64,000 nt of DNA from positions 2,232,001 to 2,296,000 of the forward strand of contig NZ_CP015772.1 of the NCBI RefSeq assembly GCF_001654455.1. Direction: 5' to 3'. The notes under the pieces were generated by a model. It saw nothing but the letters and a program-made list of their open reading frames with translations, was not told the DNA's origin and did no database searches. Source of the stretch: Niabella ginsenosidivorans (GTDB lineage Bacteria > Bacteroidota > Bacteroidia > Chitinophagales > Chitinophagaceae). Made by a program: the position numbers and the translations under genes. Below, piece after piece: positions 1 through 64,000 of this stretch (position 1 is its first letter; the number at the start of each line of letters is the position of its first letter).

Positions 1-51
1 ATGTTCTTTTAATGTCTGAAGGGTATTGAATATTTAAGACGGTAGTATTCC

Positions 52-1083
52 TTAATCTTTCCAAACATTCAGCCCCTCGCTGCAGTTGGCACAAATATCA
101 ATAGCGGCACGTCCAGATTTTAATGCTTTGCGGAACTGGTTGTATTGATGATTCTTCCAGATTTCCTTAAACGACTTATTTTTCAGATCCCCCAACCGGT
201 GCGTGGCATCTTTATCAAAACAGCAGGGAACCACCAGGCCGTCCCAGGTAATCACGTTGGAATGATGCATTTTCCAGCAACCGTTCTTAATCTTATTCTT
301 TGGTGAGTAAGTGCCGTCTGCATTTCGTTTATAGCGGCTATACCGGTTTATGGTAGGAATTAAATGATTCGGATCTTCCCGGTAGTCGTAAACCTGGGCC
401 GTTTTGAAACGCACTTCGTTCACTCCTACCTCTTTTGCAAGGCGTTTTATATCTTCTATCTGGTGCTGATTCGGTTTTACAACTAAAAACTGAAAAAAAA
501 CATAAGGGGTTTTGCTGTTTAGCTGTTTTTTCCATTTTACAATATTCCGGGCGCCTTCGATCACTTTATTGATATTTCCGCCTACCCGGTATTGCTGATA
601 AACGTCCTGCGTAGTGCCATCGATGGAAATGATCAGGCGATCCAGCCCGCTTTCAATAGTGCGCTTTGCCATTTCATCCGTTAAATAGTGCGCATTGGTA
701 CTGGTTGCCGTATATATTTTTTTGCCGGAGGCATATTTTACCATATCCAGGAAACCGGGATTCAAATAAGGCTCTCCCTGAAAATAAAAGATCAGGTAAA
801 GCAGCTCTTTGTGGATTTCGTCAATTGTTTTTGTAAAAAAGTCTTTCTCCAGCATTCCTTTGGGACGGGTAAAAGCCCTTAACCCGCTTGGACATTCAGG
901 ACAGCGTAAGTTACAGCTGGTAGTAGGCTCAAAGGAAATGGAAACCGGGTACCCCCATTGTACTGTTCCCAGGGGCAGCCGGTTTATATAATAGCTCATC
1001 CACACTTTAAAAGCATTCCAGGCCCTCCGGGGTGTAAACTTGCTGATCAAATTGGCACTATCATCCAGGTTGAATTTCGGCAT
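52..1083 (-). CDS. Radical SAM protein with SPASM-like C-terminus
   Basis: This 343-residue protein carries the radical SAM [4Fe-4S] motif CxxxCxxC at C57, C61 and C64 (TTSCNLRCPEC). A Cys-rich C-terminus, with GCWKMHH, VPCCFDKD and ICANCSEG, resembles a SPASM auxiliary-cluster domain. Such enzymes reductively cleave S-adenosylmethionine; SPASM members often modify peptides or sugars. No peptide substrate gene is visible beside it, so the substrate is unknown. The ATG at 1083 gives a normal N-terminus before the core barrel. It is followed, in its direction of transcription, by the window edge, and about 620 bases of non-coding repeat-containing DNA separate it from its upstream neighbour. 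The family call is firm; the function is open. Confidence 0.85.
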   Translation of the reverse strand: MPKFNLDDSANLISKFTPRRAWNAFKVWMSYYINRLPLGTVQWGYPVSISFEPTTSCNLRCPECPSGLRAFTRPKGMLEKDFFTKTIDEIHKELLYLIFYFQGEPYLNPGFLDMVKYASGKKIYTATSTNAHYLTDEMAKRTIESGLDRLIISIDGTTQDVYQQYRVGGNINKVIEGARNIVKWKKQLNSKTPYVFFQFLVVKPNQHQIEDIKRLAKEVGVNEVRFKTAQVYDYREDPNHLIPTINRYSRYKRNADGTYSPKNKIKNGCWKMHHSNVITWDGLVVPCCFDKDATHRLGDLKNKSFKEIWKNHQYNQFRKALKSGRAAIDICANCSEGLNVWKD

Positions 1084-1282
1084 GAAGCAAATTTATAAAA
1101 AACAATACATATCTGCTGGTACAGCTACCTTGTACACATATCTTTTGCTAACAGATATAAGCGTTTCTGATTATTATACGCTGCTTTTTCTTGTTTTTCA
1201 TCCGAATGTTCGGATTCCGGAACACAATTACGACTACTACAGCTAACCGGCTTTGCGGCCCGCCCGTTGAACCAACCGTTCG

Positions 1283-1306
1283 CCTGCCTGCCGAACGGCA
1301 GGCAGG
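1283..1306. repeat. Perfect inverted repeat (11-base arms, AA loop)
   Basis: The arm CCTGCCTGCCG at 1283-1293 is exactly complementary to 1296-1306, separated by AA. It would fold into a strong short hairpin. No T-run follows on either strand, so a classic intrinsic terminator is not supported; an interspersed palindromic repeat is more likely. Confidence 0.75.
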
Positions 1307-1394
1307 GACGAGCCGTTTTTAATAAGTTCGATTACTTACTTTTCTTTCTGATCCTTTTTGTTTGCCCAGAAAGGATCGCAAAAAGGGCAGCCGG

Positions 1395-1410
1395 TTCCGA
1401 AATTTCGGAA
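1395..1410. repeat. Perfect 16-base palindrome
   Basis: TTCCGAAATTTCGGAA at 1395-1410 reads identically on both strands. It lies in the same gene-free stretch as the 1283 inverted repeat. It could be a protein-binding site or part of a larger degenerate intergenic repeat; nothing in the sequence decides between these. Confidence 0.6.
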
Positions 1411-1705
1411 GGTTACAGCACAATTCCGGCAGGGCACTACTATCAGCTTTAGAATATAGTGGTGTGTTCCGCCACAATTGACCAACCCGGGAGGGCGGGA
1501 CGCTCGACTTTAGAATTTCTATGATTAGACCCAGGCAGCTTTACAGCTACCCGAAGTTAGGATATTTTGCCCGTCTCCTAAAGGCTAATTACAATTACAG
1601 TTACTACACGCTCCCTGATAATATGAGAAAATAATTGTGTGTACAGCGTAGCTGCGGGTACAGGCAGGAACAAGTGCATACAGCTATACCAGAAAAAGCA
1701 GCATT

Positions 1706-2782
1706 TTAGAGTGTTACCACCTGTCCGGTTCTTACCGCTTCATCACAGGCAAAGGCAATGCGCAGGCTGTTCACCGCATCATTCATATGATCTGTAAGAT
1801 CTGCATTATTGACAATTGCATTATAAAAATAGCGCTGTTGCCGGTTGCACAGCTCCTGGTGCCCCGGCTCATCGTTCATACTGATCCATTCATCTTTCTT
1901 TGTAAATACATCATTGGCGTCTACATCTGCATGGTGCAGCAAAACAGATTCGGTCTTTGTGTGCGCATCAATATTTGAGGAGGAGCCTGCTGCTCCTGCA
2001 TTCTTTGCAACAATGGAAACGGATCCTTTAGGGCCTATAACATCCTTCACAAAAAAAGCGGTCTCACTGATCATGGGGCCCCAGCCGGCCTCATACCAAC
2101 CAACAGAACCGTCCTCAAACCGGATCTGCAACTGGCCGTAATTATAATTTCCTTCCGGTACCTCCGGCGTAAGCCGTGCTCCTATTGCCGTTACCTGTAA
2201 AGGTTTTGACCGTGTCATCTGGCACATAACATCAATATAATGCACGCCACAGTCAACAATAGGGCTCATATTCGACAGGAATTTCTTATGTACCTGCCAT
2301 TCATGCCCGCTGCTTTGCTGGTTCAGGTTCATCCGCATGACCAGGGGTTTTCCCAAACCTGCCGCCAGCTCAATAAATTTTTTCCAGGAAGGATGGTGCC
2401 TTAAAATATAGCCGATCACCAGTTTCCGGTTATGCTTTTTTGCAGCCTGCACCACACGCTCTGCCCCTGCAACCGAATCTGCAAGCGGTTTTTCAATAAA
2501 AACATCGCATCCCGCTTCTATAGCTTTGATGGCATACGCCTCATGCGTATCCTGGTAGGTGGCTATACAAACGGCATCCGGCGCAGCCAGTTCCAACGCT
2601 TCATAAAAACCGGAATACAAGGGGTAATCTGCATTCAATTGCTGATTCAGTGCTGCGTTACTGTTTCCCCTTGAAACCAATCCCACAATCTCAAATTCGC
2701 TCATCTGGTGATAGGCCGCTGCATGCGAACTGCCCATATGACCACATCCCACCACCAATACACTGATTTTATTTTTCCCCAT
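1706..2782 (-). CDS. Gfo/Idh/MocA family oxidoreductase
   Basis: The 358-residue product begins with a Rossmann NAD(P)-binding motif, VLVVGCGHMGSSHAAAY (residues about 9-25). The family's substrate-side motif appears as FIEKPLADS, the EKP lysine being the usual catalytic or cofactor-contacting residue. Length matches the family. These enzymes oxidise or reduce sugars, inositols or similar polyols using NAD(P). No signal peptide is visible, so it is probably cytoplasmic. It is divergent from the aldehyde dehydrogenase gene with a 359-base gap between them. The exact substrate cannot be deduced; the neighbourhood gives no sugar pathway on this side of the window. Confidence 0.9.
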   Translation of the reverse strand: MGKNKISVLVVGCGHMGSSHAAAYHQMSEFEIVGLVSRGNSNAALNQQLNADYPLYSGFYEALELAAPDAVCIATYQDTHEAYAIKAIEAGCDVFIEKPLADSVAGAERVVQAAKKHNRKLVIGYILRHHPSWKKFIELAAGLGKPLVMRMNLNQQSSGHEWQVHKKFLSNMSPIVDCGVHYIDVMCQMTRSKPLQVTAIGARLTPEVPEGNYNYGQLQIRFEDGSVGWYEAGWGPMISETAFFVKDVIGPKGSVSIVAKNAGAAGSSSNIDAHTKTESVLLHHADVDANDVFTKKDEWISMNDEPGHQELCNRQQRYFYNAIVNNADLTDHMNDAVNSLRIAFACDEAVRTGQVVTL

Positions 2783-3141
2783 AACTAATAAAACAATTTT
2801 TGCAGGTGCCCAAACTTACATGAAATTTTCCAATCCCGGTTTCATAAAAGACGGGATGAGGATTTTATATGCAAGCGAAATTCATTACAGTCCGACAAAA
2901 AAAGCATTGTGTTTTCGGGGAAACCTTTCGGTCTGATTAAAATGTCACTTTCGTATAAGAAATTTTTTCTGGTTAAAACAGCTATACATTTTTCAGGAGA
3001 CGCATATCAGGACTTCTTATCAAGAGCATTTCTCTTTTGTATTAAAAGCTGCCGGCTCTTTATGGCTGTTTATGGCTTTGTGGTATTTAACTCATCCAGA
3101 CAGCTAATTTTTCGTAAATTTCGAGATCAAATAAGCACATT
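2783..3141. other. Divergent intergenic region
   Basis: About 360 bases between the divergently transcribed oxidoreductase and aldehyde dehydrogenase genes; it presumably carries both promoters. A TTTG at 3077-3080 and TA-rich elements at 3105-3122 lie upstream of the dehydrogenase start, but their spacing does not fit the Bacteroidota consensus well, so no promoter is assigned. Confidence 0.5.
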
Positions 3142-4665
3142 ATGGATTTTTTAAAGAAGTTAAACCTGAAAAAAGAAAACAAAGGCACCTGTACCGGCAC
3201 GGAATGGCAGGGTAAAGTTACTGACGGCATTTCTTCTTATACACCCGTTGATGCAAGCCTGATCGGATCAGTAAGTTTAACTACAAAAAAAGAATATGAG
3301 CTGGTGGTAAAAAAGGCGCAGGCCGCATTCCTTGAATGGCGTCAATGGCCTGCCCCCCGTCGGGGAGAAATTGTGCGCCAGATCGGCGAAGCCCTGCGTA
3401 ACAATAAAGAATACCTTGGAAGACTGGTATCCTATGAAATGGGCAAAAGCCTGCAGGAAGGCTGGGGAGAAGTACAGGAGATGATCGATATCTGTGACTT
3501 TGCTGTGGGGCTGAGCCGGCAGTTGTATGGCCTAACCATTCACAGTGAGCGGCCGGGCCACCGGATGTATGAGCAATACCATCCGCTAGGGATTGCGGGC
3601 ATCATTACCGCATTTAATTTTCCTGTGGCTGTCTGGAGCTGGAACACAATGCTGGCACTGGTTTGCGGTGACACCTGTATCTGGAAGCCTTCAGAAAAAA
3701 CACCGTTATGTGCAGTAGCCTGTCTGCAGATCGTTTCAGGGGTCTTTAAAGAAAACAAGGTACCGGAGGGTGTGTGCAATCTTATTTCGGGTGCCAGGGA
3801 AGCTGGTGAATGGCTGGCAAAAGACAGCAGGATCGCATTAGTAGCTGCTACCGGTTCAACAAGAATGGGCAAAGCTGTAGCGGCTATGGTAGCCGCAAGG
3901 CTTGGAAGGTCACTGCTGGAACTGGGCGGCAACAATGCCATCATTATTTCAAAAGACGCCGATCTTAACATTGCAGTATCGGGCGCGCTTTTCGGAGCGG
4001 TAGGCACTGCCGGACAGCGGTGCACAACAACCCGCCGATTGATTGTTCATGAGGCCGTATATGAAACCGTTAAAAAGAAACTGAAGCATGCCTATGCCCA
4101 GCTAAAGGTAGGCGATCCGCTGAACCCCGCAAATCATGTAGGGCCTTTAATTGATAAAGAAGCGGTTCAACTGTACCTGAATGCCATTACTGCCTGTAAA
4201 AAAGAGGGCGGCAGATTCCTGGTGGAAGGGGGTGTATTAGAAGGGAAGGCTTATAAAAGCGGCTGTTATGTAAAACCGTGCATTGCAGAGGTCAAGGCCG
4301 GTTTTAAGATAGTAAAAGAAGAAACGTTTGCCCCTATACTGTATCTGATAAAATACAAGGACCTGGATGAAGCTATTGCAATACAGAATGATGTACCCCA
4401 GGGGCTCTCATCGGCTATAATGACCCTGAACTTAAGAGAAGCAGAACAGTTCCTTTCACATGCCGGAAGCGATTGTGGCATTGCCAACGTAAACATTGGC
4501 ACTTCCGGAGCCGAAATCGGCGGGGCATTTGGTGGTGAAAAAGAAACCGGTGGCGGACGCGAAAGCGGCAGCGATGCCTGGAAAAATTATATGCGCCGCC
4601 AGACAAATACTATTAATTACAGCACAGCACTTCCCCTGGCACAGGGTATCAAATTCACTATTTAA
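3142..4665 (+). CDS. Aldehyde dehydrogenase, ALDH7 / aminoadipate-semialdehyde type
   Basis: This 507-residue NAD(P)-dependent aldehyde dehydrogenase shows the catalytic cysteine in GTAGQRCTTTRR (C294) and the general-base glutamate in LLELGGNN (E260). The C-terminal IGTSGAEIGGAFGGEK and the GGGRESGSDAWK segments are typical of the ALDH7 group, which includes L-2-aminoadipate-semialdehyde (piperideine-6-carboxylate) dehydrogenase of lysine degradation. No signal peptide is present, so it acts in the cytoplasm. It appears monocistronic: a 37-base stem-loop at 4681-4717 follows the stop codon. The class is confident; the precise substrate assignment rests on C-terminal similarity only. Confidence 0.9.
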   Translation: MDFLKKLNLKKENKGTCTGTEWQGKVTDGISSYTPVDASLIGSVSLTTKKEYELVVKKAQAAFLEWRQWPAPRRGEIVRQIGEALRNNKEYLGRLVSYEMGKSLQEGWGEVQEMIDICDFAVGLSRQLYGLTIHSERPGHRMYEQYHPLGIAGIITAFNFPVAVWSWNTMLALVCGDTCIWKPSEKTPLCAVACLQIVSGVFKENKVPEGVCNLISGAREAGEWLAKDSRIALVAATGSTRMGKAVAAMVAARLGRSLLELGGNNAIIISKDADLNIAVSGALFGAVGTAGQRCTTTRRLIVHEAVYETVKKKLKHAYAQLKVGDPLNPANHVGPLIDKEAVQLYLNAITACKKEGGRFLVEGGVLEGKAYKSGCYVKPCIAEVKAGFKIVKEETFAPILYLIKYKDLDEAIAIQNDVPQGLSSAIMTLNLREAEQFLSHAGSDCGIANVNIGTSGAEIGGAFGGEKETGGGRESGSDAWKNYMRRQTNTINYSTALPLAQGIKFTI

Positions 4666-4680
4666 AATTGTTAAAAAAAT

Positions 4681-4717
4681 ATACGATGCAACGGATCCCT
4701 CATCCGTTACATCGTAT
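4681..4717 (+). terminator. Stem-loop after aldehyde dehydrogenase gene
   Basis: ATACGATG at 4681-4688 pairs with 4710-4717, and the inner ACGGAT at 4691-4696 pairs with 4702-4707, giving a long two-part stem with a CCCTC loop. It starts 15 bases after the stop codon. There is no T-run downstream on the plus strand (an A-run precedes it), so it is either a non-canonical terminator or an mRNA 3' stabiliser. Confidence 0.5.
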
Positions 4718-4821
4718 CCTGAAAGGAAACTGACCCGGAAAAGTATTCTTTAAGAAATTCTTAATACAGGAAGCTTTATTTTCGCGTCTTTTTATTATAA
4801 GAAAACCCAATAATAGAACAC

Positions 4822-6489
4822 ATGAAGAAATTGTTGAAGAACGCCGGGTTAGTCACATTAGCGTTGGCAACTGCTCTTGGAGGTTTTGCGCAATCTGCAG
4901 GTACTATTCCGGAAGGATGGCATTTAAAAGACCTTAAAACAGATGGTTATTATGGACTTAGCCTGGATAAAGCTTATGAATTCCTGAAATCAAAAAACAG
5001 ACAAAGCACTCCTGTTATTGTTGGAATAGTCGATTCCGGTATTGACACCACCCATGAAGACCTGCAATCCGTTTTATGGATCAACAAAGAAGAAATTCCC
5101 GGAAACGGCATTGATGATGACAAAGACGGATACGTGGATGATGTGCATGGCTGGAACTTCCTGGGCAGCAAAGACGGAAAAGAAAATGTGACAAAGGATT
5201 CCTATGAAGCGGCGCGTGTATACTGGGGCCTGAAAAGCAAATATGAAAATAAGACAGAGGAGCAGGTACCAGCAGCAGACAAGGAAGAGTACAGGATGTG
5301 GGCCCGTGCAAAGGCTGAAGTATTTAAAGAAGACGGCGCACAGGATGATCTGATCCTGCGGTCAATGAAACTGATCCGGATGGGCGATGAGACCATTCGC
5401 TTTGATCTGAAGAAAGAGGTGTACAGTTGCAAAGACCTTGTCAATTACAATCCCACAACTGTTAATGCCAGTAATACCAGATCATTTCTTCTGAGCGTAT
5501 GCAGCGCAAACGACAATAATGAGATCACCAACAGGGAACTGCTGGATCAGATGGATAATGATATTGAAAAGATCAATAACAGAAAGCAGGCCCCCAAAAA
5601 TTACAGGGACAGCATTGTCAAGGACCATTACGGGGATATTAATGATAAATATTATGGCAATAATAACCTTACTGTTAATGCCGATGCACCCCTGCACGGC
5701 ACCCATGTTGCAGGGATCATTGGAGCAGCGAGGAATAACGGAAAAGGGATGAATGGCGTTGCGGATAATGTGCAATTAATGAGTGTACGCGCGGTTCCGG
5801 ATGGAGACGAGCATGATAAAGATATTGCCCTGGGGATCCGCTTTGCGGTGGACCATGGTGCCCGTGTCATTAACATGAGCTTTGGCAAGTCCTATTCTCC
5901 GGAAAAAAGATGGGTGGATGATGCCGTAAAATACGCAGTAAGCAAAGGGGTTTTACTGGTGCATGCGGCCGGCAATGACAGCCAGAACAATGATTCCACT
6001 TATAATTTTCCTTCTGCCTATTACCTGGATAAAACGCGCCCTGCCACCTGGATCACTGTGGGTGCCAGCGGCCCTAATGAACAAAGCGGCATTGTAGCCA
6101 GCTTCTCCAATTACGGCAAAAAAGAAGTAGATGTTTTTGCACCTGGTGTAAAGATATATTCCACACTCCCGCTCGGCAACCGTTATGGTAATGAGCAGGG
6201 CACCAGCATGGCTTCCCCCGTGGTTGCAGGGCTTGCTGCGCTTATTATGAGCTATTACCCGGATCTTACAGCGTTGCAGGTAAAGGAGATCATTGAAAAA
6301 TCTGTAGTGAAACCAACAGAATGGGTTACCAATCCCGGCACAGGCGCTAAAGTGCATTTATCTGATCTTTGCGTTACCGGCGGTATTGTAAATGCTTATG
6401 AAGCGGTAAAGCTGGCAGATACCTATAAAGCTGCCGGCGGAAGTAAGACCGTTCCGGGCAAAAAAGCACGTTCTAAAAAGCATAAATAA
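4822..6489 (+). CDS. Secreted S8 (subtilisin-like) serine peptidase
   Basis: A 555-residue subtilase with an N-terminal signal peptide (KNAGLVTLALATALGGFAQS). The catalytic triad is visible: Asp71 in VGIVDSGIDTTHE, His292 in LHGTHVAGIIGA and Ser462 in GTSMASPVVAG. The roughly 220 residues between Asp and His are much longer than in secreted subtilisins and form an insertion rich in charged residues. The C-terminus is basic (KKARSKKHK). It is probably exported to the periplasm or surface and degrades or processes proteins. A hairpin with a T-rich tail follows. The family and active site are certain; the substrate is not. Confidence 0.93.
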   Translation: MKKLLKNAGLVTLALATALGGFAQSAGTIPEGWHLKDLKTDGYYGLSLDKAYEFLKSKNRQSTPVIVGIVDSGIDTTHEDLQSVLWINKEEIPGNGIDDDKDGYVDDVHGWNFLGSKDGKENVTKDSYEAARVYWGLKSKYENKTEEQVPAADKEEYRMWARAKAEVFKEDGAQDDLILRSMKLIRMGDETIRFDLKKEVYSCKDLVNYNPTTVNASNTRSFLLSVCSANDNNEITNRELLDQMDNDIEKINNRKQAPKNYRDSIVKDHYGDINDKYYGNNNLTVNADAPLHGTHVAGIIGAARNNGKGMNGVADNVQLMSVRAVPDGDEHDKDIALGIRFAVDHGARVINMSFGKSYSPEKRWVDDAVKYAVSKGVLLVHAAGNDSQNNDSTYNFPSAYYLDKTRPATWITVGASGPNEQSGIVASFSNYGKKEVDVFAPGVKIYSTLPLGNRYGNEQGTSMASPVVAGLAALIMSYYPDLTALQVKEIIEKSVVKPTEWVTNPGTGAKVHLSDLCVTGGIVNAYEAVKLADTYKAAGGSKTVPGKKARSKKHK

Positions 6490-6507
6490 AAGATTTTTTG
6501 TTATGGC

Positions 6508-6549
6508 AAGAGGCTGTTTCCATATATTTGGGCAGCCTCTTTGGTTTTC
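6508..6549 (+). terminator. Intrinsic terminator after S8 peptidase gene
   Basis: AAGAGGCTG at 6508-6516 pairs exactly with CAGCCTCTT at 6533-6541, followed by a T-rich tail (TGGTTTTC). It sits 18 bases after the peptidase stop codon and separates that gene from the signal peptidase gene. Confidence 0.65.
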
Positions 6550-6637
6550 AGTACCTTCAATTGTTAATTCTGAACCATAAAAGGCCATATTGTAACCCGT
6601 TTACAATAAATTTGTCTGATTAAAATTTTTTGAATCG

Positions 6638-8179
6638 ATGCCGTTGCACCACTTAATTGTTATTTACTTAATAAGTACCCTCTTAGTATTCCTTCCTTCT
6701 TTTGGTTTAGCGCCTTTGTTTAAAAAAGCAGGGCAGGCATCCTGGAAAGCCTATATACCGTTTTATAACACCTGGGTAATGCAGGATATTGCTCAAAGGC
6801 CCAGGCATTGGGTTTTCTGGCAGTTTATTCCGGTGGTGGGCTGGTTTATTACCCCAGGGATCTTTATTGAATTTGCAAAAGTTTTTTGCCGGTTTTCCTT
6901 TTTAGACCACTTGTGCGCTTCATTATTTGCACCGTTTTATTTTCCATGGCTTTCCAGGAACAAGGATGCCCGCTTCATTGGGCCGGAAGGGGTAAAAAAG
7001 CATCAGAAGCCTGGCTGGCGTGAATGGGTGGATGCAGCCATCTTTGCAGTAGTTGCTGCTACCCTGATACGCGTTTTTATTTTTGAGGCCTATGTGATCC
7101 CGTCCAGCTCCATGGAAAAAACATTGCTGATCAATGATTACCTGTTTGTAAGTAAATTCAGCTATGGCCCCCGCATACCCAATACTCCTTTATCAGTGCC
7201 CTTTGTGCACAATTATCTTCCGGGAAGTTCCCTGAAATCTTATTCCACATTAATACAGCTACCCTATATCCGTTGGTTTGCATCGCCTGTAAAAAGAAAT
7301 GACTGCGTGGTATTTAACTTTCCTGAAGGCGATACCGTGGTAAACCGGCCCGACTTTCAGTCTGCCGTTCCCTACTACTACCTGGTGCGGCAGTTTGGCA
7401 GGGATAAGGTTCTGGAAGACCCGCAGTTTCAGCCATTGGCCATTCATCCGGTCGATAAGACCGACAACTACATCAAACGGTGCATTGGCATAGCAGGAGA
7501 CTCTTTAAGGATCATTGATGGCATCGTGTATATTAATAACCAGCCGGGGTTCGTGCCTCCCACTTCTGCTACTTTTTATTATTTCCGCACAAAAAATAAT
7601 GTAGCCGTTGATGCAGACTTCCTGAAAGAGTCCGGTATCCGCCTGAACATGGAAAGCAGCGACCCCGATTTTACAGCGGCCGGTAATGGCAGCTATAAGA
7701 TCAATCTTTCCTTATCTGAGCTGGATATACTGAAGAAACTGACCGTAATAGACCCTAACAGTATCACCAGAGAGCTATACCCTGCCGGATATGCAGAACC
7801 ACAGGTATTTCCTTTTGATACGCTGCATTTTAAATGGAACCGGGATAATTTCGGGACCATCTGGATCCCGAAGAAGGGTGCTACCATTACCTTAACCCCT
7901 CAGAACATTGCATTATACCGCAGGGCGATACAGGTGTACGAAAAGAATACGCTTGTCGAAAATCCTGATGGAACCTATATTATCAATGGTGCAGCCACTA
8001 ATAAGTATACTTTTAAAATGGATTATTACTGGATGATGGGCGACAACCGCCATAAATCGCAGGACAGCCGTTATTGGGGCTTTGTACCGGAGGATCATGT
8101 GGTGGGTAAAGCCGCTATGATCTGGTTCAGTTATGAAAACGGTCCAAGATGGAGCCGGTTCTTTAAAATTATCAGATAA
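6638..8179 (+). CDS. lepB: Signal peptidase I with extended N-terminal membrane region
   Basis: A 513-residue type I signal peptidase that removes signal peptides from exported proteins at the outer face of the inner membrane. The catalytic serine is in PSSSMEKTLL (Ser158), the general-base lysine in NYIKRCIG (Lys280), and the conserved GDNR-type box is MMGDNRHKSQDSRYWG near residue 470. The first 130 residues hold hydrophobic segments (LIVIYLISTLLVFLPSFGLA and a second near residue 65) absent from short bacterial enzymes, and a long insertion separates Lys280 from the GDNR box. A candidate -7 element TAAATTTG lies at 6607-6614. It is the last gene before tRNA-Asp. Confidence 0.92.
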   Translation: MPLHHLIVIYLISTLLVFLPSFGLAPLFKKAGQASWKAYIPFYNTWVMQDIAQRPRHWVFWQFIPVVGWFITPGIFIEFAKVFCRFSFLDHLCASLFAPFYFPWLSRNKDARFIGPEGVKKHQKPGWREWVDAAIFAVVAATLIRVFIFEAYVIPSSSMEKTLLINDYLFVSKFSYGPRIPNTPLSVPFVHNYLPGSSLKSYSTLIQLPYIRWFASPVKRNDCVVFNFPEGDTVVNRPDFQSAVPYYYLVRQFGRDKVLEDPQFQPLAIHPVDKTDNYIKRCIGIAGDSLRIIDGIVYINNQPGFVPPTSATFYYFRTKNNVAVDADFLKESGIRLNMESSDPDFTAAGNGSYKINLSLSELDILKKLTVIDPNSITRELYPAGYAEPQVFPFDTLHFKWNRDNFGTIWIPKKGATITLTPQNIALYRRAIQVYEKNTLVENPDGTYIINGAATNKYTFKMDYYWMMGDNRHKSQDSRYWGFVPEDHVVGKAAMIWFSYENGPRWSRFFKIIR

Positions 8180-8236
8180 ACGGCAGAAGCCGGCAGCACT
8201 ATTTTTATTGAAAATCAGAAAAAATAGTTTAAAAAT

Positions 8237-8267
8237 TTTGCGGGCAATCGTTCAACAACTATATTTG
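8237..8267 (+). promoter_or_regulatory. Bacteroidota-type promoter for tRNA-Asp
   Basis: TTTG at 8237-8240, a 19-base spacer, and TATATTTG at 8260-8267 match the TTTG/TAnnTTTG promoter pattern of the Bacteroidota primary sigma factor. The -7 element ends 25 bases before the mature tRNA 5' end. Confidence 0.75.
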
Positions 8268-8292
8268 CACTCCCAACGGAAAAATGGTTCAA

Positions 8293-8366
8293 GGATCGGT
8301 AGTTCAGTTGGTTAGAATGCCGCCCTGTCACGGCGGAGGTCGCGGGTTCGAGTCCCGTCCGGTCCG
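8293..8366 (+). tRNA. tRNA-Asp (anticodon GTC)
   Basis: The 74-base cloverleaf has acceptor arms GGATCGG (8293-8299) and CCGGTCC (8359-8365) with discriminator G8366, an anticodon stem CCGCC/GGCGG around anticodon GTC at 8327-8329, and a T-arm GCGGG-TTCGAGT-CCCGT. The 3' end is duplicated at 51003-51016, marking this gene as the integration site of the downstream element. The gene stays intact because the element supplies an identical 3' end. Confidence 0.97.
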
Positions 8367-8441
8367 CAAAAAAGGATTATCAGCAATGATGATCCTTTTT
8401 GCTTTTTACCCTACTTTACTTTTAAGGGGCTGACTTTCAAA
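8353..8441 (+). repeat. attL: left direct repeat of the integrated element
   Basis: These 89 bases are identical to 51003-51091. The repeat begins in the T-arm of tRNA-Asp, includes its 3' end and the hairpin behind it, and continues into element-like sequence. Similarity continues less perfectly up to the integrase start. The actual crossover core is likely the tRNA part (8353-8366); the rest is shared because a related integrase relic lies beyond attR. Confidence 0.88.
8368..8405 (+). terminator. Intrinsic terminator after tRNA-Asp
   Basis: AAAAAGGAT, an ATCA/TGAT inner pair and ATCCTTTTT form a hairpin ending in a T-run. It lies 1-2 bases after the tRNA and is present again at 51018-51055 as part of the att duplication. 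Confidence 0.75.
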
Positions 8442-8453
8442 GTCTCATAACAA

Positions 8454-8522
8454 AATCCACTGAGAATCTTTACTACCTTTAAAACAGCTTAACAATTTTA
8501 AAAAGTAGACCAAAAGTAGACC
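8454..8522 (+). promoter_or_regulatory. Candidate integrase arm sites, left inner end
   Basis: AATCCACTGAGAATC at 8454-8468 recurs inverted with one mismatch at 50972-50986. AGTAGAC occurs twice 11 bases apart at 8504-8521, and the same doublet (AGTAGAC-4-AGTAGAC-CT) recurs at 50936-50955 inside the right end. Paired sites one helical turn apart flanking both att cores are what arm-type binding sites of a tyrosine integrase or its directionality factor look like. Function is inferred from position only. Confidence 0.45.
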
Positions 8523-8562
8523 TGATTTCAGGCTACTCAAGTCGATTAAAATTGTTCAGGTT

Positions 8563-9936
8563 ATGTCTCTCCCAATTAAGCTAATTTGTCGAAAAAACCG
8601 GGTTCATGCTGATGGAACCTGCTCCATTTTTGTTCAGTATTGTTGCAATGAAAATCAGAAACCTTTATTTGGAACGGATGTCAAAATTCCACCCATCTAT
8701 TGGGATAACGGAAGCCGCAGTATTAGTGATCGGCTACCTGCAACGCATGGTGATTACAACGAGCTCAATAATGAGCTAAAACGACTGAAAAAAATTGTAG
8801 AAGACATTGTTACCTATGCCGGATTAAAGAAAATTCCAATTGAGGCCCGCGCTGAGTTTACAAAGAAACATTTTTCGCCGACTTTTGACTTTGATGATAT
8901 TGAAGCAAAAGAAAAAGAAGCCGCAGAAAAACAGGAAACCGAAAAGAAGAACAAGCTTAGTGTTTATTATCAATTTGATGAGTTTATAAAATCCAAGAAA
9001 CGGAAGGTAAGTAAAGCCACTCTAACTGTTTATGGTAACGTAAAGTCCCATTTGCTCGCCTTCGAGGAATTCCGTAATCAGCAGATCACTTTTGATAGCT
9101 TTGATTTTAGCTTCTATGAAGATTTTGTGGACTACCTGACGTTTGAGCATGTACATATCCGCAGAAAAACATTGCTGGTCGGGCTTAAATTAAACACTAT
9201 TGGAAAAACGATCAAGCATCTCCGGGGTTTTATTAAAGACCGGGTCAAAAGAAAAGTTATTAAGCCCATCGACCTGTCTGATTTCAGAATACCGGAGGAA
9301 GAAAGCGACGCCATATACCTCACCCATGAGGAGATCGCCAAAATCTACCAAACCGATCTGTCAGAACATCCCCATCTTACAGAGTACAGGGATTTATTTG
9401 TTCTAGCTTGTTTAACAGGGCTGCGGTTTTCAGACTTTTCAACTCTTCGACCAGAGGATCTCCAAAGGGATATGCTCTATAAAAAGCAGGAAAAATCCGA
9501 CCATTGGGTGATTATTCCTTTACGGCACGAAGCAAAATTGATCTTTACCCGTCAGTTCCGCGATCGCATACCAGAGTTGACAAATCCTGAATTTAACAGA
9601 CATATTAAGACCATTGGGAAACTTGCGGGAATTACCCAAATAGTAAAGTTTTCCTACAAAAAAGGCAACCAAACAATAACGGTGACCAAGCCAAAATATG
9701 AGTGGATCACATCTCATACTGCACGCCGTTCTTTCTGTACTAACGAGTTTCTAGCAGGTACGCCGGTTGAGCTCATTATGAAGATCAGCGGTCATAAAAG
9801 AACAAAGGACTTCTACAAGTATATCCGCATTACTCCAGAGGAAGCTGCAATGAAGGTTAAAGAATTATGGTTGGCTCGGAATGATATGAAATTAATTAAA
9901 GAAACGGTATCTGAAATAGAATTGCAATATAACTAA
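8563..9936 (+). CDS. Site-specific tyrosine recombinase (integrase)
   Basis: A 457-residue integrase of the Bacteroidota conjugative-element type. The N-terminal half holds an arm-binding and SAM-like core-binding region (residues about 130-240). The catalytic domain carries Arg288 (TGLRFSDF), His385 and Arg388 (HTARR), His411 (GHK) and the nucleophile Tyr420 (FYKYIRI), a complete set. It lies 122 bases from the att repeat, facing inward, next to candidate arm sites. It should catalyse integration into and, with an excisionase, excision from the tRNA-Asp 3' end. A deleted paralogue lies at 51202-51710 outside attR. The ATG at 8563 is supported because the relic shares the same start region. 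Confidence 0.95.
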   Translation: MSLPIKLICRKNRVHADGTCSIFVQYCCNENQKPLFGTDVKIPPIYWDNGSRSISDRLPATHGDYNELNNELKRLKKIVEDIVTYAGLKKIPIEARAEFTKKHFSPTFDFDDIEAKEKEAAEKQETEKKNKLSVYYQFDEFIKSKKRKVSKATLTVYGNVKSHLLAFEEFRNQQITFDSFDFSFYEDFVDYLTFEHVHIRRKTLLVGLKLNTIGKTIKHLRGFIKDRVKRKVIKPIDLSDFRIPEEESDAIYLTHEEIAKIYQTDLSEHPHLTEYRDLFVLACLTGLRFSDFSTLRPEDLQRDMLYKKQEKSDHWVIIPLRHEAKLIFTRQFRDRIPELTNPEFNRHIKTIGKLAGITQIVKFSYKKGNQTITVTKPKYEWITSHTARRSFCTNEFLAGTPVELIMKISGHKRTKDFYKYIRITPEEAAMKVKELWLARNDMKLIKETVSEIELQYN

Positions 9937-10019
9937 TCCAAATATAATTAATGACGATCTAAAGGGACTTTGTAATTCATGATTGAACGCCGCATCCCAA
10001 ACTTTATTACTTTTAATAT

Positions 10020-10583
10020 ATGAAAAAATTATGTGCTCTCTGCATTGCCCAAACACTGCTGTACGCAACCAGCATTGCTCGGACCCCAAATGAAAAGACA
10101 GACCGCTATCTGATAACACAGATGAAACAGAAGCAGATTCCCGGTCTACAAATTGCAGTTATAAAAGGAACCTGTGTGGTTTTCTCCGCTTCAAAAGGAA
10201 TTGCCGATGTGGCTTTTAATATTCCGGTAAGCGATAGTACCATTTTTTCGATTAATTCTATTGCAAAGATCTTTGCTGGCGTAGCATTAATGCAACTAGT
10301 CGAGGAGGGCAAAGTTCGTCTCAATGATCCTATAGGACGCCACGTAGACAGCTTGCCTCAAAGCTGGCAGAGTATTACACTTAGACAACTGATGGAACAT
10401 GTATCCGGCCTGCCAGATGTTGAAGATGATCGTACTGGCGGACCAGTTGGCGGGCGTGGAGAAGATAGCGCCTGGAAACTGGTACAACGCCTGCCGCTCC
10501 TGGCTAAACCGGGAGAAACTTTCAACTACATGGCTACGAACTATCTTCTGATCCAGAAGGTGATCGAATTTTCTGATAGATAA
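10020..10583 (+). pseudogene. Truncated class C beta-lactamase-like serine hydrolase
   Basis: The 187 residues start with a plausible signal peptide and show the serine hydrolase SxxK motif as SIAK (about residue 82) and LMEHVSGLP, typical of class C beta-lactamase-like esterases and peptidases. Full-length relatives have about 350 or more residues. Here the frame stops just after NYMATNYLLIQKVIEF, where the family continues, and the second tyrosine motif is Y-M-A instead of the usual Y-S-N. The stop is 7 bases from the end of the convergent gene, so a deletion junction is likely. Activity is not expected. Confidence 0.75.
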
Positions 10584-10590
10584 TTTATTG

Positions 10591-11814
10591 CTACTTCAAC
10601 AGTTTTTTTAAAGCCTCAAAATCAAAATATTCCGTAAAATTGTTTAGAATTCTAAGAGAAGAAGGTATAGTTACATACCGGAAGGCAACTGTTATTAACT
10701 GTGGAGTAGCGGCACCTACGTTGTTTCTCTTGAAATAATCGGGATTTATTTTATAAAGTGGCTGGCTTTTGTCTTCCCTATCATAAAATCTCCAAAACCG
10801 ATTGTAATTAGTTTTCTCTTTTAGCTTTGCTTTGTAATTTTGCGAAGCATCCTCTATTTTGTTTACGACAGCTTGCTGCTGCAGCCATTCATCTTTCTGT
10901 TCACTTAGCGCTTTTTTTACTTTGCCTATTTTATCGGTTACATCGGCTTCCCAGTTTCCATAATTATGTTCAATACCTTTGTTGTGATTGGAGCTTAATT
11001 CTGAAATCAGTTTTGGAAAATATAATTTTTCCCTTTCGTAATATTCTAAAAGACTTTGCAAATATTCTTTTCGGCTTACCGGAACTAAAACAGGAACATC
11101 TTTTTTCTTCACAAACCAATAGCGATAAATAAAATTATTTCGGTTGTTGGGTTTGATGTCTTTTTCGGCCACATCCTGGAAATATTTTTTTCCGGAGTTA
11201 ATGGCGTCAATCAACTGTTCATTATTACAGTAAAAATAATTGAACAACCGGATTAACGGATCATTTACATTAACGGGCTTATGATTTTCCCAATCCAGGA
11301 ACTGAAAACCAAAGTCATATTCCCCCAGGCTGCTGCCAAAGGGATAATCTAAAAAACGACTAAGTGTGTTGAAGGGAATAGCATTTACATAAATCCGCAA
11401 AATGGTTCCGGCTTCGTCGTTACGTTTCAGTTTACCATTCAGGCAAAAAAACTCGTGCAGCGAAGCTTCAAAGCTGTATTGTCCCAGCCTGGTATTGCCC
11501 AAATAAGCGTATCCTTTTGTTGAATAAATATTTTCCCAATTACCGCCGGTGAGGGTAAGACTGACATGCGTTTTCGCTTCAATATTTTCTATATCGGCTA
11601 ATATCTTTTTAACCATAGCTTTATCCGGCGCGGTGACCATATTTTTGAAATATTCAGCCTTTACAGCAGGCCAGGGATATTGTGCGGCAGGTTGGTATTT
11701 TCCCGGCATCGTTTCCACCTCGGCGCTGGTTTTGCAGTCTTGTGCGTGGGCAGTAGTGGATAATAGCGCAACAGGTATTATTGCACCAATAAATATTTTA
11801 TTCATGACGTCCAA
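10591..11814 (-). CDS. Secreted protein of unknown function
   Basis: A 407-residue protein with a signal peptide (IFIGAIIPVALLSTTAHAQ) and otherwise no recognised domain. It is rich in aromatic and charged residues, with a predicted helical, lysine/glutamate-rich stretch around residues 255-330. It is probably the last gene of a three-gene minus-strand unit with the TPR protein (38-base gap) and the lipocalin-like protein upstream. Its end abuts the truncated hydrolase. The neighbouring histidine kinase and regulator suggest it is part of an envelope module under their control, which is inference. It could act with the TPR protein at the periplasm or surface. Confidence 0.7.
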   Translation of the reverse strand: MDVMNKIFIGAIIPVALLSTTAHAQDCKTSAEVETMPGKYQPAAQYPWPAVKAEYFKNMVTAPDKAMVKKILADIENIEAKTHVSLTLTGGNWENIYSTKGYAYLGNTRLGQYSFEASLHEFFCLNGKLKRNDEAGTILRIYVNAIPFNTLSRFLDYPFGSSLGEYDFGFQFLDWENHKPVNVNDPLIRLFNYFYCNNEQLIDAINSGKKYFQDVAEKDIKPNNRNNFIYRYWFVKKKDVPVLVPVSRKEYLQSLLEYYEREKLYFPKLISELSSNHNKGIEHNYGNWEADVTDKIGKVKKALSEQKDEWLQQQAVVNKIEDASQNYKAKLKEKTNYNRFWRFYDREDKSQPLYKINPDYFKRNNVGAATPQLITVAFRYVTIPSSLRILNNFTEYFDFEALKKLLK

Positions 11815-11852
11815 TTATTTTTGAAAATTTATTTTTAATGAAAATATCTATG

Positions 11853-13958
11853 TCACTTACCAAACCCACTTATTCCGCCGCTCATATTTCCTGAAATCAA
11901 ACTCATTCGGCCTGAAACAGTAATGCTCACACTGGGGTCGCTTACTATACCGGCCGGGTCGCTTACCGTATTGGAACCTGTTGTCACTTTAGCTTCCCCA
12001 GTGGCATATACGTCTTCTATTCCCCGGTTGGTAAATTCTATACCCATACCGGCTTTTACCGATGCGCCCACCTGTAGCGGGCCTTTACCGGCAGAAACAC
12101 TTTTATCAATTACCGTTGCTTCCATAGTGCCTTTTACGAAACGTTCTTTTCCGGTATTATCAGATTTAAAATGAAAATTGCCACTAAGCCGACCGGCGTC
12201 AAATGATATAGACGACTTACCACACTCAAATATCATGGTACACACCCTAAAATCCAGCATCGATTTGTATATGCAGTGCATATCATCAAAGTCGGCAAGT
12301 TTATATTTTGATGTTTTCTTTTCGGCCGCTTTACAATCGCCATATTTATTGGTAGCAATGTATCTTGTATTTCCAAGGGCAACCAGCCATTCCTTTTTGG
12401 CCGCAATTTTGGTGGCTTCAAATGTAGCTTCATCTTGCACAAACTGCTCCCAGTACAATTCTTCCGTAATTTTTAAATACAACTGGTGTAAATAATTTTT
12501 ATACGCTTCTTCTAAGGGTTTATTGTAATTGGTATAAACCCAATCGCTGTATTTTTGTTGCACCACGCAGTTATCATACCCCAGGTTTTCTCCTTTTTTG
12601 GCCAGTTCAGTTTCCTGTTCCGCCTTAATGCTGTTTTGTTTTTCAATGGATTTGCGTTGTGCTTCATCCTTAGCCTTAAAATCTTTTATCAAATCATCAA
12701 TTTGTTTTTTTGCAACCTTTAAACGGTAAGCGGCGCCACCATCCTTATTCATTTCTTCTAGGTTGCGTTGGGCAGTAGCCTGGTACAATTTGCTTTCCGT
12801 TGCATTATCGGATTTCATTTGCAGGATTTGTCCTGCGCTTTTACCGGCAAATTTTTCATAAGCCTGTTGGGCTCTTTGATTATTTGTCTGCTGGTAAGGA
12901 ATAAGGTCTTTTGCCAATTGCATGCTTTTTTCATTTACCTGTTTTTGAAAAGCATCCCAGTCGGCGCTTAATCTTAATTCATCGGCATAAGACATGGGAA
13001 CATCGGGGCGGATAAACTTTTTTAGCCCCAACGGATCCGGATCGAGGCGAAACGGAATACGCATATCGCTTCCTTTTACTTTATAGCCCAGTTTGCGCAG
13101 CATATTTAATTTATCCAGCGAATAACTGTAGGCAATGGAGTTTTTCATTTTCTCTATTGCCTTAGGCGTATTGCCTTTGCTTTGCTCAATAAGGCATTGT
13201 GTATAGTTTGCCTGCGGGTGATAAGCAAATGCTTTTACCACCTTATTCAATTGTTCATTGGCCTTATCTGTTTCGCCCAGGTAAAACCAGGCCTGCCCCA
13301 GGTTGTTGAGTATCGTTGTATTGCCGGGGTATTGTTTATTGAGATATTCCAACAGCGGAATGGCTCTATGTGGCGCCCCGCCCATACTTAGCATGGCGGC
13401 AAAATTGCTCAGCAAATCTGCGTCTGTGGCATTGTCGGTGCAGGCACGCCCCATGATGTATACAGCAATTTCCAAGTTACCGATTGTCCAATAACCAAGC
13501 GATGCATTCCCGATAGAAGCTGCATCGAATTGATTTGCCTTAAGGGTTGCATACACCTGCTGTGCAAATATTTTTGCATCATTGCTAATGCCTTTTTCAA
13601 TATAATCGTTCAACGACTTTATGTAGGAAGGCAGCGTGGCTGTTGTTACGGTTATTTTAGAGATAGCAGAGATGAGCACCGTATTTTTTGAAGGCACACT
13701 GAAAGCATCTCCGTTTACTGCTGCTTTAACATCTGCATCGGTAATGCCGTTGGGCATTGATGGAACCGTGGTTGACATGCCCATTTGCTCCATCATCTTT
13801 TTTTGTTCCGGTGTCAGTTTATCCAACTGCTGCTGCGCCTGTTTGATTTTATCCCGCATTTCTTTTGTTGTAGTGGGATTTTTTTGCTGAGCCGCTGCAT
13901 TGTGGATACAGACAAAAGCCAATATCCATAGAAAAATATTTTTCATTGCTATTTTCAT
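11853..13958 (-). CDS. Secreted TPR-repeat protein
   Basis: A 701-residue protein with a signal peptide (NIFLWILAFVCIHNAAAQ). A Gln/Lys-rich helical stretch containing KMMEQMG follows at residues about 30-65. TPR-like helical repeats lie around residues 150-290, for example SLGYWTIGNLEIAVYIMG and LNNLGQAWFYLGETDKANEQ. A long charged helical section spans 320-470. A Gly/Ser/Thr-rich C-terminus (residues 590-701) looks like beta-structure. TPR proteins usually scaffold other proteins. It starts 11 bases after the stop of the lipocalin-like gene, so the two are probably co-transcribed. No enzymatic motif is visible. Confidence 0.75.
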   Translation of the reverse strand: MKIAMKNIFLWILAFVCIHNAAAQQKNPTTTKEMRDKIKQAQQQLDKLTPEQKKMMEQMGMSTTVPSMPNGITDADVKAAVNGDAFSVPSKNTVLISAISKITVTTATLPSYIKSLNDYIEKGISNDAKIFAQQVYATLKANQFDAASIGNASLGYWTIGNLEIAVYIMGRACTDNATDADLLSNFAAMLSMGGAPHRAIPLLEYLNKQYPGNTTILNNLGQAWFYLGETDKANEQLNKVVKAFAYHPQANYTQCLIEQSKGNTPKAIEKMKNSIAYSYSLDKLNMLRKLGYKVKGSDMRIPFRLDPDPLGLKKFIRPDVPMSYADELRLSADWDAFQKQVNEKSMQLAKDLIPYQQTNNQRAQQAYEKFAGKSAGQILQMKSDNATESKLYQATAQRNLEEMNKDGGAAYRLKVAKKQIDDLIKDFKAKDEAQRKSIEKQNSIKAEQETELAKKGENLGYDNCVVQQKYSDWVYTNYNKPLEEAYKNYLHQLYLKITEELYWEQFVQDEATFEATKIAAKKEWLVALGNTRYIATNKYGDCKAAEKKTSKYKLADFDDMHCIYKSMLDFRVCTMIFECGKSSISFDAGRLSGNFHFKSDNTGKERFVKGTMEATVIDKSVSAGKGPLQVGASVKAGMGIEFTNRGIEDVYATGEAKVTTGSNTVSDPAGIVSDPSVSITVSGRMSLISGNMSGGISGFGK

Positions 13959-13969
13959 TTTTATGCAAA

Positions 13970-15010
13970 TTATAATTTGAATCCCGGCGGATTGTCAATA
14001 GATGATGCTGATGTTCTTAGGCTATACCTCACTTCAATTGGATTATTATCATTGTTTGATTGAGCTCCGTCTCTTTGTGTAGCATTTGCGGCTTTTAGTA
14101 TAACCGCATTACCATAAGTTGGGTCGTTAATTGTCTCAAAAGTATAAGTAGTTTTTTCCAGTTTATAGTTGGATGACTTTTTCAATGGCCCCCATTCCTT
14201 AGTGCTTGACTTCTTTCCCCAAAATCCTGCTTTCCCCTTTTTAGGTGTAAGGGTGAGTTGGTTGCCCTGCACTGTATAAGTTCCGGTTTCGTGCATAAAA
14301 ATAATATTGGGCGCTGTAGTAAGCCATTGTTTGTTGCGGTATGTATAAGTCCCGTCCATGTTAAATTGGTATTCCCTTCTCATGTATCCGGACAACCCGA
14401 CTCCCTCTGAAACATAATAGGTCCATAAACCGGCAATGGAAAAAGTTTCAGAAACGCTTGCTGGATTGTTATCGTCCATCGTTTCCAGATTATTGTTTTG
14501 ATTGTTCATTACACTGTTGTTTTTCTGTATTACGTTATTGGCATCCAAGTTTATACTGGCAATAAAATCTTTCAGGTTTTTCATATAGGGTTGCGCAGTG
14601 CCGTTCCACAAAACACTTACACAAACATTTCCATTGCTGTAAGTCGTAAGCACCGTTGCTACGTTTGTGCCATTGTATTGCCATATGCCGCTCCGGCTCA
14701 TTACCTGCCAGCCTTCGTCAGATTTTGGCATCGTCTTGTCCTCCTGTTCTATAGTATGCCCCGCCAAAACAATATCCTGCCAGTCTTTTTGTGCATCTTC
14801 TTCAATATTTCCACTGCTTTGTCTGCTTTTATAAACGGCAATCTGGCTCCAGCTTGCTCCGTCAATTCTGGAGTAAGAAACATAATCGCCTTTGGTATCT
14901 TTATTCCAATTTGCGGGCGGTGTATAGCTTACAATATCAAAGGTTTGCTTCTGGGCAAAAACACCTATGGCAATGGTTGTAATCATTATGAAAAGTAATA
15001 TCGGTTTCAT
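13970..15010 (-). CDS. Secreted protein with lipocalin-like C-terminal domain
   Basis: A 346-residue protein with a signal peptide (PILLFIMITTIAIGVFAQ). Residues 20-155 form a domain with conserved tryptophans (PPANWNKDT, GASWSQIAVY, WQDIV). Residues 190-310 contain GLWTYY, GTYTYRNKQW and GTYTVQGNQLTLTPKKG, a pattern seen in lipocalin-like beta-barrel domains of Bacteroidota. It is the first gene of the minus-strand secreted-protein unit. Upstream it shares a roughly 75-base block, including a quasi-palindromic box and -33/-7-like elements, with the gene starting at 16121, which suggests common regulation by the adjacent two-component system. Confidence 0.75.
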   Translation of the reverse strand: MKPILLFIMITTIAIGVFAQKQTFDIVSYTPPANWNKDTKGDYVSYSRIDGASWSQIAVYKSRQSSGNIEEDAQKDWQDIVLAGHTIEQEDKTMPKSDEGWQVMSRSGIWQYNGTNVATVLTTYSNGNVCVSVLWNGTAQPYMKNLKDFIASINLDANNVIQKNNSVMNNQNNNLETMDDNNPASVSETFSIAGLWTYYVSEGVGLSGYMRREYQFNMDGTYTYRNKQWLTTAPNIIFMHETGTYTVQGNQLTLTPKKGKAGFWGKKSSTKEWGPLKKSSNYKLEKTTYTFETINDPTYGNAVILKAANATQRDGAQSNNDNNPIEVRYSLRTSASSIDNPPGFKL

Positions 15011-15029
15011 CTGTTAATTTTTTATAAAA

Positions 15030-15081
15030 CAAGATTACAATGCTATTATTGATTGCACAATCATTAAAAAAGATGATTTTT
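15030..15081 (-). promoter_or_regulatory. Promoter with quasi-palindromic box, copy 1
   Basis: Seen on the plus strand, the box ATCAT-T-AAAAAA-G-ATGAT lies at 15060-15077 within a 27-base segment (15055-15081) that matches 16163-16189 with one mismatch. Reading toward the gene at 15010, TTGTGC and then TAATCTTG (15030-15037) resemble -33 and -7 elements. The start codon is 20 bases beyond. The box sits just upstream of the core promoter, the usual place for an activator. Confidence 0.6.
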
Positions 15082-15090
15082 ATCTGGAAA

Positions 15091-15151
15091 TTGCCACGAA
15101 GGCACGGAGGTTCCAAATTTCTCCATTCTTGTCCTCAAACCTTCGTGGCAA
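15091..15151. repeat. 12-base perfect inverted repeat
   Basis: TTGCCACGAAGG at 15091-15102 is exactly complementary to 15140-15151 with a 37-base loop. It lies immediately after the stop of the repeat lipoprotein gene (15161) on the minus strand. It may act as a transcript-end structure or be a dispersed CACGAAGG-type repeat; there is no T-run to prove termination. Confidence 0.5.
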
Positions 15152-15160
15152 TAGAAAAAT

Positions 15161-16121
15161 CTATTTCACAAAAATGCCAAACGCACCGGACCGGTCGCCG
15201 GTTGACAAAATAGTTTCCACACCATTTTTAAAATATTTGGCTTTCTCCCCCGAAGGAAAGTCGTATTCGGTTACTGCAACATATACATCGCTGCCAGATA
15301 CAAAGATGGATTTAGCTTCTGCAGAATAAGATGCGGTAGCGGTAAAGCTGGTTTCCACGCCATTTTTCCAATACTTAGCAGCCCCTTTTTCATAACCCGC
15401 TACATATACATCGCTGCCGGATATAAAGATGCAATTTGCACGAGAAGAATAAGTCCCTAAATCAATGCTAACGCCGTTTTTCCAGTATTTGGCAATCTCA
15501 ATAGTACCGTTAAACTGATACCCGGCAACATATACATGGCTGCTAGATACAAAGATGGAATTAGCACGGGAATATTTTCCACCACTTGTAACATTAGGAA
15601 GAACCACTTTAGCGCCGTTTTTCCAATAACAGGCTACATCCACTGAGCCGCTATTTTCATATCCTGCCACATACACATCACTGCCCGATACAAAGATGGA
15701 ACTGGCCGTGGCTGTTCTGATACCATCAGTAAGTCCTATTGCTGTGCCATTTTTCCAGTATGTGGCTACATAATTTGAACCATTGTCAATAAAACCTGCT
15801 ACGTATACATCGTTACCGGATATAACGACCGAATTGGCCCTGGAATTTGGAAGAAGTGAAAGAACCAGCGCCTGCCCCATCGCTGGTTCTGGAGGTCAGA
15901 TCAATGGTGGGGTTGGCAGCGGCACCCCATACAACACCACGGGCAGTCACTGCAGCAGAGCCCTGATTGCTGATTTCGCCCCCCGCCATTGCTTCACTAC
16001 TTGTTGTGGCGTTAACGGGAATGATGGTTACGGTTGGTAATATAATGTCCGCTTCTTTATCCTTCTTACAGGAAAAAAATAATACTGCCGTTGACAATGC
16101 GACTGAAAGAATGGTTTTCAT
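15161..16121 (-). pseudogene. Repeat lipoprotein gene, frameshifted
   Basis: The N-terminal frame (15813-16121) starts with a lipoprotein signal ending in the lipobox FFSC and a fibronectin-like stretch (GVVWGAAANPTIDL). After GAGAGSFTS (near 15850) the protein continues in another frame to 15161 with five repeats of about 45 residues, each built on SGSDVYVAGY, YWKNG and SIFV, as in beta-propeller-like surface proteins. The join lacks the usual linker and the first repeat's start, suggesting a small deletion that also shifted the frame. A sequencing error is possible. Its promoter carries copy 2 of the shared box. Confidence 0.65.
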
Positions 16122-16137
16122 CTGTTTTTTTTAGAAA

Positions 16138-16189
16138 CAAAATTGCCATGCTATTATTAGTCGCACAATCGTTAAAAAAGATGATTTTT
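16138..16189 (-). promoter_or_regulatory. Promoter with quasi-palindromic box, copy 2
   Basis: On the plus strand, ATCGT-T-AAAAAA-G-ATGAT lies at 16168-16185; on the minus strand TTGTGC and then CAATTTTG (16138-16145) follow, in the same order and spacing as copy 1. The homologous block extends to the start codon at 16121. The lipoprotein gene and the lipocalin-like gene therefore share a duplicated promoter. Confidence 0.6.
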
Positions 16190-16206
16190 GGAATGCCACT
16201 AAAAAA

Positions 16207-16228
16207 ATCATCAAAAAAGATGAGAAAA
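16207..16228 (+). promoter_or_regulatory. Quasi-palindromic box, copy 3, before histidine kinase gene
   Basis: ATCATC-AAAAAA-GATGAG at 16207-16224 repeats the core of copies 1 and 2, this time 57 bases upstream of the plus-strand kinase gene. Its arms ATCATC/GATGAG are nearly perfectly symmetric, as expected for a dimeric regulator. It suggests autoregulation of the kinase-regulator pair. Confidence 0.5.
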
Positions 16229-16281
16229 CATGATAACTTCAAATGTAAATTGCAACCATTATGTTGCCAAGTTGCTCAAAA

Positions 16282-18228
16282 ATGATAAAAAGGCTATTCG
16301 TGCAATCTATCTGTTTGGCTGCTATGTCTGTTTCGGCTATTTCACAGACAGGAAATAAAAAAGACAGTTTGCTGAAAGGGCTGGTTACTGCCAAAGAGGA
16401 TACAGCTAAAATCAGGCTATTACTAAACATTGAAAAATTATACTCCAGTAAAAATTACGACAGCTTTTATTATTACTTAGACCAGGCAAATACACTAGCC
16501 AAAAAGCTGAAGACTGAGAAATTTGATTTTTTTATTAATGCGGGCTTTTCTGAATACTTCTATTACCAAAACGATTACAAAAACGCTGTTAAACATGCAT
16601 TGCACAGTAGAGATGTTGCCGAAAAAGAAAATGACTTGAAGTTATTAGCCAAAAGCTATAACAATCTTGCGGCAGTGTACAATCACTTTGGTAATAAAAA
16701 AGAGGCGATTAATTGTATATTAAAAAGCCTTGATCTTTCTGAAAGAACAAAGGATAGCATTAGTTTCCCCGTCCGACATCTTACGGCCTCCGCTACTTAC
16801 TATAATTTAGAACAATTCGATAAAGCAATTATACACGCCCGGAAGGCCGTTGAATATGGAAAACACTTTGCCAATTCTTTCGCAATTGCTATGGGGCTAA
16901 ATAACTTGGCCGCCAGCTACTCCCAACTAAATATTCTTGACAGTGCCATTAGTATTGGCAAAAAGCAACTGGACTTTGCAAAAAAGGAAGCAGATGCAGA
17001 TAATATCAATAATGCTCTAATCAATCTTTGTTACGATAATTTTAAAAACGGGAATATCAGGGAAGTTGCCTTCTATTCGAATGAATTAAAAAAAATAAGT
17101 GTAACACAGCAAGATAAAAAAAACACACCGGAATTAAACGTCTCTTACGCTCTAAATTTTATGGCACAAGAAAATTATATTAATGCCAAAATCCAGTTAG
17201 ACAGTGCAATACAAATAGCCAATAAAGACGGAAATGCAGATGCATTACGAAATGCTTATCAAACCTATTCCATTTTCTACTACCTACAGGGGAAAATAAA
17301 GGCGGGAGAAACCTATACCTTCAAATATGATTCTTTAGTAAGAGCAACAAATTTGAAAGAGCTTAATTTTTATACTGAAGAACTTGAAACAAAATATGAC
17401 GTCGAAAAAAAAGTATCCCAAATAAAACTTCAGCAAGTTCAATTAAAACAAAAAAGCATCCTCAATTATTTGCTCGCTGGTGCGGCTTTCTGCGCGATTC
17501 TTATTGGCTTACTGGGGTACAAGAGCTATAAGAATAAACAAAAACTACAACAGGCAAAAATAAACGAATTAGAAACCGAAAAACAACTTACCGCCACAGA
17601 AGCTGTACTCAAAGGCGAAGAGCAGGAACGTACAAGATTGGCTAAAGATCTGCACGATGGTTTAGGAGGTATGCTCAGCGGCATTAAATATTCATTTCAG
17701 AATATGAAAGAAAATCTCATTCTCACGCCCGATAATGCGCGAGCATTTGAACGGAGTATTGACATGTTGGACAGCTCCATAAAAGAAATGCGCCGTGTGG
17801 CACACAATATGATGCCGGAAACGCTCGTAAAATACGGGCTGGACACAGCGTTAAAAGAATTCTGCAATGAAATTGACCGCAGTGGTATTATTTGTGCAAG
17901 CTATCAATCGCTAGGAATGGACAATGCCCTCTTTGAGCAAACCGTTGCCGTTACGATTTACCGTGTTGTACAGGAGCTGGTGAACAATGTAGTCAAGCAT
18001 GCGGCGGCCAAAAATGTACTTGTTCAGGCGCAACTTACAGAACAAGGTAAATTGTTAACAATTACTGTGGAAGATGATGGCAAAGGTTTTGACACTGATG
18101 AATTGACTCAAGCCAAAGGAATTGGCTGGAATAACATCCAAAACCGGGTAGAATTTCTCAACGGAAATTTGGATATAAGATCGACAGTTAATAATGGCAC
18201 TTCCGTTTTAATTGAAATCAGTATTTAA
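16282..18228 (+). CDS. TPR sensor histidine kinase (HisKA_3 type)
   Basis: Counting from the ATG at 16282, the protein has 648 residues: a signal peptide (LFVQSICLAAMSVSAIS), TPR repeats at about 40-340 (for example NNLAAVYNHFGNKKEAINCI), one membrane segment near 395-415 (LNYLLAGAAFCAILIGLLGY), a short coiled coil, and a HisKA_3 dimerisation helix with the phospho-accepting His458 (DLHDGLGG). The GHKL ATP-binding domain shows an N-box (QELVNNVVKHA) and DDGKGFD. An ATG at 16261 would add seven residues before the signal peptide and is less likely. It pairs with the regulator 35 bases downstream and lies divergent to secreted-protein genes that share its upstream box. Confidence 0.9.
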   Translation: MIKRLFVQSICLAAMSVSAISQTGNKKDSLLKGLVTAKEDTAKIRLLLNIEKLYSSKNYDSFYYYLDQANTLAKKLKTEKFDFFINAGFSEYFYYQNDYKNAVKHALHSRDVAEKENDLKLLAKSYNNLAAVYNHFGNKKEAINCILKSLDLSERTKDSISFPVRHLTASATYYNLEQFDKAIIHARKAVEYGKHFANSFAIAMGLNNLAASYSQLNILDSAISIGKKQLDFAKKEADADNINNALINLCYDNFKNGNIREVAFYSNELKKISVTQQDKKNTPELNVSYALNFMAQENYINAKIQLDSAIQIANKDGNADALRNAYQTYSIFYYLQGKIKAGETYTFKYDSLVRATNLKELNFYTEELETKYDVEKKVSQIKLQQVQLKQKSILNYLLAGAAFCAILIGLLGYKSYKNKQKLQQAKINELETEKQLTATEAVLKGEEQERTRLAKDLHDGLGGMLSGIKYSFQNMKENLILTPDNARAFERSIDMLDSSIKEMRRVAHNMMPETLVKYGLDTALKEFCNEIDRSGIICASYQSLGMDNALFEQTVAVTIYRVVQELVNNVVKHAAAKNVLVQAQLTEQGKLLTITVEDDGKGFDTDELTQAKGIGWNNIQNRVEFLNGNLDIRSTVNNGTSVLIEISI

Positions 18229-18263
18229 GATGCTCTGTTGATACCTATTCAATAATCAGCTTC

Positions 18264-18878
18264 ATGAAAACAAAAATTTTTATAGTTGACGACCACTACA
18301 TGGTAATAGAAGGTATCCGCTCGCTGCTTCAAAAAGAAAAGAATATTGAGTGGATAGGACATGCCATGAATGCGGCATCCTGCCTGGCTTTTCTGAAGCA
18401 ACAGCAGCCCGACATAATACTGATGGACGTGAGCCTGCCCGATATGAGCGGCATAGAGTTGTGCAAGGAAGTTAAGCAAAATTATCCATTCGTTTTTGTA
18501 CTGGGATTAAGCACTTTTAACCAACAGTCCATTATCCGTAATATGACCGACAATGGCGCATCGGGATACATATTGAAAAATGCAACCCAAAAAGAGCTAC
18601 TGGAAGCCATCTTCGCCGTAAGACAGGGCAAAACGTACTTGAGTTTTGAAGCAGCAACTACACTTAAAAAAAATGAGGATAAAACTCCTATTATCACCCG
18701 CAGGGAAAAAGAAGTGCTGCAGTTAGTCGCCGAAGGACTCACCAATGCTGAAATTGCAGAAAGGCTATTTATCAGCGTACCCACTGTAAACACCCATCGC
18801 AAAAGTTTAATAGAAAAATTTGATGCGGCTAATACAGCTGCGTTGATTAATAAAGCAGGTAAAACTGGTATTTTATAA
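18264..18878 (+). CDS. LuxR/NarL-family response regulator
   Basis: A 204-residue two-domain regulator. The receiver domain shows the acidic pair DD at residues 9-10, the phospho-acceptor Asp55 (LMDVSLPD), the switch serine in GLST and the conserved lysine in YILKNA. The C-terminal LuxR helix-turn-helix (residues about 140-200) contains TRREKEVLQLVAEGLTNAEI and VNTHRKSL. It follows the kinase gene by 35 bases and is very likely its partner. The quasi-palindromic boxes at 15060, 16168 and 16207 are candidate binding sites, an inference from symmetry and location. Confidence 0.92.
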   Translation: MKTKIFIVDDHYMVIEGIRSLLQKEKNIEWIGHAMNAASCLAFLKQQQPDIILMDVSLPDMSGIELCKEVKQNYPFVFVLGLSTFNQQSIIRNMTDNGASGYILKNATQKELLEAIFAVRQGKTYLSFEAATTLKKNEDKTPIITRREKEVLQLVAEGLTNAEIAERLFISVPTVNTHRKSLIEKFDAANTAALINKAGKTGIL

Positions 18879-19335
18879 GGGTAAAAACCAAGAACCTATG
18901 CATATCAGCACTCGGGGAAAAGTGGCTAATCTCGTTGTACCAATCGTTTTTTTATCTGTTATTATCTCTTAAACTATAAAGGCGGCGCTTGTCATTTTCT
19001 ATTTTATCGATTTCTGCATTGAACGACATAAGGTCTTCAATTCTGTTGTACGGTTTTTCAACATAAAGTAGGCGGTGAATTTCTTGATTCTGGTAGTTGT
19101 TTATTTGTCAAACCGTTAACTACCGCACTCCTGTTGGATCACGGAGCTATATTGAGGCGCTATTATAAATTTAAAATGAAAGTCAATAATATTTTGCAAA
19201 AAGATTTATATACAGAGAGTGAGAGTTTTGACTAATATTGTCTAACGTTTTATTGTTTAAATAACTATAAAGAATAGGCAATTTTTATTGATAGTCAATA
19301 ATTTAAAAAATTAAATTTTAGATAATATAATTTCT
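18879..19335. other. Gene-free stretch with a possible coding relic
   Basis: About 457 bases between the response regulator and the antiporter gene. On the minus strand, 18952-19107 is open for 51 codons with protein-like composition (for example EIHRLLYVEKPYNRIEDLMS) but has no start codon and is bounded by stops, so it looks like the remnant of a disrupted gene. From 19150 to 19335 the DNA is very AT-rich and probably holds the antiporter promoter; no consensus element stands out. Confidence 0.35.
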
Positions 19336-20583
19336 ATGCAACTGTTTATTCTCTTTTCGGTGCTTATTACGCTGGCGGCATTCTTTTCTTATATAAATGT
19401 CCGGTTGTTTAAATTTCCATCTGGTATCAGTCTGATGCTGATGGGGGTGCTGGCATCACTCGGCTTGATTGTATCAGGTTATTTTTCTTCGGGGTTCAAA
19501 GCAATGATCCAGCAAAAACTGGAGCTGATCAATTTTTCCGAGTTCCTGCTCGGTATCTTGTTGAGTTTTTTGCTTTTTGCAGGCTCCATGCATGTGAAAG
19601 TACCCGAACTGCGTAAGGAGGCTAAAAGCATTCTTACATTTGCGACAATAGGAACGCTTATCTCCACTTTTTGTGTTGGAGCTATCATGTATGAGTTGGC
19701 GCAATTATTTGCTGCACCCGTCCCATTCATCTATTGTCTGCTGTTCGGAGCGCTGATCTCTCCCACAGACCCAATTGCGGTTATGAGTATTCTCAAAAAG
19801 GCGCGCATCCCACAGAAAGTGGAAATCAACATTGTTGGAGAATCTCTTTTTAATGACGGTATTGGTGTAGTCATTTTTGCTACGCTGCTGGGCATAGCAG
19901 CGTGGGGCCCGGAACAGTTCGGTGTAATGGAAATTATTAAATTGTTTGGAAGAGAAGCGCTGGGCGGCCTGGTAGCGGGTGCACTTATCGGCTTTACCGG
20001 ATACCGCATGATGAAAGCAATCGACCATTTTCAAACCGAGATCCTCATTTCCCTGGCAATGGTTATGGGAGGATACAGCCTCTGTCATTACCTGCATGTA
20101 TCCGGTCCCTTGGCTATGGTGGTTGCTGGTATCATGACGGGTAACAGGGGCGCGGCCAAAGCTATGAGTGACATAACACGGGACTATATGGGGAAATTTT
20201 GGGAGGTTGTAGATGAGGTGTTGAATGCTGTTCTTTTTATGCTAATCGGGCTGGAAATTGTTATGGTTTCTTTTAACCGGGAAATGATCTTTGCTGGCTT
20301 GGTTATTGCCCCGCTGGTCGTAGTATCCCGCTTCTTTTCCTTGTATTTCCCTTCTTTAATATTTGGGTTTAAAAGAAAATTGGGAATTAAAACGATCTAT
20401 GTAATGACCTGGGGTGGTTTAAGGGGTGGTATTTCTATTGCATTGGCATTATCCCTGCCACCCAGTACCTACAAGGAAATTATCGTTTCTATTACTTTTA
20501 TAGTCGTGTTATTTTCTATACTCGTTCAGGGGCTTTCTGTTGGAAAGCTGATCAGCAAATTAAAATTCTCTGGGGAAAAATAA
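19336..20583 (+). CDS. Na+/H+ antiporter, CPA1/NhaP-like
   Basis: A 415-residue protein with about twelve membrane segments and no long cytoplasmic tail. The family signature is visible as [14 protein letters not shown] near residue 138 and [14 protein letters not shown] near 172, the latter carrying the ND pair that binds the cation. [19 protein letters not shown] near 355 is the conserved arginine-containing segment. It exchanges cytoplasmic Na+ or K+ for H+ and serves pH or salt homeostasis. Its stop codon lies only 4 bases from the stop of the convergent DUF389 gene. It begins the ion-stress cargo block of the element. Confidence 0.92.
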
Positions 20584-20587
20584 CGAC

Positions 20588-21919
20588 TCATTGCACAATC
20601 AATCTTACTGAATCTGTCTGGAGGCGTTCTTTCAGCCATTGTTGCATTTTAAGGCGATCGTCACGGGTGGGGGCCTTTGAAAAGTTGGCCACAAATAAAG
20701 TAATGGTATCGGTAGCCAGGGTATCTGTTCGGTAAATAATTGATCGGGACCCGGTATAATACATTAATCCAGGGTATAAAGCTTTCAGCTCGGCCCTGAG
20801 ATCGGGTAGTTCCCGGGAAGCAGCCGCCGTCTCCTGTAGGGATGAGTTCCGTGCCGAATCTTCTTTAAATACGTCCTCCAGGATGCTTGCTTTTATCTGG
20901 CTAAAGTCAATCTGTTGTTTCGCATCCAATCCCTGCCGTACAACCAGTTTGGCATCATTTAGCCGATACTGATTTAACTTTTGTGAGATAGTATCAATAG
21001 TAAGTTGAGGCAGTGTTTGTCCAATAAGCAGCAAGTCAATCTCACTGCTGTCAGATCGGTAACGAAAGGTCTTATTGACAACTTGTGTGTTTTTAAACCG
21101 GAACTGGTTGTTTACAAACGCTTGGGCATTGGACTCAAATATGCTTTTGTCCACTATTTTGTACGCCAGGTAGATGCTTGGGATTACTGCTGCAGTCACA
21201 ATAAGCAGGATATAGCGGGACACTTTTTTACCATAGGTTTGATTTTCGAATTGCACTTTCCTGAAATTCAGAAACCGTACAATCAGGTAAGTGCTGAGGC
21301 AAATGAATACACTGTTAATGAAATACAGGTAAATCGCGCCCAGAAAATAATAGAAGTTTCCCGAAGCCAGCCCGAAACCTGCAGTACAAAGCGGTGGCAT
21401 CAATGCCGTAGCGATGGCAACCCCCGGAATTACATTACTTTTCTCTTTCCTGGTGCTGGCTACAATGCCCGCCAGTCCTCCAAAAAAAGCAATAAAAACA
21501 TCCCATATAGAAGGTGTAGTACGGGCCAGTAGCTCGCTTTGCGCATCATGCAGTGGAGTGATCCAAAAATATAATGCGGAAGTGGCAATACTGATCAACG
21601 TGGCTGTCAACAGATTCCGGCTCCCTTTTTTTACAAGATCAATATCGATGACCGCAATGCCCAGGCCTATACCCATAATGGGTCCCATAAGCGGAGAGAT
21701 CAGCATGGCGCCGATGATTACGGCAGTCGAATTGACATTTAAACCAATTGAAGCGATAAATATAGCAAAGATCAGTGTCCACAAGTTAGGCCCCCTGAAC
21801 TCAACGCCTTTTTTAATGGACTGGACAACATCCGCTTCATTTGCCTTTTCGAGATGCAGATTAAATAACCGTGCAATTGTTAGTCGAATTCCTCTGAAAA
21901 ACTTGTTTTGATTACCCAT
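20588..21919 (-). CDS. DUF389 membrane protein
   Basis: A 443-residue protein with a membrane core at residues about 45-240 containing the DUF389 pattern (SIGLNVNSTAVIIGAMLISPLMG in parts, then MGIGLGIAVID and ATALMPPLCTAGFGLA). The C-terminal 190 residues form a soluble domain that resembles periplasmic regions seen in Bacteroidota members. Function is unknown for the family. It lies 105 bases downstream of the universal stress protein gene, on the same strand, and could be co-transcribed with it. Confidence 0.85.
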   Translation of the reverse strand: MGNQNKFFRGIRLTIARLFNLHLEKANEADVVQSIKKGVEFRGPNLWTLIFAIFIASIGLNVNSTAVIIGAMLISPLMGPIMGIGLGIAVIDIDLVKKGSRNLLTATLISIATSALYFWITPLHDAQSELLARTTPSIWDVFIAFFGGLAGIVASTRKEKSNVIPGVAIATALMPPLCTAGFGLASGNFYYFLGAIYLYFINSVFICLSTYLIVRFLNFRKVQFENQTYGKKVSRYILLIVTAAVIPSIYLAYKIVDKSIFESNAQAFVNNQFRFKNTQVVNKTFRYRSDSSEIDLLLIGQTLPQLTIDTISQKLNQYRLNDAKLVVRQGLDAKQQIDFSQIKASILEDVFKEDSARNSSLQETAAASRELPDLRAELKALYPGLMYYTGSRSIIYRTDTLATDTITLFVANFSKAPTRDDRLKMQQWLKERLQTDSVRLIVQ

Positions 21920-22024
21920 AGCTTAACAAAATAATGATCATCATCTTCTGCTTAAAAATAGGCAACTTTTTTGTTTTAGCGAAGCCTGGATGGGAACTAA
22001 AAATCTAAGAAATAGATTTAACGA

Positions 22025-22855
22025 CTATTTTATATCAGATAGATTTGCTGATTCAAAAAGATGCGTTATTGATAAGACTGCCATTGCTGCTTCCTTTAAG
22101 ATGTATTCCGTATAGTTTTCACCGAATATGTTGTACCACTGTTTTTCAGAAGTAGCGTTAATTACAATCATATCAGCTTGCCTTTCTTTTGCAGCTAAAA
22201 TAACTCCGGGAGCAATATTTTTTTTCGAGTCAGCATCAAAATCTGAAATTGAAAATTGTATTTGTTGGTTCTGAGCCAGCTCAATAACTTCATTAACCTT
22301 ATATGAATCCGGTTGCCCAAGGCAAACAATGTGTAGCTCCGAGTTATCTTTTTGGATAAAAGGCCGGGAATGAACGAGTTTTTCTTTAACGCCTTCAACG
22401 TCACGAACGGGAAATAAGATTTTGTAAAAATCTGCCTTTTTAAAACTGAGCGGAATGGAAAGCACCGGGCATTCAATTTTCATAATAATTTCATAGGCCA
22501 TGGATTCTTTGAAATATCGCTTAACACCATTCAGTACGCCGATAATTAAAAGATCTGTTTTGTTTTCAATGCAGTACTTATATATAAATGCAGCCACGTC
22601 ACCAACACGTGCAAAAACCTTTGATTCGATGTCAAATTCATTTAGGATCCGATCTCGGTACATTTTTAACCGGTCGTAAGCAGCCTGAACAAATTCGGCC
22701 TTTTTATTTCTTGATTCTGCCGGAGATACCGCATGTATAATATCCAATTCAGCATTATGTTTTTTTGCTATCTCTGCGGCCTGATACACTGCATTATCTG
22801 ATTCCTCACTAAAATTTGTTGCAATCGCAATTTTACGGATATGATATTTTATCAT
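22025..22855 (-). CDS. Universal stress protein, tandem UspA domains
   Basis: The 276 residues comprise two Usp-like halves. The first starts IRKIAIATNFSEESDNAVYQAAEIA and ends near DLLIIGVLNG; the second, around residues 145-265, ends with DMIVINATSE. A clean ATP-binding GxxGxxxxG(S/T) motif is not obvious, so nucleotide binding is uncertain. The Bacteroidota tandem form normally has about 270-280 residues, which matches. It is cytoplasmic and divergent from the mechanosensitive channel gene; the 226-base gap should hold both promoters. Confidence 0.88.
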   Translation of the reverse strand: MIKYHIRKIAIATNFSEESDNAVYQAAEIAKKHNAELDIIHAVSPAESRNKKAEFVQAAYDRLKMYRDRILNEFDIESKVFARVGDVAAFIYKYCIENKTDLLIIGVLNGVKRYFKESMAYEIIMKIECPVLSIPLSFKKADFYKILFPVRDVEGVKEKLVHSRPFIQKDNSELHIVCLGQPDSYKVNEVIELAQNQQIQFSISDFDADSKKNIAPGVILAAKERQADMIVINATSEKQWYNIFGENYTEYILKEAAMAVLSITHLFESANLSDIK

Positions 22856-23040
22856 TGATTAATTTTAAGCGCTTCAACCGAGCATTACAGGTTTCAAAAA
22901 TACCATTTTTGAACTAAGATCGCCTCCTATATTACCGATATATCGAATTAGATTGTCTTTTCAGTTTCCCGATTACATATCAGTTGCAAACCTGTGTTTT
23001 TATGAAAAAAGCATTTGAGTTTGAATTTTCTCACTCAAAG

Positions 23041-23072
23041 TTTGTTTGCCCGCTACAAAATGGGTACGTTTG
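23041..23072 (+). promoter_or_regulatory. Bacteroidota-type promoter for the MscS gene
   Basis: TTTG at 23041-23044, a 20-base spacer and TACGTTTG at 23065-23072 match the TTTG/TAnnTTTG pattern. Transcription would begin close to 23079, leaving almost no leader before the ATG at 23082 and ruling out a start at the TTG at 23046. Confidence 0.6.
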
Positions 23073-23081
23073 CTTGTTAAT

Positions 23082-24410
23082 ATGACTTTTTTAAGCAGTA
23101 TTAACATCGATGGCAGTACCCTTGTTCCTGACAGTAGTGATGTATATCAATGGACGTATGATATCTGGCAAAAATTAAATATTTCAGATAAAGCGGCCCA
23201 TATTTTTACCAGTATCAGCTTGCTATTCGCCACTTTATTGATCGTGCTGATTGCAGACTACATCGTTCGCAAGATAGCTAAGGAATTATTACATAAAGTT
23301 ATTGCACGTACCCGCTGGACCTGGGACGACAGGCTGATGGAGAACAAAGCACTTGATGCGGCCAGCAGGCTGATCCTTGTCATTTTAACCCGGCAATTGC
23401 TGCCCTATGTTTTTATAGGGTTTCCCCGGTTCACAGCCGGCCTGGAAAAGTTTCTTGAGATCTTGATCATTATTTGTACGTATCAACTGGTAAGCAGTAT
23501 CTTAAAAACGATAAGAGACCTGATGGCCGGAACGAAGGCCTTTGCAGACAAGCCGCTGGACAGCTACCTGCAGGTTGTACAAATTTTTTTAATATTTATG
23601 TCCGGCACTTTGATCGTATCTTCTCTCACAGGCAGCTCCCCCTGGTCTTTTTTGGTATCTCTGGGTGCTGCTTCGGCTATCCTGATGCTGGTGTTCAAGG
23701 ACACAATTTTGGGTTTTGTTGCCAGCATCCAGGTTTCGGCAAACGATTCCATTAGAGTCGGAGACTGGATCGAGATGCCTAAATATGGGGTAGATGGGGA
23801 CGTGATGCAAATTAACCTGAACAATGTGAGGGTGCGCAATTTTGATAAAACAGTCGTTACTATTCCTACTTACACGCTGTTGAGCGACGCCTTTAAAAAC
23901 TATCGCGGCATGGAGGAAAGTGGGGGAAGAAGGATAAAAAGGGCCATCAATATTAAAATTTCTTCCATTCGCTACCTGGCCTCTGAAGAGATTGAAGCGC
24001 TCAAAAAGATCCAGCTCTTAAAAGAATATATTGATAAACGGGAAACAGAAATCCGGGCATATAACCAAAAATACCAGGTTGACAGCACCGTTCCAGTTAA
24101 TGGCCGCAGAATGACTAATGTGGGCCTTTTCCGGTCTTATATCCTTTCTTATGCAAAGCATAACCCGGAAATACATAAGAACATGACCTTAATGGTACGA
24201 CAATTAGCACCTACTGAACATGGGCTTCCTTTGGAGTTGTACATGTTTACCAATGGAACAAACTGGGGCTACTTCGAAGATACAATGGCTGACCTCTTCG
24301 ATCATTTGCTTGCGGCAATTAAATATTTCCATCTTGAAGTATTCGAATCTCCGGCTTCTGACGATCTCCGTCAGTTGCACATGATCCGGAAAGTATCGGA
24401 GGTAAGGTAG
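23082..24410 (+). CDS. MscS-family mechanosensitive channel
   Basis: A 442-residue protein with several membrane helices in the first 190 residues, the pore-lining helix rich in Gly/Ala (WSFLVSLGAASAILMLVFKD) and the MscS beta-domain signature IQVSANDSIRVGDWIEMP. The long C-terminal cytoplasmic region resembles the YbdG/miniconductance type. It opens under membrane tension to release solutes in hypo-osmotic shock. The ATG at 23082 is chosen because an upstream TTG at 23046 lies inside the predicted promoter. Together with the antiporter and ClC it forms an osmotic and ionic stress group. Confidence 0.9.
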   Translation: MTFLSSINIDGSTLVPDSSDVYQWTYDIWQKLNISDKAAHIFTSISLLFATLLIVLIADYIVRKIAKELLHKVIARTRWTWDDRLMENKALDAASRLILVILTRQLLPYVFIGFPRFTAGLEKFLEILIIICTYQLVSSILKTIRDLMAGTKAFADKPLDSYLQVVQIFLIFMSGTLIVSSLTGSSPWSFLVSLGAASAILMLVFKDTILGFVASIQVSANDSIRVGDWIEMPKYGVDGDVMQINLNNVRVRNFDKTVVTIPTYTLLSDAFKNYRGMEESGGRRIKRAINIKISSIRYLASEEIEALKKIQLLKEYIDKRETEIRAYNQKYQVDSTVPVNGRRMTNVGLFRSYILSYAKHNPEIHKNMTLMVRQLAPTEHGLPLELYMFTNGTNWGYFEDTMADLFDHLLAAIKYFHLEVFESPASDDLRQLHMIRKVSEVR

Positions 24411-24593
24411 CAGGCAGACTACTTCTTCCGGATATCATGCAAAGTAATCCAGTCTGAGGTATAACCATGCCTTTCGCCTAACTTTGCCCCATTTCATCGC
24501 AAGTATTCTGGTGTTCTAAAAGACAGGATAACGACAAAAGTTGCTGTTTGTCATTATTTAAGGAGCGCTACCCATACTTTAACAGTAAACTTT

Positions 24594-26444
24594 GTGGAAT
24601 TTCATAATAAAAAGAAGTACATCAGTTTCCTAAAATTCAAAAGAGATTTTCAAAAGTATAGCCTGGAGAAAGTGCGCAGTTATGAGCTGGTACTATTTTG
24701 GTTAAAAAACCGCCTGAACCGTAACCAGTTTTTGATTCTCTCCGGTATCCTTGTGGGATGTACGGCTGGCCTTGCCGGGGTGCTATTAAAAGCCGTCGTT
24801 CACTATATACACCAGTTAATTGTAACCAAAGTGCATTTTGAGTACCAGGTACTTTTTTATATTGTTTTCCCGTTTTTAGGCATTGTGCTGACAACCATAA
24901 CAGTGCTTACCGTGTTCAAAGGCCAGGACCGCAAAGGGATCGGCGCCGTTTTATATGAAATTGCCCAGAATTCGAGCATTATTTCCAGGGTAAAAATGTA
25001 CTCTCAAATGGTGCAAAGTGCTATAACCGTAGGGCTGGGTGGTTCCGCCGGCCTTGAAAGTCCTATGGCTGTGACCGGTGCCGCCATTGGCTCTAACTAC
25101 GCGCAAACCTATAAGCTGGGATACAAAGAACGGACTTTATTGCTGGCAGCTGGTGCTACTGCGGGCATTGCCGCTGCCTTTAACGCACCGATAGCAGGTA
25201 TCATGTTCGCCTTTGAAATACTGTTGACCGGCGTAGTTTTTTCAGATTTTATTCCCCTGGTAGTTGCAGCCATCTGCGGCAGTTTGCTTTCAAGAGTATT
25301 GCTTGAGGATGACGTGCTCTTCCGCTTCTATGCCCGGCAGTCCTTTAATTACCATAACATCCTCTACTATTTAATATTGGGACTGGTAGCAGGATTTTAT
25401 GCGCGGTATTTTGTGATCATTTCACAATATATCGAGCATTTCATCAAAAAGCTAAGGCTCTCCCGGCTCCGGGTTGCCATGTTGGGTGGTGCAGCGCTAT
25501 CTCTATTATGCCTGCTGCTACCGCCATTGTTTGGGGAAGGATACACTATAGTGAAAGCTTTTGCAGATGGAAATGCGCAAGGCGTTTTACATAACAGCTT
25601 TTTCAGGTATTTTGAAACCGGTAACTGGACACTCATTATTTTTTTAGTATTGATCTGTCTTTTAAAAGCATTTGCCACATCTATTACCATACATAGTGGC
25701 GGTAATGGCGGTAATTTTGCGCCCTCTTTGTTTGCAGGTGGCACTCTGGGTTTTTTATTTGCCGTTATCTGTACACAATTGGGCTTTGAGGAGGTACCTG
25801 TTTCTAACCTGGTGCTGGCAGGCATGGCCGGTGTAATGAGTGGCGCCCTTTATGCACCACTTACCGCAATTTTCCTTATCGCCGAATCAAGCCTGGGATA
25901 TGATTTGTTCATTCCGCTGATGATTGTGTCCGTTATTTCTTACCTGATTGCACGATGGTTTTCAGTGTTGCCCCCTGACTTCAAAGCATTGGCAACGCAG
26001 GGAAAGATCTTTACCCATGAGCATGACAAAAACCTGTTGTCGCTGCTTCATACGGCAGATCTGATTGACAAACAATCCCAGATAATAAGCCCACACAACA
26101 CAATTACCGATTTACAGGAGGCTATAAAAAATGGGAATAAGAATATTTTTGCTGTCCTGGATGATGTGGGTCATTTGACGGGCGTCCTGACCCTGGATGA
26201 TATCCGGCCCATCCTGTTTAACAAAGACCTGGAAGGTATTCATTCGGTACAACAATTAATGAAGGCACCAGTAGCCATTATTCATCCCTGGCAACTATTA
26301 CCGGAAATTATTAAAATTTTTGATGACACGAATGCCTGGCAGTTGCCGGTGACGGATGAAAACAACCGGTTTATTGGATTTATTTCCAAATCGGTCATCC
26401 TTTCCAGCTATCGGCAGTTATTAAAGGAATATTCGGTTGGATAG
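24594..26444 (+). CDS. ClC-family chloride channel/transporter with CBS domains
   Basis: A 616-residue protein. The ClC pore signatures are GLGGSAGLESPMAVTGAAIG (the GxxGxE motif, near residue 145), GIAAAFNAPIAGIMFAFE near 195, and GGNGGNFAPSLFAG near 365, so the selectivity-filter regions are complete. The C-terminal 150 residues contain two CBS-like repeats (ITDLQEAIKNGNKNIFAVLDD and the segment ending GFISKSVILSSY). It starts with GTG at 24594; no better ATG is available upstream. It moves Cl- or exchanges it for H+ across the inner membrane and follows the MscS gene by 183 bases. Confidence 0.92.
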   Translation: MEFHNKKKYISFLKFKRDFQKYSLEKVRSYELVLFWLKNRLNRNQFLILSGILVGCTAGLAGVLLKAVVHYIHQLIVTKVHFEYQVLFYIVFPFLGIVLTTITVLTVFKGQDRKGIGAVLYEIAQNSSIISRVKMYSQMVQSAITVGLGGSAGLESPMAVTGAAIGSNYAQTYKLGYKERTLLLAAGATAGIAAAFNAPIAGIMFAFEILLTGVVFSDFIPLVVAAICGSLLSRVLLEDDVLFRFYARQSFNYHNILYYLILGLVAGFYARYFVIISQYIEHFIKKLRLSRLRVAMLGGAALSLLCLLLPPLFGEGYTIVKAFADGNAQGVLHNSFFRYFETGNWTLIIFLVLICLLKAFATSITIHSGGNGGNFAPSLFAGGTLGFLFAVICTQLGFEEVPVSNLVLAGMAGVMSGALYAPLTAIFLIAESSLGYDLFIPLMIVSVISYLIARWFSVLPPDFKALATQGKIFTHEHDKNLLSLLHTADLIDKQSQIISPHNTITDLQEAIKNGNKNIFAVLDDVGHLTGVLTLDDIRPILFNKDLEGIHSVQQLMKAPVAIIHPWQLLPEIIKIFDDTNAWQLPVTDENNRFIGFISKSVILSSYRQLLKEYSVG

Positions 26445-26553
26445 ATTTTTATTTTTAACAAGTAGCTAAATTGCTACCGCGGTACCTCCGGATATCGAAT
26501 GACCGGGGATCGGACCAAGCCGTTATATTAAATGGTATTTTATCTCTATGCCG

Positions 26554-27393
26554 TCAAAGATTCCTGAAGGTTGAAATATTGCTACCCGAATATAACTTAA
26601 AAAAACGGCTGAAATGTGCCGGGCTTTCAAAGCCCAGTTCATAAGCAATTTCCTTCGCAGACTTTTCTGTATAATGCAGGTTCCTTTTGGCCTCCAGCAG
26701 AATACGGTTTCGGATCAGGACCGATGGTGGCGGATGCTTTAACAGCGCAAATACGTTACTAAGCGTTTTAGGGGATTTATTGAGAGCGGCTGCATAAAAC
26801 CGGACCTCGTGTTCCAGCTTAAAATGGATCTCCAGCAATAGCGAGAATTTTCGAATTAAATCCATTCGTTCATCTGGAAACTGCCGGTAACTTTCACACT
26901 GTAACTTTGCCATTCGGGTAGTCTTTATGATCACTCTTTTCAGCAGCGTACGCAACATCTCTCCCTGGAAGTTGTCCTTTAATTGCAATTCGCTGGAAAA
27001 TACCTTTTCCAGGTGGGTCATTTCTTCGGCAGCCTGTTTATCTAATTTAATGAACATGGGATGCCGGATGCCATAAAAAAGAAATCCCACGCAACCCACT
27101 TCTGCATCATGGTCCACAATACAATAAAATTCCCGGTTAAACTGCCAGGCGGTCAAAGCTTCCGGGCGTTGAAATACGAAATGCTGATTGGAAACCAGTG
27201 GTAAAATACTCAGCGGAGGCATGTTGTAGGCGATCTCATCTATCACAACCTGCTGGGCTGCTCCGCTATTGTAAACAAAGGTATTGATGGGATTGCTTCC
27301 CACGGTACGAAGCCCTTTACCACAAAATAATTTGTTATTGCGGTGCATTACAAATAGCGCTGATGTCGCCTTTTCATCATATTCCCTGATCAT
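26554..27393 (-). CDS. AraC-family transcriptional regulator
   Basis: A 279-residue protein with a cupin-like N-terminal sensing region and a C-terminal AraC double helix-turn-helix. The second motif is clear at residues about 245-275 (AKEIAYELGFESPAHFSRFFKLYSG). It lies 77 bases downstream of the peroxiredoxin gene on the same strand and may be the last gene of a spondin-peroxiredoxin-regulator unit. The inducer cannot be told from the sequence; oxidative stress would fit its neighbour but is only a guess. Confidence 0.9.
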   Translation of the reverse strand: MIREYDEKATSALFVMHRNNKLFCGKGLRTVGSNPINTFVYNSGAAQQVVIDEIAYNMPPLSILPLVSNQHFVFQRPEALTAWQFNREFYCIVDHDAEVGCVGFLFYGIRHPMFIKLDKQAAEEMTHLEKVFSSELQLKDNFQGEMLRTLLKRVIIKTTRMAKLQCESYRQFPDERMDLIRKFSLLLEIHFKLEHEVRFYAAALNKSPKTLSNVFALLKHPPPSVLIRNRILLEAKRNLHYTEKSAKEIAYELGFESPAHFSRFFKLYSGSNISTFRNL

Positions 27394-27470
27394 AACCTGC
27401 CTTATATTTGCCTGTTAAAGGTCTTTACAAAATTCAATATTTCACGATTTCTCTTTCGTTTTTTAAAACG

Positions 27471-28157
27471 TTAAAGATTCTTCCGGATACTCGCTGCTGC
27501 GGCTTTCAATAAATCCGGGCTTAAACGCTGTTTAAAATTCGGGTTTATATACTCAAAATGAATGGTGCCCGTTCTGTCCAGTATGAACACCGACGGTACC
27601 GGAAGCAGCAGGTCTGCATCTTTTCCTCCTGTTGTTTTAGGAAGCATTTCCCAGTATCCTTTCGGCGCTTTATAAGCGATTCCAACCTGTTTGGATAATG
27701 TGAGGTCTGCATCTGACAGCAATAGGTAACTTAGCTTTTCCTTTTGGGCTGACTGCATAAGGCCCTCCGGGGTGTCGGTACTGATGGCAATCAATTGATA
27801 GCCCAGCTTTTCCAGTTCAGGCAGCACTTCCTGTAAACCGGATAGCTGTCTGGAACAATAGGGGCACCAACCCCCGCGGTAAAATACCAGGATGGTCGGC
27901 TTCCTGGAAATAGCTTTGCTCAAATCAACCATTTGACCGGATGCACTTGGTAGTACCGCCATAGGAATCTTTTCTCCGTAGAGCAAGGGGCTGATATCTT
28001 CCGGTCTCTGCGGAATTACACTCGGCATTGCTTCCATTTTCATTTTACCATTCATGCCGGGTGATTTTATCTCTTTATGCTGCTGGGCATGAACGCCACC
28101 TATTGAACAAGCCACCGACAGGAAAGCGGCAATAACAATCTTTATTAAAGTACTCAT
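27471..28157 (-). CDS. Exported peroxiredoxin-like protein (AhpC/TSA fold)
   Basis: A 228-residue thioredoxin-fold protein with a signal peptide (IVIAAFLSVACSIGGVHAQ). The active-site region reads FYRGGWCPYCSRQLSG, a CPYC motif near residue 96 as in the AhpC/TSA-like group, so thiol-based peroxide or disulfide chemistry in the periplasm is expected. The spacing to the upstream spondin-like lipoprotein gene is 8 bases, implying co-transcription. The N-terminal 25 residues contain a Cys in SVACS that might make it a lipoprotein, though the lipobox is weak. Confidence 0.88.
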   Translation of the reverse strand: MSTLIKIVIAAFLSVACSIGGVHAQQHKEIKSPGMNGKMKMEAMPSVIPQRPEDISPLLYGEKIPMAVLPSASGQMVDLSKAISRKPTILVFYRGGWCPYCSRQLSGLQEVLPELEKLGYQLIAISTDTPEGLMQSAQKEKLSYLLLSDADLTLSKQVGIAYKAPKGYWEMLPKTTGGKDADLLLPVPSVFILDRTGTIHFEYINPNFKQRLSPDLLKAAAASIRKNL

Positions 28158-28165
28158 TTTTTATC

Positions 28166-29467
28166 TTATTTGAGCGTCACTTTTATAATCTCCGGTATTG
28201 CCGGCAATGTAGTAAAGGCGTTGGGATTAGGCACCGCTTCAATAGCTTTGCTCTCTTCCAAAGGAGTTCCTGCCAGATTAAACTGTGTAATACCCGCACC
28301 GGGAAACTGGTTCACGGCAGTGCCATCATCGAACAGTCCTATCGAGGAGGATATATCTCCTTTGCTGGTTGCGTCCACACCGTTATCTTTAGATGCAAAG
28401 AACCAGTCGTTGGAAAGCCCGTACATAGTCGCAATAGCAAGGCGATCTCCTTTTGCAACCATTAATTCCTGCGAAACACTACTTCCTGCCTGTCCGCCAA
28501 TTTTAGGTAACAGAACGGTGGAACCTTCCGCAGCCAGCACATATACATCCCTTACACCTTGTACGGTTTTAAGGTAGGCCGCTAACCCGCTGGCATTTCC
28601 TTTTTGTGCCAGTTCTTTCAGTCCTTTGCCACGGTCTTTCTCTCCTGTTTTATAGATCGGGTTATCAATACCACTGTAAACGACAACAAGCACTGGCGAA
28701 AGTGGGGTAAAGGTACCCGTTTGCCCGGCGATGTAATTGCCAAGTACACTGTTATCACCCATTTCGGCAATATTGGTCAATCCATTGGCGCTGAGTTTAC
28801 CGGCTTCATAGATCGGATTGGGGTTCAGCAGGTTGCCACCAGCGATATAAGATATAGCCCATACGCCCGGGCTGAAAGGTGTTGGATTAGACGTACTGCC
28901 CGAGGCATTAGCAATCGTTAGTGTAAACATAGAATTACCGTCATAGTGTAACGTGGCATTCATCAACTTTGAAGCCGCCGCATATGTGTTACCCTGCGCA
29001 TCTGTTCCGTTTACTTCCATGATATTTTTAGGTGTTGTTTCTGCAGTGCCGGGATGCGATACGGACGCACCAGGAACCTGATTGATACGGGTCCCATTAT
29101 CCCACAGACTAATCTGTGATGATACATCACCCTCGATCGGTGTTCCAGTATCCTCATAAAGTTTAATGCCAGGACCCGCAGGTGCAAAAAACAGGTCATT
29201 CGACCAGCCATACATTGTAGCAAAACTGATGGCCTGACCTTTGGCTGCTGAAAACTTCAAAGAAATCGACTCACCAGGCATAATAACGGGTGACGCCCCG
29301 TCGTTTTTAAAAATTCCCGATTCCACCAGCAACTTTGAGGCCAGCACATTCTCAACTGTAATAGTGGTTGTAGATGTTGACGGGATATTATTGTCATTTT
29401 TGTCACAGGCAACTATCATTAGAGGAAGTGCCACCAAAGACAACCAGGCAAAGTGTTTACATTTCAT
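28166..29467 (-). CDS. Lipoprotein with two spondin-like domains
   Basis: A 433-residue protein with a lipoprotein signal ending in MIVACDK. Two related halves follow: the first (about 35-150) contains ISFATMYGWSNDLFFAP and DNGTRINQVPGA; the second (about 300-425) contains LAIATMYGLSNDWFFAS and DDGTAVNQFPGA. This Spond_N-like fold is found in bacterial surface lipoproteins of unknown role. It heads a likely operon with the peroxiredoxin (8-base gap). An environmental sensing or metal/redox role would be speculation. The internal duplication is directly visible. Confidence 0.85.
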   Translation of the reverse strand: MKCKHFAWLSLVALPLMIVACDKNDNNIPSTSTTTITVENVLASKLLVESGIFKNDGASPVIMPGESISLKFSAAKGQAISFATMYGWSNDLFFAPAGPGIKLYEDTGTPIEGDVSSQISLWDNGTRINQVPGASVSHPGTAETTPKNIMEVNGTDAQGNTYAAASKLMNATLHYDGNSMFTLTIANASGSTSNPTPFSPGVWAISYIAGGNLLNPNPIYEAGKLSANGLTNIAEMGDNSVLGNYIAGQTGTFTPLSPVLVVVYSGIDNPIYKTGEKDRGKGLKELAQKGNASGLAAYLKTVQGVRDVYVLAAEGSTVLLPKIGGQAGSSVSQELMVAKGDRLAIATMYGLSNDWFFASKDNGVDATSKGDISSSIGLFDDGTAVNQFPGAGITQFNLAGTPLEESKAIEAVPNPNAFTTLPAIPEIIKVTLK

Positions 29468-29666
29468 AATAAAATATTTTTTGTTGGTGCTACAAAGCTA
29501 ACATCGGGAATTATCGGCATTGTTACCGATAGTTCCCGGTGTGTTGGCAAAACTTCCCGATCTAATAAAAAATAGAAGTACAGACCTTTATGATTTTTAT
29601 GGACTGATTATTGAGGTTATTAAAACATAGATAGCACTTTATTGATCAATCATAAAACGTTTAGCT

Positions 29667-30116
29667 ATGAAACATATGAGTTACAGAAAATTTGGTATCA
29701 TGATGATTATCTCATTTTTCGTCATGTATTTAGCCATGTTTGTAAATATGGATCAGGCGGAACACTACCATACCAGTCTTACCAGGATCTATATGGCGCT
29801 GATCATGGTAGCACCAATGGCCATTATTATGATCGGGATGATGGGTAGTATGTACCCCAATAGGAGAACAAACCGCGCCATCATTGTGACAGCAATTGTT
29901 GTTTTTATTGCGGCATTGACTGCTTTACGTAGCCAAACGCCTATCAGTGATGTGCAATACATGAGGGCGATGATCCCTCACCATTCTTCTGCCATCATGA
30001 CCAGTAAACATGCAAATATTAAAGATCCGGAAGTAAAACAGTTGTCAGAACAAATCATCCAATCCCAGGAAAGGGAGATCCACCAGATGGAGCAAATGCT
30101 TCAACGAATGAAATGA
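29667..30116 (+). CDS. DUF305 membrane protein
   Basis: A 149-residue protein with three predicted membrane helices (residues about 10-27, 40-60, 70-88) and a C-terminal DUF305-type segment: VQYMRAMIPHHSSAIMTSKHA followed by EQIIQSQEREIHQMEQML. The His pair in MIPHH and repeated Met residues resemble metal-binding members of the family, often near copper or heavy-metal genes. No metal efflux genes are visible here. ATG at 29667 is used; it is divergent from the spondin operon and converges with the HEPN-like gene 20 bases away. Confidence 0.85.
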   Translation: MKHMSYRKFGIMMIISFFVMYLAMFVNMDQAEHYHTSLTRIYMALIMVAPMAIIMIGMMGSMYPNRRTNRAIIVTAIVVFIAALTALRSQTPISDVQYMRAMIPHHSSAIMTSKHANIKDPEVKQLSEQIIQSQEREIHQMEQMLQRMK

Positions 30117-30136
30117 CAGTAATTTTGTAGTACTGC

Positions 30137-30976
30137 CTAGATATTCATAGCTTTCATTTTCAGGATGGTAATCATCAATTTTTTGTAAACAATTTCCAGC
30201 AGCGGGTATACAACCTCAAAGACCGCATCATACCTTGCCGAGCAATAGGACTTTTGAAGCAGCCGGAATGCTTCCTGTTCCTTTTGTGTTGTGCCACGGA
30301 ATTCCTCTGCAATACCGGGAGCTATAAAGCTGAGGTAATGATTAAGGTGATTAATATTGTGAATATGCAGCTCCAGACCGGTTTGGGATTTTATAAAGGC
30401 CGTTAATAACAATTCTGTAGCCAGGTGATACATAAAAAGAGCCAGCCGGTACTGTTTCCTTACGGTAAAAAGTTCTGCCCCGGCAATGTATTCGTTAAAA
30501 AGTTTGAAACACTTTTCAAATGCCTTTTTATCGGTTTCCGGAATAGTTTCCATCACAGCTTCCTTTTTCCATTCTTTCAGTTCGGGGTTAGTATTACAAA
30601 TAAATGGGGCGTTTGATAAAACGGTTAAAGCAAAAGAATCCTTTTCATTAAACCAGCGTGCAAAAGTGCTTGTTTGCATTACAATACAACTTACCTCAGT
30701 GGACGAGTTGCATTTTTGTTCAATTTCGTCCTGGTACATTTTAAGCCGCTTATCATCGCCGGTAATCAATATCAGCAGCCAAAAAGCCGATGTGCGTGTG
30801 CCAGTAGCGCATTCCGGCATAAATATGTTCTGAGCTGTATTTACTTTTTTGCCTAAAACAAAGATGGTGTCTGCCTGCACAATTTTAGTAATGATAGCCA
30901 CCATCTTTGTGGCAATGGCTTTATCCTCTTCAGTCAGATAAAGCACTTTATGGTTAGCAACGGTTGGTTCGTTCAT
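30137..30976 (-). CDS. HEPN-domain-like protein with nucleotidyltransferase-like N-terminus
   Basis: A 279-residue protein. Residues 10-125 have an alternating alpha/beta pattern reminiscent of a nucleotidyltransferase-like or polymerase-beta-like region, without the canonical GS motif. Residues 150-270 are helical and resemble HEPN domains (RLALFMYHLATELLLTAFI, then SYCSARYDAVFEV). An R-x6-H arrangement (R177, H184) is visible, but in HEPN folds the helix containing HxxxE is not always the ribonuclease site, so toxicity is uncertain. It starts 2 bases after the 148-residue gene, so the pair is co-transcribed. Similar pairs occur on Bacteroidota mobile elements, to my knowledge without a proven role. 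Confidence 0.6.
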   Translation of the reverse strand: MNEPTVANHKVLYLTEEDKAIATKMVAIITKIVQADTIFVLGKKVNTAQNIFMPECATGTRTSAFWLLILITGDDKRLKMYQDEIEQKCNSSTEVSCIVMQTSTFARWFNEKDSFALTVLSNAPFICNTNPELKEWKKEAVMETIPETDKKAFEKCFKLFNEYIAGAELFTVRKQYRLALFMYHLATELLLTAFIKSQTGLELHIHNINHLNHYLSFIAPGIAEEFRGTTQKEQEAFRLLQKSYCSARYDAVFEVVYPLLEIVYKKLMITILKMKAMNI

Positions 30977-30978
30977 GG

Positions 30979-31425
30979 TTAGCTATTTTTAATATGCCGG
31001 GGTTTACGAAACCATTTTTTAAACCACCAGGTTTGGTGTTTATCCCGCCATTTGGCATACCGGTCTACCATTTTGCCATTACTTTCCCGTGGAAACAGTA
31101 GACCAACGGCATCCATTTCCTTAAAAATTTGCCGGATGTCGGCTTCCGAATAATATTCTTGTCCGTAGCCGTGTGCAATAAAGTAATTGATGAGGTGTTC
31201 TTTGGCAGGATCACGACCCTCACGTTTCCAACTGCCGCAGGACAGGTCATCCATAAAATCAGTTAGGGCCTCCTGCGGCGTTACCTCCATCAGGCGGCAG
31301 AGCAGCAGGAATTGATACGGTAGAATGAAATTGAAATCAGCAAAACGCTCATAGGCCCCGGTTTGCCACTTTAGTTCCGGCTTTGGCTTGCGCTGTTTTT
31401 GTTTGGGAGTGGGTTTCTTTTTCAT
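30979..31425 (-). CDS. Hypothetical protein paired with HEPN-like gene
   Basis: A 148-residue protein with a very basic N-terminus (KKKPTPKQKQRKPKPE) that could bind nucleic acid, followed by a compact helical region with LPYQFLLLCRLMEVTPQEAL and ending in a Trp/Lys-rich tail (TWWFKKWFRKPRH). I do not recognise the family. Coupling to the downstream HEPN-like gene (2-base gap) suggests a two-gene module, possibly a toxin-antitoxin or defense pair. The 147-base gap to the divergent XRE gene should hold its promoter. Confidence 0.6.
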   Translation of the reverse strand: MKKKPTPKQKQRKPKPELKWQTGAYERFADFNFILPYQFLLLCRLMEVTPQEALTDFMDDLSCGSWKREGRDPAKEHLINYFIAHGYGQEYYSEADIRQIFKEMDAVGLLFPRESNGKMVDRYAKWRDKHQTWWFKKWFRKPRHIKNS

Positions 31426-31572
31426 AGTTTTTGCATTTGTGCCCTAAATCTCCACCTGCTGCGGCCGCTATCCTAACTGAAAAGGCGATAATTTATTGGA
31501 AAAATGAGGTATTTTAGCAGGACGATTTATTTATCTTTGAAAAACGCTATAAAGGCATAAAAATCAAATCTT

Positions 31573-32001
31573 ATGGAGAAAACAATACATCAGGGCAGAA
31601 ATGTGAAGCGATTCCGGGAAATGCTGGGTATAAAGCAGGAAGCGTTGGCTGCTGATTTGGGTGATGACTGGAACCAGCGTAAAATATCGCTGCTGGAACA
31701 AAAAGAGGTAATAGAAGAACCTTTATTACTGCAAATTGCCGATGTATTAAAAGTGCCCGTGGAGGCGATTAAGAATTTTGATGAAGAACAAGCCGTGAAT
31801 ATTATTGCCAATACATTTCATGATAGTGCAGTAGCTAACACTTTTACCGAAAATTCACAAGCTAATTTTCATTGCACTTTTAATCCCATAGATAAATGGG
31901 CCGAAGAAATTGCCGAAAATCGGAAATTGTACGAGCGCTTATTGCAGGCGGAGAAGGAGAAGATGGAGTTGTTAAAGAAACTGCTGGAAAAGGTGAAGTA
32001 G
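31573..32001 (+). CDS. XRE-family helix-turn-helix regulator
   Basis: A 142-residue DNA-binding protein with an XRE-type helix-turn-helix at residues 8-65 (NVKRFREMLGIKQEALAADLG, then KISLLEQKEVI). A C-terminal helical segment rich in Glu/Lys (residues 110-142) probably oligomerises. A TATCTTTG at 31532-31539 is a good -7 element, 33 bases before the start. It precedes the Shedu-like gene by 36 bases on the same strand and most likely regulates it. Confidence 0.85.
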   Translation: MEKTIHQGRNVKRFREMLGIKQEALAADLGDDWNQRKISLLEQKEVIEEPLLLQIADVLKVPVEAIKNFDEEQAVNIIANTFHDSAVANTFTENSQANFHCTFNPIDKWAEEIAENRKLYERLLQAEKEKMELLKKLLEKVK

Positions 32002-32037
32002 TGTTGCTTCTTTTTCAAATATTTACATTATTTCACA

Positions 32038-33297
32038 GTGATTAACTTCTTAGAACGCGATAATAGACTTCTATTTTTCTATCAGCCTGAAGACAAGGAA
32101 TATAACTGGATTAGCGAACGTTTAAAGGCAGACGGAAATGTGCATGTAAAACGCACATTTTTTTTTACTGAAGAAGATGTCATTAAAGAAGATATTGATG
32201 AGGAATTTGTAGATGATTCTCTTTCGGATATTGAACCGGAAGGAATATACCTCTGGTTTGGTGATTTAGAAAATGATTATTACAAAGTAAAGCGCGGCAT
32301 TCTTACAAGTGCTTTTGATATTTACCTGCATAAAGACATAGAACTCAAACTGGGCTATTTTGTGGCAGATGCAAATGCTTCAATTTTTAATGCGATTAGT
32401 AAGATATCTAAGTTGGATTTTTATTTGGGAGGCCCCCATCAAACTGCTGTTCCAATTGAAGATTTTGAAAAACTGACCAGATACTTCCCTACATCTTACG
32501 AACGAAAAAGGTATGTCGAAGCCCGCATAGCAACTGTATTGAGAAATTATCTGGACAACGTAAAAGATGCCGAACAAGTCTACGAGCGGTATATGAATAA
32601 AAAGTTGTCCAAGGAAGGCTCAAACTTGTCTAAAATATTTAAAGATACTGAGCTATACAAATATCAGACAATCTATAGGAAGCTGGAAAGCATGCTTATG
32701 GAAGAAACTCAGTACAACGAACGGCAATGGCAACAGGAAATATTGCAGATCATTCTATTGATTTATCCTAAATACATTTACGTTTTCAAAGAAGTCAAAA
32801 TAAAAGCCGGAATTGCCGGGGATGTGAGAGAACGATTTCTTGATCTTCTGTTAGTGGACTGTAACGGTAACGTGGATATTATCGAAATAAAACGACCGTT
32901 TGAAAAAGCTATAATGACTAATGACCATTATAGAAACAATTTTATCCCGTTACGAGAGCTGTCGGGTGCTGTTATGCAAGTTGAAAAATACGTATACTAC
33001 CTTAACCGATGGAGCGAGGCTGGTGAAGAATATTTGAATAACACATATAAAAATGAATTACCAAATGGGTTCGATATTAAAATAACCAATCCCGGTGGTA
33101 TAATTATTATGGGCCGGGAGAATAACCTCACATCTGAACAAAAGCGGGATTTTGAAGTGGTCAAGCGCAAATACAAAAATGTCGTCGATATAATCACCTA
33201 TGACAATCTATTGGAAAGACTCAAATTCACTATCGATCAGATTAAAAAAGGAGAGTATAAAATAAATTGTGTAAATAGATTAAGCAACTGCATTTAG
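32038..33297 (+). CDS. Shedu-type (DUF4263) nuclease, defense protein
   Basis: A 419-residue protein with a GTG start at 32038, 36 bases after the XRE gene. The C-terminal nuclease domain has a PD-(D/E)xK pattern, D269 (FLDLLLVD), E283 and K285 (IIEIKRPF), with a downstream Q314 (VMQVEKY), as in Shedu SduA proteins, which protect against phage by DNA cleavage. The N-terminal 230 residues would be the sensing or regulatory region. The last codons and the stop lie inside the IS256 terminal repeat, so the natural C-terminus was replaced by about ten residues. The core motif is intact, so it may still be active. Confidence 0.75.
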   Translation: MINFLERDNRLLFFYQPEDKEYNWISERLKADGNVHVKRTFFFTEEDVIKEDIDEEFVDDSLSDIEPEGIYLWFGDLENDYYKVKRGILTSAFDIYLHKDIELKLGYFVADANASIFNAISKISKLDFYLGGPHQTAVPIEDFEKLTRYFPTSYERKRYVEARIATVLRNYLDNVKDAEQVYERYMNKKLSKEGSNLSKIFKDTELYKYQTIYRKLESMLMEETQYNERQWQQEILQIILLIYPKYIYVFKEVKIKAGIAGDVRERFLDLLLVDCNGNVDIIEIKRPFEKAIMTNDHYRNNFIPLRELSGAVMQVEKYVYYLNRWSEAGEEYLNNTYKNELPNGFDIKITNPGGIIIMGRENNLTSEQKRDFEVVKRKYKNVVDIITYDNLLERLKFTIDQIKKGEYKINCVNRLSNCI

Positions 33298-34499
33298 AGG
33301 CGGCATCTGTTGTCAAAGATAGTTAAGAACTGCTGGAGTATGAACCCCCAATTTTGGATGGGCATACTCCATTTTTTTTCGATATTAGTAATAGCCATGT
33401 AAACAGCTTTTAAGGCGGCCTGATCATCGGGGAACTGTACTTTTGTTTTTGTATATTTTCGGATGCCCCGGTTCAGGTTTTCGATGGTATTGGTGGTGTA
33501 AATGATTTTGCGGATTTCCAGCGGAAAATCAAAATAGCTGGTAAGACAGTCCCAGTTGTTGCGCCAGGCCTCGATGGCGTGGCGGTACTTATGCCCCCAT
33601 TTTTCGGATAATTTTTCTAAAGCAGCTTCTGCCGCATCCCGATTTACAGCCCCATAAACGTCCTTTAAATCAGCGCAGAAGGGCTTTCTGTCTTTCCATA
33701 CCACATACTTGCAGGAGTTGCGGATCTGGTGTACCACACAGAGCTGGGTTACCGTATCAGGGAATACCCCTTTGATGGCATCTGTAAAACCTTTGAGATT
33801 ATCAGTGCAGGCGATCAGGATATCTTCCACGCCCCGGGCTTTTAAATCGGTTAGTACGCTCATCCAGAAAGAAGCTGATTCTGTTTCAGCCATCCACATG
33901 CCTAAAACTTCTTTCAGTCCATCGTTTTTCAAACCAATAACCAGGTAAATGCACTTGTTGATATACTTGCCATTCTGCTTTACTTTCAGTACAATACCGT
34001 CCATCCAGACCGTATAATACACTGCTTCCAGTGGCCGTTGCTGCCATTCTTTGATGTGCTCTATGATACGATTGGTGACATTAGAAATGGTGCCTTCACT
34101 CACATCCACACCATATACCTGCTTTACTTGTTCAACGATATCGGAAGTTGTCATTCCCCGGCTATACATGCCGATAATGGACTCTTCAAGCTTATCGCTC
34201 ATGCGCTGCCCTTTAGGTATCAACTGCGGCTCAAACTCGCTGTTACGGTCTCTGGGAATGTTGAGCACCATATCGCCCAGCGACTGGGTTTTTACCTTTT
34301 TGGGGTAGGTGCCGTTACGGCTATTGCCGGTATTGTTGCCATCTTTGGCATGCTTCTCATAACCGAGGTGGCTATCAAGTTCGGCTTGTAACATCTGCTC
34401 TACGCCCTGTTTGTAGAGCTCGCTAAAAAATGATTGGAAATCTTCTTTGCTTGTAAATTGCTTTAAGAAATCTTTGGGTAATTTGTTGTCCTGTTCCAT
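33294..34499 (-). CDS. IS256-family transposase
   Basis: A 401-residue Mutator/IS256-type DDE transposase. The acidic triad is visible: Asp in YYTVWMDGIVLKVK, Asp in DILIACTDNLKGF and Glu in IIYTTNTIENLNRGIRK. Length is normal and the frame is intact, so it may be active. The N-terminus contains AELDSHLGYEKH, typical of the family. It occupies nearly the whole IS and its stop overlaps the end of the Shedu frame by 4 bases. Confidence 0.95.
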   Translation of the reverse strand: MEQDNKLPKDFLKQFTSKEDFQSFFSELYKQGVEQMLQAELDSHLGYEKHAKDGNNTGNSRNGTYPKKVKTQSLGDMVLNIPRDRNSEFEPQLIPKGQRMSDKLEESIIGMYSRGMTTSDIVEQVKQVYGVDVSEGTISNVTNRIIEHIKEWQQRPLEAVYYTVWMDGIVLKVKQNGKYINKCIYLVIGLKNDGLKEVLGMWMAETESASFWMSVLTDLKARGVEDILIACTDNLKGFTDAIKGVFPDTVTQLCVVHQIRNSCKYVVWKDRKPFCADLKDVYGAVNRDAAEAALEKLSEKWGHKYRHAIEAWRNNWDCLTSYFDFPLEIRKIIYTTNTIENLNRGIRKYTKTKVQFPDDQAALKAVYMAITNIEKKWSMPIQNWGFILQQFLTIFDNRCRL

Positions 34500-34547
34500 A
34501 AAACTGTATTTAAAGTTAAAAAATCCGGGCTAAATCGCCGGCCGCAA

Positions 34548-34610
34548 CCCGGCAGGTTCGCTTCGTTCGGCTCCGCTACGCTCCGCCTCACTTCGCTTCA
34601 CCTGCCCGGG
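34548..34610. repeat. Hairpin with short-repeat loop inside the IS
   Basis: CCCGGCAGGT at 34548-34557 pairs with ACCTGCCCGGG at 34600-34610 with one bulge; the loop consists of CTTCGCTTC- and CTCCGCTACG-like short repeats. It lies between the transposase start and the right IS end, where it could block read-through into the transposase. Confidence 0.5.
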
Positions 34611-34689
34611 GGTTAACTCTCGAATACAGTTACTTAATATTTATTTACACAAAGAACTAAACACTACCTAAAAAACTATAAGACCCATT

Positions 34690-37116
34690 TCAAGTAAATT
34701 TAGGCCCCTTTTCTAAATTTTCAGGTTCCTGATTCGCACCAGGTTTTAACATGGCAAGGTGTCTATTATCAAACAATTCTGGAGCTAGTCTACAACCAAG
34801 TATGCTATATGGATAATGATTTTTATCCACATTCATCCCGATTACTACTACGCCTTTTGCATCATTTGCCTTTTTATCATCAAGAATATCGTAAATAATA
34901 TCGTCACGGTCTTTACGTAAATGATTATGATACCCGTAACCAGCAATAACAAATTGCCTATCCTCTTCAGCGGTTTCGAGCAAAATCCAGTTATGCGGGT
35001 GTTCTGCAATTCCTTTTAGCATTTTATTCTTCATTTCGTTGATAAATATTTCGAATTGCTTTTGAATATCGATAGATGCATTAAGCAAAATGTATGATAC
35101 CTCAAGCCAGGGTTGAGGTTTTTTCTCTTCCAGCCGGTATAATATATCCTTCCACCACTGGGTTTTCAATAACTGGGGTTTAACTACGGGTTCCTTATTC
35201 GCGGCACCAATAATGTAATTATCGAGCTCTTTCGCCTTCAAATCCATTTTAAAGAAGTCGTATTTTTTCATATCGCTACCTAAGTTAAAGCCATCATCGA
35301 GGTACCATGCCAAAAGATCCAATTCGTCGCCAATATATTCAACACTAGCTTCCATCTCGCGTCTACGCTGCAAATAATGAATTTTCTCTGCTGCCAACGG
35401 CAACAAATCAAACACCACCTGAAGATCCGTCAGGCTTATGGACGGAGCCAGTTTTTCAATAGGCTTATCTGTTACCCCGGCTCTAATTAACTGTTTAAGA
35501 TTGCTGCTTAGCATACCCAGATGGGATAAAGTTACTCCAAGAGGTATAAAATACTTAAGTGAAGAAGCATTGAACTTGTTATTAGGGCCTTTTTTGACTT
35601 TCAATGATAACTCGGCTGGGTTATCCTTCAAAAATTCTATAAATCGCAATGCCTGTTCTGAGGGCTCTTCAATGAGTTCCTGTAAGGTCTTAAATAAACG
35701 TTCTGGCGCACCTCGTTTTGCCGGCGCACTTACTAATCCGGCCTTAGCTTCCACTACAAGCGCAAACTTATCTACAATTACCAGTAGATCGTTTTCATAC
35801 TCTTTCCCATCATCCCCCTTCCATTTACTTCCCCGAAATATTTGTGCCATTGGGAAAGATTCTTTAAAAAGAAGAGCCACCTGTTCTTCAAGGTAAAAAG
35901 CTCTGCTGTCATTGTGTTTTTTTCTTAATTGCTCATCTCCGGCACAGAAATTTTCTAGTAAACTAATACTTAAATGAGTCATAATAGTCCATAAAGAGCT
36001 AAAGACACTATTGCTATCAATTAAAATAAATGGCTTTTCATGAACGGGGTTGTTAAGTAAAAAATATTCCTCATTATGATCTGCCAATTGGCCAAATTGT
36101 AGGCTGATTTCTCCGAAAATATACTTTAACTTTTCCGACGCTATTAAGCCATTTGAATAATCCTCCAGTGTTTTAAAATCAAATGTGAAAATCTCATCAA
36201 GATAAATATCCGAATGCATTAAAAACATTCCTTTAAGCTGTTGTAGCTTTTTACCAAATTTTTTCCAAATTTCCTCACGCTGTTCTGGAGTTGTTTTGCC
36301 AACTGGAAACTGACATTCATAGGCCTCCATCATTTTTATATAATTCTTCTGGTTTATAACTTCAGCAGTTTTTCGCATATGGACATTTATCCGTTCTTCA
36401 ACCACGTCAGCCATTTTATATATCAATTTTAGAAAAACAACTGGATCAAAGCCGTGATGATCGATAAAGGAATCTCGAATTGCATGAGCTAAGTCCAATG
36501 TAACAGATTCCATTTTATGTTTATAGGACCAATTTCTGACAGCAGTGGTATTAATCATCATTTCCATTCGCAACAAATGGAATGGAATTTCATCAGGGTT
36601 TTCAACATTCTCAAAAAAGGCATAGTATTTATATTTATTGAGCTCACAAGCAGTTTTAATGTCACTTTTGAACTTTTCTACCTCACTCGAAAATGGTTGC
36701 TGGTAATACGTCCTGGGGAGCGTTAGAGAAAATGCCTGAAGAAGTTCTTGATAATAGGGTGGAAAGTCTAAAGTACCGGTAACCGCTTCCTCATCGTATC
36801 CTGAAAATGACGTCATAAAATAATACATAGAGAAAGAGAGTAACTGCAACTGATCATAATTTTTGAACCAGTTTTGAATGGCTTTAAATTTCGCAGGAAA
36901 CTCTACTGTAGCCTTGCGCCCAATTTCTTTAATAACTGCCAATCGGTCTTCAAACGTCGTTTCAGTAGCTCCTTCGTTAAACGAAGCTTCAAAATATTTC
37001 ATTTTGATCGGATCGGGAGCTACGCCAGGGGCTATGTTTTTTGCCGAAGTTTGGTTGTGGGAAGATTTGGTTTTAGTTGAAATACGTTTTTTCTTCCTTG
37101 TTCTACTTCTTGGCAT
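34690..37116 (-). CDS. Large PD-(D/E)xK nuclease-like protein, candidate defense effector
   Basis: An 808-residue protein without signal peptide. A basic N-terminus (RTRKKKRISTKTK) is followed by about 370 helical residues with no recognised domain. Residues 408-460 form a nuclease-like core: E411 (LEEQVALLF), D443 (YENDLLVIVD), then E456 and K458 (LVVEAKAG), the PD-(D/E)xK arrangement of restriction-type and repair nucleases. The C-terminal 350 residues are again unassigned. It lies right after the IS256 end and is the last gene of a minus-strand group with a small membrane protein (87 bases upstream) and the GHKL-nuclease gene. Its family is not recognised; the defense role is inferred from neighbours and motif. 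Confidence 0.6.
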   Translation of the reverse strand: MPRSRTRKKKRISTKTKSSHNQTSAKNIAPGVAPDPIKMKYFEASFNEGATETTFEDRLAVIKEIGRKATVEFPAKFKAIQNWFKNYDQLQLLSFSMYYFMTSFSGYDEEAVTGTLDFPPYYQELLQAFSLTLPRTYYQQPFSSEVEKFKSDIKTACELNKYKYYAFFENVENPDEIPFHLLRMEMMINTTAVRNWSYKHKMESVTLDLAHAIRDSFIDHHGFDPVVFLKLIYKMADVVEERINVHMRKTAEVINQKNYIKMMEAYECQFPVGKTTPEQREEIWKKFGKKLQQLKGMFLMHSDIYLDEIFTFDFKTLEDYSNGLIASEKLKYIFGEISLQFGQLADHNEEYFLLNNPVHEKPFILIDSNSVFSSLWTIMTHLSISLLENFCAGDEQLRKKHNDSRAFYLEEQVALLFKESFPMAQIFRGSKWKGDDGKEYENDLLVIVDKFALVVEAKAGLVSAPAKRGAPERLFKTLQELIEEPSEQALRFIEFLKDNPAELSLKVKKGPNNKFNASSLKYFIPLGVTLSHLGMLSSNLKQLIRAGVTDKPIEKLAPSISLTDLQVVFDLLPLAAEKIHYLQRRREMEASVEYIGDELDLLAWYLDDGFNLGSDMKKYDFFKMDLKAKELDNYIIGAANKEPVVKPQLLKTQWWKDILYRLEEKKPQPWLEVSYILLNASIDIQKQFEIFINEMKNKMLKGIAEHPHNWILLETAEEDRQFVIAGYGYHNHLRKDRDDIIYDILDDKKANDAKGVVVIGMNVDKNHYPYSILGCRLAPELFDNRHLAMLKPGANQEPENLEKGPKFT

Positions 37117-37203
37117 AGATTTTTTTTATTTAAGGACTTCGAATGAATACGGCTTAATTTTGTAATTACGCAAACGACATTTTAAAATAGTGGGAACCCA
37201 AAC

Positions 37204-37629
37204 TTATTTTTTTTGAGTATTTATGGATGAGTTCTGGAAACGAAGCCAAATAACATTCCCCTTAATATCCGAAAGTCCTAGTTTCTTACGCAAGTCCTTC
37301 CTTAAGCTATTAATTAAGGGATCTAGTTCAAAATGCCTGTTTTGAGCTGCATCTTTGGCTAGTTGATGTGCCAACATTATTTGTTCCTCAGATCCGAAAA
37401 GCTGTATATCGGTAATAATGGACTCCAGCTGCCTATTTTCTACATTCTCGCGATGTGAGATTTCCTCAGCTAATACGCGGTAAGCTTTTATCAGATGATC
37501 AAGGGATATATCTCTGCGTTTAGCGATCCGATCTCTTCTATTAGTAAAATAATGTGCTGCTGCCCAGCCTCCAATAACTAAAAACGTCCCTATTGAGAAC
37601 TTGATAATATCTGCCGCTGCGGATTCCAT
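37204..37629 (-). CDS. Small membrane-anchored protein of unknown function
   Basis: A 141-residue protein with a single N-terminal membrane segment (FSIGTFLVIGGWAAAHYF, residues 12-29) followed by a basic, helical cytoplasmic portion (RRDRIAKRRDISLDHLIKAY). No family is recognised. Anchored small proteins of this shape occur next to nuclease effectors in some defense loci and could place or restrain a complex at the membrane, which is inference. Gaps are 127 bases from the GHKL gene and 87 bases to the PD-(D/E)xK gene, same strand. Confidence 0.6.
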   Translation of the reverse strand: MESAAADIIKFSIGTFLVIGGWAAAHYFTNRRDRIAKRRDISLDHLIKAYRVLAEEISHRENVENRQLESIITDIQLFGSEEQIMLAHQLAKDAAQNRHFELDPLINSLRKDLRKKLGLSDIKGNVIWLRFQNSSINTQKK

Positions 37630-37756
37630 ATTGTTATTGATTTTATGAGGAGTAAGCTTTAAAATCTATTTTCTAAGTACTAAAAATCTTTGTCGTAATT
37701 GCAGTTTGATATTTCTTTCTACGAAATGAAGGGGAGTATGATATTTATCATCAGCA

Positions 37757-39811
37757 TTATTTTACAAATCGTAATTGAGCAGATGTTTTCTCTGTAATTA
37801 ATTCAGAATATTCAGTCTCAAATTTCTCATTTACGGTCTTGTCCTTTATTTTTAGCTGATTTGACAAGTAGCCTAGTTTTCGTTTGTTCTGCTCAATCAG
37901 CTCTGCCCACTCCATTACATAAACTTCAATATTTTTTTCACTCTTTTTATCATATAAAAATGGCTGATCAGGAGAATTGGATCTTCTCGATTTGACTTTA
38001 GATTTGGCAAATTTTGTCAGCTTAGAAGATATTAGCAGTAGCTTATATTTGACCTTATTGGCAGGCAAACCAGAATGCTGTTCAATAGTAAAGGCATATC
38101 TGTCAATTTGATTAAGTTCCTTTTCACTTATTGCGCATTTGGGAGCTTTCAATTCCACAATCATAATTTCTCTCTCATCAGCGTCGTTTACCTTTTCATT
38201 CATAAAAAACAAATCAGTAATATCGTCAGGTGTTCCTTCATCGTTTATCAAGTTTTCGTCTTCTTCAGTAGGCTCATAGTTGAAATGCTTATCTCTTAGT
38301 TCCTTCAAAATATTACCTATTTTTTTATCAGACCAAAGGTGTGGTGTCCCGTTATAGTTTTCGCCAAATACCCACAACTCATTTTCAACTATTTTATGTA
38401 GTTGGCTGCGTTCCTTCAAGCATTTAGAAATCTCCCCATAAGTAAGTTCATGAAGAAAATAAAGAAACTCCAATTTGTTTGCAACGAGATTTGCAAAATG
38501 AACAACATCTTCAATGTCCGTCTTATCCAAAAGTGTTCTGAATTTTTGAACATTGTCATCCGACATTTTTAGGATTTTCCGAAAAATATATTCTATGTCT
38601 CCGTTTAATATCGATCTATCTAAAAGCGGGTAAAGAAAAGTTCGGATAGAATCATTTTTCCGAATTAAAGCATGTTCCTCTTCGATTAAGTACGCAGCCT
38701 TTTTAAATATGATTTCCTGAGCTTTAGAGGCCGGAGCCTCTTCTTTGTATGGGTAATACTTGTCTTTCTCTAGTTCGATTAGGAATTTCTCAAACTTTTT
38801 GTTTCGAGATTTAAAAAAATCGTTAATGGTATTTTTGATATTTTCTTTTACACCCTTAACTTCTTCTTCACCCAAAGATTCAATATCTAAATTTCTAAAT
38901 AAATCACTATTGAAAAAGTCGGATTCGATATAGACAAACCAGGTACCCAAATCAGGGGTATACCAGTCGGAAGAGTAAGTATATTCATGAGCTACACTTT
39001 TAATTCCGGCATTGTCTATCTGAAAAAACACTTTTACTTTATTTAATGAAGATTTTATATTGTAGAAGTAAAGTTTTATCTCATGACTTCTGCCTTTTTT
39101 GTCGGTGTGAGGTATAACTTTTTTTATAGGCAAATCAATTAAAAACTCATCCCGTTTTACTGCTTCTCCGTTTACATGAAACTTTACTTTGCTATGGAAA
39201 ATTTCATAAGGATAATTTTCAAAAATTGATTGTCGAATATTTTGAAGCAAGAAATTTTGGGTTATTAAATTTCGTCTTGCCGGTTTGGGTTTAATATTAT
39301 GATGAAGATTTTGTATGGTTACTTTGTAATAAGTATTGGCTGGCTGTTCTAAATATTCGTAGTCCACTTTAAATTCAGTTTGCTCCAACTGAGCATCTCT
39401 AAAGTCTGTGGTGTCTATACCGAAAGTGGTTTTTGAAAATTGTTTTTTCTTTTCATCATAAGCAATCGTTTCAATATGCATTAATTCCCCAATCTGAAAA
39501 GAACTAAATCTGCCAATTCCTTGTCCACTTTGTTTTGCTGTTGTCCCAATCTCCAATATTTTATTGTCAAAATCTGAATAAGAAACTCCATGTCCATCAT
39601 CGGATACTATTATTTGCTTAATGCCAGATTTAGTAAACACATCATCTGTATAATCTATTTCTATATATACATTTTTTGCATTGGCTTGAAGTGAATTATT
39701 GATGAGCTCTTTCAGAGCCGCGAAAGTATCGCTATAGTTAGTAAGGAGATCCTTTATTACTCTGGAATTGGTCGTTATTTTCTTGGTTACTGTTGTCATT
39801 GTAAAATACAA
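37757..39811 (-). CDS. GHKL ATPase fused to a C-terminal nuclease-like domain
   Basis: A 684-residue protein. The N-terminal HSP90-like ATPase domain shows the N-box E35/N39 (ALKELINNSLQAN), the G1 motif DDGHGV (residues 71-76) and the glycine lid SGQGIGRFSSF (95-105), as in MORC- and MutL-like ATPases. The C-terminus (residues 465-600) looks like a PD-(D/E)xK fold: E477 (IVENELWVFGE), D533 (ITDLFF), E553 and K555 (IVELKAP) and Q568. Such a protein could use ATP-driven clamp closure to activate DNA cleavage; this is inference. The start could also be the ATG at 39799. It follows the DUF4145 gene by 32 bases. Confidence 0.7.
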   Translation of the reverse strand: MYFTMTTVTKKITTNSRVIKDLLTNYSDTFAALKELINNSLQANAKNVYIEIDYTDDVFTKSGIKQIIVSDDGHGVSYSDFDNKILEIGTTAKQSGQGIGRFSSFQIGELMHIETIAYDEKKKQFSKTTFGIDTTDFRDAQLEQTEFKVDYEYLEQPANTYYKVTIQNLHHNIKPKPARRNLITQNFLLQNIRQSIFENYPYEIFHSKVKFHVNGEAVKRDEFLIDLPIKKVIPHTDKKGRSHEIKLYFYNIKSSLNKVKVFFQIDNAGIKSVAHEYTYSSDWYTPDLGTWFVYIESDFFNSDLFRNLDIESLGEEEVKGVKENIKNTINDFFKSRNKKFEKFLIELEKDKYYPYKEEAPASKAQEIIFKKAAYLIEEEHALIRKNDSIRTFLYPLLDRSILNGDIEYIFRKILKMSDDNVQKFRTLLDKTDIEDVVHFANLVANKLEFLYFLHELTYGEISKCLKERSQLHKIVENELWVFGENYNGTPHLWSDKKIGNILKELRDKHFNYEPTEEDENLINDEGTPDDITDLFFMNEKVNDADEREIMIVELKAPKCAISEKELNQIDRYAFTIEQHSGLPANKVKYKLLLISSKLTKFAKSKVKSRRSNSPDQPFLYDKKSEKNIEVYVMEWAELIEQNKRKLGYLSNQLKIKDKTVNEKFETEYSELITEKTSAQLRFVK

Positions 39812-39843
39812 AAAATGATTGTGAATCTGAAAGTAGTATACAT

Positions 39844-40521
39844 TTATTTTACCTGCATTTTTCGATCAATGGATTTTTTCAATGCTTCAATTTTTGATGG
39901 AGCAACGTAAACATATTCCAGCATTGCAATTAAGAAGTCTTTCATAGCTCTAACCTCTTCGATATCTATTTGATAACTCACATCATGTGCTCCTATGTTG
40001 CCTAATGTTCTCAGCGCATCCGCCATTTTTGCCAAGTTGGCCGGGATGATATTTTTTGTTGCTAAATCGGTTATCTGCTCCTTTAGATTTCTACCAGCGG
40101 CCTTCTGATCCTTACATAATAATTCCAGCGACTTTCTAATTAATAGAGAAAAGGCTGTAAACGATACCTTCTCAACTTTTAAAGCTTCATTATATGTTTG
40201 TTGTATCTGTATAGGAATATGATCGGTCAATGTTCTTATTACTGGATAGCACAGTGTTGCTTCAGTAATATATCCTGGATGTTCATCAAATTCGGTGTCA
40301 TAGAAAAGAGAAATACCGCCACAGGTTTTATATCTTGTTAAATAATAAGAGCATTCAATCTCAATTGTTTCAAATGGATTGACAGTATTATATCCTGTTG
40401 ATGTTGACTCCGCTTCACAAAGCAAAAAATGACCCGCTTTATTACCGCAGTGAGAACAAGCCAATATCAATTCAGCAGTTACTTTTACTTTCTTCATTTT
40501 GGGTTTGGTTTGTATCGGCAC
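39844..40521 (-). CDS. DUF4145-type protein with zinc-ribbon-like N-terminus
   Basis: A 225-residue protein. An N-terminal C-x2-C (ACSHCGNKAG) plus later cysteines suggest a zinc ribbon. The C-terminal half matches the DUF4145 helical pattern (LLIRKSLELLCKDQKAAG, then DALRTLGNIGAHD). DUF4145 proteins are common near restriction-modification and other defense genes; the domain is HEPN-related. It sits between HigA (22 bases) and the GHKL-nuclease gene (32 bases), all on the minus strand, so it is probably transcribed with both. Confidence 0.75.
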   Translation of the reverse strand: MPIQTKPKMKKVKVTAELILACSHCGNKAGHFLLCEAESTSTGYNTVNPFETIEIECSYYLTRYKTCGGISLFYDTEFDEHPGYITEATLCYPVIRTLTDHIPIQIQQTYNEALKVEKVSFTAFSLLIRKSLELLCKDQKAAGRNLKEQITDLATKNIIPANLAKMADALRTLGNIGAHDVSYQIDIEEVRAMKDFLIAMLEYVYVAPSKIEALKKSIDRKMQVK

Positions 40522-40543
40522 TATTTATATCTCAAAAGAGTTG

Positions 40544-40990
40544 CTATGCAACTTCCAATTCTTTCTTAGTGTTCATTACACTTGCATTTCTTAAATGTGC
40601 ATTTTCCGGCACCGTTAATTTATAGGGACGGTTAAACGCCTCCTGTGAAATTTTAAAATGGATGGCCAGCTTACGGATCACTTCTTTTGAAAGCCCTTTC
40701 TTATAGTTCAAAATATCCGAAATATATCCTTTGCTTATATTTAAAACGGGCACCAGGTCTTTGGCCTTAAGATCATGTTCTTTCATAAGAGATTGCAAAA
40801 GTTGTATAGGGTCTAACTCTTCAAAAGTATTATGCACCTCATCCCATTTTTCAATAAGCAGGGTAAGCAATGCAATTTCATCTTTTGTATCCCTATCTTT
40901 ATTGCCGGAAAACAACAATTGCTCCAATGCGTTACAATAATCCCGGTACTGGGCTTTACTAGTAATTACCTTATATTTTAATGCTGCCAT
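40544..40990 (-). CDS. higA: HigA-type antitoxin with XRE helix-turn-helix
   Basis: A 148-residue protein of the HigA-like group, with an N-terminal helical region and a helix-turn-helix at residues 70-120 (KAKDLVPVLNISKGYISDILN). It lies 12 bases after HigB on the same strand, the usual toxin-first order of the HigBA type. Such antitoxins bind and neutralise HigB and repress their own promoter. It also precedes the DUF4145 and GHKL genes by 22 bases, so autoregulation could extend to them. Confidence 0.85.
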   Translation of the reverse strand: MAALKYKVITSKAQYRDYCNALEQLLFSGNKDRDTKDEIALLTLLIEKWDEVHNTFEELDPIQLLQSLMKEHDLKAKDLVPVLNISKGYISDILNYKKGLSKEVIRKLAIHFKISQEAFNRPYKLTVPENAHLRNASVMNTKKELEVA

Positions 40991-41002
40991 AATTTCTTTT
41001 CT

Positions 41003-41335
41003 TTAATAATCGCTTCTTGTGTATTGTTCATCATTTGCACATAACTTATCATACTGTGCATGTGTACCAATCCAGCAAATGAATAAATGCATTTGTTTAT
41101 CTCCAAACGCATATTTGCCAATCATCCTGTATTTATTACCACCAATATCAAATACCACTCTGTTGCTGCCATTGCCCAGCAAATCAGCACTGGGAAATGT
41201 GGCTGAAATATCCGCCGGATTGTCCCAATCTCCATACTTTACTTTTATAAGCCATTCTGCAAATGAGGCCCTGCTTTGGGCATTGTGTCTTACAAAATCT
41301 TCTATGGTTTCTTTTCTTATCAGGTGGACTTTCAT
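41003..41335 (-). CDS. higB: HigB-type mRNA interferase toxin
   Basis: A 110-residue HigB-family toxin: the segment FAEWLIKVKYGDWDNPADI, SNRVVFDIGGNKYRMIGKY and the LFICWIGTHAQYDKL C-terminal pattern are typical of this RelE-like fold. It cleaves translated mRNA. It is the first gene of the minus-strand block including HigA. The ATG at 41335 gives the normal N-terminus MKVHLIRKETIEDFV. The frame is intact. Confidence 0.88.
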   Translation of the reverse strand: MKVHLIRKETIEDFVRHNAQSRASFAEWLIKVKYGDWDNPADISATFPSADLLGNGSNRVVFDIGGNKYRMIGKYAFGDKQMHLFICWIGTHAQYDKLCANDEQYTRSDY

Positions 41336-41514
41336 AGCAAAATTACGTTTTTTTATTCAAAAGTTCACATTTAGAGAACTTTTAAATACCGCAAGCTAAC
41401 CAATTGAAAACAATAGCACTGCTAAAATACTTAGTTTTTTAAAAACGGATAGTGCAAGTTATACACAGGCCGTTAAAACTTTTGATTCCACCACTTGAAC
41501 AAAAAACGATTCTT

Positions 41515-42654
41515 TTAAAACAAAGCATCATTTAACAGGTAGCTGGTGCTTCTGCCACCTGCCGGCTCTTTCACCAACAGTTGCCGGTTTATCAGGTCCT
41601 GGATATCCCGTATAGCTGTGTCTTGGGAGGTTTTGGCAATCTTTGCCCATTTGGAGGAGGTGAGCTTACCAGTAAACCCATCCAGCAATTTATTTAGCAT
41701 CAGCTTTTGCCGGTCATTTAAAGTGTGCGTGGCCGGCTGTTTCCAAAAGGCAGCCTTCTTCATTACCCCGGCTAACGTAGTGCCTGCGGCCTCTATGGAT
41801 CGTTCCAGGCAGCCCAGGAACCAATGGATCCATGGGGTTATATCCATCCGGCCTTTTTGGGTTGCCTCCAGTATATCATAATAGGCTTTACGTTCAGCCC
41901 GGATTTGGGTAGACATGCTGTAAAATCGCTGCCGCGTTTCATCTGCACGGGCCAGCTGCATATCCGTTATGGCCCGGGCTATACGGCCATTACCATCGTC
42001 AAACGGGTGTATCGTCACAAACCACAAATGGGCAATAGCTGCCCTTAATACCGGGTCTGTTTTATCCGGAGCATTAAACCAATCCAGGAATGCTCTCATT
42101 TCAGCCGGAACCTGGTCTGCATCCGGTGCCTGGAAATGCACCGTCTCCCGCCCCATAGGGCCGGATACAACCTGCATGGGATCATCAGGCAGGTTATCCC
42201 GCCATTGGCCGGTTACGATCCGGTGCATACCACTGCGCCCTGCCGGGAACAAAGAGGCCTGCCAGCCAAAAAGCCGGTCTTCAGTAAGTAACTCCTGATA
42301 TTGCTGGGTAGCATCCAGCATCATTTCCACAACGCCCTCCACGTTACGATCGGCAGGAATTAAACCGGCAATATCCATCCCCAAACGTCGGGCTACAGAA
42401 GAGCGCACCTGTTCGGCATCTAATACTTCACCCTCTATTTCACTGGATTTGAGCACATCTAATGTAAGGGTTTGCAAGGTAGCTTCCTCCCGCAGGGTAA
42501 ACCCCAGGTTTTCCATTCGTCCCAGTAGCCGGCCCTGTTGATGGCGTACGCCTGCCAGCACGGAAGCTATTTCTCCCGTGTTCCATTGAAAATGAGGCCA
42601 TTGGGTCAATTGATAGATATACATTCTACGCATTTTGTGCAACGAATATATCAA
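41515..42654 (-). CDS. Fic family protein (AMPylase-like) with inhibitory helix
   Basis: A 379-residue Fic protein. The catalytic motif HPFDDGNGRIAR matches the HPFx(D/E)GNGRxxR consensus exactly. The inhibitory S-x3-E-G motif is present as SSEIEG near residue 73, placing it in the self-inhibited class. The N-terminal DUF4172-like region (YIYQLTQWPHFQW) and a C-terminal winged-helix part (KLTSSKWAKIAKTSQDTAIRDI) are typical. Fic enzymes transfer AMP to target proteins. The ORF can start at several ATGs; the one at 42624 (MYIYQL) matches relatives best. It is a single gene between HigBA and the mobilization module. Confidence 0.9.
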   Translation of the reverse strand: MIYSLHKMRRMYIYQLTQWPHFQWNTGEIASVLAGVRHQQGRLLGRMENLGFTLREEATLQTLTLDVLKSSEIEGEVLDAEQVRSSVARRLGMDIAGLIPADRNVEGVVEMMLDATQQYQELLTEDRLFGWQASLFPAGRSGMHRIVTGQWRDNLPDDPMQVVSGPMGRETVHFQAPDADQVPAEMRAFLDWFNAPDKTDPVLRAAIAHLWFVTIHPFDDGNGRIARAITDMQLARADETRQRFYSMSTQIRAERKAYYDILEATQKGRMDITPWIHWFLGCLERSIEAAGTTLAGVMKKAAFWKQPATHTLNDRQKLMLNKLLDGFTGKLTSSKWAKIAKTSQDTAIRDIQDLINRQLLVKEPAGGRSTSYLLNDALF

Positions 42655-42681
42655 ATATTTTCCGCATTAGCAATTTTTATA

Positions 42682-42718
42682 CGCAAAAAACGCGAAGAAT
42701 AGTGCTGTTATTCTTCGC
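42682..42718 (-). terminator. Intrinsic terminator after the mobilization genes
   Basis: GCGAAGAATA (42692-42701) and its perfect complement (42709-42718) form a 10-base stem with a 7-base loop; on the minus strand it is followed by GCGTTTTTTGCG. It lies about 105 bases beyond the relaxase stop codon, on the relaxase strand. Confidence 0.8.
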
Positions 42719-42823
42719 ACACACTCTCAGTATAATATGAATCTTCATCAATGGCTCGTTGCTTTCTGTATTTTCCTGGCTTCAGATTGAAGCCCCTTGG
42801 GCTTGTTTTATAATGCAATAGGC

Positions 42824-43861
42824 CTATAGCCGGTAGCCTCTTTTTTTCTTTTTTCTAATGTTCCGGTAGTATTCCCGCTCTATTTGTGATGTAGCATAGT
42901 CCTCTGGTGATGGATACTGTACTTTATATAAATCGGCTACCAGATCGGCGGCATTTTCTGCCGCTTGTTTTACTGATTGTATAAATGCGCTAATAAAATC
43001 GCTTTCCCGCGGATTTCTCTTGTATGGTGCAAAAGGCACGGTAAGTCGCCAGATATTTGAGCGCCCGTTTTCCGGGCTTTCTTTCCTTCCTTCTGGCCGG
43101 CCCTGAGTGATGTATTGAGTTTGGTTTTTCTGCAATATTTTCTCAATGGTGTTTAAAGAAAGCCCCATATCGCTGCCTTTTATTTTAACGCCCTCTTTAT
43201 CAATAAAAGAAATACCCCGGCCTTTAATAATTTCAAAACCTTGCTCCCTTACTTTCTGCTGAAAGCTTTCCATAGTTTTTGATGAACGCAATATTTGGCG
43301 TAAACGGACTTTAATATGATCCCTTCGCTGGTCATTCCTGGGTAGTAATTGCTGGTCTTTTGGTAAAAAACGCCGGGGGCTTAATACCGGCTGTAGCTGA
43401 AACTTCTTTTCCATTTTCCGGCAGAACTCCGTCATGCGCTTATAGCTATTGCTGTCCGACACATTGGTTTTGCCGCTATAACCAATCCGGTTGGCCACAA
43501 TATGAATATGCTGGTGCTGGGTGTCCTTATGTTCTACTGCTATAAATTGGTTGTCAGCAAAACCAAATTCCTTTGCACAATCCTGGGCAATCTGGATGAG
43601 TTGTGACCTTGACAAATGCTCTCCGGGTGCCATACTCAAGACTAAATGGAAAACTGGTTTGGATTGCTTTGGGTTCAATTTCCGCACTTCGCGGAACTGC
43701 TGCGCCAGTTCTTTCCTGTTGCCAAAACATTTATTGAAGAGTAAAATCTCTGCCCGGTTTTCTATAATGGTCTGATCTGGATCTTCCTTCATTTTTTTGT
43801 CTTCAAGGCAATAGCCGATACACCCACTAAAACCTTTTCCAGTAATAACCTTACCGATCAT
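42824..43861 (-). CDS. Relaxase/mobilization nuclease (MOBP-like)
   Basis: A 345-residue relaxase with the histidine-rich metal-binding motif HQHIHIVANR (H116, H118, H120 and N124) and an upstream FHLVLSMAPGE motif. The N-terminal GCIGYCL region holds the candidate catalytic tyrosine. It would nick DNA at oriT and lead the strand during mobilization. Its start overlaps the MobC stop by 4 bases, so the two are translationally coupled. The C-terminus is basic (RNIRKKKKRGYRL). The frame is intact. Confidence 0.9.
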   Translation of the reverse strand: MIGKVITGKGFSGCIGYCLEDKKMKEDPDQTIIENRAEILLFNKCFGNRKELAQQFREVRKLNPKQSKPVFHLVLSMAPGEHLSRSQLIQIAQDCAKEFGFADNQFIAVEHKDTQHQHIHIVANRIGYSGKTNVSDSNSYKRMTEFCRKMEKKFQLQPVLSPRRFLPKDQQLLPRNDQRRDHIKVRLRQILRSSKTMESFQQKVREQGFEIIKGRGISFIDKEGVKIKGSDMGLSLNTIEKILQKNQTQYITQGRPEGRKESPENGRSNIWRLTVPFAPYKRNPRESDFISAFIQSVKQAAENAADLVADLYKVQYPSPEDYATSQIEREYYRNIRKKKKRGYRL

Positions 43862-44232
43862 CTCAATCTGTTTTTAATTGCCTCTGCCAACTCCTTTAGT
43901 TGTTCAGCCAGTTGCCTTAATTCTGTGCGCTCAAAAGCGTTAAATGCCTGGGCGGCGTTGTTTTTATAGGCCAGTGAATTAACATTAGCTGCCAGGTGAT
44001 TCAACTGCCCGGTGAACTCCAAAACGGCTGCGGGCAACGTTTTCTGCCGGGTTTCAATATGACTGTTAAAAGCCGCCTCCCGTAAAAATTCTGAAACAGT
44101 GAGCTGTACTTGTTTGGCTTTTGCTTCAATTATTTCCCGCTCCAGTGCGGTACAAGCCACCCGCAAACGATAGCTGCGTTTAACTGATTTCTTTGGCCTA
44201 CCGCCTTTGTTTTTTTCATTTGGTGTATTCAT
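43858..44232 (-). CDS. MobC-like mobilization accessory protein
   Basis: A 124-residue relaxosome accessory protein. A basic N-terminus (NKGGRPKKSVKRSYRLR) precedes a ribbon-helix-helix-like DNA-binding region and the helical MobC pattern (EFTGQLNHLAANVNSLAYK). It should bind near oriT and help the relaxase. It is 4 bases overlapped with the relaxase start. The 289 bases upstream contain nested inverted repeats and are the candidate oriT. Confidence 0.88.
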   Translation of the reverse strand: MNTPNEKNKGGRPKKSVKRSYRLRVACTALEREIIEAKAKQVQLTVSEFLREAAFNSHIETRQKTLPAAVLEFTGQLNHLAANVNSLAYKNNAAQAFNAFERTELRQLAEQLKELAEAIKNRLR

Positions 44233-44305
44233 ATAATATTAATTTTAGAAGGTGATAACCGCGCCTTGCGCCCCCATGAATACTGCCCCAAAGCGGCATG
44301 AATGG

Positions 44306-44356
44306 GCCAGCTGTTCGAAGTGGGCGAGGTTACGAGCCCACGAGAACATAGCTGGC
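44306..44356. promoter_or_regulatory. Candidate oriT hairpin (nested inverted repeats)
   Basis: An outer pair, GCCAGCTGTTC at 44306-44316 with GAACATAGCTGGC at 44344-44356 (two-base bulge), encloses an inner pair GTGGGC at 44320-44325 and GCCCAC at 44336-44341. The structure lies in the 289-base gene-free stretch just upstream of mobC, the usual oriT position. The gap also holds two CATGAAT copies at about 44276 and 44298. No nick site can be named. Confidence 0.45.
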
Positions 44357-44521
44357 TCCCGAAAAATCATTATTCATAATTGGATCAAACAGGCTTAGAT
44401 CCGTAGGATTAAACGCGAATGATCTTAATTAAATGTGTTGAAGCCTATTCAGACTTATTGCTGGTGCATCAACGCTTATATACTGTGAAAGGAAATTGAA
44501 CTACGCCTATCTATGGGCATT

Positions 44522-44854
44522 TTATAGTTCATTGATCCTTGGCTGTTTTTTGTCGGCTGAACTGGGTTTTGAAAAAGGAAATGTCTCCACTTTATTATTT
44601 ACAGGTTCCACCTGAGCCGTTATTGCTCTGCTTTGCATTTTCTCCTTATCCTTCTTCCGCTGTTGTTGCAGCGCAGAATTAAGGCTGCTCAGATTTATTT
44701 TCTCCAGGGGAACGTCTAGTTCCCCTGCAAGCCACCGGCGAAAGCGGGCGGGCGTTTCCAGGAACGCCATTTGCTCCCGGTATATTTCCAGTATTTTCCG
44801 GTACACACCATACCCATTATCCAGCAAATCTTTTCTTATAAATTCTTTGTACAT
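44522..44854 (-). CDS. Hypothetical protein in the mobilization module
   Basis: A 110-residue protein of unknown family. The N-terminal helical half (KEFIRKDLLDNGYGVYRKIL) precedes a polar, Lys/Gln-rich tail (LQQQRKKDKEKMQ). It lies 8 bases after the 147-residue membrane-segment gene, so it is part of the minus-strand module with the ParA-like ATPase. A role in mobilization or partition is inferred only from position. Confidence 0.6.
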   Translation of the reverse strand: MYKEFIRKDLLDNGYGVYRKILEIYREQMAFLETPARFRRWLAGELDVPLEKINLSSLNSALQQQRKKDKEKMQSRAITAQVEPVNNKVETFPFSKPSSADKKQPRINEL

Positions 44855-44862
44855 ACTTTTAG

Positions 44863-45306
44863 CTATTTAATTCGCTTTCCGGGTTTCTTTTCGATGGTGC
44901 CAATACCCGACTTGTCAATTACCTTTTGCGCTGCTTCGTAATGCTCTTTGTACCAAATAAGAGCTTGCTGGGTTTCCAGCTGCTTTTTATCGTTGTTCAG
45001 GCTAGTGAAGTAAACAAGCGTCGCCGCTATTACCGCCAGGCAAAGGCCCAATCCCCACTGGCCCATGCCGTGCCAGAATGCCTGCCACCGGGGATGATTC
45101 GGGTCTACCTGTAACGCTTTCTTTGATTGCTGCACTTCCATTACTATTTCCCCCTGTGTTTTATTCATCACTACAAACTGGCCTTTCATTTCCAGGAGCA
45201 GAACAACAAGAATAGTAAGGGCAGTTTCATCTAGCTCAACACCATACTTAAGTGCGATCTGCAGCCGGAGTTTCTTTAAATCAATCCTGGACTCTGGCAT
45301 AGTCAA
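44863..45306 (-). CDS. Hypothetical protein with one membrane segment
   Basis: A 147-residue protein with a central membrane helix (GLCLAVIAATLVYFTSL, residues about 90-106) and helical soluble flanks. The family is not recognised. It overlaps the ParA-like gene stop by 4 bases, which indicates translational coupling, and precedes the 110-residue gene by 8 bases. It could tether the ATPase or relaxosome to the membrane, an inference. Confidence 0.6.
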   Translation of the reverse strand: MTMPESRIDLKKLRLQIALKYGVELDETALTILVVLLLEMKGQFVVMNKTQGEIVMEVQQSKKALQVDPNHPRWQAFWHGMGQWGLGLCLAVIAATLVYFTSLNNDKKQLETQQALIWYKEHYEAAQKVIDKSGIGTIEKKPGKRIK

Positions 45307-46016
45307 ATTTTTGATAATTCTTTCAGCATTTTTATCTTTTCAATAAACTGGAAAGCTTCCATTCCTTTGCCTTCGCTGATCTTCTGCAGAATGCTCCGGT
45401 GCGGAGCTGTGGTGATATCAAAGTCTCCATATAATTTAACAGCGCTTACATTGTTTTCTTTCGCTGCCCCAAAAGCCATCAACTCTTTAATAAGGCCCGG
45501 CGTTCCCGCAAAACTGCTTTCATTGATATACAGGTTCACTCCAAAAAAACCTCTATTCAGTAAAACAATTTTTTGGAGGTAATGCGTGCAAGGTTCATAG
45601 GCGCTGCCCCCGGCAATAACAACATTGAAAATAAATTGAGCATTCAATTCATCCTGCACGTCTTTAAATTCTTCGATAGTATAATCTTTATAAAACAAGG
45701 ATGGTAGTTGATCGCTCTCCGGAGCGCCAAAGTCTAAGTAAAAACAGTCATAATCCTTTTGTGACAGTTCGTATAAATTTTCAAACAATAGCTGGCGATC
45801 CAGTTTCTCCCGGCTGTCCAGCAGGCTCATTGTTGCAAACCGGGAGGGCGTTTTTCCCTGGAGAAATCGTAGCTGTTGAAGGCTGGATTTTACAGAACTA
45901 TCAAAGTCTACAAAATAAGACCGGTCATTATTTTGCTCTTTTAAGGCTTGCAGATAAGTGAGCATTGATTTGCCAGCGCCGCCCTTGGCCTGGATATTAA
46001 ATTGAAATTGCTGCAT
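45303..46016 (-). CDS. ParA/MinD-like ATPase
   Basis: A 237-residue protein starting with a deviant Walker A motif, QAKGGAGKSMLTYL (residues about 9-22), of the ParA/MinD type, and the Walker-like YDCFYLDFGAPE near residue 90. It would bind and hydrolyse ATP, probably for partition or handling of the excised element. It is the first of a coupled three-gene set with the membrane-segment and 110-residue genes. The frame is intact. Confidence 0.8.
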   Translation of the reverse strand: MQQFQFNIQAKGGAGKSMLTYLQALKEQNNDRSYFVDFDSSVKSSLQQLRFLQGKTPSRFATMSLLDSREKLDRQLLFENLYELSQKDYDCFYLDFGAPESDQLPSLFYKDYTIEEFKDVQDELNAQFIFNVVIAGGSAYEPCTHYLQKIVLLNRGFFGVNLYINESSFAGTPGLIKELMAFGAAKENNVSAVKLYGDFDITTAPHRSILQKISEGKGMEAFQFIEKIKMLKELSKI

Positions 46017-46063
46017 TTTTAAATTTTTTGATTATAAAATTCATGTTGGGTAAAGGAATAGAA

Positions 46064-47002
46064 TCAAATTCCCCGGCCTCTTGTCTGTCTTTGTTGTTCC
46101 TGTTGTCCGGCTCCGGCTATCAGCCAGGCATTCAGGTCGTCGAGGGATTTGTATAGATCACTTGCATCCGTATATTTTGCCGATCCCATTTCCTGATTCC
46201 AGGAAAGTGCTCTTTGTGTGTTTTGCCTGCCGGACAGATCCCTGTCTAAAAACAAGAATATTTTATTATGCTGCTCCATTAGGGCGCGGCTTTTTTCAAA
46301 AAAGGCAAGGGAATTAAGTACCAGGCAATTTGTAAACCCTGAACTGGTTTGAGGGCGGATTACCGCGAAGGATAGAAAGTTGAAAAATCCTTCGAATACA
46401 TAAAGATCCTTTTTACTATTGTTAAAAAAAGTGATGTCTTTAGGTGCAGCGCTGCCCTTAAAATGGGCGTTCCGTAATTCATAGCCACCAGCACTATTGG
46501 GGAAACCGATGGCATAAAATTTTTTATCACCCAACTCATACTGTACTTCCCTGCAATAGGCCTGCGCAATTTTAACCGGTATTTTTCGCTGTTCCAGATA
46601 ACTGATAAGTGGAGGGGACTGTATAGGTCCGGTTGTTACAATCTTGATCTTTTTCTTTTCATCGGGAAAAGGCGCAGCACTGAAAAGCGGGAAGGCCTGT
46701 AAGGAGCCTCGGTGAAAAGAAAGAAATTGTTCTAATTTGCTCAATGCCTCCGGTACACTGCAACCGTGATACAGCATACACAGGTCTATAACACTACCAC
46801 CTTTGCCAATGGCATGATCATACCACAGATTTTTTTGCCGATCCACCTTAAAAGATGGCGTATTTTCATTTCTACCGGGCAGCGGCGACAGATACCAATA
46901 CTGTTGATTGCGACTCATTTTTTTGTCCGGGTGATGGCCCAGGGAAGCCAGGTAATCGACCAGGTCGATTTGCTTAACGTATTCCCAGTTATTACTTGTC
47001 AT
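46064..47002 (-). CDS. Primase-like protein (CHC2-like plus Toprim)
   Basis: A 312-residue protein. The N-terminus keeps the shape of the CHC2 zinc-binding primase domain (YLSPLPGRNENTPSFKVDR, then YDHAIGKGGSVIDLCMLYHG), but the zinc-ligand cysteines of classical DnaG are mostly missing. The second half is a Toprim domain with DLYVFEGFFNFLSFA (Glu) and IFLFLDRDLSGRQN (DxD). Related mobilization primases of Bacteroidota elements share this layout. It probably primes replication of the transferred strand. It is 47 bases upstream of the ParA-like gene. Confidence 0.82.
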   Translation of the reverse strand: MTSNNWEYVKQIDLVDYLASLGHHPDKKMSRNQQYWYLSPLPGRNENTPSFKVDRQKNLWYDHAIGKGGSVIDLCMLYHGCSVPEALSKLEQFLSFHRGSLQAFPLFSAAPFPDEKKKIKIVTTGPIQSPPLISYLEQRKIPVKIAQAYCREVQYELGDKKFYAIGFPNSAGGYELRNAHFKGSAAPKDITFFNNSKKDLYVFEGFFNFLSFAVIRPQTSSGFTNCLVLNSLAFFEKSRALMEQHNKIFLFLDRDLSGRQNTQRALSWNQEMGSAKYTDASDLYKSLDDLNAWLIAGAGQQEQQRQTRGRGI

Positions 47003-47074
47003 ATTTTTGGTGATTTTATTATTAAAAAAAGGGGACGGCCGGGTATTAATGGCGATAACAATCCCGAATCAGGG

Positions 47075-47767
47075 CTACATGCGGAAGCCTCTTTTCTTTT
47101 CGGGTGGATCGTTCCGGATACGATTTTGCTTCATGGCTGGGAAGATTTTTTGAGTAAATTCGAGTGCCTCTTGCAGTCGCTGTTTGGTTGCTTCCCAATT
47201 GAATGACAAATAGGATAACCGTATTTCATCATTTAAATTGACCCCAGATGTATCTGTTAGGGCCATGCGTGCCACAGCCGCCCTGGAATGAGGAGAATAT
47301 TTTTCTTCGTATGCGGCATACATTTCTGCCAACGGCATTTTCTCCAGCAAAAAACAGATATCTACAAAATCTTTTAATCGGCTTCCACTTCGAACGATAG
47401 CGTGAAGTTTCATTGCAGCAATATCTGATAGTGACATTATTCTAATGCCGTCTATTTGATTATGGGGAGATACTTCAGGATAAGGATGGGTAATAAGATC
47501 TACTTTGACCTGGTCAATAAAACAAATCAGGCTACTTTCCCGCGGTTTCACTTCCTCTGCATAGTATACTGATTTTAGGTGATTGGCGATTAAGGCTGCA
47601 TCAAATGAATCAAAAGCAAATAAATCGATATCAACCGACAAGCGGTGGCCAATTGTAAGTGCAAGTGCCGTACCGCCTACCAACAAAAAATCATTAAGTT
47701 GGGGATCGGCCATCAGCCGTTTGATTAAAGCCAGGGTATTTTCTGAGACAGTTTGCGTTTGTAACAT
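47075..47767 (-). CDS. AbiEii/AbiGii-like nucleotidyltransferase toxin
   Basis: A 230-residue protein with the nucleotidyltransferase motif LLVGGTALALTIGHRLSVDIDLF (residues about 26-48 in parts), including GG and DxD, and a later KLHAIVRSGSRLKDFVDI typical of AbiEii/type IV toxins. It would modify a nucleotide or tRNA and stop growth. It overlaps the end of the upstream DUF6922-like gene by 43 bases in another frame. The MLQTQTV start is the normal one for this family. Confidence 0.88.
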   Translation of the reverse strand: MLQTQTVSENTLALIKRLMADPQLNDFLLVGGTALALTIGHRLSVDIDLFAFDSFDAALIANHLKSVYYAEEVKPRESSLICFIDQVKVDLITHPYPEVSPHNQIDGIRIMSLSDIAAMKLHAIVRSGSRLKDFVDICFLLEKMPLAEMYAAYEEKYSPHSRAAVARMALTDTSGVNLNDEIRLSYLSFNWEATKQRLQEALEFTQKIFPAMKQNRIRNDPPEKKRGFRM

Positions 47768-48225
47768 AGCATGTCCTCTTTATTCAGGTTAAAGAATAAA
47801 GAAGCTTCATCTATGCACTCATCTGGCAAAAAGGTGATGCGTTCCTTCAGGAAGTTAATAATGGTGTCTTTACTATAATAGCGGACAAGTTCATCCCAGT
47901 GTTTGGCAGACCCGCGTTCAAGCACCCGTTGTATTACAGTGCTGGCGTTTGCCATCCAGTCGATCCTGTCGTAATTAAATTCCCAAAAAAACATACGCGG
48001 AAAATCCGGTTTAGGAGCAGATACGATCGCTTTTTTTTCGATATAAACTGCTTCATCTTCAAAAACGGTTTTTCCGAAAGCAAGAGCATCCGCCAGTATT
48101 GACAAGTCATATCTCGGGTAGCTGGCTGCAAAAACTTCCAAATTGTCGAAAATTTCGACATGATTTTTTTGTTGCTTCCAGCGTACCAGATACACTTCCT
48201 TTTTACTAATGCTGCTGTTGCTCAT
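47725..48225 (-). CDS. DUF6922-like partner of the AbiEii toxin
   Basis: A 166-residue protein whose middle (WEFNYDRIDWMANASTVIQRVLERG) and end (KDTIINFLKERITFLPDECI) match the DUF6922 pattern often found directly upstream of AbiEii-like toxins. It is probably the antitoxin or a regulator. The 43-base overlap with the toxin gene implies coupled translation. The family name is from memory of the pattern and moderately certain. Confidence 0.75.
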   Translation of the reverse strand: MSNSSISKKEVYLVRWKQQKNHVEIFDNLEVFAASYPRYDLSILADALAFGKTVFEDEAVYIEKKAIVSAPKPDFPRMFFWEFNYDRIDWMANASTVIQRVLERGSAKHWDELVRYYSKDTIINFLKERITFLPDECIDEASLFFNLNKEDMLCYKRKLSQKIPWL

Positions 48226-48325
48226 TTCGTATATCCAAATTTACTCAAATTAGTGGATAAAGCCTCTTTTTGAAATTTGATTATGAATTAAAGATTTGAT
48301 TGTCAGTAGGTTTGGCGTAAATCCC

Positions 48326-48661
48326 TTAAGGTGGGGCGACATCTGGCTGTAATAATTCCTGTATGTCGTTCCAAAGGAAGTAAACCCTTGAACGGATCTT
48401 ATAGGGTTTGAGCTTTCCATGTTTGATCCAGTCGTAAATAGTAGGCTTGGTAACCTGGAATAGCTGACAGACCTCACCAATTTTATAGAGTGGTTTGTAG
48501 GTCAGCCCAGAGGTGTTATAATTGGTAGCTGGTGGGGGGCGTTTTTCTAACTGTCCGATTTCCTCGCGTATCAACGCGCGTAATGTCTGCCAGAACTGTT
48601 CTGGGTCAACGGGGAACAGCATTGGTGTTGCAGACTGCACACCATTTCCATTATTTTTCAT
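48326..48661 (-). CDS. Excisionase-like helix-turn-helix protein
   Basis: A 111-residue protein with a MerR/excisionase-type winged helix (LYKIGEVCQLFQVTKPTIYDWIKHGKL in parts, residues about 57-85) ending with YFLWNDIQELL. Such proteins bind att arms and direct integrase toward excision, or act as regulators. It is the only recombination directionality candidate in the element. The N-terminal 50 residues are polar and helical. The gap to the toxin pair on one side is 100 bases. Confidence 0.8.
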   Translation of the reverse strand: MKNNGNGVQSATPMLFPVDPEQFWQTLRALIREEIGQLEKRPPPATNYNTSGLTYKPLYKIGEVCQLFQVTKPTIYDWIKHGKLKPYKIRSRVYFLWNDIQELLQPDVAPP

Positions 48662-48767
48662 TTTAACTGATTTAATCAGCTAAAGTGGTTTTATGGAAAG
48701 TGGAATATGGGCTAAGTATACTTGTTTCTAGCTAAAAAGTGCTTTTCTGATGCTTTTCGTGGAATTA

Positions 48768-49472
48768 TTAGTGTTGGAGGAATTTTTGTTCCAATTCTTT
48801 TAACAATCTTATGCCTTCTGAGAACTGCATTGTTTCTAAGATCGTAAAGGCCTCATTAAAATTTTTGCCTACCTCAACACGGCCCCGAGGGTCCAGTTTT
48901 TCACGTTTTTCCTTTTTGAACACCAGATCAAGATCGGTTCGCATACTTTTAGTAGCTACCCCAAAGATTCTGGAGAGCAGGACGGCGCATTTATCATTAG
49001 GAGAAAGGTAGTTTACCTTGCCAGCTTTGTCCAATACATAGAAAAGAAGAAGCAATGTCCGGTTGTCAGGCTGATCTTTTTTACATTTTGCCATCCAGGC
49101 CCGTTCTTCATTTTGATAGGTAGCTATTACGGTTTCCAGATTAGGGAGAAATTCGCGATTAAAAATGGGCAGATAAAGAAGCGGGAATAAAGGGATGCTT
49201 ACGACAATAGCAGCTAATACAGAAGTTGAGAAATAAGCAACATTTGGCTGGCTGTTAAAAAATGAAGTAATGAACGTTGCAAGCCCTAATAATAGTAAGA
49301 AATGGATGGTTGCATTGCCCCAATAATCTGTTATTAACATTCGGCGGGTAGCCCTGGCCGGCCATGTTTCACGGATATCTAACCGTTGTTGATGAGTTTT
49401 GTAAAATGATTTGGAAATGTGATCGTAATCTACAGGGCGTTCGAATGCGAAAATAGAAAGTACCTTCTTCAT
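48768..49472 (-). CDS. Two-helix membrane protein of unknown function
   Basis: A 234-residue protein with two membrane segments (residues about 53-70, FLLLLGLATFITSFF, and 80-103, STSVLAAIVVSIPLFPLLYL) and a helical cytoplasmic C-terminus (KCAVLLSRIFGVATKSMRTDLD). No family recognised. The C-terminal part resembles helical regulatory tails found in Bacteroidota mobile elements. It lies between the excisionase-like gene and the AbiH gene, which is divergent. Confidence 0.6.
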   Translation of the reverse strand: MKKVLSIFAFERPVDYDHISKSFYKTHQQRLDIRETWPARATRRMLITDYWGNATIHFLLLLGLATFITSFFNSQPNVAYFSTSVLAAIVVSIPLFPLLYLPIFNREFLPNLETVIATYQNEERAWMAKCKKDQPDNRTLLLLFYVLDKAGKVNYLSPNDKCAVLLSRIFGVATKSMRTDLDLVFKKEKREKLDPRGRVEVGKNFNEAFTILETMQFSEGIRLLKELEQKFLQH

Positions 49473-49705
49473 AATCTTTTAGTGTTTTTAGGTAAAATAA
49501 TAATATGATTAGCAGTATAAATTTACTGAAATATCATATCCAATCCAAGAGACTATTTCCTGCACTTTATATAAAGGCGGTCTGGTGGTACAAGCTGGTT
49601 AATACTCAATAAAACCGGTAAGAAATGCATGGTTAGAAAGGTTTAAGAAAAAAGTAACGTAATTTTATAAGACTAACGTTACGAGTTAGTTATGAAATTT
49701 TAAAT

Positions 49706-50827
49706 ATGAATAAGCTGATACTAATAGGGAATGGCTTCGATCTGGCGCATGGGATGAAGACCAGTTATAAGGATTTTTTATTGAATCTTTTGCGAACCTG
49801 TGTAAACGAAGCTCTGGATAATGGGATTCATTCAAGCTCCGATTTTAAGATAAAAAGTAAAATCGGTTTTTACGAGAAAGAAGACATTAAGGCCGTCATT
49901 AATAGTCCCGAAAGCTGTGAAACGGTGTTTAATGCTTTTGCTGTAGACGACGTTTTGGTTTCTACAAGTGGCGAAAAGCCCCAGAAGGAGTTTGATGCGC
50001 AGTGCCTGAACCCGGTATTAAGAAAAGCAATAAACTCTTGTTTTAAATTGGGGTGGGTCGATATTGAACAAATATATTATGATGAACTGATACACATTGC
50101 ATCTTCTGATGCCGGTAGCTATGATAAAAAACTAAACACATTGAATAGCGGTATTGAAAGCATAAAAAAGAGCCTGCATAGCTACCTGAAAGGACTGCCG
50201 AAACCTATCCATAATAAATTTATGTATGATGTTTTTGCAGCGCCTTTTAGTGAATCAGAGTTTCTAACCGATTCTCCAGATCTTAATAAATGTGATCATA
50301 TTCTTATGCTTAACTTCAATTACACGTATACCCCTGACCTTTATATTCGGGATCTGGTTCCGCAGTTTGAGAACAATCCGTTGGTTGATTCTATTCATAT
50401 TCATGGGGAATTATATAAAGATGAAAACCCGCTAATCTTTGGATTTGGGGATGAGATGGATGATCATTATAAAATTTTAGAGAAAAAGAACGATAATAGG
50501 TTCCTTGACAATATGAAGTCCTTTGGTTATTTTAGAACAGACAACCTTCGTAAACTATCACGATTTTTAATGGAAGGTGAATACCAGGTTCAGATAATGG
50601 GGCATTCATGTGGGCTATCTGACCGGGTGATGCTAAATGGTATATTTGAGCATGATAACTGCCGGTCGATTAAGATATTTCATCGTCGCAAAGGAAGTCC
50701 TTTTGAGGAGACCAACTATAAAGAACTAACGCAAAATATATCCCGCCACTTCAATAAAAAACAAAGAATGAGGGATTGGGTTGTCCCTTATAGGCCAGAC
50801 GACTTTTTACCGCAAGTGGTCTCTTAA
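49706..50827 (+). CDS. abiH: AbiH-family abortive infection protein
   Basis: A 373-residue protein beginning KLILIGNGFDLAHGMKTSYKDFL, the AbiH family signature, with a later MLNFNYTYTPDLYI, IHIHGELYKDENPLIFGFGDE and MGHSCGLSDRVML, all typical. AbiH proteins cause abortive infection by phage through an unknown mechanism. It is the only gene at the extreme right of the element, 176 bases from attR, on the opposite strand to most neighbours. Related AT-rich repeats lie before (49654) and after (50869) it. Confidence 0.9.
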   Translation: MNKLILIGNGFDLAHGMKTSYKDFLLNLLRTCVNEALDNGIHSSSDFKIKSKIGFYEKEDIKAVINSPESCETVFNAFAVDDVLVSTSGEKPQKEFDAQCLNPVLRKAINSCFKLGWVDIEQIYYDELIHIASSDAGSYDKKLNTLNSGIESIKKSLHSYLKGLPKPIHNKFMYDVFAAPFSESEFLTDSPDLNKCDHILMLNFNYTYTPDLYIRDLVPQFENNPLVDSIHIHGELYKDENPLIFGFGDEMDDHYKILEKKNDNRFLDNMKSFGYFRTDNLRKLSRFLMEGEYQVQIMGHSCGLSDRVMLNGIFEHDNCRSIKIFHRRKGSPFEETNYKELTQNISRHFNKKQRMRDWVVPYRPDDFLPQVVS

Positions 50828-50868
50828 GACTTTTACCTGCATATGCTGAGTACTATATTAAAAGAAGC

Positions 50869-50904
50869 GTAACTTTATAGCGTCAACGTTAAGCGTTATA
50901 AAGT
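50869..50904. repeat. AT-rich inverted repeat after abiH
   Basis: ACTTTATA at 50872-50879 pairs with TATAAAGT at 50897-50904. The segment GTAAC...TTTATA...AACGTTA...GTTA resembles 49654-49690 before abiH (18 of 25 aligned bases after an assumed 5-base gap). It has no T-run and may be an operator, terminator or recombination scar. Confidence 0.35.
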
Positions 50905-50935
50905 GCAGTAAGATTTGTGAAATTTAGCTCTTAGA

Positions 50936-50986
50936 AGTAGACTAAAAGTAGACCTCAAAAAGATCATAGCTGATTTTCAGTGGATT
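50936..50986 (+). promoter_or_regulatory. Candidate integrase arm sites, right inner end
   Basis: AGTAGAC twice in 50936-50953, 11 bases apart, and GATTTTCAGTGGATT at 50972-50986, which is the inverted counterpart (one mismatch) of 8454-8468. These mirror the left-end sites, so after excision attP would carry both sets. Function is inferred from symmetry and position. Confidence 0.45.
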
Positions 50987-51002
50987 ATGGACGGATGACT
51001 TA

Positions 51003-51091
51003 TCCCGTCCGGTCCGCAAAAAAGGATTATCAGCAATGATGATCCTTTTTGCTTTTTACCCTACTTTACTTTTAAGGGGCTGACTTTCAAA
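51003..51091 (+). repeat. attR: right direct repeat of the integrated element
   Basis: Identical over 89 bases to 8353-8441, beginning with the 14-base 3' end of tRNA-Asp and including the terminator hairpin. The base before it differs (A versus G), so the repeat edge is exact. Beyond it, sequence similar to the left element end continues to the integrase relic. Confidence 0.88.
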
Positions 51092-51201
51092 TTCTCATAA
51101 CAAAACACTCTGAGAATCCTTACTACCTTTAAAACAGCTTAACAATTTTAAAAAGTAGACCAAAATTTAGACTACCAAAGTCGATTAAAATTGTTCAGGT
51201 T

Positions 51202-51710
51202 ATGCCCCTTCCGATTAAAGTAATTTGTCGTAAAAACAAAGCCCGCACTGGTGAAAACCGCCCCCGTTTACATTCAGTATTGCTGTGATGAAAAACACAA
51301 ACCATTATTCGGAACAGATATCAAAATCCCATTTGTCTATTGAGATAAAAAAATCGCTGTATAAATAATCAACTTCCGTTGGAGCACGGTGATTATAAAG
51401 ATCTCAATGACGAGTTGGTCAGGTTAAGGAAGATTGTTGAGGACATTGTTACTTATGCCAGGTTAAAGAAAATTCCAAACCAGAACCGGGCTGAATTTGC
51501 GAAGAAATATTTTTCTCCAGCTTTCGATATTAATGATACAGGGCTTAAATTAAACGCCATTGGAAAAACGATCAAGCATCTCCGGGTCTTTATTAAAGAC
51601 CGGGTCAAACAAAGAATTATTAAGCCCATCGATCTGTCTGATTTTAAAATACCTGAGGAAGAAAGTGATGCTATATACCTTTCATATGAAGAAATAGCAA
51701 AAATTTATTT
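51202..51710 (+). pseudogene. Integrase relic, internally deleted
   Basis: The segment matches the full integrase at 8563. It starts at an equivalent ATG (MPLPIKVICRKN), then shows in-frame stops and frameshifts up to about 51375. It then reads HGDYKDLNDELVRLRKIVED to FDIND in a readable frame, and jumps directly to GLKLNAIGKTIKHLR, so residues of about 113-206 of the intact protein are missing. It stops matching just after EEIAKIY; all catalytic residues are lost. It is outside attR, hence the remnant of an older related element at the same tRNA. Confidence 0.85.
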
Positions 51711-51740
51711 TAAACAGCTTCTGAGGATAGTATATTTATT

Positions 51741-54299
51741 TCATTTCTGGCCTTTCAGTATTATGCCCCGGCACCTATTTTCTTTAAGCGGTATTACATA
51801 ATAGCCACCCGACCGTTTCAGTTCCCCTTTTATTTTTCCTGCTTTTACAAGCATTTCCCCGTTGAGTACCAGTGTAGCTCTTTCGCTCATTACTGGAATA
51901 TACAATACAGGGGTTGCACCTTTGGGAGTATTTATACTGAAATGGAGAGAGCCACCTCCGTCTCTAAAGGTCCATTGTACGTCTGTTTTTCCAAATTCGG
52001 TCAGCACTGTTCCTTCTGCATGTTGTAGATCACCCAGGTTGGGTTTTATTATAAAACTGAGTTTTCCATTCTCTATTACCGTACGTACTCCTAACACAAA
52101 AGCGCTCATAAAATAAGCAGGGAACGCTGAAGATTCATGAACGGAAGCACCACCCCACCAGCCTTCAGATGTTGTTGCCGTCTCATACCGGGTCATGTGC
52201 CAGAAAGCATTCCGTATAAAATTCAGGGCAGTTTGCGACAGGTCTGTCCGTTGTTCCCGGTACAGTACGTCCAGCAAATAGCGGGAGGTATAAGGCCACC
52301 ACAGCTCCATTTGCTGTTCTGTTGTTTTGTTAAAACTATTTAGCAGAAAATGCAGCACCCGCGCATGCCGGTCTGCCGGAACCAGGTTAAAATACAAAGC
52401 CATTAAAGCTGCGTGGTAATTGGGCGCTACGGTTTTACCCGGCTCAAGCGGGCCTTCATAAGGCAGGCTAAAACTCTTTGGGTTATCGGTCATTGCCTTC
52501 CCTTCATCGCTGAAGCTGGCGGCATTATAGGTTCCTGCTCTCTCATTCCATAGGTTGCTGTTATAGCTTTTGTATAACGCCACGGCTTCCGCTGCATATC
52601 GGTTAAACGCCTTTGCATCTCCCAGTACTTTTGCCATTCGGGCGATGGCCTGCAGCGAACCATAAATAAATGCGTTGATGGTTGCGCCCTCACATTGAAC
52701 GTATTTTAAAGGGTTATCAAAGTAAATGAATTCACGGGCGTTGATGAGCCCGTTTGCTATTTTGCGGTTCAGGAAATAATCCATAGCACGTTGCAGCTGC
52801 CCCCATATTTGTTTAACGAACGCAATATCTCCGGTACGTTCATAGTACTCTACAGCCGCCTGTACCCACAGGCAGGAATAATCATCAATAACACCATGTG
52901 TATTGATTAATGGGTAAACAGATGGTCGCATGGGTTGCAAGCGACCGTCCGGAACCTGGCTATAACCCATATCCTGAATCATTTTCCGCAGCAGCCTCGC
53001 ATCGCCAAAAGTATATGTTCCGTTCTGCTCTTTTGCTGCTAGGGCTACCCTTGCTACCGGAAAGCTCATTTTATAACCATCGGCAATCCATTGCGCCCTT
53101 TCACGATCTGCACAATCCACATAAGCATCTTCGCTGCAGGCTTCTACCGTGTTCACACAAACCTTCCACAGCGTATTCAACAGTGTATCATTGCTAGTAA
53201 AGGATCCCATCCGTTCATAAGGATAACTGCGTTCCGTTATTGCTACAGACTTAAGACGGATTTTTCCGGAAAGCACTTTAATGACCAGATATTTGAATCC
53301 ATGCGTATCTCCGCCCATATAGCGCTGAAAGCCTTTTTTAGCAATATACCGGTCTTCTGGATGCGGAATAAATGAAACGATCAGCGGTTGTTTTTTATGA
53401 TCATAAAAAAGTGTTGCATGCCCTACCTGTAATGAAGCACCTTCTTCAGCATCCAGCTCCAGCAGATGATAGGCCTGTCTTACTTTTCCGATATCAATTA
53501 CCAGTTCACTCCCCGCTTCCATTTCCAGCGGTAGCAGCGCCCGTAACGACTGTACTGAGTCATGCACATTAGCGCCGGTAGTTTGCTGAACCACGCGGTC
53601 GGGTACCAGGGTCTGCTCTTTCAGCAGGGGAATCAACCGGGGACTGAGTTTGCCCCAGCTACTGCCGCTGATCTTCCGGGCATGTTCCCATTTTTCGTCA
53701 TTGTATCCGGCCACTGACCAATCGCCATCGCTCAGCCGGGCATCAATATTATCAGGGACAGACGAATAGGAACCAGGAGAGGCTTTGTATTGCGTATTTT
53801 TATTAGCCGCCCATGTTTCATCTGTCCGCAACGAAAAAATAGTTCCATTTGTAAAATCAATATTCAACGCTGCAGTAAGCCCGGGAGTATGTTCCATCAT
53901 CCGGGCGTTCTGTTCATTCCATTCTGTAAAGCTGTCCACCGCATAGTAATGCACCAGAACAGCTATGGCATTTTTGCCTTTATGCAGAAATGGTTTTATG
54001 TCCAGAATATCATATTGAGGCCCCTTGGGATCAAACCGCGCAGGGCCACGCTCCACATACTGACCATTGATCCAGATGATAAACCGGTTATCGGCAAATA
54101 CCCTCAGTTGTGCTGCCGCAATATTTTCTTTTAAATTAAATGTTTTACGGAAAGCTACATATTGTTGCTCACCGGCTTTGGTAGCCTGCAGCCAAATAAA
54201 TGATTCCTGTAACGCAGCCGCCTGTTTTTCCTCAGCCTGCTTTTGTCCGGCAAACACATTCAGCCAGCTGCATAAAAGCAATAAAATTTTAAAATTCAT
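51741..54299 (-). CDS. Alpha-L-rhamnosidase-like glycoside hydrolase (GH78)
   Basis: An 852-residue secreted enzyme with a signal peptide (FKILLLLCSWLNVFAG). A beta-rich N-terminal region with FADNRFIIWINGQYVERGPAR is followed by a central linker and an (alpha/alpha)6 catalytic region with YVDCADRERAQWIADGYKM, the GH78 general-acid motif region, and MELWWPYTSRYLLDVLYR near residue 650. It would release rhamnose from plant glycosides or pectin side chains. It lies 222 bases downstream of the GH30-like gene; its stop adjoins the integrase relic, making it the first chromosomal gene after the element. Confidence 0.85.
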   Translation of the reverse strand: MNFKILLLLCSWLNVFAGQKQAEEKQAAALQESFIWLQATKAGEQQYVAFRKTFNLKENIAAAQLRVFADNRFIIWINGQYVERGPARFDPKGPQYDILDIKPFLHKGKNAIAVLVHYYAVDSFTEWNEQNARMMEHTPGLTAALNIDFTNGTIFSLRTDETWAANKNTQYKASPGSYSSVPDNIDARLSDGDWSVAGYNDEKWEHARKISGSSWGKLSPRLIPLLKEQTLVPDRVVQQTTGANVHDSVQSLRALLPLEMEAGSELVIDIGKVRQAYHLLELDAEEGASLQVGHATLFYDHKKQPLIVSFIPHPEDRYIAKKGFQRYMGGDTHGFKYLVIKVLSGKIRLKSVAITERSYPYERMGSFTSNDTLLNTLWKVCVNTVEACSEDAYVDCADRERAQWIADGYKMSFPVARVALAAKEQNGTYTFGDARLLRKMIQDMGYSQVPDGRLQPMRPSVYPLINTHGVIDDYSCLWVQAAVEYYERTGDIAFVKQIWGQLQRAMDYFLNRKIANGLINAREFIYFDNPLKYVQCEGATINAFIYGSLQAIARMAKVLGDAKAFNRYAAEAVALYKSYNSNLWNERAGTYNAASFSDEGKAMTDNPKSFSLPYEGPLEPGKTVAPNYHAALMALYFNLVPADRHARVLHFLLNSFNKTTEQQMELWWPYTSRYLLDVLYREQRTDLSQTALNFIRNAFWHMTRYETATTSEGWWGGASVHESSAFPAYFMSAFVLGVRTVIENGKLSFIIKPNLGDLQHAEGTVLTEFGKTDVQWTFRDGGGSLHFSINTPKGATPVLYIPVMSERATLVLNGEMLVKAGKIKGELKRSGGYYVIPLKENRCRGIILKGQK

Positions 54300-54521
54300 T
54301 TCAAACTAAAATAGGAGATCCCGGCAGGGTTGCTCTTTTTTTTACGAGTTTATTTTACAAATCTTTCTAAACCATTGCAACTCGGCAATCGCTTTTTTAT
54401 TAATGGCATTTCTTACTACTCTCAAAATCCTCCCCTGCAAAATATACAGACCGATGCACAAAAGCTACCTTAAAAATATCAAAAACCGGTACTTTTATAG
54501 CATCCGCGCTTCAGATTGTGC

Positions 54522-55949
54522 TTACAGTTTGATGGTATTAAATGACTTGGGGGGCAATATTACAGAAAAGGATTGGTCACCAACTTTTATTACCCGCTTC
54601 ATCTCTGTACTGGCTGTATTATACATAATCAGTACGTAGTTACCATCAGGATTCTGAAAGGCCAGTAAATCAGCAAATGTACCTGTTACCGGTAATAGCC
54701 GCGCGCCCGGAGTTACATAATGGCTGGCATGTTTCAGCAGGTAATACTCGTAAGTGTATTGATAGGTTTGCTCCTTCTTATTTACGGTTACCAGCGAATT
54801 CTGCCGCCATCCCCATCTACTTAATCCGCCCTCCTCAAGTGCAATATTCCAATAGTCGTAAACATTGGTGCCATTATTCAGATAGTGCTTCATCAGCTCC
54901 CAGGAATATTCAGCTCCCTGCCAGTCGTTTTTACCGTCGCCGCATTCCTGCTCCGTTTGATATAGAGTAAGATTAGGGTAACGCTGATGGATGGATGCAA
55001 TTGCTTTTTTGCCAGCCCACTGAAAACCCACTCCTTTAATATACTTACTGCTTTCCGGATCCGAAAGCAGTGTGTCCACTAACGCAGGATTCGGACGCTC
55101 CATGGTTCCAAATAGCACTTCCACCCCAAGATCATGCATCTTTGGGCCAAGATATTTTCCCACAAATTCATTCAGGCCGGAAGCCAGCCAGGTACAGCTT
55201 GGGAATGGCTGACATGAATTAAATTCATTTTGCGGCATCACCATAAAAATGGGAATGCCCTCCCCCCGGTAAGCTTCTATGAATTTTGAAAAATACAACG
55301 AGTATGCTTTAAAATAGGCATCCTGCTGAATAAACATATTTACCCCTTCCCGGCGCACCTGTTCCGGTTTTATACCGTTTTGCCCTATATTCTCAAAGAA
55401 TGAAGTATCCAACGGCTGGCAGGCATAATGCTTGTTATCTTTCATCCATGTGGGAGGGCTCCAGGGCGATGCCCAGAGTTTGAGACCGGGATTATATTCC
55501 CGGGCGGCTTTAATAAAGGGCACCAGAGTTTCCCTGTCATTGGCAATACTGAAATGCTTCATTTCAAAATCACCATCGGTTTCATTATAAGAATACCAAT
55601 CTCGCGAAAAATCATTTGCCCCTACCGGCATGCGGCACACGGTAAGGTTAGCGCCTGTGCCAGGTTTAAAAAGTTCGCTGAATACAGCATCCCGGTCAGC
55701 AGGACGAAGCCCGCTGAGGGAGGTCCATCCCAGTTCATTAAAACAGGCGCCAAAACCATCAATCCGCTGAAGCGGCTGATGCACTGCTACTTCAGCATCC
55801 ACTTTTGCCCCGGTAACTATTATAATTTTCCCCGGGTCCTGCCGTTGCCATTGTTGTTCCATAGTGGTACACACCCATTCCATATTCTTTTTCTCTTTAC
55901 AGGCCGATAAAAGCGAAAGGGTGCAGAGGCCTAATAAAACTGTTTTCAT
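54522..55949 (-). CDS. GH30-family glycoside hydrolase, lipoprotein
   Basis: A 475-residue protein with a lipoprotein signal (LCTLSLLSACKEK, Cys about 17). The GH30 TIM-barrel pattern is clear: IDGFGACFNELGW, LWASPWSPPTWMKDN, the acid/base Glu in MVMPQNEFNSC and the nucleophile Glu in LYQTEQECGDG. The C-terminal beta domain ends SVILPPKSFNTIKL. Family members include glucosylceramidases, beta-glucosidases and xylanases. It is 28 bases downstream of the second GH78-like gene, so the two probably share a transcript. It is likely anchored in the outer membrane. Confidence 0.9.
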   Translation of the reverse strand: MKTVLLGLCTLSLLSACKEKKNMEWVCTTMEQQWQRQDPGKIIIVTGAKVDAEVAVHQPLQRIDGFGACFNELGWTSLSGLRPADRDAVFSELFKPGTGANLTVCRMPVGANDFSRDWYSYNETDGDFEMKHFSIANDRETLVPFIKAAREYNPGLKLWASPWSPPTWMKDNKHYACQPLDTSFFENIGQNGIKPEQVRREGVNMFIQQDAYFKAYSLYFSKFIEAYRGEGIPIFMVMPQNEFNSCQPFPSCTWLASGLNEFVGKYLGPKMHDLGVEVLFGTMERPNPALVDTLLSDPESSKYIKGVGFQWAGKKAIASIHQRYPNLTLYQTEQECGDGKNDWQGAEYSWELMKHYLNNGTNVYDYWNIALEEGGLSRWGWRQNSLVTVNKKEQTYQYTYEYYLLKHASHYVTPGARLLPVTGTFADLLAFQNPDGNYVLIMYNTASTEMKRVIKVGDQSFSVILPPKSFNTIKL

Positions 55950-55977
55950 TCAATGTTATTTTTTATGGTCAATAATT

Positions 55978-58692
55978 TTAATTTAAGGAATATTCAAATA
56001 CATAATCACCTGAAGACATCAGCTTTTCGGGCTGGTTTTGCAACCGCACCCGTGCCACGGCTCCAAAAGGTATTGTAATTTTATAGGTCACCTGCCTGTT
56101 ACCCTCTTTTTGCCAGGCACTTTTAACCCTGCCATAGGGTGTTTCCACGCTGGCTTTGCACCAGGTTACATTTTCCACAAGGTGTGGGCTGATGAGTACC
56201 GTATCATACCCGCTTACAGCTTCATTGATACCGGCTAACCCTTTGATGAAAAAGGCAGATATTCCGGTATAAGAGGTATGTATAACGGTGGAATTGGGCT
56301 GATCAATTTCCCACATCTCCGGGAAAGTAGTGGCGCCTTTTTTCAGAAAGTAACCATACCCGGGGTAGGTGTCCTTTTTTAGTATGCCTGCAATAAGATT
56401 GAAATATCCGGCTTCGCTGAGAACGGTTTTATAAAATGGGTAACGCCCAAAGCTACCGATATTGAGGTATCCCTGGCTTTTTAACAGATGCTGCAAATGG
56501 GCATTTACCCTTTCCCGTAAACTATCTGGTACAATACCGGCATACAATGCAAAAGCCGTACGCACCTGGTCGCCATTTAAATAAGTTCCCGTTTCGGGCT
56601 TATAATATTGCCGGTGCAGCGCCTGCCTAAGCGCATTCAGGGTTTGGGCGTATTGCTGCACATCGGCACTGCGACCCTCCAGGGTTGTAGCAATCCGGAT
56701 CATGAAATCGAGAGTCATGGCATAAGCACAGTTATTAAAAAACAGGGCCTCCGCTGTTTCCGCATACTCAAAAATCGGCCCCGGGCTCACCCATTCTCCC
56801 AGAAAATATCCGCCAAACTGATAGCGCGTCAGCATAGAATCCTTTGTGTGCCTGCTTAAAAAAGCCAACCATCGCTGCCCTACAGGATAGGCTGCTTCCA
56901 GTATTCTTTTATCACCATATATCCGGTAATGCTCCCACGCTGTATTGAGTATGGCAGTACCGTTTAGCACGCTTCCGTACATGTCACTGATCTGCGGTGC
57001 TACATTATTGATGAACCCGTTGGGCAACTGAACATCAGCCCAGTCCCGCACGTTCTTTACATAATAAGCAGCGGCATTAAAACAGGGTAATCCCAGCCCC
57101 CACATTGTCTGATAGGCTCCTTCGGGGCCATATCCTAACCGCTCCCGGTTGGGACAATCCACCGTTACCCCTTCTGTATGGCACATCTGGTAGGTATACT
57201 TGTCCATTGCAAAAATCTTATTGAAAAGGCTATCAGAGCATTCAAATGTTGCCGTAGCTTCGGCGGCAGAGGATACCTCCAGCCCCTGTATGTCCTTTAA
57301 ATGAGGAGCCTGTCTGAGGCCCCTGAAATGAATATACCTGCCTCCAAAAAAATTAAACCGGTTCCGGAATATTTCTCCGCCGCGCCCTGCCGCAATGTAG
57401 CGCTGTTGCTGCTTTTGCTCTTCAATTACTTTATTGCCTATTCCATAGGTAGCCCCAACCAACCGGGGATTGGTATCGCGCATGGAAACCATTATTGCTA
57501 CAGTGTCTCCCCCGCGTAGGCCTTTGAAGCCCGCCTGCAGGAAACCGGTAAATTCTTTGCCCATATCTACCCTGTAAATAGTATCATGCCGCTCAGGGTC
57601 AATGATCCGGGAAATGGTTTTGGCCGCAATGGTATCTATTATTTCTGAAGGGTCCGTCATCTGTGCAGAAAGCGTTACCGAATCGCCCGGCGGGTAATTT
57701 ACAACATGTTGCCAATTGCTTGTATCAACATCCGGCAGCATCCATTGATCAGTATACGCCCTTCCATCAACCAGTTCTCCTCCCATGTCCATAAAATCAA
57801 ATCGTCCGCTGTTTTTACTATAGCTCTCCTTGCACAGCCAGGTTGTGTCTGAAAACAGTGAAAACTGATTTCCATAAACCTGTACCCGTATGGCCTGACT
57901 GGTCCTTTTTGCAAAATAATTATTCCTGCTCCATCCAGGACCGTAGTAAATGGCTATAGCATTCTGTCCCTTTTTTAAAAAGCGGCTGATATCATAGGTA
58001 ACATAAAATACCCGTTTATCCAGGCGGGATATGGCAGGCGCCAATACCCTGTTATCTGCTTTCTGTCCGTTAACATACAACTCATGATAGCCTATGGATG
58101 CCACATACGCAAAAAAATGACCAGGCATTTTTTCATTGGGCAATACAAAATTTTTCCGGAACCAGATATGACTTTCTTTGGGTGCGGAGGGATGTTTGAT
58201 CCAGGTGCCCAACCATTGCTGCCTGATTAACCCTGTTGAAAAACGGCCCGGCTCACTCCAAACAACAGCGCTCCCGTTTCCAGAAGAAACCCCAACTTTC
58301 CAATAATAGGTTGTGTTGGGTTGCATGAAGCCCGCAGGAACAAAGCAAAAAGGTTGATGACCCCTTATGAGCCCGCTGTTCCAGATTGTTTTTTGCTGCC
58401 GCAACCCCTCCGGAGTATTGGAAAGCACAACCTGGTAAGCAACCTGTCGTGTATCTTTTCCCCTCCCATTTACTTTCCAGCTCAGGCGTGGGGAAAACTT
58501 TTCAAAGCTTATTGCTGGGCCCTGCTGATAGGGATCATCAATACCCAGAGGTTCCTTCAGGTATTCGCAACGCAGCTCATAAATCCGTACCACTTCAGCA
58601 GGTTTACAGGCTGCAAGAAAACAATAAAAGAAGAACAGTCCGCCTATAACCCATCGTTTACTGGTAGAGATATATTGATTCATCCTAATCAT
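55978..58692 (-). CDS. Alpha-L-rhamnosidase (GH78), lipoprotein
   Basis: A 904-residue lipoprotein (signal ends FLAACKP). It has the modular GH78 layout: a fibronectin-like domain (PRLSWKVNGRGKDTRQVAYQ in part), beta-sandwich carbohydrate-binding regions with YHELYVNGQKAD and YYGPGWSRNNYF, an (alpha/alpha)6 catalytic domain with GVTVDCPNRERLGYGPEG (general acid Glu in NRE) and a C-terminal beta domain. It cleaves terminal alpha-L-rhamnose. The gap to the GH106-like gene upstream is 218 bases and contains a palindrome. The call is stronger than for the 852-residue neighbour because the domain layout is complete. Confidence 0.92.
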   Translation of the reverse strand: MIRMNQYISTSKRWVIGGLFFFYCFLAACKPAEVVRIYELRCEYLKEPLGIDDPYQQGPAISFEKFSPRLSWKVNGRGKDTRQVAYQVVLSNTPEGLRQQKTIWNSGLIRGHQPFCFVPAGFMQPNTTYYWKVGVSSGNGSAVVWSEPGRFSTGLIRQQWLGTWIKHPSAPKESHIWFRKNFVLPNEKMPGHFFAYVASIGYHELYVNGQKADNRVLAPAISRLDKRVFYVTYDISRFLKKGQNAIAIYYGPGWSRNNYFAKRTSQAIRVQVYGNQFSLFSDTTWLCKESYSKNSGRFDFMDMGGELVDGRAYTDQWMLPDVDTSNWQHVVNYPPGDSVTLSAQMTDPSEIIDTIAAKTISRIIDPERHDTIYRVDMGKEFTGFLQAGFKGLRGGDTVAIMVSMRDTNPRLVGATYGIGNKVIEEQKQQQRYIAAGRGGEIFRNRFNFFGGRYIHFRGLRQAPHLKDIQGLEVSSAAEATATFECSDSLFNKIFAMDKYTYQMCHTEGVTVDCPNRERLGYGPEGAYQTMWGLGLPCFNAAAYYVKNVRDWADVQLPNGFINNVAPQISDMYGSVLNGTAILNTAWEHYRIYGDKRILEAAYPVGQRWLAFLSRHTKDSMLTRYQFGGYFLGEWVSPGPIFEYAETAEALFFNNCAYAMTLDFMIRIATTLEGRSADVQQYAQTLNALRQALHRQYYKPETGTYLNGDQVRTAFALYAGIVPDSLRERVNAHLQHLLKSQGYLNIGSFGRYPFYKTVLSEAGYFNLIAGILKKDTYPGYGYFLKKGATTFPEMWEIDQPNSTVIHTSYTGISAFFIKGLAGINEAVSGYDTVLISPHLVENVTWCKASVETPYGRVKSAWQKEGNRQVTYKITIPFGAVARVRLQNQPEKLMSSGDYVFEYSLN

Positions 58693-58830
58693 TTTTATCC
58701 GATATTTTTGAGTTTACTTTTTTATACAACGGTCGCATCCCTTTAACACGGGTGCATAACATTTTGTGATTGGAGCAGGCTACTAAAAGGTTTCTTGATT
58801 ACTTTTTAGTCAATCCCGGCAAAAGGCCAC

Positions 58831-58850
58831 GGTTCGTGTCATCACGAACC
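58831..58850. promoter_or_regulatory. Perfect palindromic stem-loop upstream of GH78 gene
   Basis: GGTTCGTG (58831-58838), loop TCAT, CACGAACC (58843-58850), with A7 following on the plus strand. It lies 139 bases upstream of the start at 58692 and 61 bases after the stop of the GH106-like gene. It is either a regulator-binding operator or a transcript structure; on the minus strand the T-run precedes the stem, so it is not a standard terminator. Confidence 0.45.
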
Positions 58851-58910
58851 AAAAAAATGTTATGTACCCCTTTAATATTGCCATAATAAACAGCGTCCTC
58901 ATATCTTTAT

Positions 58911-61900
58911 TTATTCTGCCAGAATGCTAACCTTCCCAGTAATGCCTGATTCCTGTAAAGGCGCGTTAGCCGCAGGACCCTGGTGAATCTGTAGCCTACG
59001 CTCCTTTTGGGGCAAATTCAGATCGCCAATGATGCGGTTTCCCCAGGTGTTTACCACTTCCACTTCCAGATCATTTTCACCTTCTTTAATAAATGGCAGG
59101 ATGTTTACACGATAAGGATAGGCCCATACGCCGCCCGCGTACTGCCCGTTGATCTTTACTTTTGCCATCATACCCACCTTTTCAAAATCAATCCACAGCT
59201 TCCTAAAGGATTTAGTGCGTTGAAGAGCTGCAATTTTAAACCGGTTCTTATAAACAGCCGTGCCTGAATAATGTTTTATTTTCGGGTTGCTGCTTTCCGA
59301 CCAATCCTGCAATTCTTTAAACAGAACCGCTTCAGTGGGTCCGCGATGAATACTGTCCGACATAAATTGTACGGTCCAGGGGGTTATTATCTCACTGATG
59401 AACTTCGGTTCCGGAAAATTTTCCTGCACAGACCGTTCTTCCGTTGCTTGCACCATTGGCTTCCCGGATCTCCGGAACACAATAAAAGCACTGCCGGATG
59501 GTTCCAGTTGCAAGGGAACCAGGGTAGTTGCATCGGCCTGCGTAAAGGCCTTCAAACAGCGGGTATCCCCTGTTAAAGTATTCCAATATTCCGGTTGTTT
59601 TTGAGCCACCCTAAACTGCGCATTGAACTGAATGCGCTGATTGCTCTGATTGCTCAGGAAATAGATGTCCGTATCACCTATTTTGCGATGGGTGTAGTGT
59701 ACGGGCACACTGTCTTTCAGCAATAGATCGGGTGGCAGATTCAGTTGCTGAAAAACCTTTTCCAAAGACGTTTGTGTATATATTTTTCCCTTGCCATATC
59801 TATGTTCTTTTTCCGTCTTTGCGCCCCATATTTTTTTTGAAAGCGCTTGTACTTTCTGATCAGCATGCGGGTAATTCTGCAAGCTAGGCGAAACCCAGGG
59901 AGGCGCTCCTATTACTAATAACCCGGCTTCGATCAATTGCCCGATTTTTTCTAAAATTTCAGGACGCATGGTGGTTTGCGGGGGCAATACCAGCACCCGG
60001 TATTGTGTTCCATGTGGCAGAACAAGCTTACCGTCCTTTACCTGAGCCGAATGCAGCAGCACTTCTGCATTAATAAAATCATAATGATACCCCGCGGGAA
60101 TTTCCGGCGCAACAATGCCATCCATTTTGGGGGCGTCTTCGCCAATATAATAGGCTACATCAGCCACGTTCAACCCCTGCTGAAGCATAAAGCTGCAACG
60201 GCGCAAATAAGTAGTAAACAGATCTATTTGTGAGAACCAGGCATTCTTCCTGTTAAACTCCATATTATACCAGGCGTCAACACCGGGGAAAATGTTATCA
60301 GCCTGCTGCTGGATGTATACATGAAGCATAAAGGCATTCACTCCTTCCGCCATTGCCCAATCGCCTTTCTGTTTAATTGCTCCGGGATATACGGTATAAT
60401 GCGGACCCGAGCCGGTAAATGATTCTGCCCATACCTGTGGCTTGCCATAAGTATGCGCAGCAGATGAAGCACAGCGGATCTCTACTTTGCCCAGATAATC
60501 GCCCAGCCAGAATTCACCCCCTACCTGATCCGACTGTCCTCCATAATTAAGAAACTCACCTGCAAACCCCCAGGTGCCGTAATTTTCAAGCCATGTTTTG
60601 AGACCGTTTTCATTCGCTTTTCGTGTAATTGTTCCTATATACTGATGGGCCATGCGGTCGGCAACCATGCGCCGCATATCCCAAAGAAAACGATTGGAAA
60701 GCGCGGGGCTGCCTATAGGATACCCATAATAGGCAGGCAGATAGGGTGTTGGATCATACCCATATTGCTGCCGGAAAAGGTCAATAAAATCATCGGTAAA
60801 GTTTTGCCCGCCCTTCTCATAACTATCCAACACCACCAGCCGGAACGTTTTGCGGTCTTCTGCCGGAATGCGCTTGAGGATCTTTCCGATATACGAATCA
60901 AAATGATATTCCGCCAGTTTGCCGCTCATTTTGTCTACTTCAAGCCCCGTAGCTCCCTTTGGGGAAGGAGAGTTTTGTAACCCTGTAGGCAGCATGCCTG
61001 TACGGAGGATGACCCATTTTCCCGATGGTACTTTCCAGCGGAGGGTGCCATCGGGTGCAAGATGGTCAGAAATATCAATCACCTGCCGCGGCTGTACGGC
61101 ACCCGCCGCATCTGTTGTTTGAAAATCCCACATATAGGCATCCCAGGGCGGGGTAAAACTGTTAAACATCTTGGCAAAGGTCTTTTCCGGAAAACGCTCA
61201 ATAACGGGCGCCGCAGTAAGCGTAAAGCCGCTGATCAATCCTTCACTGCCCGAATTCCTAAAAAGGATTCTGTACGCCCTGGCGTTTACAGTTGCAAAGG
61301 ATACTACCACAGGCGAGTTGGGGATAAAGCCCCGCATCAGCCCATCTACCACACGGTCTATTTTAAAAGTGCTGATCGTTTTATAAACCTGGTCATCCCC
61401 TAAATACTGTAGCTCCGCATCACAGCTGATCCTGCCCCGGATGGCAATTGTCAAGCTGCGGGCGGTCATTTTCTGAGGCAACTCTAGCATTACACTTGCT
61501 GTTTCATTTTGCGGCAGCTGATATAAGGTATCCTTATTTTCAAGCTGCTGTTTTATATTCCCGGAAAAAGAAATACGGGCTTTGTTCTCATCAAAAAGAT
61601 TCCGGAAAAGGTGCGGGTCAATGGGAAAAGCAATGACCTTAACATCCTGAAAATCGGCCGGATGAGCCTGGTAGGATTCATTGCTCCACCCAATATTTTC
61701 GATGCTCGGAATATCTTTGGATGTAATAGGAATTTTTTCCGAAAATAAAGTGGGTCCGGTCACCTGGCGCTCCACTGCAGCCAAATAACGCATGGCCTGG
61801 TTGTTTTTTATCCACGGGCCGCCCGACTGGCTCCATCCCGGGCAATTAAACAGCCCGATTTCAATATCAAGATCGGAGGCTGTTTTTAATGTTGTGTGCA

Positions 61901-62204
61901 ACAGCTCCCACCATTGGTCCGACATAAATTTGAGCTCATCGCCACCACCGGTCATACCAATAAAAGCACGCGTAATTCCAGCGCGTTTCATCGCTTTTAA
62001 ATCGGCAATCACCCCCTTTTTGGTAACGGTTTTATCAATCCAGTACCAGTAACAGCCCAGTCGCACATCCCGTGGCGGTTTTCTGAAACCCGCTTCGAGT
62101 GCAGCAGTATCCCTATTACTAACAACGCTGTCCCCGAAACGGTTTGTAAAAGCGCTTAAGAAAAGCAGGGGCAAAAAAATAAAACTCAATCCTGTTTGCT
62201 TCAT
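58911..62204 (-). CDS. GH106-like alpha-L-rhamnosidase
   Basis: A 1097-residue secreted protein with signal peptide (TGLSFIFLPLLFLSAFTN). N-terminal GCYWYWIDKTVTKKGVIADL and GLFNCPGWSQSGGPWI are characteristic of the large GH106 rhamnosidases, as are TGLEVDKMSGKLAEYHFDSY and the C-terminal beta-sandwich (VKINGQYAGGVWAYPYRVNI). GH106 enzymes remove rhamnose from rhamnogalacturonan or related glycans. The stop codon of the next GH106 gene lies 15 bases upstream of its start, implying a common transcript. Length is normal. Confidence 0.88.
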   Translation of the reverse strand: MKQTGLSFIFLPLLFLSAFTNRFGDSVVSNRDTAALEAGFRKPPRDVRLGCYWYWIDKTVTKKGVIADLKAMKRAGITRAFIGMTGGGDELKFMSDQWWELLHTTLKTASDLDIEIGLFNCPGWSQSGGPWIKNNQAMRYLAAVERQVTGPTLFSEKIPITSKDIPSIENIGWSNESYQAHPADFQDVKVIAFPIDPHLFRNLFDENKARISFSGNIKQQLENKDTLYQLPQNETASVMLELPQKMTARSLTIAIRGRISCDAELQYLGDDQVYKTISTFKIDRVVDGLMRGFIPNSPVVVSFATVNARAYRILFRNSGSEGLISGFTLTAAPVIERFPEKTFAKMFNSFTPPWDAYMWDFQTTDAAGAVQPRQVIDISDHLAPDGTLRWKVPSGKWVILRTGMLPTGLQNSPSPKGATGLEVDKMSGKLAEYHFDSYIGKILKRIPAEDRKTFRLVVLDSYEKGGQNFTDDFIDLFRQQYGYDPTPYLPAYYGYPIGSPALSNRFLWDMRRMVADRMAHQYIGTITRKANENGLKTWLENYGTWGFAGEFLNYGGQSDQVGGEFWLGDYLGKVEIRCASSAAHTYGKPQVWAESFTGSGPHYTVYPGAIKQKGDWAMAEGVNAFMLHVYIQQQADNIFPGVDAWYNMEFNRKNAWFSQIDLFTTYLRRCSFMLQQGLNVADVAYYIGEDAPKMDGIVAPEIPAGYHYDFINAEVLLHSAQVKDGKLVLPHGTQYRVLVLPPQTTMRPEILEKIGQLIEAGLLVIGAPPWVSPSLQNYPHADQKVQALSKKIWGAKTEKEHRYGKGKIYTQTSLEKVFQQLNLPPDLLLKDSVPVHYTHRKIGDTDIYFLSNQSNQRIQFNAQFRVAQKQPEYWNTLTGDTRCLKAFTQADATTLVPLQLEPSGSAFIVFRRSGKPMVQATEERSVQENFPEPKFISEIITPWTVQFMSDSIHRGPTEAVLFKELQDWSESSNPKIKHYSGTAVYKNRFKIAALQRTKSFRKLWIDFEKVGMMAKVKINGQYAGGVWAYPYRVNILPFIKEGENDLEVEVVNTWGNRIIGDLNLPQKERRLQIHQGPAANAPLQESGITGKVSILAE

Positions 62205-62219
62205 TATTGTTCTTTTTAA

Positions 62220-64000
62220 TCAATTCACTTTTAGTTGCTGATAACGGAGCGTTACGGGGCCTAACAAGCCCGCCGGCACCAGTGGAGAATTTTTATTAAA
62301 ATAAGACCACGGAATAAAGGTTTTGCGCTCTTTTGAAGGACGCGGTTGTCCGTTGGTGGCCCACTCCGGCAAACCTTTCATCCTTGGCAAGCCGTTCATG
62401 GCCGGAGTGCCGTTATTTTCAAGCATTGTCCATTCAAAATCTGCAGGATATTGTTCATCGCCAATAAGGCGGTTCACCCAGGTGTTTGTAACAGCAATCT
62501 TAACAGTGTTTTTCCCCGCTTTCAACAAGCGGGTAATGTCTGCCTTGAAAGGCGGCGACCATAATATACCGGCTTTTTTACCATTAATTTCCAAGCCGGC
62601 CATATCATATACCGTTCCCAAATCAATCAGGATCCGTTTATCAGATGCGAGGTCTTCTTTTTTTATCGTGATGGTTTGTTCATAAACAGCTGTGCCCGAA
62701 AAATATTGGACGGCTTTGTTATGCTCTTTGCTGAAATCGACCAACTTATTCCATTTTCTTGTAAACGTTTTTTCATTTGTTTTAGGATGAAAAGTAATTA
62801 TCCACCTATCTTTTAATGCAACAGGTTCTTCATTCAAAACGGCTACTTCCGGTTGTTTGAAATAGGTTGTTTTTTGTGCAGGAAAAACAATAAACATTGA
62901 TTGGTCTTTATCCAATTTAATCGTTACAAAAGTTGAATCGCCCTGTTGTTTCCATTGATTGGTTTGTTGAATTATTCCGCGGTAGGCATCCCACAATTCA
63001 GGCACAGCATTCTTTACAGGAAAGGCTATTGTTTTTTCTGTTGCTTCATTTGTGTTGCGCACAAAAAAGATCTCTGCTTCCGGCGTGCTGCGCTGTAATA
63101 CATTAGCGGTACGAACAATGAACGTTCCCTGCTGCAAAAGCATCTGGCAACGGGCGAGGTACGTGAAAAACGCTTTGCCGGGTTCCAACCATGTTTGTGT
63201 GCGGCTGAAATGTGTTCCGTAATGCGCAAAGCTCCAGCCGGGCTGGTAGGCATCACTCAAAGGGTTATGCGCCCAGGAGTGAAGAAAAAATTTGTTAATG
63301 CCGTAAGAAAAGCCCATATCGGCAGGACGTTTCAGCATAGCCGGTGTTTCGGTAAACCTGCAGGCGGCCTCCATGCCAGTAAACGCTTCAGCTGCCACAA
63401 TGCGATGATCATTTTTTGCAGCAGCAGTTGCAAAGCTTCCTTCACCGGAGGGTTCGGTACTATGCACCCAAAATTCAGTAGCAGGTATATCAGCAATTCC
63501 TATCCCTTCAGTCCTATCAAAGGGCGCCTCCCAAATACTGCCATAAGGTTCCCATGCAAATTGAAAACCTGCTTTGTTTACCATGTCTTTTCCAAGCTGA
63601 AAACATTGCAAAAACAAACGATTGATTACTTCTTTATAATCGCTGAGAAAACGATTTGTTTGCGATGAAAATTTTTCGCCAGCAGGATGAATGCCATGCA
63701 TTTCTTCATTAAAAATACTGTCGCCGCGCTCGTATGCTAAGATTACCTGTACAACAGGATCATACCCTTTCACCTTAATAAAATCGTTACGGAAATTTGA
63801 TGACCAGTTCTGATCCCTTGCCTCATAGCTGTCTACCCATATAATGTTGAATGTATTGCCAATATACTGACCCAATCTTTCTTCCAGCGGGTTCAGTACA
63901 TTCTTCCAATGTGCAATGGTTGCTTCCGGATTCATTTTATCGGCCTCCAGCGAAGTGGCCTCTACATCTTCCGGTACGGGATGCGTGTGTATGAGACTGG
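62220..64000 (-). CDS. GH106-like glycoside hydrolase, 5' end outside the window
   Basis: The visible 590 or so residues are the C-terminal half of a second GH106-like protein. Upstream of the internal Met at 63935 the frame stays open to the window edge and reads ATSLEADKMNPEAT, matching the EVDKM motif of the neighbouring enzyme, so the gene is cut by the window rather than truncated. It shares TNTWVNRLIGDEQYP and the C-terminal sandwich with the neighbour. It lies 15 bases upstream of that gene, on the same transcript. Confidence 0.85.
   Translation of the reverse strand, partial: SLIHTHPVPEDVEATSLEADKMNPEATIAHWKNVLNPLEERLGQYIGNTFNIIWVDSYEARDQNWSSNFRNDFIKVKGYDPVVQVILAYERGDSIFNEEMHGIHPAGEKFSSQTNRFLSDYKEVINRLFLQCFQLGKDMVNKAGFQFAWEPYGSIWEAPFDRTEGIGIADIPATEFWVHSTEPSGEGSFATAAAKNDHRIVAAEAFTGMEAACRFTETPAMLKRPADMGFSYGINKFFLHSWAHNPLSDAYQPGWSFAHYGTHFSRTQTWLEPGKAFFTYLARCQMLLQQGTFIVRTANVLQRSTPEAEIFFVRNTNEATEKTIAFPVKNAVPELWDAYRGIIQQTNQWKQQGDSTFVTIKLDKDQSMFIVFPAQKTTYFKQPEVAVLNEEPVALKDRWIITFHPKTNEKTFTRKWNKLVDFSKEHNKAVQYFSGTAVYEQTITIKKEDLASDKRILIDLGTVYDMAGLEINGKKAGILWSPPFKADITRLLKAGKNTVKIAVTNTWVNRLIGDEQYPADFEWTMLENNGTPAMNGLPRMKGLPEWATNGQPRPSKERKTFIPWSYFNKNSPLVPAGLLGPVTLRYQQLKVN

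Follow-up and report, generated by a model that had tools for sequence, protein, structure and literature searches.

According to the available text of PMC2292703, paraMORC3 was described in 2008 by Iyer, Abhiman and Aravind as a protein in which an N-terminal GHKL domain with intact ATP motifs is followed by an S5-fold domain and a C-terminal restriction-type domain with an E-D-ExK motif; the family is present in Bacteroidetes and is often standalone. paraMORC relatives with other domains have also been described (PMC8011034, in part). In Vibrio cholerae, the GHKL-type Shedu protein VcSduA likewise has a GHKL ATPase and then a PD-(D/E)xK nuclease in one chain; it has been shown experimentally to defend against phages as a single gene, and mutants of the ATPase and mutants of the nuclease each abolish protection (PMC12137116, whose accessible sections also give the Shedu classification, including type I-D). 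DUF4145 has been placed in the HEPN class (PMC3710099, in part), and BxaP is another DUF4145 defence protein (PMC10799925, in part). PD-T7-4 was selected by Vassallo et al. in 2022 (PMC9519451, in part). The accessible part of PMC13190303 was judged unrelated.

Here, we analysed a window of 64,000 nucleotides from Niabella ginsenosidivorans (contig NZ_CP015772.1, positions 2,232,001 to 2,296,000), in which an earlier note had proposed that four consecutive minus-strand genes between a Shedu locus and HigBA form a new defence system. All four open reading frames are present in this order and on this strand (Table 1), and the position between Shedu and HigBA was borne out, except that an IS256 copy separates Shedu from the block; thus, one side of the block is occupied by IS256 and then Shedu, and the other by HigA/HigB. 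The inverted repeat arms of IS256 (33267-33280 and 34639-34652) are 93% complementary, and the Shedu open reading frame extends into the adjoining arm (33267-33280). The domain matches in the region are beyond chance in Pfam, i.e. SduA_C in the Shedu protein (E=7.6e-39), HigB_toxin in HigB (E=2.3e-24), DUF4145 in the 225-aa protein (E=3.2e-17), in agreement with the identity given in the note, and HATPase_c_3 (E=3e-17) together with HSDR_N_2 (E=3.9e-5; 24.1 bits, just under the cut-off of 25) in the 684-aa protein. Moreover, the island holds relaxase, NikA-like, primase-like, AbiEii, AbiH and Fic genes, and this gene content together with the Pfam and PADLOC matches supports the defence-type neighbourhood that had been suggested.

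Table 1. Positions of the four-gene block and its flanking features in the window
Feature	Position	Strand	Remarks
HTH gene upstream of Shedu	31573-32001	plus	phmmer relatives upstream of some GHKL genes
Shedu SduA	32038-33297	plus	SduA E=1.5e-149 (PADLOC); PDB 8ps4 Shedu effector E=1.6e-79
IS256 element	33267-34652 (ends inferred)	minus	transposase E=5e-129; between Shedu and the 808-aa protein gene
808-aa protein gene	34690-37116	minus	weakly NERD-like PD-(D/E)xK core; probably a separate module
141-aa protein gene	37204-37629	minus	N-terminal hydrophobic segment; family unrecognised; probably a separate gene
GHKL ATPase with C-terminal PD-(D/E)xK nuclease, 684 aa	37757-39811	minus	paraMORC3-type, VcSduA-like architecture
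DUF4145 (HEPN-class) protein, 225 aa	39844-40521	minus	similar to PADLOC PD-T7-4
HigA antitoxin-like HTH protein, 148 aa	40544-40990	minus	PADLOC PD-Lambda-2_B match
HigB toxin-like protein	41003-41335	minus	HigB_toxin match

The Pfam matches in the 684-aa protein bear out the fusion of a GHKL ATPase to a PD-(D/E)xK-like domain that the earlier note had read from the sequence, and HSDR_N_2 matches 42 of 44 family members at E<=0.1. Judging from the relative L049 (83-84% identity), translation probably starts at the ATG at 39799; residue numbers given here refer to the 684-aa form. Both active sites of the protein are conserved: E35, N39, D71, G73, G75, G98, G100 and R101 are kept in 71 of 71 relatives, while D533, E553, K555 and Q568 are each kept in 70 of the 71 and E484 in 69. 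The protein therefore resembles paraMORC3 in its N-terminal GHKL domain with intact ATP motifs and, by sequence, in its C-terminal restriction-type domain; its assignment rests on the GHKL and nuclease motifs, and the S5-fold domain of paraMORC3 follows the GHKL domain (PMC2292703, in part). The combination that the note had found unfamiliar thus contains an architecture, partly standalone, that was already in print. In VcSduA, the experimentally tested residues E27 and K557 would correspond to E35 and K555 of the window protein, as judged from position and motif in the unaligned sequences (PMC12137116, in part).

The likeness to VcSduA raised the possibility that the GHKL protein be filed as Shedu, and this was rejected because SduA_C was not recognised in it: SduA_C/DUF4263 of Pfam gave no match to the window protein, 1 of 44 family members matched (E=0.026), and none of 10 members of a second branch did so at E<=0.1. 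Similarly, the PADLOC Shedu models did not match the window protein and matched 1 of 44 aligned members (E=0.023), and no Shedu structure was found by the GHKL family profile in the PDB at E<=0.1. The Shedu SduA of the window differs in turn from the GHKL protein in having no GHKL domain by Pfam; relatives of this Shedu were not found in viral contigs. Comparison of profiles with hhalign nevertheless aligned the C-terminal domain of the GHKL family with six Shedu nucleases at a probability of 86% and a score of 46 versus at most 25 in 40 column shuffles; with three Shedu proteins the probability was 55%, and for the second GHKL branch, 6 of whose 10 members come from the window's own class, it was 51% and 29%. 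A distant relationship of the nuclease domain to Shedu appears likely. In a tree of 28 sequences, the window protein falls in a clade of 15, and a second clade of 13 stands apart, in which seven sequences come from genomes of the window's own class, two from Firmicutes-type MAGs, and four are the plasmid relatives. Finally, the protein matches phrog_6203 (function unknown) in PHROGs over nearly its full length (E=3.2e-37), and therefore phage-encoded relatives exist, from which nothing more follows; a single-protein search of viral contigs found no GHKL relative.

The solved structures that come closest to the GHKL profile, and to the ATPase domain in particular, are those of MutL and PMS2 (best E=2.3e-6; MORC2, 0.005), as would be expected if the protein were a MutL-like DNA-repair or housekeeping protein and not a defence enzyme. 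Against this, its distribution is patchy, with the gene present in 10 of 195 genomes of the family and 5 of 295 genomes of the class, in each case including its own. Moreover, a run of conjugation-type genes, the second commonest kind of neighbour, is the same in 6 of 77 other GHKL loci (best 80 of 397 confirmed relatives), some plasmid-borne relatives adjoin restriction-modification genes, one of them with Drt2 nearby, and VcSduA is antiviral (PMC12137116, in part). Altogether, these observations make a housekeeping role very unlikely.

The earlier note had treated the four genes as one system. In such a system, the GHKL protein would gate two nucleases, the 141-aa protein would serve as membrane anchor and the DUF4145 protein would be an RNase effector. 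The genes are indeed consecutive on one strand, separated by gaps of 32 bp (DUF4145-GHKL), 127 bp (GHKL-141-aa) and 87 bp (141-aa-808-aa), and no terminator-like site on the minus strand lies inside any gap of the block, in a scan that found 16 such sites versus 7.4 expected. The number of promoter sites was at chance level (31 found versus 28.5 expected), as was that of a Bacteroidota-type promoter pattern (3 versus 3.15). However, when co-occurrence was checked, the genes were not found together as far as sampled. In the 77 GHKL loci other than the window's, for which 3.4-20 kb of DNA each were available and which derive from the best 80 of 397 confirmed relatives, homologues of the DUF4145, 141-aa and 808-aa proteins are absent from all 77 and HigBA is found in one; 66 of these loci are from Bacteroidota by their record titles, and the neighbour that recurs most often within 4 kb belongs to a family of short HTH-like proteins (7 of 77). 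Nor do two of the four genes stand together in any other locus when 11 DUF4145 loci and two loci of the 808-aa family are taken along with these 77. At the level of genomes, DUF4145 is present in 10 of 195 of the family, the 808-aa protein in 9 and the 141-aa protein in 1, own genome included; GHKL and DUF4145 share only the window's own genome among the 195 at the thresholds used, and G000 and G372 are the only genomes with listed matches to both GHKL and the 808-aa protein, which in G372 lie on different contigs.

The 141-aa protein has no Pfam or PADLOC match at E<=1. Its description as membrane-anchored held in so far as there is one N-terminal hydrophobic stretch, but the score of that stretch is modest (best 19-residue Kyte-Doolittle mean 1.38). 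Its two plasmid-borne relatives, one of which (64% identity) is beside a recombinase gene on a plasmid of Dongshaea marina, adjoin recombinase or hypothetical genes, which also speaks against a four-gene system. Each gene thus occurs elsewhere alone or beside other genes, and these therefore appear to be separate, probably antiviral genes on a mobile island and not one system; a joint function of the four is extremely improbable. The GHKL gene travels without the neighbouring three. paraMORC3 is likewise present in Bacteroidetes and often standalone (PMC2292703, in part). Among the 58 loci that extend for 3 kb or more to both sides of the GHKL gene (best 80 of 397 relatives), 34 show no gene in the same direction within 100 bp of it, whether upstream or downstream. 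A close co-directional neighbour is present in the other 24 of these 58 (same best 80 of 397), and in L014 (49% identity) the gene is the last of a helicase/methylase/ATPase operon; therefore, not every member need act alone.

Within the window, HigB, HigA, DUF4145 and GHKL look like an operon, being spaced at 12, 22 and 32 bp on one strand with no terminator-like site in the gaps. Because the spacing is tight, these genes might be co-transcribed, with the toxin-antitoxin pair guarding or regulating the effector; an HTH gene may have a similar role for Shedu and GHKL elsewhere. The HTH gene that precedes Shedu has phmmer relatives in L080 (9e-48), L091 (3e-15) and L015 (3e-41), where they precede GHKL, and therefore a regulator beside GHKL recurs. 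HigBA is divergent from and adjoins GHKL in L050 and lies 1.7 kb from it in L133, in which the GHKL open reading frame is split. A RelE/ParE-type toxin and HTH pair is found in the plasmid neighbourhood of L010, and on two of four plasmids inspected, other toxin-antitoxin genes lie some kb from the GHKL relative. By contrast, DUF4145 and GHKL are both absent from the ~1.5 kb around HigB in all 27 other loci examined, and HigA and GHKL from the ~1.5 kb around DUF4145 in all 11 other loci. With a threshold of E<=1e-15, HigB is present in 24 of 167 genomes of the family, the window's own among them; G350 and G372 carry both HigB and GHKL, but on different contigs. Moreover, the placement of HigBA relative to GHKL varies between the window, L050 and L133. 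We consider a functional unit of these four genes unlikely.

Considered singly, the DUF4145 protein is similar to PD-T7-4 of PADLOC at the level of the model only (model positions 47-177 of 211, E=2.3e-12). HigA matches PD-Lambda-2_B (E=3.4e-22) at model positions 3-116 of 402, and what HigBA has in common with PD-lambda-2 is HigB itself and, of component B, the HTH half; it differs in that HigA ends before the peptidase part (PMC9519451, in part). The third component was not found by PADLOC among 10 window proteins scanned. HigBA was accordingly rejected as PD-lambda-2, component B being without its peptidase half.

The 808-aa protein had been credited with a PD-(D/E)xK core formed by E411, D443, E456 and K458. 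D443, E456 and K458 are invariant, with E441 and Q488, in 8 of 8 aligned family sequences including its own, but E411 lies outside the invariant columns. The D..ExK core appears weakly NERD-like: NERD (PF08378) matches the catalytic region of this protein (E=0.13) and of L018 and L019 with 13.2, 21.4 and 20.7 bits, respectively, all under the cut-off of 22.1, and the match covers residues 410-497 of the window protein, which extends beyond it by ~400 residues on the N-terminal and ~300 on the C-terminal side. A profile search of the PDB with the family gave no match at E<=0.1, and no relatives were found in viral contigs by alignment search or in phage records. The two closest relatives, L058 (43%) and L159 (42%), stand without the other three genes. 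In related conjugative-type elements, GHKL (L070, L104) and an 808-like gene (L061) fill the same cargo slot; L061 shares 14 genes with L070 and 13 with L104, of which 11 and 10, respectively, are >75% identical. Tentatively, the 808-aa protein may represent a so far undescribed family of large nucleases that each provide defence as a single gene, with a NERD-like PD-(D/E)xK core, long sensor regions on either side, and a presence in Bacteroidota conjugative-type elements and plasmids of other phyla, where it would be swapped with GHKL-nuclease genes in the same slot.

In total, we consider it likely that the genes of the block were acquired independently as cargo of a mobilizable defence island, and the 684-aa GHKL protein most likely works on its own as a paraMORC3-type nuclease against phages or plasmids. 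The island has probably gathered independent modules, alongside which stand the genes for Shedu, HigBA, AbiEii, AbiH and Fic. Three further modules probably function separately: the DUF4145 protein as a HEPN-type single-gene module, the 808-aa protein as a nuclease, and HigBA as a toxin-antitoxin pair. The ATP-gated clamp plus nuclease of the earlier note thus finds a place within the single GHKL protein, with its VcSduA-like architecture, but not in a four-gene system. By analogy with VcSduA, we infer that ATP binding would lead to dimerisation of the GHKL domains, that the middle domain would then clamp DNA, and that the C-terminal PD-(D/E)xK domain (D533, E553, K555, Q568) would cut invading DNA, by which the protein would confer protection.

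These results keep a false multi-gene system off the list of defence systems, and two single-gene candidates emerge, i.e. a GHKL-nuclease branch found mainly in Bacteroidota and an unnamed large nuclease. The GHKL-nuclease branch is missed as Shedu-type defence by the Pfam and PADLOC versions used, and its architecture is antiviral in VcSduA (PMC12137116, in part). A relative of the large nuclease shares a cargo slot with GHKL genes, and this alternation of GHKL and 808-like genes in one slot suggests a route to further defence genes of Bacteroidota.

The four minus-strand ORFs described in the earlier note are present in the window with agreeing coordinates (see the table), and we confirm its observation of the four genes. 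Of the proposed flanks, HigB adjoins the block (Pfam E=2.3e-24) and the Shedu assignment is secure (PADLOC SduA, 1.5e-149; PDB 8ps4, 1.6e-79), but an IS256 copy separates Shedu from the block. The last ~10 codons of the SduA ORF lie inside the IS256 end (window 33267-33297) and, therefore, the insertion probably altered the natural C terminus of SduA. The GC content of the four block genes is 0.33-0.39 versus 0.42 in the window and 0.396 in the 30.1-51 kb stretch.

Table. Features of the block, its surroundings and a cargo slot in relatives (L, fetched loci)
Feature	Position	Strand	Remark
808-aa gene	34690-37116	-	ORF
141-aa gene	37204-37629	-	ORF; no Pfam match
GHKL gene, 684 aa	37757-39811	-	HATPase_c_3 E=3e-17; HSDR_N_2 E=3.9e-5, sub-threshold (Pfam)
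DUF4145 gene, 225 aa	39844-40521	-	DUF4145 E=3.2e-17 (Pfam)
IS256 copy	inverted repeats 33267-33280/34639-34652		between Shedu and block; 5e-129
AbiEii-type nucleotidyltransferase gene	47075-47767		same island
AbiH gene	49706-50827		same island
Slot cargo, 808-like	L061:8488-10395		
Slot cargo, GHKL-nuclease	L070:9001-11049		
Slot cargo, GHKL-nuclease	L104:9004-11040		

The proposal that these genes form one new four-gene defense system found no support among the relatives examined. Among 195 genomes of the family, the window's own included, the GHKL protein was found in 10 (E<=1e-10), the 808-aa protein in 9 and the DUF4145 protein in 10 (both E<=1e-5), and the 141-aa protein in the own genome only (E<=0.001). 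A class-wide sample of 295 genomes gave GHKL in five and the 808-aa protein in three, and an order-wide sample of 348 gave the 808-aa protein in six (E<=1e-12); all samples are subsets with one genome per species. In the family samples, GHKL and DUF4145 occurred together in the own genome only, while GHKL and the 808-aa protein did so there and in one further genome, in which the matches lie on separate contigs and that to the 808-aa protein is weak (4.9e-8).

Scanning genome contigs, we collected 77 GHKL loci, the top-ranking ones of 397 confirmed relatives; the DUF4145, 141-aa and 808-aa proteins were detected in none of them within the locus DNA, some of it short (3.4-20 kb). Among the same 77 loci, HigBA was near GHKL in one (L133) and a Shedu-type HTH in three (L080 strong, L091, L075 weak). 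Of the loci with 3 kb or more on each side of GHKL and a GHKL ORF of 600 aa or longer (58, again among the best of 397), 34 had no co-directional neighbour of the gene within 100 bp; such a neighbour lay upstream in 14 and downstream in 14, four of these having both. Plasmid relatives of GHKL occur in 41 records; in the four viewed, no DUF4145 protein was listed nearby and two had toxin-antitoxin genes in the neighbourhood. Moreover, neither HigA nor GHKL lay within ~1.5 kb in the 11 DUF4145 loci outside the window (12 fetched), and neither DUF4145 nor GHKL was near HigB in the 27 loci besides the window's (28 fetched), although contig ends truncate several of the fetched loci. Finally, the two closest relatives of the 808-aa protein (L058, 43%; L159, 42%) lack the other three genes.

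Counting against a reading as independent modules, the gaps in HigB-HigA-DUF4145-GHKL are 12, 22 and 32 bp, and no terminator-like sites were found in them on the block's strand. Similarly, HigBA adjoins the GHKL gene divergently in L050 (GHKL 56%), and in L014 the GHKL gene closes an operon. That run (L014:244-10719), comprising an SNF2-type helicase, a type IIG-like methylase, an SMC-like ATPase and a GHKL-nuclease that shares 49% identity with that of the window, is possibly a larger restriction-type system.

The suggested fusion of a GHKL ATPase to a PD-(D/E)xK-like domain was borne out: HATPase_c_3 matched 44/44 and HSDR_N_2 42/44 aligned members picked from the window and the 77 loci (E<=0.1), and both sites are conserved. 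Among the 71 relatives with 600 aa or more (six loci with shorter ORFs omitted), the ATP-site residues E35, N39, D71, G73, G75, G98, G100 and R101 are kept in all, the nuclease residues D533, E553, K555 and Q568 each in 70, and E484 in 69. The pertinent passages of Iyer et al. 2008 (PMC2292703) describe the same architecture for paraMORC3. According to the 2025 study PMC12137116, VcSduA, the GHKL-type Shedu of Vibrio cholerae, alone gives phage protection, which is lost with the ATPase E27A or nuclease K557A change, and VcSduA-like proteins, formerly annotated as paraMORC3, are proposed as Shedu members.

The SduA_C model did not match the window GHKL protein or any of the 10 proteins taken from a second GHKL branch, and matched one of the 44 members (E=0.026). 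No Shedu structure was among the 28 PDB matches of the GHKL profile at E<=0.1, which were chiefly MutL/PMS, then MORC2, Hsp90 and one chance-looking molybdopterin subunit. In profile comparisons, the GHKL C-terminal domain matched six Shedu proteins with a probability of 86% (E=4.8e-6, score 46.2) and three Shedu proteins with 55%; as controls for the former, 40 column shuffles scored at most 25.1 and the reversed profile 12.9, and the 808-aa core and the GHKL N-terminal part gave probabilities of 0.7% and 0.2%. For the second branch, represented by four relatives on plasmids and six belonging to the window's class, the probabilities were 51% and 29% with the two Shedu sets but 100% (E=9.7e-46) when compared with the window branch. 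In a midpoint-rooted FastTree of 28 sequences, a 15-member clade that includes the window protein (support 0.979) stood apart from the 13 others (1.0). Because the direct models fail although the profile comparison shows a resemblance of the C-terminal domain to Shedu, we file the protein as paraMORC3-type and do not name it Shedu. By its architecture, it probably works like VcSduA.

For the 808-aa protein, the sole Pfam match was NERD at E=0.13; relatives L018 and L019 matched NERD at 4e-4 and 6e-4, under the curated cut-off. Of its proposed core E411/D443/E456/K458, the last three residues, as well as E441 and Q488, are invariant in 8/8 aligned sequences, own included, while E411 is not in the invariant set. 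Judged from sequence, the protein is likely a nuclease. Eight plasmid records hold relatives (best Salimicrobium, 31% over 81% of the query), and the three viewed have other neighbour genes.

In six of the 77 GHKL loci, best of 397 (L070, L074, L104, L105, L111, L137), the gene adjoins a conserved conjugation-type run, which by eye we take to be tra genes. In the related, conjugative-type element of L061, an 808-like gene occupies the place of GHKL in L070 and L104, the two of the six compared; flanking the insert on either side, 14 genes of L061 have counterparts in L070 and 13 in L104, at 51-98% identity. Since the same slot holds either nuclease, the two substitute for each other as cargo, an argument for each acting alone. 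One HTH family lies upstream of Shedu (window 31573-32001) and of GHKL (L080:8547-8954, L015:10764-11192, L091) and could be a common regulator for two defence nucleases. In L068 and L122 (L049, L053), two GHKL genes that share 83% and 39% identity with that of the window each lie between genes that by eye resemble a sigma factor and its FecR-type partner, an odd recurrent insertion place.

Relatives of the 141-aa protein occur on a Dongshaea marina plasmid (64%; L153:6950-7354), where the gene adjoins a recombinase, and on a Burkholderia plasmid (36%). The 64% gammaproteobacterial relative, together with absence from the 194 other family genomes sampled, points to passage of the gene between phyla. 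DUF4145 proteins are HEPN superfamily members, as stated in a section of PMC3710099. The PADLOC model of PD-T7-4 matches the window DUF4145 protein (2.3e-12), and PD-lambda-2 models match the window HigA/HigB, this HigA lacking the peptidase part described in a passage of PMC9519451. Chain OA of PDB 9y9c, a structure with 24 DUF4145 chains, weakly matches 39844-40521 (E=0.001).

The ~30-51 kb stretch contains a HEPN protein, Shedu with its HTH, IS256, the block, HigBA, DUF4172-Fic, a relaxase, NikA-like and primase-like proteins, AbiEii and AbiH, and is naturally read as a mobilizable defence island. In total, the best reading of the block is a collection of single modules of known kinds, and the new four-gene system finds no support, with the GHKL-nuclease as the strongest candidate module and the putative 808-aa nuclease as the least known.
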